Below, one piece after another: positions 1-24,427 of a stretch of DNA of 24,427 nucleotides. The notes under the pieces are model-generated. The model did not search any database and had not been told where the DNA came from. It saw only the letters and a program-made list of their open reading frames with translations. A program made the translations under genes and the position numbers. The stretch lies in the NCBI GenBank assembly GCA_001574975.1, contig KQ965817.1, forward strand, positions 4,693 through 29,119, given 5' to 3'. The stretch is from Gonapodya prolifera JEL478. Its lineage: Eukaryota > Monoblepharomycota > Monoblepharidomycetes > Monoblepharidales > Gonapodyaceae. Each line of letters starts with the position of its first letter. Positions within the stretch are counted from its first letter, which is position 1.

Positions 1-293
1 CCCACATGGAAAATAAGTTCTCCTTGTAAACTCTAGAGGTGTTGGTCTGGATGCGAACTGGTGCAAGAACATATCCCATCCTACTAAGCTCTTTATGTGT
101 AGGGTTGGTGCTTGGAAGTGCTGCAGGAATCTCTGGTTGATGCTCATTGTCAGAAATATTTCCATAGCTTGATCTTGCATCTCCTCCATCAGAGCTGATG
201 ACACTGAGATTTGGAGATGAACACCTTGAAGACATTGACTGAGACCTATTATTAGGAATTGCGCTGCTTTTATCTATGTAATTTGCTATGGCC
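1..293 (-). CDS. Partial unrecognised reading frame running off the left edge
   Basis: On the minus strand a frame is open from just after a TAG (about position 291-293) to the window edge, roughly 97 codons without a stop. It starts with a Ser/Asn/Asp-rich stretch (SQSMSSRCSSPNLSVISS near its first Met) and then becomes less biased (HKELSRMGYVLAPVRIQ, then NTSRVYKENLF). The change from low-complexity to mixed residues resembles a real coding exon more than chance. The surrounding DNA is clearly more AT-rich than the rest of the window. I do not recognise the family; a transposon-derived ORF or the last part of an ordinary gene are both possible. There is no supported start or splice site, and the 3' end lies outside the window. 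Confidence 0.35.
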
Positions 294-1546
294 TAAGTGC
301 TTAGGCCTTAGAAGATTGGTTGCAATGGTCAGTCAAGGGCTGAGTAACTAAAGCCTCAAGAGCATATGCTCTTTCTGAGAAAAAATTCCAATTTTTTAAA
401 TATCTATAATTGTCAAAATATTGCAAACATGATATAGAAAAATGAAAGTGGATTGTATCACAAAGTGACAACACCTTGAGGAAATACAGCAGTGTTTTAA
501 AATATGTCATGTAAGTTGAAAATCAGAATTTTGAATGCATTAAAGCCAATTTCACATATTGTAGCACATTCCTAAATTGTGGTAATGGAAGGGAGGCGAG
601 GCGAGTTTTGGGTGTTACTCTCAACTCTCCTCCCCTCTTTTGGCTATGACCTTTTCGAGTTCCAAGGTGCAAAAATACGCCTCTTTACTCTGAAATGCAA
701 GTCGAGGTGAGGGGAGTTGCGAGTTGCAAGGCATTTCTGAAAAACGTGAGTACTCAGTGAACAAGTTGAGTTGCGAGTTGCCCCAAAATGAGTGAGTAAC
801 TCGCTCACTCATAGCTTTAGTCGTGACCACAGTAGCCATCGGAACAGGCCAATATATAGCTCATGTACTAGACAAAACCCAGAGCGATTCCATACTCAAA
901 CCAATCTTCCCCTAACGACTAACTCCCGTAGTAACCCTACTACACCTCCTTGGGTGTCCAGTCAACTCAGTCAACTTGAGTAACTTGTTGATGTCCCACT
1001 TGTCACTGGTAGCTGCTGGCATCCATGAAAGATGTCACTGAAGATATGAAGCGGCAGAGGGACGTCCAGGTGCATTAAGATGTTGTATGAGGCTCCATCT
1101 GTCATCCAGCACCACTTCACCCGTCATGGCAATGTCTGGAAAGCGTCCAGTGTCTCCCAGCCGGGACTTTCTTTCAATTGTCTCCCAGAGTTGGTGCAGT
1201 GTGTGGCGGGAAATCCGTTGCAGCTGCGTCCTAAACTCCCTGGTCCCCTGTTTCACGACCACAGGTGGCTACTTTAACCTTTGTGAGCCGTAATGATTCC
1301 CAAGGAGAGGTACTTGTACTCTGGATCCCCGTTTCTCCTCCGGTGTCCACCCCAAAGCTAATTCCCACTTTCCAACACACGAAGAAGAGCGACGTGGTTG
1401 TGCCAAAAAATGATTTCAAATTGCAGTTGCTTTTGTTCTGAAGCCAGGGAATTGAGGTCCGTTGGTGTCACTGGTTGGGGTGGCCTGTGCATAAGTGCCT
1501 TCGGTTGATTTTCCGCCCCTACCTTTTGATACATTCACGAACATCA
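294..1546. other. Gene-poor region upstream of MDH
   Basis: No supported gene. 294-590 is AT-rich. 590-1000 is dense in short GAGT/ACTC-type words. 1035-1262 holds a 75-codon minus-strand frame (containing FPDIAMTGEVVLDDRW) that looks mildly protein-like but has no recognisable family. The last ~100 bases form the 5' leader of the MDH gene and include an in-frame upstream ATG at 1475. Confidence 0.5.
590..1000. repeat. Low-complexity GAGTTG/ACTCGC word-rich tract
   Basis: The words gagttgcgagttgc, gttgagttgcgagttgcc, gagtgagtaactcgctcactc and cagtcaactcagtcaacttg recur within about 400 bases in both orientations. The element gagtgagtaactcgctcactc (near 790-812) is a near-perfect inverted repeat. 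There is no coding potential. It may be a degenerate satellite or the end of a small mobile element; the sequence does not decide. Confidence 0.45.
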
Positions 1547-3363
1547 ATGGCCGCCGTTGGCAGAATCGCAGTGCGTGGATACTCAGTCGGTCACGTTGGA
1601 GGAAAGGTGCGTGCCGCCTTCCATCGTCGGATTCCGTCGGATGATGCGTCAAACTGGAAGCCGAACACGTGTCGAAGTTTTCCCCCTTCGCGGCTCCAGT
1701 TGGGACGTCAAAACTTCATATTCCCTACGATGATGTCTGGCCATAACGGTGTGATTCTATGATGGAGTGCCACGGATTCATATCGCAATGCTCAGACCGA
1801 CTCGCTCCCGGCACCCTTTTCGCGCTTCTCCGCACACGAGAACTCACCACATTTGTTTCATTTCTCAACAGGCCGGTGTGAAGGTCGCCGTTCTTGGTGC
1901 GGCGGGCGGTATCGGACAACCCCTCTCCCTCCTCACCAAACTCAACCAACACGTGTCGGAACTCGCCCTCTACGATATCGTGAACACTCCCGGTGTCGCA
2001 GCTGACCTGAGCCACATCAACACTCCGGCCAAGGTACCATTCCATTCTCCGTTCTGCTCTATCTCCTGCTCTCCGTCACCAATCTCCTTATGATTATCCG
2101 TTGTGACAGACCAAGGGCTACAAAGGACCCGACGAGCTCGTTGGTGCCGTGAAGGATGCCGACCTTGTCCTCATCCCCGCTGGTCTTCCCCGTAAGCCTG
2201 GAATGACTCGTGACGACCTGTTCAACAAGAACGCGGACATTGTGCGAACATTGGCCGACGCCGTTGGAAAGTGAGTTCGTGATGGCACTAAAGACTGTTC
2301 GTGTGGGAGTGGTTCCCATTCTGGGCCTGAAGCGTTTGGACTTGGAGTGCGGGAGACCATCGTCGTCTCGAGATAGCACAGGAAACGTTTCACTCACGAC
2401 TCGCCACTCTTTTCCACCGTCAGGCACGCTCCGAAAGCCATCCTCGGAGTCATCTCCAACCCCGTGAACTCCACCGTCCCCATCGTTGCCGAGACCCTCA
2501 AGAAGCACGGCGCCTACGACCCCACCAAGTGAGTCGAGGGAATGGAGGATGAGCCTTCACCGATCTGGTGCCACCCTCGCCTTCATCAGGCTGTTCGGTG
2601 TTACCACTCTTGACATTGTTCGCGCATCCACCTTCGTCGCGGAGCTCAAGGGAGGAGACCCCAACACTGTAAGCAGCTCCCTTCTTCCATATTCCGACCT
2701 CTAATCCAAACCTAACGATTGAATCTCACACTACTACAGATCGCCGTCCCCGTTATTGGTGGTCACTCTGGACCCACCATTGTCCCCCTCCTGTCCCAAA
2801 CCGGTCTTTCCTTCACCCAGGAGGAGCTCGATAAGCTCACCCACCGCATCCAGTACGGAGGTGACGAAGTCGTGAAGGCCAAAGTGAGACGATACTCTTC
2901 GGAATGACTTTTAATCATCCCGAAACGTCATATTGACCAACCGACCTTCAATACTCGTTCAATCTAGGACGGTGCTGGTTCCGCCACTCTGTCGATGGCT
3001 TTCGCCGCCGACCGCTTCGCGCGCTCCGTTCTCGAGGCCGTCGTTGGTGGCAAGAAGGGTGTCACCGAGTGCGCCTACGTCGAGAGCCCCATTTACGCCG
3101 CTGAGGGAATCAAGTACTTCTCCACCAAGATCGAACTTGGCGCTCACGGTGTTGAAAAGGTCAGTCATCATTCCGTCGGTTGGAGCTCCGCGACCCCGGT
3201 GTTGAAGTCTCTAACCATTGTTACATTCACCACTTTCCAATCCGCCCTGCAGATCCACCCCATCGGTCCCCTCACACCCTACGAGGAGAAGCTCCTTGAG
3301 GCTTGCATTGTTGAGCTGAAGAAAAACATCCTGAAGGGAGAGGAGTTCGTTGCCAAGGCGTAG
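1547..3363 (+). CDS. MDH1: Malate dehydrogenase, mitochondrial (NAD-dependent)
   Basis: TCA-cycle enzyme interconverting malate and oxaloacetate with NAD+/NADH in the mitochondrial matrix. Eight exons: 1547-1606, 1872-2033, 2110-2270, 2424-2528, 2590-2668, 2740-2883, 2968-3159, 3253-3363. They join in frame to 337 residues, the usual length for the family. Visible features: a short basic presequence with an RGYS-type cleavage region; the Rossmann glycine motif GAAGGIG at residues 29-35; substrate-binding Arg102 and Arg108 in PRKPGMTR; the SNPVNS segment at 139-144; Asp171 and Arg174 in LDIVRAS; and catalytic His198 in GGHSGPT. The C-terminus (EEFVAKA) has no peroxisomal SKL signal, which supports the mitochondrial form. 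Start choice: ATG 1547 joins through a good donor (AAG/GTGCGT). An upstream in-frame ATG (1475), or an ATG inside intron 1 (1788) that reads straight into exon 2, would give other N-termini. The gene stops at TAG. Confidence 0.95.
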
Positions 3364-3595
3364 ATCCTGGCATGATCATTCGGATGATATTTGTAATGAT
3401 CTGTTAGACAGCCCAAGCTTGCAAAATATAGTATTTGCCCCGAAAAAATACCTAGTTGTCGGTTTTTCTAACCCTTGAGGTGGTTCCTCGTACGTGTGTG
3501 TCCATCAAAGTAACTTTACAGATGAAAATACACGAAAATACACGAATATGATACCAAATCGAAATAGTTCTAGTTCCAACCATTCTTTGTCGCAA

Positions 3596-3856
3596 TTAGT
3601 TTGAGTCAGAGTCGCCCAGCCTGGACTGACTCGTTCCCACCTCAGGATCCGCATACTCCACTCCCGAACGAGGAACCGCCTCTGCTTCAGGAGCATCCCG
3701 TGTTCGTGCAGCCCACCCCCGCAGCACGATAGCTGGAACGAAAACCAAGGATACAGCAATGAGTATGGCGAAGCCGGTGAAGTACCAGCCCACGCCAATG
3801 GATTGAAAGATGCCGAAGGTCCACATTGGTGGGAGTGCTTTTCGAGCAGAGAACTG
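3596..3856 (-). pseudogene. Orphan C-terminal exon of an MFS transporter
   Basis: After a good acceptor (tatattccag, ending near 3857) an open frame of about 86 codons runs to TGA-type termination at 3596. It begins FSARKALPPMWTF, continues into one hydrophobic segment (IGVGWYFTGFAILIAVSLVF) and ends in a polar acidic tail. This is how the last transmembrane helix and tail of DHA1-type major facilitator transporters look. No earlier transporter exon can be found upstream (3860-4940): all three frames stop quickly and no helices appear. I therefore read it as a remnant whose body has been deleted. It is not homologous to the C-terminus of the other MFS remnant at 13481-15460. The family call rests on one helix and is moderate. 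Confidence 0.5.
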
Positions 3857-4150
3857 GAATATATACGTTGTGCATCAGACAAAGTAAACCTTACTGAATT
3901 CCTCCAACTAACACACCTATTCAATCACAAAAACGCGTGGTGTAAAAAATGAACTCGTAGTTGTACTATTCGCCAGCCAGTCAAACATCAACACCTACTC
4001 CCGCCTCACAACAAAGGGGAAGCATCCAGACAAGAACAGACAAGGTTTGGAGTGCTCAGGCTGACCGGCAGGAGGGACAAACGGGTGATTACGTGGTGTC
4101 CAGGAGGTGTCGTCAAAAAGCACAACGGCCCGAATAACCACACGGTTTTA

Positions 4151-4167
4151 AATCACTGACAGTGATT
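4151..4167. repeat. 17-bp perfect palindrome with 1-nt centre
   Basis: aatcactg-a-cagtgatt: two 8-nt arms that are exact reverse complements around a single A. It lies in gene-free DNA and could be a dimeric transcription-factor site or chance. Confidence 0.6.
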
Positions 4168-4396
4168 GCACCCACGCGTCGGACATTGCAAACGTGTGAT
4201 CAATTGGCGTATCTGCAGCCCTTGTTGCGCGACCTGTGTTCACCTCCCAGTCCCAACTTCCAAAGTGATCAGTCATGGGCATTAATCTCTCTCCACGCTA
4301 TGTACAAATCGGACAAAGAGAAGAGCTTGTAAAAGATTGTTCCGTTTGTGATAACACAGGGAGGTGTTGAGGAGGTCTGATTTCATAGGGAATTGA

Positions 4397-4404
4397 TGAC
4401 GTCA
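4397..4404. promoter_or_regulatory. CRE-type octamer TGACGTCA
   Basis: Perfect copy of the ATF/CREB bZIP site TGACGTCA in a non-coding stretch. A second perfect copy lies at 5040-5047, inside the F-box/LRR pseudogene. No intact promoter is close by, so function is doubtful. Confidence 0.3.
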
Positions 4405-4944
4405 ACAACACCACAGAATTCGTTCCAGTCGCTACACTCGGTATACGGCTTTAACAGCGCGTAAGAATTAAAGCTGCACGCTGAAAAACAAATTAAATTT
4501 GGTCAAATATGTTTTTTGCTTCATAGCATTATGCGAAATTTATGATGGGGTTGAAACTGTACTTTTCGCTTGTGATATGTGCTATGCCCGTGGACTGGGA
4601 TGGCGAGAACTGTAAATTCACATGTTGAATCACGGACGTTGGAGTTTACGAATCCGTTTGCCGAATCCAGGACGCTAAACGTGCTTTTGTCTCGCCTCGG
4701 GCGAGCTGGACGGTGGAGAGATTGCAAAAGATTGCTGCTCAAGCGCTGTTAATGGGTGATGTGTCAATACATTCCCATTCAACTACTGCTCGTGTTGCTG
4801 CTTTCCGCATTTCAACGCTTGTTCGCTATGCGATCATGAAACAGACACCTTGATCCACTTTAGGAGGTATGAGATTGTATCGCGGTGAAATTGTGTTAGC
4901 ACATGCTTCACTTGTATTATTCTGTCTGGTATGCAATGTGATTG

Positions 4945-6146
4945 TCAAACTGGGCACTTCACTAAATCCCATCCCATCCATTGCATTCCCCCAAGAACAC
5001 CCCCGGGAACAAACCCAGTAACGCTGCCAAATGCGACCATGACGTCAAGCGGTAGTTGCCTTAATTGCAAAATGTCCCGTAGTAAGTTTTCTTTTCCCTC
5101 ATCTGCTTTCATCGGCGGAGGGGATAAGCACGAAAGCTTTGAATCGGGAAGAGTTGTCGCAACTCTCATTGGGATGAGATAGTCGATCGAGTCCTCAAAA
5201 CATTCTTCCAGCACAAGGACTCGCAGATTCGGGCACATAGTGTGAATGCTATATCCTAATCCAAAGTCAAAACTTTTGACGTGTAGTTGCTCGTGACATG
5301 TACCCACGTTTCAAGAAGGGGTACAAGGTTGTCCACAAAAGCATCGACCGTTGTCGCTTCTTCATCAAATAAAGCAAGAGTTCTGAGACTTTTCAAACTG
5401 GAAAGCTGAAGAGTTTCTCCTTTGTAAAGGCGCCAGCTTCCCAAATGGTGAGTTTTAGGTGCTTGAGATTGATCATTGTCTGAAGACTGTTGCAGATGTC
5501 ATCGACATGGGATTCGCCACTCATGCCCTCAACGGCGAGTCCTCAAATGGAACCAGGCGTCGCCAGTCTGTGGAGCGATGCTTTCGCCTCTTCCTCGACC
5601 TTTTCAATCCAGAGTTCCTCGAGGTTGGGGCACAGTCCAATGAGAGTACTAACCACTTCGGCGCTTTCCCATGTGCTAACTTCCACACACAAATGCCGGA
5701 AATTCTCTCTTGGAGCAATGGAAAGCAACGGAACGACCGTTTCAAGTCCAATATATCCATCGCTCGACAGTGAGTGCTATAGCGAAAATCAACTCTTGCA
5801 GGCAGTCGAGGCTTCCTCGCTCTCCCTGTGCAAAATCGAGCGATACGCGAATGGGTTTGACCAGTGACCGCGTTCGCGGTGGAAGCTTCCCGAATCCGGT
5901 CGCTCGCTGAGGCCCTCGAATATCCAAATACTTCCACAAGCGACGTGACGCAGGGATGCGCCAGGCGCGGCAGGTATTTTCGATGGGGTAATTGTCAGAT
6001 TGGTAACTGTGAGGGGGAAAACGACACAGTGAACGTACCAAAACCAGGCAAAAGTAGCGAGTGACTTCATATTCCAACGAACGTCGGGCAAGAAATCGAG
6101 AATGCGTCCGTCGATGCACTTGCTCGACTGATATTTACTTCCGGCT
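4945..6146 (-). pseudogene. F-box / leucine-rich-repeat protein gene, decayed
   Basis: Read on the minus strand from an acceptor-like site (tttgtttttcag, near 6147). An F-box-like segment comes first (GRILDFLPDVRWNMKSLATF, then CRAWRIPASRRLWKYLDIRG after a possible 32-nt intron at about 6014-6045). Leucine-rich-repeat-like segments follow: LQELIFAIAL; LIGLCPNLEELWIEKVEEE; LQTMINLKHLKLTIWE; LSSLKSLRTLALFDEE; MCPNLRVLVLEECFED. They are not in one frame. There is a one-base shift near 5762-5775, an in-frame TGA at 5543-5545 with the repeat pattern continuing in the same frame beyond it, a shift near 5440-5450 and another near 5300-5320. No start codon joins cleanly to the first exon. F-box proteins recruit substrates to SCF ubiquitin ligases; this copy cannot make a full-length protein. 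Confidence 0.7.
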
Positions 6147-6344
6147 GAAAAACAAAGAACAATCTTTGAGCTCTGACACATCACGTTCATTCACTGTTCA
6201 TCCATAATGGCGTCTGTTACTAAAAGCTTATATACATGAAATTCTCGCTGTATGTAAAGTACTCAAACTGTTGCTTTTCCGCGATGCTCACACTCCACAA
6301 AACACATCAGGCGGCATCCTCCAGCACGTGGCAACCGACCGTGA

Positions 6345-7690
6345 TCACTTCGCCTTTTCAAAGCCCGCTTCGAAAGGCTCTTCCAGCGTGGGACCGTCGT
6401 CAGCCGCCTTCTCTCCCAGGGCGGCTTGTTGACGCTTCCACTCCTTGTACTTCTTGTCGGTCCGGAACAGCCAGTCCCAGAAGGGAGTATACGCGGCGTA
6501 GTTGCCCACGTTCTTGTACTATTGTGCGCGATAACGTGTGTTAGCCTCGACCTGGAAGTCAATCGACATCACCCTCAGAAGAACTTACGTGGTGGTAATC
6601 ATGGAACTCTGGGTGGTTGACGACATTGTACGGGTTCAACGGGACGACGTAGCCGCTGTGGATCTGGAGGTCCATGAAGATGTTCTGCACGGTCCAGACT
6701 AGGTACTCGAACAGAGTCATGCCGGTGAGCATTGCAGACAACTGAGAGAGAAAAGCGGCCACTATCTCAACCACGTGGAAGAAGGCGCAAAGAAGGGTGA
6801 TTGAGAGCTCACGTTGGCGCAAACCATGATGCCGAACGATTCCTCCCAGTTGTTCCACGATGTGGCACCGACGTTTGTCACCTTGAACTCGTGGTGCTGC
6901 TTGTGGTATTTTTTGTAGAACGAGGGAACTTCGTGCCTGAGAAGAGGGGGAAGAGAGCGTTAAGCTCGGTCCAAGCTTGTGAAAATCGATCGACGGAGGA
7001 AGAACTCACAGCGCACGGTGCTGGACGTAGAAGAAGAAGTCGTTGAAAAGGTACGCAAGAACTTGGTTCTTCACTAACGTCGTGAATGAGGGGAATTCGG
7101 TAATACTATGCGATGGCGGTTTCCACATGAAACATCAGTAGTGAGCAAACGCATCGGACGAAACTGCCGCATCTTCCACTCACCTCTGGCGCTTATAAAA
7201 GAACACGAAAAATGCCCCTACCATGCGTCCGATACCAAGCGTACGGGTGGTGGGGTTCAAGAGCCCCGCCCATACGCGTTCGTTAAGGTCGGTGGGCGCC
7301 CACTTGTCCGGGTGGAGTTTGTACTGCGGCATAAGGTTGTTGCGATCGACGTAGCGGAAGAGGGTGTACGTGGGCCAGAAGAAGGTCTGTCGGATCACGC
7401 AGCAGCCGTGTGGAGCGTGGTGGTGGTGAGCCGTTGCAAACAACACCCCCTTGCGAGCAGGCATCACTCACGTGAAAAGCTGCTTGGACAGTCAGCGTGT
7501 GCACAAACGCATCCGCACCCGCCGCTCCCACGTAGGGCACCGCCGCCGACTGCAGCGTCTTTGTCAGCAGCGTCCAGTTGTTTCCAAGCGCCTCCCACGC
7601 CGTCGGCGGGGCATTTCCCAGCAACTTCACGACGTGGCTGCCGACGGTGTCGAGCGCGGACTCTGCGGTGGATTTGATGGCGTCGAGCAT
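6345..7690 (-). CDS. Fatty acid hydroxylase-superfamily (sterol-desaturase-like) enzyme, copy A
   Basis: Membrane di-iron oxygenase of the family that includes ERG25-type methylsterol oxidases, ERG3 and cholesterol 25-hydroxylase; the substrate cannot be told from sequence. Exons (minus): 7472-7690, 7184-7386, 7010-7105, 6813-6936, 6589-6741, 6345-6518, giving 322 residues. The three histidine clusters are present: HRALH (170-174), HKQHH (184-188) and HDYHH (261-265), with accessory His242 and His257. Hydrophobic stretches flank the boxes (for example VGAFFVFFY and AYLFNDFFFY), as expected for an ER-membrane enzyme. The tail KNVGNYAAYTPFWDWLF resembles the end of the FA-hydroxylase domain. 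The start at ATG 7690 is chosen because it lines up with the neighbouring copy; an in-frame ATG at 7759 also exists. It forms a head-to-tail pair with copy B, about 250 bp apart. Confidence 0.9.
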
Positions 7691-7940
7691 CGTCGCGTCG
7701 GGTGGGGAAGTGGACGATCGAATTTGTGCGCAACGAGGCTCCCTTTTGATAAGAGCCACGCCTAGGAAGAAGTCGGCCCGCCATGCGTCACTCCACGGGT
7801 CATCGTTAATAACAGTGCAATATTGACAGTTATATTCACAAATATGGTTTTAAATAAACGTCTAGGTGGTGTAGTGACTGGCATAATACTACAATAAACA
7901 CTCTCGGCCAACTCAACCAGGGCTCGACCGACGCACACGT
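7691..7940 (-). promoter_or_regulatory. Spacer between the tandem hydroxylases (probable promoter of copy A)
   Basis: 250 bp separating the stop of copy B from the start of copy A. It is AT-rich around 7830-7900 (including aatatggttttaaataaacg). It must hold the 3' end of copy B and the promoter of copy A. No specific element can be assigned. Confidence 0.4.
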
Positions 7941-9436
7941 CTACTCATCCGCCTTGAACCCTGCCTCGAAGGGGTCCGCCGTGGTAGGGCCGTCGTCCGA
8001 GATGTCGCCCTTGGCCTTCAACTCGGCCTGGCGCGCGACGTACTTGCGCCAGTGCTTGTCCGTGCCTAAGAGCCTGTCCCAGATGGGAGTGCCGGCGGAG
8101 TAGTTGCCGACGTTTTTGTACTGGAATTGGAGGTGAGCGTGAATTTGATGTGGAGTAGAGGGCACGGGTCAATGTCGAGACGGCAAACAGCCAGACAGCC
8201 GAGACGGTGCACTCACGTGGTGGAAGTCGTGCCACTCCGGCGGAGACACGTAGTTCAGTGGGTTATAAGGAAGACGGTATCCGATGTGGACTTGCCTGGG
8301 GGGTTGATCGTACACGTGAGTAAACCCAGTAAATTCGGATGGCACGCACCATCGCAAGTACTCACGCGTCGTACACTGTACCCATCGCTATCCAGAGCAT
8401 GTGCTCAAAGAGCGTCATCCCCGTCAGCATGGACGCAAGCTGAATACCACCATTGTCATCACAGTCACCCGGTACACCATCAAAACTTCAACTCACGTTG
8501 GCGCAAACCATAATCCCGAACGACTCCTCCCAGTTGTTCCAAGACGTCGCTCCAACGTTTGTCACTTTGAATTCGTGGTGCTGCTTGTGGTAGAGCTTGT
8601 ACCAAGAGGGGACTTCGTGGCTGCAAAGACCGACTGATGTGAGAACGCATCGGGGTGTCACGCCGCACTATAGCACTCACAGAGATCGGTGGAGTGTGTA
8701 GAAAAATATGTCGTTGAGTATGTATGCGACGGCATGGTTGTAGAGCAGCTTTCCCAGTGTGGGCACGGCGGTGACGCTGCATCGTGGGCACGATATTAGA
8801 TCGAGCCCACCCCGGTCGCCTCCCCACCCCCAACCCCGCACTCACTTCTGCCTCCCGTAAAAGAACAAGAAGAACGCCAACATCCCGCGCGCGTACCCTT
8901 TGAAGGGCGCCTGAGCGTTGGTGAGCCCGTCCCAGACGCGGTCGTTGAGATCGGCCTTTTCGAACTTCCCGGGGTGAAGTTTGTACTGAGGGAGGAGGTC
9001 GTGCCTGTCGATGTAGCGGAAGAGGAGGAACTGGGGGCGTAGGTCGTGTGGAGATTGAAATTTTCATTTGAAAACGGAATTGGCCCAACCCGACGCTTTC
9101 GATCGACTTACCCCGGGCCAGAACGTCGCCTGTGCGAGACAAGGAAAGAGTATGGTCATTTCGAAATCGCCAAAGCCCCAAATATCAGAGGTGCGATCGG
9201 ACTTTCAAGTTCGGCTGCTGACTCACATGGAACACGACTGTCGACGATGTGGTGTGCACGATGGACTTTGCCAGAGCCTCTCCCATTTGCGGAGTCAAGA
9301 CATCGAGGAAACTCGTGGCGAATGAGGTCCAGGAGGAACCAACTGTGTCGTAGGCACTAAACACTACCGACGACGCCTCGGCAAGAACGTCGAGGATCGG
9401 GGTGGAAAGTTCGGTGAGCGTACTGAGGAGTGGCAT
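7941..9436 (-). CDS. Fatty acid hydroxylase-superfamily (sterol-desaturase-like) enzyme, copy B
   Basis: Paralogue of the adjacent copy A. Exons (minus): 9227-9436, 9112-9129, 8846-9030, 8681-8776, 8497-8620, 8366-8439, 8217-8295, 7941-8120, giving 321 residues. Histidine boxes: HRSLH (167-171), HKQHH (181-185) and HDFHH (258-262), so the di-iron site is complete. Between boxes 2 and 3 the block NVGATSWNNWEESFGIMVCA is identical in both copies, while the first ~70 residues differ strongly. Five intron positions are shared with copy A and two are private to B: one after the 18-nt exon 2 (ATFWPG) and one inside the third-box exon (at DAQVHIGY). The start is ATG 9436, matching copy A in length; the frame is open further upstream. 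It is clean of stops and frameshifts and therefore probably active. Confidence 0.9.
9112..9129 (-). other. 18-nt micro-exon of hydroxylase copy B
   Basis: Exon of six codons (A-T-F-W-P-G), preceded by acceptor tctcgcacag and followed by donor gtaagt. It is required to keep the alignment with copy A (TFFWPT) at equal length and in phase 0. Confidence 0.8.
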
Positions 9437-9966
9437 TTCTCTTGATGGCTCGGATTGGTAAGAGGATTGATGGTCCGAAAATGAGAGGTTTTGGGTATGT
9501 CCTACGCATAAATGACTCAAGCGGCTGCCTTCCGCGCACGGCACACGACCGCTGCTGTACCACTTATCGGACCGCGGGCGAAGCATATGCGAACACTTCT
9601 CTCATCAGGAAAGGGGCGGAAATGGATCGGTGCTCTTCATTGCCTCGTGTCCCCCACAGACACCGTCTCACTCACATGCATACTGCGTTTGCGCCCTACG
9701 GTCATCCAGACTTGATCCATATTCGCGCATGTCACCGATATAAATATATACATAAAAACTCTCCACGGGCGCTGTCTTGCCATGTCGCCGGTCTTCAGAA
9801 CATGACTGCTGCCAAATCACTTCGAAAACTGATATTGGACTTTCCGTCTAGCGAAGACATGTGAATCTCTGACTCGGGAAAACACGTTGATGTTGCTTAT
9901 CAATAGCCACTACATTGACTAATATTCAAGAATGCTGGAAACTATTTCAGACTGCGGTTCTTCGAA
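9437..9966. promoter_or_regulatory. FDH 3' end / hydroxylase B upstream region
   Basis: 530 bp with no supported gene. A strongly AT-rich TATA-like element (gatataaatatatacataaaa, about 9738-9758) stands out from GC-richer flanks. It lies about 300 bp upstream of the copy B start and downstream of the FDH stop, so it could serve either as a core promoter or as a polyadenylation region. Confidence 0.35.
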
Positions 9967-11820
9967 TCACGCGTAGCTCTCCTTGGACACGTGAGCCTGT
10001 TATCGTTGGGAAATAGTATATCAATATTACTGAATGGGGAAACACCTTTCAAGCGTCGGAGTTGCTCACCTTTGTTTCGATTTTTCCGGTTTTGGAGTAC
10101 GCCTTGGAGAGGATCTCCCCACCTTCGCAGATGATGTTCTGGGGCTGTTGGGGCTGCTTGGCGTAGTATCTACCATGTCACGAAAACGAGAAAAGCAGAT
10201 CAATGAGACAGCCTTTGAACAAGGACAAATAGGTCAGGGCATTGTTTACCTGGTCAAAATGTCCTTGACACCGTTGGCGTATCGGGTCTGAGCGTCGAGC
10301 GTGGTCCCGGAAACGTGCGGGGTCATGGCGTGCCGGGGCCTGGACGGTGGTGATTGTGAAACGTGAATCCCATTGTTGCTTGAAGTAGAGGGGAACGCGT
10401 CGGGCGGCTCACATGATCCTCCACGGGTGGTATCGAGAGGCCGGCTGGGGGAACCAAACATCACCAGCGTAACCGGCAACGTGACCGCTGGTACGCCCAA
10501 GTGATATATGAGACGATGCAGTCATGGATAATCGGTAGACTGTAGACTTTGACATACCTTTCGACGGCATCCACCAATGCCTGCGTGTCGACGATAGCAC
10601 CGCGGGCGGTGTTGACGATGTAAACACCCTTCTTGCACTTGGCGAGGAGGTCCTTGTTGAAGAGGCCGCGGGTTTCTGGGGTCAGGGGCGCGTTGATTGT
10701 GATGATGTCGGATTTTGCGACAAGCTCCTCGAGAGAGACGTGACGGACGCCGACAGCATCCTCGAGTTCTGATCGTAATTGTGAAGAATTGACGCCAAGA
10801 ATTAGTGACACATTGGGTATGTGTTGTGAAGGAATGGTATATGGCTCGCACCTTTGGAGATGGGCTGGTAGTCGGAGTAAAGCAGTTCCTTGGGCTCGAA
10901 GGGCTGGAGGCGTTGGAGGACTCGGTACCCAATACGACCGCATCCAACAGTTCCGATGACCTGGCGCAGAGAAGGTTGATGATTGTCAATAGAACCAAAT
11001 AACTTGAAACAGAAAAGGAATTCACCTTGCCCTCAACGTCGAACGACGCCTTGGCGACATCGGCCACCTTCCATTCTCCCTTTTTGATCATTTCGTGGGC
11101 GGGAACAAAGTTTCGGACAAGGCACAAAATCTACACATCGGGTGGAACCGTCGTGGAATCAGTCACCACTTCCAAGAAACCTCATCATCAACCCGAAACT
11201 CACCGCCATCACGACGTGCTCGGCGACAGATGTGACGTTCGATCCAGTCACTTCATAGACCCCAATGTTCTTGGTGTTGGCCGCGTCGAGGTCGACGTGG
11301 TCCGATCCGACTCCGGCGGTGATACAGAGCTTCAGGTTCTTGGCCTTCGCGATCCGGTCTGCCGTCACGTAGCTGAAAGAGACCGAATCAAAATCAGCAC
11401 CTCGAGCTTATCATCACACACATCGGCCAATTCATTCACTCACCCAGGGTGGAAGGGAGTGGTGATGACAATGTGGGCGTCCTCGATGTGCTTCTCGAAT
11501 TCGCTGTTGGGCCCTTCCTTATCTGATGTGGCGACGACGGTGTGACCCTGCGACTCGAGCCATCCACGAAGACCGAGTGCGTTCTCCTTGCAGCCGAGAA
11601 GACGTTGCTCCTTGGCAGCCTCGCCTGCCTCGTACAAGACCTGACATTCATTTGCGATGGGTTGGTTACCTGATTGTGGGCGACTGCCGCAAACCCGGAG
11701 CAATAGTCTCACCATGAGGACTTTGTCCCGCGACACCGCTGATGCGGAGAACGCGCGTGCTCCCGTGAACGTGGATGGCGTGATGGCGCGGGAGGATTGG
11801 GTGAAGATGGTTCTCAGCAT
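9967..11820 (-). CDS. FDH1: NAD+-dependent formate dehydrogenase, mitochondrial
   Basis: Oxidises formate to CO2 with reduction of NAD+. Exons (minus): 11713-11820, 11444-11640, 11204-11372, 11026-11130, 10852-10960, 10558-10768, 10413-10487, 10250-10339, 10070-10169, 9967-9996, giving 397 residues. FDH signatures: TTPFHP (96-101), Asn147 in [18 protein letters not shown]-binding GCGRIG (199-204) with Asp223 at the end of the next strand (NAD rather than NADP), catalytic Arg285 in NTARGAI, Gln314 in VWFPQPA and His333 in MTPHVSGTT. The first ~32 residues ([16 protein letters not shown]..., then [10 protein letters not shown]) lack acidic residues and form a typical mitochondrial presequence. 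The last 9 residues (AHVSKESYA) come from a 30-nt final exon reached by a 73-nt intron. If that intron is kept, the protein ends six residues later at TGA 10049-10051. Confidence 0.94.
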
Positions 11821-12309
11821 TGGTGTGGGATTCAGACGACTAGTGGCAAAGAGTGCGGTTTGGGTGCGATTGTTAGGCTCTCAGCGCATCGAATCGGTGG
11901 AATTCCTTACATTTCAACACGGAACAATGGACAGAGAAATCGCGGTGGTTTTGGTGCCAAGTCAGTCGGGATTCTGCGGCCCGCAACCGTGTGGCACAGG
12001 GACCTGAGGGGTCAACTCGTCCGGTGTGTCCCTCACACGTGGGAATGACCATGGGATACTTTGAATTCGTCCTCTTTATGGGCTGGGAGTTATTCTTGCT
12101 ATACGGAAAGTTGGTGAATCATTTTTCATACATTCGTCAATTGTAACCATCAGCCTCGGTGCCTTCACCAGATCTACCATCTACAGGCGCAATTTCTGAC
12201 CCAGCTCCTCGCAAGCATCCCCCAAGCGTGACTCAAGCTAGGTGGTGGAACTCATTTGAGACTCCAATGAACCTCAATCAACGGCGCAAATGTTCTCACC
12301 TTATCAGTG
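11821..12309. promoter_or_regulatory. FDH upstream region
   Basis: About 490 bp between the FDH start and the stop of the crotonase remnant. It should hold the FDH promoter. No reading frame, and no recognisable element apart from mixed-composition DNA. Confidence 0.4.
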
Positions 12310-13361
12310 TCACCACCCCGCAGCCACAAAAGCGTCCATCGCGATTTTGGCTTCCTTAGTTGCCATAGTCTTCCGGAATGCATTCTGATCGAAAATGATA
12401 TCCGAAGCGATGTCAGTCCCCATATCAGCACGATTGACGGAAAGCTTGGTCGCTTGAATGGCTGGCACAGGGAACGATGCGATACGTCTGGCAAGCTTGT
12501 GAACAAACGGTCGAACTTGTTCAGGTGGAAGTGCCCTGTTGAGAATTCCCAAGAACGCCACACTTTGTGGACGTGTGGCTCAAAAATACCTGAACAAACG
12601 TTATTTCAGGGGCGTCAGACTCACCCATTTTTCCGCCGTCTCTGCGTCAATATCCATGCATCCGAGACGTATGCCGAAGCGATTATCACATCCATATGCA
12701 ATCTTAGCGCCGCCACCGCCAGCGCGACCCTCTTAAAGTTGTTTCAAAATGATGCCGCATCGAAAAGTACGAAAGTGATAAGTCACCAATACTAGCGATT
12801 GTAACCTTCCCCATCGACCGAAGAAGCTCAGAGGCCGGAGGTCCCAAGTCTTCCAAAGTCAATGCGGCGGACGGTCCAGGTCTTCCAGCCCACTGTGCAA
12901 GTGCTGTGACACTGTAGTGGGGCATGAAATAGCCCGGTATCTGGGGGAAAAGGTTGGTGTTTGAGTTTCGGGGTGAAACGATGAAAACTTTTCACAGCAG
13001 TCACGAAACACACATCGCTCTGAATCACAACCACCCTGATATCATCGTCGTTTTTCAGCATATTCGCCAGCTTGCGGACTTCGACCCAGTGTTCGGGTGA
13101 AAATGATGTTGATCGATGGAGCGTACACGGTGACTGGTGGCGAAGCTCAATTATACAACGATGAGACCCAATGAGAGATGGTGCGTGCTACGGACCTGTG
13201 GCGACGTGCTAAAGCGACATTGTGAAGAGGACCGGATCGGACCGAAAGAGCCGATAACTGTCAACAAGGGAAGAGGTCAGTCGACGAGAGGGGGTTGCAG
13301 ACGCACCTCGGGGACAGCGACGTCCATGAACTTTGATTCCATCGTACTTGGTCACGGTCAT
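12310..13361 (-). pseudogene. Crotonase (enoyl-CoA hydratase/isomerase) family gene, decayed
   Basis: Crotonases act on acyl-CoA thioesters, usually in beta-oxidation. The minus strand shows pieces in order: a possible start at 13361 (MTVTKYDGIKV); SPEHWVEVRKLANMLKND followed by IRVVVIQSD (about 13095-13015); an exon from 12942 (IPGYFMPHYSVTALAQW to ASELLRSMGK); GRAGGGGAKIAYGCDNRFG with CMDIDAETAEKW; and a C-terminal block ILNRALPPEQVRPFVHKLAR then IASFPVPAIQATK, ending at 12310. Damage: a TTTT run at 13100-13103 separates SINII from SPEHW by one base; about 30 residues normally found between the GGG/CD-R block and the DIDAETAE block are missing; and the penultimate exon cannot be joined in frame to the last one. 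Introns with normal consensus remain. A functional product from unusual splicing is not excluded but is unlikely. Confidence 0.7.
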
Positions 13362-13480
13362 TCTTTGGATAGGAATTGGGATGTTTCGTACTGGATAATT
13401 TCGATTTCACGATAGTTACACTGCTCCGTCAATTCTGGAATCTGATTTAAAGAAGCACAGGTATTCCCTCCCCTGCAGTG

Positions 13481-15460
13481 CTACTCAATATTTTCACGTG
13501 CCTCGGCTTCCGAGCTCGATTCTTTTTCGATCTCTAAAGAGAGTGTCACTCTCGGCCTCTCCTCCCTGAGATAAACGAAGAACAAGAACGTAGGAATAAG
13601 CATCGCAACCAACAGAGCGAGCACAGCGGTAAGTGCCAAGAACGAGGATGCCTGATGCACGGTGCCTGCGACAACTGGACCGAGAAGCTATCCCGCAGAG
13701 AATGAAAGACTAAAGATTCCGCAGATTTTGCCAATGGCTCTTGATGGGACGAGAAAGACAAATTCAGAGCTGTGTGGTTTGAGATCTTGGTTAGAACGTT
13801 CTGCGAAACTCGAAAACTATTGGACTGTTGCTCTGATGAGCTCAGACGAGGGGTGCTTGCAATGAAAGAACCAGAATTCAATCAAAAATCCGACAAGTGC
13901 CAGCTTGAGTACAAAACAAGAGCGTGTCGCTGAGCTTGCGAAGCTTCGAATCGCACCAGTGGCAGAGTCTTTATGACAGACAGGAATGGAAGCAAGACGA
14001 CTGAAACGACGAGGCACGGAATCAGGACTTTTGCCGATCCATTTTTGTCACTTAAGACGCCAGCGATGGGACCAGAGAATAATCCACCGGCGATCTGCAT
14101 GTAAGGGATTTTCACGCACGTCATAGATCAGAGCCAATATTTGCAATTTATATCACTCCGAGATCGATGCTTTCCCAAACATATAGAAGAATCACATCCA
14201 CTCACTATAACAAGATAGACCAACCGCACTGTGGTACTGTCTGATCCGAACTCCTTCTGCATGTAAATCGGGAGAGTGGGTTCGAGCCCGATCTGGACCA
14301 CTGCTGTCGCTGCAGCAAATAGGCTCAACACTATGACTACAGGATCGCGAACAATGTCGTAGTATGTTGGGTTGTCCGTGAGGAGAACGTGCCACCGCAT
14401 GTTGTCGAACAAAAACTTCTTGTTCGTTGTTTTGATGCTATGATCCGCTGAGGTCAGAGGTGTATGGGGAGTCGGTTCCTGATCGTCCATCTTGGGTGCC
14501 AGTGCGGTGGTTTTCGAGTCTTCAGCGGCATTCTTTTCAAGGCCGGCGTTTCCGTTCGCTGATGTGGTGTGACCTTCGCGAACGAGCAACCTCGCAACCA
14601 TGTCGCACATAATAACCCCGCGGTAACGATGAAAGGCGTCCAGTAGCCCCTGTGCTGGTAGAGCGCACCACCAATTGGTAAGCCGGCGAGGCTACCTGTT
14701 ATATTCAATGTCACAAGAGTGCGACACCGAATGACGAAGACCAATGAGATTTCATAGACCGTGTGTTATGAACAACATTCGCAAATTCAACACGCACCGG
14801 TCAAAAAGCCACTCTAAGCGATTCCATAAGCTCTACCAAGCTGGTCTTCGGGATAAACGCTTCCGAGCGGCGCAAATCCAAGAGCTACTTGCAGCATTCG
14901 AGCGATGATGACCATTGCGAGGTTCGTCAACACAGCAAATATGACTTTGGAAAGAGGGGTGTTTCGGAAGTCACGTTTAATAGGAAGACCTTGTGCAAAA
15001 TCGTCATTTGTCACTCACTGACTGCAACCATTCCGGCGAGCAAGCCCCAGACCTAAATTGAACTCAGACTTGACAGCGCTTCACCCAATACCATACGAAA
15101 TTGTCTACGTACTATTGGCCACTTGCGATTCTCGAGTCTGTCAGACAGCCAACCAAAGAAAATGGAGAAAACTATCTGTGAAGCGCCGAAGGATCCGAGA
15201 AGACCACCCAACAGGGCAGAATTTTCCTGGGAGTCCTCTTTGCTGCCAGTTTCTAGTCGCGAAAAGATGAACGGGAGGATAGGGATGGCAACTTGATCGA
15301 ACGGAGGGAGTGGGTAAACATCATTCGTTGGCGGTCATAAAATGAGAGCAGAAAGATCACCTGAATAGCTGAGTACATCTGCGAATAGTCCAAAGGTCAC
15401 GACAAAGAGAGAGTACTCCTTCGACGCGAAGAATCCGGATGGATACATGGTATCCCTGAT
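13481..15460 (-). pseudogene. DHA1-type MFS transporter gene, decayed
   Basis: Major facilitator transporter of the drug/vesicular-amine-antiporter type. In order on the minus strand: first helix (SKEYSLFVVTFGLFADVLSY) joined by an intron to VAIPILPFIF; the loop 2-3 signature GWLSDRLENRKW (about 15140); ARMLQVALGFAPLG and PEDQLGRAYGIA; LPIGGALYQHRGYWTPFIV; a cytoplasmic loop and NPTYYDIVRDPVVIVLSLFA; LEPTLPIYMQKEFG; GPIAGVLSDKNGSAKVLIP; RAIGKICGIFSLSFSAG; LLGPVVAGTV and a charged tail ending at TAG 13481-13483. Lesions: in-frame TAG at 14814-14816 (GIA/SGFLTG), in-frame TAG at 13688-13690 (FSAG/LLGP), a frameshift near 14605-14625 (FIVTAG to DMVARLLV) and another near 13920-13990. The N-terminal start is unclear. 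Exon-intron structure and family pattern are otherwise well kept, suggesting recent loss. Confidence 0.78.
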
Positions 15461-15869
15461 TAACGCGATATCCAAGCATAAGACGGTTGAGAGGAGACGG
15501 CCGGATCCGTGAAAGTTGTCCACCCACCGCAGGAACGGACGACGTGGAGGGTGGAGCGTTGGTTTTCAAGGCAACGGATACTGTTGGCGTCGATAGGTAC
15601 ATCCCTTACTTTGCATACACCTGCGCGATAAATATACACGTCCGGATTTACTTTTGGGGAAGAACTCGACAACCAAAACACGTCGCTTGCAAATAGCTTG
15701 CAAGTGTGTAGCAATAATTCTTTGAAGCAATGCAGGATTTGCGTTGGGTGAAACCGTAGGAGAGTTGTTGATTCCAGTACCCTCCTCTCATATTATGCCT
15801 GCAAAATGTAGACTAAAACATACAATCCTCCCACTCCAACCCAGATCCCCGCGCTACGCACAGAGGTGT
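15461..15869. other. Spacer between MFS remnant and aconitase
   Basis: About 400 bp without a supported gene. It should contain the aconitase 3' UTR next to its stop at 15870. The apparent frames here are antisense shadows. Confidence 0.4.
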
Positions 15870-18800
15870 CTATTGCTTTCCAGCAGCAGCAAGCTCCCTC
15901 ATACGGTTAAGAGCGCTACCGGCTTTGAACCACTCAATCTGTCCCTCGTTGAAGGTGTGGTTCACGGTGATCTCCTCAGCGGAGCCGTCCTTGTGCCTAA
16001 TGTTGAGTTTCAGGGGTACGCCAGGGGTGAAGGTGGTAAGACCAACGATGTCGATCTTGTCGTCTGGACGGATCTTCTCGTAGTCCTTGGGGTTAGCGAA
16101 GGTGAGGGGGAGGACTCCCTGCTTCTTAAGGTTTGTCTCTGGGTGTGATAAGCGAGGGAGGGTAAGAATCACTTCTTTCAGGCAAGCACCTCAAACCGTA
16201 ACTCACCGTGGATGCGGGCGAAGGACTTGACCAAGACAGCAAAGCCACCAAGGTGCCTCACTTCGAGAGCAGCGTGTTCACGGGAAGAACCCTCTCCGTA
16301 GTTCTCGTCACCGACAACAATCCAGGGTTGGCCCTTGGCCTGGTAGTCGCGCGCAACTTTGGGGACCGGCTCGAACTCGCCGTTGTACATGTTCCGGATG
16401 GAGTTGGCCTTCTCGTTCTCAATGTTGATGGCACCAATGAGCATGTTGTTGGAGATGTTGTCAAGGTGTCCACGGAACTTCAACCAAGGACCGGCAGCAC
16501 TGAAAGATATGAAAGATGAGAAATTCGAGCGCGTCTCCACAGAGTGCAGCAAGCAAAGTACACTCACGAGATGTGGTCGGTGGTGCATTTACCTTTAACC
16601 TTGATCAGAACAGCGAGATCCTTGGGGTCCTTTCCGTCCCAGGTCTTGAACGGCTCGAGAAGCTGAAGACGGTTGCTCTTGGGGTCAACCGAAACCTGGA
16701 CCTTGGACCTGTCGGCGGGGGGAGCCTGGTAGGTGTCCACACCCGGGTCGTATCCACGGGGAGGGAGCTCGTTGCCGAACGGAGCGGCGAACTTGAAGTC
16801 TTTGCCGTCTGGGGTCTTGAGCGTGTCCGTGGCGGGGTTGAAGGTGAGGTCTCCGGCGAACACGAGGGCGGTCACAAGCTCGGGGGACGCGACGAACGCG
16901 TGGGTGGCGGGGTTACCATCGTTACGAGCAGTGAAGTTGCGGTTGTACGAGGTGATGATGGAGTTCTTGGTGCCCTTGGGGACGTCCTGGCGATCCCATT
17001 GACCGATGCAAGGACCGCAGGCGTTAGCTGTTGGAATCGTCAAAAAAGTGTTAGAGGAGTTCAATTTCGTATCCGATGGAGGTCTACGTACCAAGAACGA
17101 CTCCACCAGCCTTCTCGAAGACTTCCATCTGACCGCTGTAATGGAATGTCATGAGAAACCGTCCAGCCATTACCGAGCATGCGTTTACTCACTCCCTCTC
17201 AATGGTGGCACGGATCTGCTCCGATCCGGGCGTGATGGTGAAGCCAGCCTTCGCCTTCAATCCAGCAGCCATGGCCTGCTCGGCCAAGCTGGCGGAACGG
17301 GCCATGTCCTCGTACGAGGAGTTGGTGCATGACCCGATGAGGCCGACCTTGAGCTCGGCGGGCCATCCGTTCTCCTTGGCGGTGGCGGCGAACTTGGACA
17401 GAGGGGTGGCGAGGTCGGGGGTGAAGGGGCCGTTGATGTGGGGCTCGAGAGTGGATAAGTCGATCTCGATGATCTGGTCGTAGCTATCGAGCCACAGTTC
17501 AATTGTCCGTCGTACAAGTGAATACGGCAATACTCACATGGCGCCCTCGTCAGCCCTCAAATTGTGCGACCACGATTCGGCAAGTCCTCCGATGGCGCTG
17601 CGGTTCGTCGCGGCGAGGTAGTCCTTCATACGTCCGTTGAAGGGGAACAAGGAAGTGGTGGCTCCGATTTCGGCACCCATGTTGCACACAGTGGCCATGC
17701 CCGTGCAGGAGAGAGAGTCCACACCGGGTCCGAAGTACTCTACGATGGCACCAGTACCACCCTTGACGGTGAGGATTCCGGCAACCTTCAGGATGACGTC
17801 TGGGGATAATGTCGGTGTTATAACACTTCCGACCCCGATCGCCCACCAAAATCGCTCCAAACTCACCCTTGGCGGAAGTCCAGCCCGAGAGCTGTCCAGT
17901 GAGCTTGACACCGATGACCTTGGGGCACTTGAGCTCCCAGGGCAATCCCGCCATAACGTCTACAGCGTCGGCACCACCGACACCAACGGCGACCATTCCG
18001 AGACCTCCAGCGTTTGGGGTGTGCGAGTCGGTTCCGATCATCATTCCACCGGGGAAAGCGTAGTTCTCAAGGACGATCTGGTGGATGATACCAGACCCGG
18101 GCTTCCAGAAGCCGATGCCGTACTTGGCAGTGGAGGTGGCCAAGAAGTCGTACACTTCACGGTTGATGTCGTTGGCGCGGGCCAAGTCGGCGACACCGCC
18201 CTTCTGGGCCTCGATCAAGTGGTCGCAGTGGACAGTGGAGGGAACAGCGACGGTGGGAAGACCGGCGGACATGAACTGGAGGATGGCCATCTACGTACGG
18301 AAACAAGATTATTGTTAATTGGGATTCCCCGCGGAAGCCGTTTTAACCGTACCTGGGCGGTAGCATCCTGGCAAGCAACACGATCAGGGCGGAGCTTGAG
18401 GTAAGACACGCCGCGCTCAATGTCCTGGTTGACGGGGTCGTCCAAGTGGCCGTAGACAATCTTTTCAGCCAAGGTAAGGGGCTTCTGGAGCCTGTTGGGA
18501 GGGTCAAGTCGGTCAATATGAGGAAAGAATGATTAATAGGTATTTGGTTCCCCGGGTTCACAAAGGCCCAGATTCGGGGGATTTGGGCCAGAACGCCTCA
18601 GGTCCGTCTCTCAATTATTGATCGAAGTCGTTAAAATGTTCCTTCGCTCGTCTCTGCCTCATTCTTTCGGAAATCTCACCTGTCCCTCACAACCTTCAAG
18701 TTGGCCTCCATCTTAGAGTAGTTGATGTATTTGTCACTATCAAACGCCGACAGAGCGACCTTGGCGTCCTTTGCGACGGTCGCCATGGGGCGGAAAGAGG

Positions 18801-19203
18801 TTTTGCCCTGGGTGGGGATGGAAAAACAAAACGGGTCAAGGAGATGCGAGGGAGAACGGCACCAATTTCGAGCGATGGCGAGCGGGACAATGGTAGCCCA
18901 TCATCGAGCAGTCGTTCGAGTGACCAGCAAACACCAGCGGTTGTCTCCCGCAAGGTCCTAAGCGGCAACGGCATTCGAACGCTGCCCTCATCCCAATCGC
19001 TGTCAGGTGACATTTCCCCACGAAGACCAACACAAAGCACCTACAAGAAGCATCGGCAGCGGTGTGCCTTCTGCGCGAGCGTCCATTCCCACCGGGTGAA
19101 AAAACACCCCCCCACACGACATGCCAAACATGTCCCTGGTTGCGCCGTTTCATACTCAACTCACCTTCACAAGGGCCCTCGACAATGAGGAACGAAGCAG
19201 CAT
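15870..19203 (-). CDS. ACO1: Aconitate hydratase (aconitase), mitochondrial
   Basis: [4Fe-4S] TCA-cycle enzyme that isomerises citrate to isocitrate. Exons (minus): 19165-19203, 18680-18807, 18353-18491, 17867-18290, 17538-17799, 17193-17483, 17092-17135, 16568-17027, 16207-16499, 15870-16138, giving 782 residues in one frame, the normal length. Cluster ligands are Cys383 (GSCTNSS), Cys446 and Cys449 ([11 protein letters not shown]). The active-site block [12 protein letters not shown] gives Ser667 and Arg669, and [12 protein letters not shown] is intact. Exon 1 encodes [13 protein letters not shown], a classic mitochondrial presequence, and is separated by a 357-nt intron. Exon 2 has its own ATG (MATVAKD) that could start a shorter form lacking the presequence. 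The usual EPRHLGG reads EVRHLGG here. The gene is transcribed divergently from the gene at 19718. Confidence 0.95.
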
Positions 19204-19717
19204 CGCTGGTATGTAGCGTGTGGGATGTCACGTGGACGATGTGTCGCGGATGAAAACGGAAGAAAAACCGGGGTGCACGATGCCCAACGGGAACGATGCA
19301 GCGCGGGGAGGATGGGAGCGTCACTCGAACGGGGGAAGGATGTCCGAGAGGCGAGTCCGAAGCGATGAGAGACCTTCGGGTGCAAAACGGTGCCACTGCG
19401 TCACGGGCAGGGTCGGATTGAAAAAAGTGGACCGGGCAAAGACCGAGGCGGGGGAACAAAAGTCCGCGAGTACAACGTATCAAAGGACGTGGATTTCAGT
19501 TTCACTTTCAACTCTAATTGTTTAGTGGATATGTGTAGAAGTTTAAAAAAACATTTGGGCCACAAGGGGGTGCGCGTCCATTATGAGCAGCGAAAGTACG
19601 TCTGAGAAATCCAAGAGTAAATTATTCTTGATAATTGTAGTTGTGGTTCGTGTGGTGTTGACATGCCGGTGAGTGAGCGGCGCCAACCTTGCCGACTTTG
19701 ACCGCAACTCATGAATC
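19204..19717. promoter_or_regulatory. Divergent promoter region, aconitase / HCCA-isomerase-like gene
   Basis: 514 bp between two start codons pointing away from each other. It holds no supported gene and probably serves both transcription units. The half near aconitase is GC-rich; around 19500-19650 it becomes AT-rich (for example gagtaaattattcttgataattg). No individual factor site is assigned. Confidence 0.5.
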
Positions 19718-21493
19718 ATGTCGAACACACCAACTCCAATTCTTCTTGAATTCTACTTCGACTTCCTGTCGGTACGTCTTTATCTCCTCCCAAGTCTTTC
19801 CCTTTGTCTGACTTCTCCTACCGATCGCTCTGTAACAACGGAAATCGTTCTGCACTCCGTAAAAATATCTCTATACCCTTCTCCGGCCACCTTCCTGACC
19901 CTGCGCCAGCCTTATGCTTTCCTCGCTCACAAAAATCTGCTTCGGATTCGCTCTCGCCATCCAAATCTAAGGATCGAGCTCAGGCCGACGCTGTTCGCTG
20001 GTCTGCTGAATCATTGGGGCCAGTTGGGTCCGGCTGAGGTGCCTCCTAAAAGAAAATGGTAAGTTGGCGAGGAAGGAGGGTGATAACTGAGCTGCGATGG
20101 TGACGTAATGATGGTTGAGAGGTTCAAGAGGTCGATTCGGATTCCGGCCCCGACATCTGTTACTACACTCGGATGACACGGAAAGTCAACGAGGAGTTCG
20201 AAATTCTCGGCCTTGGTGGTTGCCAGAACAAAATCGTGGATACAGTTTACGTGTGGATTACGCACGATTCAATCCTGGATATGGACGATGATCAACGCGC
20301 ATCTAGGGAGAGGGCTTCGCTTACAGAGTCGACGGAGAAGGATTCGGACATCGGACATGCCTCGAGTGTTTTGCACGTGACTTGAATGTCGAGAATGTGT
20401 TCCTCACGGCAGTGTGAACATTCTGGTACAACGAGGGTATTCCCATGGCGGAAAATATCTCCACCGTGGGAGTGCCTTAATCGACATATCAGACACATTC
20501 CTGGAATCTATGTCGCTCTCGCACACGTCGAGCCATTCACTAACTGGTTACCCTTGTCCTCGCCAGGATGTCCCGATATATCGCACGGTACGCCCTCCTA
20601 TCTGTGAAGACGCTCGTTCAGCTAATCTCAACCCCACATCTTGCGTTGAACACGCGCCAAAAGATATGCGCACTTGCGCGGCTTCCCGTTTGGCTATCCG
20701 AAAGTGCGCCCGTTCAAGCCGTTGCTTGCATTGCGGTACGCGTCAATCAACTTACATCTCAGAAAAAAAATTCGCCATGCTCTTACCACCCAATATTAAC
20801 CCAGATTATCACTGAAGGAGATCGTGGGAGACCTGCAAGAGAAAATCGTGGAAGCGTTCTTTGATGAGGTGTGGGGTGAGTTGGCCATCCTTGTTGGCAA
20901 CGCGCGCAAAGAGCTCAAAGCCCTCCCAACGATATTCTTGTCATGGCGAACCCGTCCTCCTCAAATCACCATTCGTACCATGGGTCCTCTCCTCAAATCA
21001 CGAACACCCGTCATCGCTTCTCCCGTAGGATCATCCTCCCTCTGACCTGCACACCATCCTCACCAAAACCGTCGGACTATCCTCCACTGCCGCAGACTCT
21101 CTCCTCGCTGCAGCGTCCAGCTCACACGCCTCGTCGCTCCTGCGAGAACAGACAGCGCGTGCGATCAAGGAACGCGGAGTATTCCGCGTGCAGGGTTTCT
21201 GGATCAACGGTGAGCTGTACTGGGGGAACGATAATGTGGTATACGTTCAACAGGAGATTGAAGGTCGGGGCGTTTTGAAAGGTGATCCGAAGGTGGAAGG
21301 TGGGTGTTTGATCGGGTGCAGGTGGCTGATCTGCTTGTCACCGCAAGCCGTTTCACACTATTTTTGTCTACCACGCAACGTTCTCTGTGAAACGACTATA
21401 CCCTCAGCAATGTGGGCGAAATGGAGGACCCTCGCAAGTGGAACTGACCGGCCAGGGATGAACCCAACAGAAAGATTGAAAGGGAAACTGTAA
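19718..21493 (+). CDS. 2-hydroxychromene-2-carboxylate isomerase / GST-kappa-like (DsbA-fold) protein
   Basis: Glutathione-dependent thioredoxin-fold family that also contains GST kappa. Exons: 19718-19771, 19910-20058, 20567-20587, 20664-20735, 20805-20868 and 21029 to about 21493. Family pattern: LEFYFDFLS/PYAFLA at the N-terminus, with the active Ser18 at the exon junction; RIELRPTLFAGLLNHWG; PAEVPPKRKW; RYAHLRGFPFGYP; RPFKPLLALRLSL; and RGVFRVQGFWINGELYWGND near the C-terminus. Oddities: the usual cis-proline (V-P) is replaced by Val-Gln (about 174-175); the intron 5 donor is uncertain (GAG/gtgtgg is the only one in phase that I can find); and after WGND the frame runs ~80 residues longer than normal without family resemblance, so a last intron may be missed. 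The gene is probably real in its first 190 residues; the 3' end is tentative. Confidence 0.75.
20059..20566 (+). other. 508-nt intron 2 of the HCCA-isomerase-like gene with internal reading frame
   Basis: Bounded by gtaagt and cgccag, in phase with both flanking exons. It is six to eight times longer than most introns here. Inside, a frame open from about 20119 to 20385 (containing VDSDSGPDICYYTRMTRKVN and GCQNKIVDTVYVW) is not explained by the host gene. I do not recognise it; it may be an inserted gene fragment. Confidence 0.55.
20567..20587 (+). other. 21-nt micro-exon of the HCCA-isomerase-like gene
   Basis: Encodes MSRYIA plus split codons, between acceptor cgccag and donor gtacgc. Its inclusion restores the family segment KRKW-MSRYIAR-YAHLRGFPFG in a continuous frame. 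Confidence 0.7.
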
Positions 21494-22101
21494 TTTGAAA
21501 GGAAAACATACATTCAATTTGTATCTCAAGTACGGGCTTAATTCCCTGTATGATATTTCAGAACTGTCTTCTACTGGCCAGACGTTGGTCCAGTCCGGAG
21601 CCGAGAGCTCTTCGCGACAAGGAGTACTAAAACACTCTTCCAAACACTACGTCAACCCCAACAAAACGCCACGTTGAGTAGAAGTCTTCTTTTCCGTGGC
21701 CGTGGTGCCCGGTCCCTCTGTGACACAGCCCTCTGACTCAAACATATTCAAACCCACGAAATCATTCAAACGCCAAAGTGAGTACTGGCGAATTCAAGCC
21801 ACGAAAAAAGAGTCGTTTGCAGTGGGAGATGAAGATGGGTTGCGTCGTGGCCGAGGCGACGTGTGCGGTCTGTCGGACCGTGGCGATTCGACGTTGCGAC
21901 GAGGATGGCGGACGGGAACGCGAAATCACAAAGTTATGGAAGAAACCAGACGTTTGGCGGGGAGGAGTCGATGCCTCTTCGCGTCTTTGGCTGAGTGTTG
22001 CCGAATCACCCCTTCCGACATTTCCACACTCACCATCACCGTCGCCTCACCACCTCTTCATTCGGATCCTTCCACAACCCCAACGCGCTCTTAGCTTGAA
22101 A
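21494..22101. promoter_or_regulatory. Upstream region of the IF1-like gene
   Basis: About 600 bp without a recognisable gene. It contains open frames without family resemblance, one of which (from 21778) reads in frame into the IF1-like gene. The pyrimidine-rich stretch just before the ATG (22010-22090) is typical of a fungal core promoter or leader. Confidence 0.4.
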
Positions 22102-22943
22102 ATGTCTCTCGCCTCTACCTCCCTCCGCGCCTCTCCGCGTCTTCTCTCCTCTCTGGCCCCAACCACCTCCCGTCTCGCCCCCCTCCTCGCCCGCACCTAC
22201 GCCAAAAAGAAACCCGAGGAGCAACCCGACCCCGTAACCTCGCACATCGCCGGCACGGTCGACTCCACCTACGGAGGGGGTGTAAAGTCCGGCGGCGGCG
22301 CGTTCGGGAAGAAGCAGGCTGCCCAGGAGGATCAGTGGGCCTACCAGCACGACAAGGAGCTGTTCGAGCGTCTGGCGAAGAAACTTAAGGCTGAGGTGGC
22401 GTACCAGCCTGATTCCCCCGTGGTCGCCTCTGGGGATGCTGCTCCGGCTGCTCCCGCTCCGGAACACTCGGCTGGTTCTTCGTCTCCCATTCTCTCGGGC
22501 GGAGCCGGCGCGGCGTCGGGCTCGCTTGGGAGGAAGCAGGCTGCGCAAGAGGGTCAATGTGGGTGCTTGGAAAACGTCCCGTCCTGAAGAGTCCAGTTTT
22601 CTGATGACATCTGAACCTCTGCCCCATCTACTCATCGGCGCCAACGACGTTCTCCCTCGTACGTCACTCTTCGATGTTCTCATTTTCGGACCCCATTGAC
22701 GAACGGCCACATCGTGAACTCATCGGAACTCAATCACCTCGCGTCCACTCGGCATCGGGGTTCAACACTACTTCTTCAACCCTCGGAATATCATGGCTAT
22801 CCTCCACTCACCCCGTTGCTGCCACCAACGTTTGGTGCTTCAATAACCCTACTCGACTACCAATTTTTGTCTGGTGAACATTTCGTCACGAAGACATCTA
22901 CGAGCACGACAAGGAGCTCCTGTCCAAGCTCAAGAAGCCATAA
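22102..22943 (+). CDS. Mitochondrial F1Fo-ATP synthase inhibitor (IF1) family protein with two IF1 motifs
   Basis: IF1 binds the F1 part of ATP synthase and blocks wasteful ATP hydrolysis when the membrane potential falls. Exons: 22102-22552 and 22894-22943, giving 166 residues. The N-terminus (MSLASTSLRASPRLLSS... to LLARTYAKKK) is Ser/Arg-rich without acidic residues, a typical mitochondrial presequence. Motif 1: GGGAFGKKQAAQEDQWAYQH then DKELFERLAKKLK, the inhibitory helix. An Ala/Pro/Ser-rich linker follows, then motif 2: GSLGRKQAAQE joined across a 341-nt intron to DIYEHDKELLSKLKKP and stop. Joining GAG-G to AC-ATC restores AAQED exactly as in motif 1. The donor (G/gtcaat) is weak. If the intron is retained, the protein ends 10 residues later at TGA (22585-22587) with motif 2 truncated. 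Ordinary IF1 has a single motif and is usually under 100 residues. Confidence 0.8.
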
Positions 22944-23159
22944 GTTACGGTTCAGTGTGGCATTCTGAGCAGTAAGGTCTCGTGTTAGATGGCATGGAGG
23001 AGATTAAGAAATATATTGATCAATGATCACGGATGAAATAAAGTTACAATGGTGCTTTTGCAACTGACTTGATGCTCCAGTCCGAATTCCCCCTGCGCAC
23101 GTAGATTCCACGGATTGGGGGAGGGGGGAAGGTTAGCTCTGCTCAGACTGAAACATCCA
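22944..23159. other. IF1-like gene 3' flank
   Basis: Short AT-rich 3' region (with aagaaatatattgatcaatgatc and aaataaagttac around 23005-23048) that probably holds the polyadenylation signal. No gene seen. Confidence 0.35.
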
Positions 23160-24313
23160 TTCCAACAGACATGGGCAAGAATTTCGAAAGAAAAGAGCGT
23201 GGAAAAGAAGAAGCCCGAGTCAGTCGCGCCGCGCGCCAACCGCCCTGGTGGGTTTTCGAGGGTCGCGCCCGTTGAGTTCCGTCTCACCGCACCGTTGGCA
23301 GCTCCGTCACTGCCATCTCTACCTCCCGAGATTCTATGGGATCGCATTATCGTCAAGTACCTGTCGCCACGCATGGCGTTTCGGACGCTCCCCCGGGTGC
23401 GCAAAGCGCAGTGGTCTCTCGTCAAGTCCCACACCGGAGCGACTCCCTGTCGCCGTTTATGTGGTCATGTGCCGCAAATTACCGAGGAATGAACCCTCGC
23501 CCAGGGTTCCAAGTTATGCGCAGAGAAGGTGGTCGCCACGCAATCCAGCCATTGGACGAGTTTGTTGGGGATCTCTACACCACAGCCGCGGAGCTCTCCA
23601 GAGACGGGTTTGCCACTCCGCGGTCAGTCACGACTCCCCATATTGAGGAAGAGAGCTGATGGGACGGCATTCATCACCTTGGATCGAGCGGGAGCCGAAG
23701 CATTGAAAGCCACTGACGTCCCCGTAATCTGCGGTGCCACATCTGCTCTGAGAATCTTCTGGAGGAGTCCAGACAAACACGAAGAAGTTCCCCCTGGGTT
23801 ATGCTTGACAACCTTCGCTCCCTCATCACTGACGCCATTGAGGGCTTGACGGCGCATCGTGGCCGCCATTGACACCCTCACCTTTTTTGAGCCTTTTATG
23901 CCATATGACAGCGAAGACTGTCTCTCAGTTTAGTGCCTTGGGCAAGTCCTCCAACCCCTGAGGGTGCATGTTGATGAAAAGACGATCGCAAACCACTTCT
24001 CTGGTGGTCCACTCCAGAGTGCTAAACAGCTCCATGTGCAAATTCTCAACGCAGCCAAGCAGCTCCACAAAATTTCCCTTGATGTTATTCCGTCGGCAAC
24101 CCTGTGATTCTGGCTAAGTTTGTCAAGAGACTGATTGACTCAGAACCGAGCCCAGACGGATCAAGTGACGGAAATCAGGAGATTTCAGTCAAAAGAAGTC
24201 GTCATTTGGAGAGATTTACACTGGATGGCCAGTTTGAGTATCTGAAGCCGCTTCCGGTCGTTGTATTGCAAATTCCCTCAGATACTGTTTCTGACATATT
24301 CTTCGCCATTTAA
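23160..24313 (+). pseudogene. F-box-like protein gene remnant
   Basis: After an acceptor-like site (ttccaacag, near 23168) a frame encodes a basic stretch and then LPSLPPEILWDRIIVKYLSP followed by MAFRTLPRV, a recognisable F-box core, before a stop at 23490-23492. Further pieces in other frames look like continuation of an F-box/LRR-type protein: HAIQPLDEFVGDLYTTAAEL (about 23530-23600), DGTAFITLDRAGAEALKATD (about 23655-23715), KTIANHFSGG then AKQLHVQILNAAKQLHKISL (about 23970-24080), and HLERFTLDGQFEYLKPLPVV (about 24205-24260). Moving between them needs frameshifts, one of them at 24095-24110, where SATL runs into TGA but LAKFVKRLI continues one base off. No single spliced model works, so I call it a damaged gene; unusual introns are the alternative. 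It is in the opposite orientation to the F-box/LRR remnant at 4945-6146. Confidence 0.5.
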
Positions 24314-24405
24314 GACGCGGCATCTTTCACTCATTGTTGCGCTTTGAGCATCTCAAGTGGTTGTTCCTCGACCGCTGTATAGACTCCCACGTGGTAGTGT
24401 TGCAG

Positions 24406-24427
24406 ACGGGTCGGGTCGGGTCGGGTC
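24406..24427. repeat. GGGTC pentamer tract at the right edge
   Basis: Four consecutive copies of gggtc preceded by a c, running into the window end. This is a simple-sequence repeat and not the canonical fungal telomere unit TTAGGG. Its full length cannot be seen. Confidence 0.8.

Follow-up and report, generated by a model that had tools for sequence, protein, structure and literature searches.

An IF1-family protein with two inhibitory motifs in one predicted chain in Gonapodya prolifera

A predicted IF1 chain with a duplicated inhibitory motif

In a 24,427-nucleotide stretch of the Gonapodya prolifera JEL478 genome (hereafter the window), we identified a gene whose predicted product belongs to the IF1 family of ATP synthase inhibitors and carries the inhibitory motif twice. 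Well-studied IF1 proteins carry this brake motif once per chain, and the chains are often paired. We propose, at a probability of roughly 45%, that the gene encodes a mitochondrial IF1-family F1-ATPase inhibitor in which a head-to-tail duplication has put two inhibitory helices into one chain, with the second motif acting as a tethered second F1-binding helix.

The gene lies on the forward strand. Coding exon 1 (22102..22558) is an open frame from the ATG at 22102. In the spliced translation it opens with a presequence-like segment (residues 1 to about 33) and runs through motif 1 and a linker into motif 2, of which it encodes the first half. Direct reading of residues 1-38 finds four arginines (R9, R13, R24 and R31) and no acidic residue, a composition that resembles a mitochondrial presequence. 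A Gly-rich arm, STYGGGVKSGGG, sits N-terminal to motif 1, AFGKKQAAQEDQWAYQHDKELFERL (22300..22374; residues 67-91), which corresponds to bovine positions 21-45 according to the Pfam IATP profile and a gapless alignment to IF1 chains in the PDB. The linker that follows is rich in Ala, Pro, Ser and Gly (22405..22521, about residues 102-140). Motif 2 is encoded in two pieces: spliced translation and comparison with motif 1 place SLGRKQAAQEGQ and the first base of Tyr153 at 22522..22558, while its second half, IYEHDKELLSKLKKP followed directly by TAA, lies at 22894-22943. Between them is a proposed intron of 335 nt (22559..22893; GTGGGTG...CACGAAG). Coding exon 2 (22894..22943) supplies the end of Tyr153, IYEHDKELLSKL, the residues KKP and the stop TAA. 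An AATAAA at 23037..23042, 94 nt past the stop, may be a polyadenylation signal. The spliced product is most likely a protein of 168 aa in which motif 2 reads SLGRKQAAQEGQYIYEHDKELLSKL, since the junction at 22558 was the best both in our enumeration of GT-AG pairs and in Pfam scores. An earlier sequence-only reading of the window had described an IF1 protein with two motifs separated by an Ala/Pro/Ser-rich linker behind a single presequence, the second motif being completed only by splicing, and this overall layout is borne out here.

Family membership was assessed with the Pfam IATP profile (PF04568), for which the cut-off is 25 bits. The spliced chain scored 43.8 bits in two separate stretches. 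Motif 1 alone, as a 61-aa piece, scored above the cut-off (29.5 bits, E 1.1e-6), and a 45-aa piece containing motif 2 scored slightly below it (24.0 bits, E 5.5e-5). Searching PDB sequences with the whole chain returned a single match below 0.001, 7dtl (labelled 'PSK', E 1e-4), followed by IF1 chains: 9b0x (0.0023), 9w2r (0.0034) and bovine 2v7q (0.004). Motif 2 alone retrieved 12 rows of similar chains, the best again being 9b0x (0.027). By profile and by most of its key residues, the predicted chain belongs to the IF1 family.

The two motifs are homologous to one another

The best ungapped local alignment of residues 103-168 against residues 1-102 scored 124. None of 2000 shuffles equaled this score, the maximum reached being 50, so a chance resemblance of motif 2 to motif 1 is excluded. 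The 26-residue core alone scores 84; part of the total therefore comes from the preceding Gly/Ser-rich stretch, which extends the alignment along one diagonal. Between the copies, 15 residues and 53/78 nucleotides are identical over 26 codons. Across this small sample, the NG86 method gives a dN of 0.34 and a dS of 0.86 (dN/dS about 0.4), and the lower dN suggests an old duplication that has been under some constraint at the protein level.

This homology bears on the idea that 22894-22943 is part of a separate gene, or a chance likeness. The two halves of motif 2 are 335 nt apart with stops in all three frames between them, as separate genes might be. Against this, the distal half is homologous to motif 1 in both protein and DNA and in register with it, a stop falls directly after the end of motif 2 with AATAAA beyond, and the shuffles leave no room for coincidence; we regard this idea, in either form, as extremely improbable.

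A single splice junction restores motif 2 in register

We enumerated 133 GT-AG pairs with donors at 22401-22700 and acceptors up to 22928, and covered GC donors in a narrower range. The pair formed by donor 22558|GTGGGT and acceptor 22893|22894 was the only one to restore motif 2 in register, gap-free and with 15 of 25 residues identical to motif 1; the next best pair gave 10 of 25. Joining of the two exons is further supported by the halves of motif 2 themselves, both of which stay open and in register and run to a stop. The acceptor at 22904/22905 was rejected, since pairing it with the donors tried cost either the register or the frame. The sequence-only reading had placed the junction at 22552/22894 (donor 22552|GTCAAT). 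That choice drops two motif residues and lowers the IATP score to 36.0 bits for the chain, still in two stretches, and to 15.7 bits for the motif 2 piece. The 'AAQED' it reported in motif 2 was likewise a product of that junction, which alone supplies the D; the genome reads AAQEGQ.

As a yardstick for splice-site quality we used seven introns of the aconitase gene encoded on the reverse strand of the same window. At four of the seven seams several GT-AG pairs were available and were chosen by protein continuity and consensus sites, and three had a single candidate, although at the second seam that held in the narrower range and a wider range gave four pairs. Because sites were picked in this way, comparison with these introns is partly circular. 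All seven donors fit GTRNG, all seven acceptors are CAG or TAG, and the chosen introns measure 54, 57, 62, 64, 67, 68 and 188 nt. With its GTGGGT, the IF1 donor matches the GTRNG pattern, and GTCAAT at 22552 does not. By the same small sample (YAG acceptors, 54-188 nt, n=7), the IF1 intron is an outlier in both its acceptor (AAG) and its length (335 nt). Within 110 nt of its 3' end there is a single TRAY, a TAAC at a distance of 48 nt from the acceptor; matches to YNYTRAY lie 195 and 290 nt away. The 'weak donor' described previously is therefore better stated the other way around: the donor at 22558|GTGGGTG is ordinary, and the weakness is an atypical acceptor in a long intron. Comparison of 22300-22374 with 22522-22570 shows that the intron interrupts motif 2 only. 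At the homologous site motif 1 has CAGTGGGCC, close to the motif 2 donor sequence CAATGTGGGTG, and the donor may thus have arisen from coding sequence at the site homologous to CAGTGGGCC.

On these features, incomplete splicing of the 335-nt intron is plausible. In the unspliced frame a stop occurs at 22585-22587, nine codons past Gln152, giving a chain of 161 aa that retains motif 1 and still passes the IATP cut-off (26.8 bits, one stretch). A splicing switch, as proposed in the sequence-only reading, could be built on this arrangement, with retention of the intron yielding a one-motif protein of 161 aa, removal yielding the two-motif protein of 168 aa, and the extent of retention tuning valency. 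The early stop that spares motif 1 and the atypical acceptor would both suit such a switch; conversely, the two forms and their regulation are predictions from sequence, and retained introns are frequently noise. We consider a regulated switch improbable.

Surrounding genes in the window

A Pfam scan of ten frames in the window gave matches for six and none for four. The matched frames comprise three aconitase pieces, a lactate/malate dehydrogenase C-terminal domain, a D-2-hydroxyacid dehydrogenase NAD-binding domain, which we take to be formate-dehydrogenase-like, and a fatty-acid-hydroxylase-like frame scoring 26.0 bits, below its cut-off of 31. The aconitase gene (16178-18800, - strand) has at least seven introns; introns this short and frequent point to a fungal genome. 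The sub-threshold hydroxylase match lies in the frame at 6559-7005 (- strand), which has QAAPR, DKR, EQLGG and GLRQREL in common, and in identical order, with the frame at 8480-9184 (- strand), itself without a Pfam match; the two are possibly a tandem gene pair. Downstream of the IF1 gene, a frame at 23073-23492 (+ strand) contains the stretch PSLPPEILWDRIIVKYLSPRMAF, presumably F-box-like. At the end of the window, four copies of GGGTC (24408-24427), missed by the tandem-repeat finder, possibly mark a contig edge. Scans of the window reported no tRNA and no tandem arrays.

Both motifs appear to keep most of the F1 contact set

Bovine positions 21-45 were assigned to both motifs by gapless alignment, allowing comparison with the residues by which bovine IF1 binds F1. 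The group 1 contacts of the bovine protein are F22, A28, E30, Y33, F34, Q41, L42 and L45, and further positions with strong effects are A21, R25, K39, E40, A43 and A44, the last two tested as valine (PMC3041923). Written as motif 1/motif 2, the group 1 positions read F22 F/L, A28 A/A, E30 E/E, Y33 W/Y, F34 A/I, Q41 L/L, L42 F/L and L45 L/L, and the additional strong-effect positions read A21 A/S, R25 K/K, K39 K/K, E40 E/E, A43 E/S and A44 R/K; Q27 is A/A and R37 is H/H. Most of the group 1 contacts are kept or conservatively replaced, with F34 in motif 1, F22 in motif 2 and Q41 in both being non-identical. Two further substitutions appear tolerable on the basis of bovine mutants: Y33W raises binding and E31A stimulates inhibition (PMC3041923), which would accommodate W79 in motif 1 and G151, at position 31, in motif 2. 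The doubtful positions are the alanine at F34 in motif 1 and the leucine at F22 in motif 2, as F22A and F34A both belong to the strong-effect class, F34 being termed poorly conserved (PMC3041923). The replacements at A43, A44, Q27, Q41 and R37 also weigh against F1 binding of the usual kind. Judged from these alignments, each motif appears to retain the central contacts and has a single doubtful position, a balance that leaves our estimate for the proposal as it stands.

These residues also speak to whether motif 2 is a vestige, in which case the gene would act as a one-motif IF1 through motif 1, and the motif 2 half would be a duplicate in decay, with inefficient or no splicing of its final exon. 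The AAG acceptor and the long intron would be expected of such a relic, as would the leucine in place of F22, the score of isolated motif 2 slightly under the Pfam cut-off, and the ability of the unspliced form to pass that cut-off (26.8 vs 25 bits). Decay is harder to reconcile with an intact frame and stop in both halves of motif 2, or with the dN/dS of about 0.4 between the copies over 26 codons. Motif 2 also keeps E30, the aromatic residue at Y33, K39, E40, L42 and L45, and at F34 its isoleucine is closer to the bovine residue than is the alanine of motif 1. We judge a vestigial motif 2 to be somewhat unlikely, and favor a second motif that retains the capacity to bind F1.

A proposed tethered second helix in place of a dimerization helix

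Bovine IF1 dimerizes through residues 47-81 (PMC10906535). No counterpart of this region was found in the predicted chain, as judged from reading of the C-terminus and from a model of the unspliced form that is itself of low confidence. In that single-sequence model (mean pLDDT 54.1, pTM 0.20) the longest helix spans residues 76-100 and none follows. With the helix ending near residue 100, a linker beyond it, and motif 2 followed immediately by KKP and the stop, the model and the C-terminal sequence leave no apparent room for a C-terminal dimerization helix of the mammalian type.

Motif 2 takes the place that the self-association region occupies in bovine IF1, which raises the alternative that it is a partner helix. 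In this reading it would pair with motif 1, within one chain or between chains, either as an autoinhibitory hairpin or as a replacement dimerization element, and so regulate motif 1. Bovine oligomers do occlude their inhibitory regions (PMC10906535), so a role of this kind would have a parallel. In sequence, however, motif 2 resembles the F1-contact helix and not the dimerization region, and we find the pairing role quite unlikely.

The sequence-only reading had also suggested that a covalent tandem, as a single chain, could bind two F1 heads. Two motifs in one chain are indeed predicted, but the tandem is not equivalent to a dimer, in which both inhibitory motifs have free N-termini; here only motif 1 does, and motif 2 carries an N-terminal tether of 140 residues. 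Classical IF1 binding places the N-terminal arm in the F1 cavity around gamma (PMC10906535, PMC10066207), an arrangement that a tethered motif does not readily fit. For motif 2 to help bridge two F1 heads, its N-terminal side must therefore lead back out of F1. Two observations make the tether less of a bar. Bovine IF1 lacking residues 1-22 is still inhibitory, if far less effective (PMC10066207), and in Euglena IF1 both termini lie outside F1, the N-terminal part exiting through the betaTP-alphaDP interface (PMC6930080). Bovine F1 can moreover bear three IF1 molecules simultaneously (PMC10066207), so two interfaces of a single F1 are a possible target. As a rough estimate, 40 flexible residues at ~3.6 A each would reach up to ~140 A, a distance that would cover the same F1 and perhaps reach a neighboring one.

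Taken together, these considerations suggest a model for the tethered second helix. After import, cleavage near residues 31-34 would leave a mature protein with a free Gly-rich N-terminal arm ahead of motif 1, which would enter an F1 catalytic interface and block ATP hydrolysis in the usual IF1 manner. On leaving F1 the chain would continue as a flexible linker, about 40-50 residues long, that leads to motif 2, which would occupy the place of the mammalian dimerization helix and bind another catalytic interface, either of the same F1 or of a neighboring F1. Such binding would provide higher avidity and bivalency without homodimerization. The sequence itself, the homology of the motifs, the in-register splice solution, the many contact residues kept and the absence of a dimerization-like segment are direct observations; that the protein is imported, that the intron is spliced out in vivo, that motif 1 inhibits and motif 2 binds, and whether the chain bridges two F1 or rebinds the same one, belong to the model. 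A broader and unlikely extension would be a fungal lineage with a single-chain bivalent IF1, in which the second inhibitory helix has replaced the dimerization helix, a monomer clamps two catalytic interfaces or two F1 heads, and intron retention sets the share of one-handed and two-handed molecules.

Comparison with known IF1 systems

The need for IF1 bivalency is debated, as is the role of IF1 in organizing ATP synthases in cristae. Mammalian IF1 dimers bridge neighboring ATP synthase dimers (PMC10906535), and yeast If1 and Stf1 are dispensable for ATP synthase dimers and oligomers (PMC12238618). A natural covalent two-motif chain would uncouple bivalency from dimerization and from the pH-controlled self-association of the bovine protein. 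Among the matches listed in a search of titles and abstract openings in the open-access literature, we found no two-motif IF1, and the strings 'duplicat' and 'two inhibitory' are absent from the main text of a study that traces how IF1 and related proteins evolved (PMC9317440). Pattern scans for relatives returned 62, 76 and 33 stretches from viral contigs and 242 and 247 stretches from genome contigs, none confirmed by tblastn; these scans covered viral and prokaryotic collections and have no bearing on how frequent two-motif IF1 proteins are in fungi. Should such proteins be common in one fungal group, the variant would be unremarked yet not unique.

The predicted protein shares with bovine and human ATP5IF1 (PF04568) the inhibitory helix FGK..A.E..(Y/W).....KE....L, the preceding Gly-rich arm and a presequence-like N-terminus. 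Bovine IF1 differs in having one motif followed by the dimerizing helix (residues 47-81); the predicted Gonapodya chain has a second motif behind a flexible linker and lacks that helix. Yeast has fungal IF1-type inhibitors in duplicate, If1 and Stf1, but these are encoded by two paralogous genes (INH1 and STF1) instead of one two-motif chain (PMC8984185, PMC12238618). Euglena IF1 offers a precedent for an N-terminal segment that exits F1, as motif 2 would require, and differs in its single inhibitory helix, its proline break and its Euglenozoa-specific path (PMC6930080). Tetrahymena IF1 resembles the predicted protein in that a flexible linker follows its inhibitory helix, and it too would count as a bivalent inhibitor, yet its bivalency comes from a C-terminal four-helix-bundle dimer on ATPTT2 and not from a second inhibitory motif; its authors suggest that this dimerization evolved independently (PMC7583250). 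A two-motif chain would be a further route to a bivalent inhibitor, beside the mammalian and ciliate ones.
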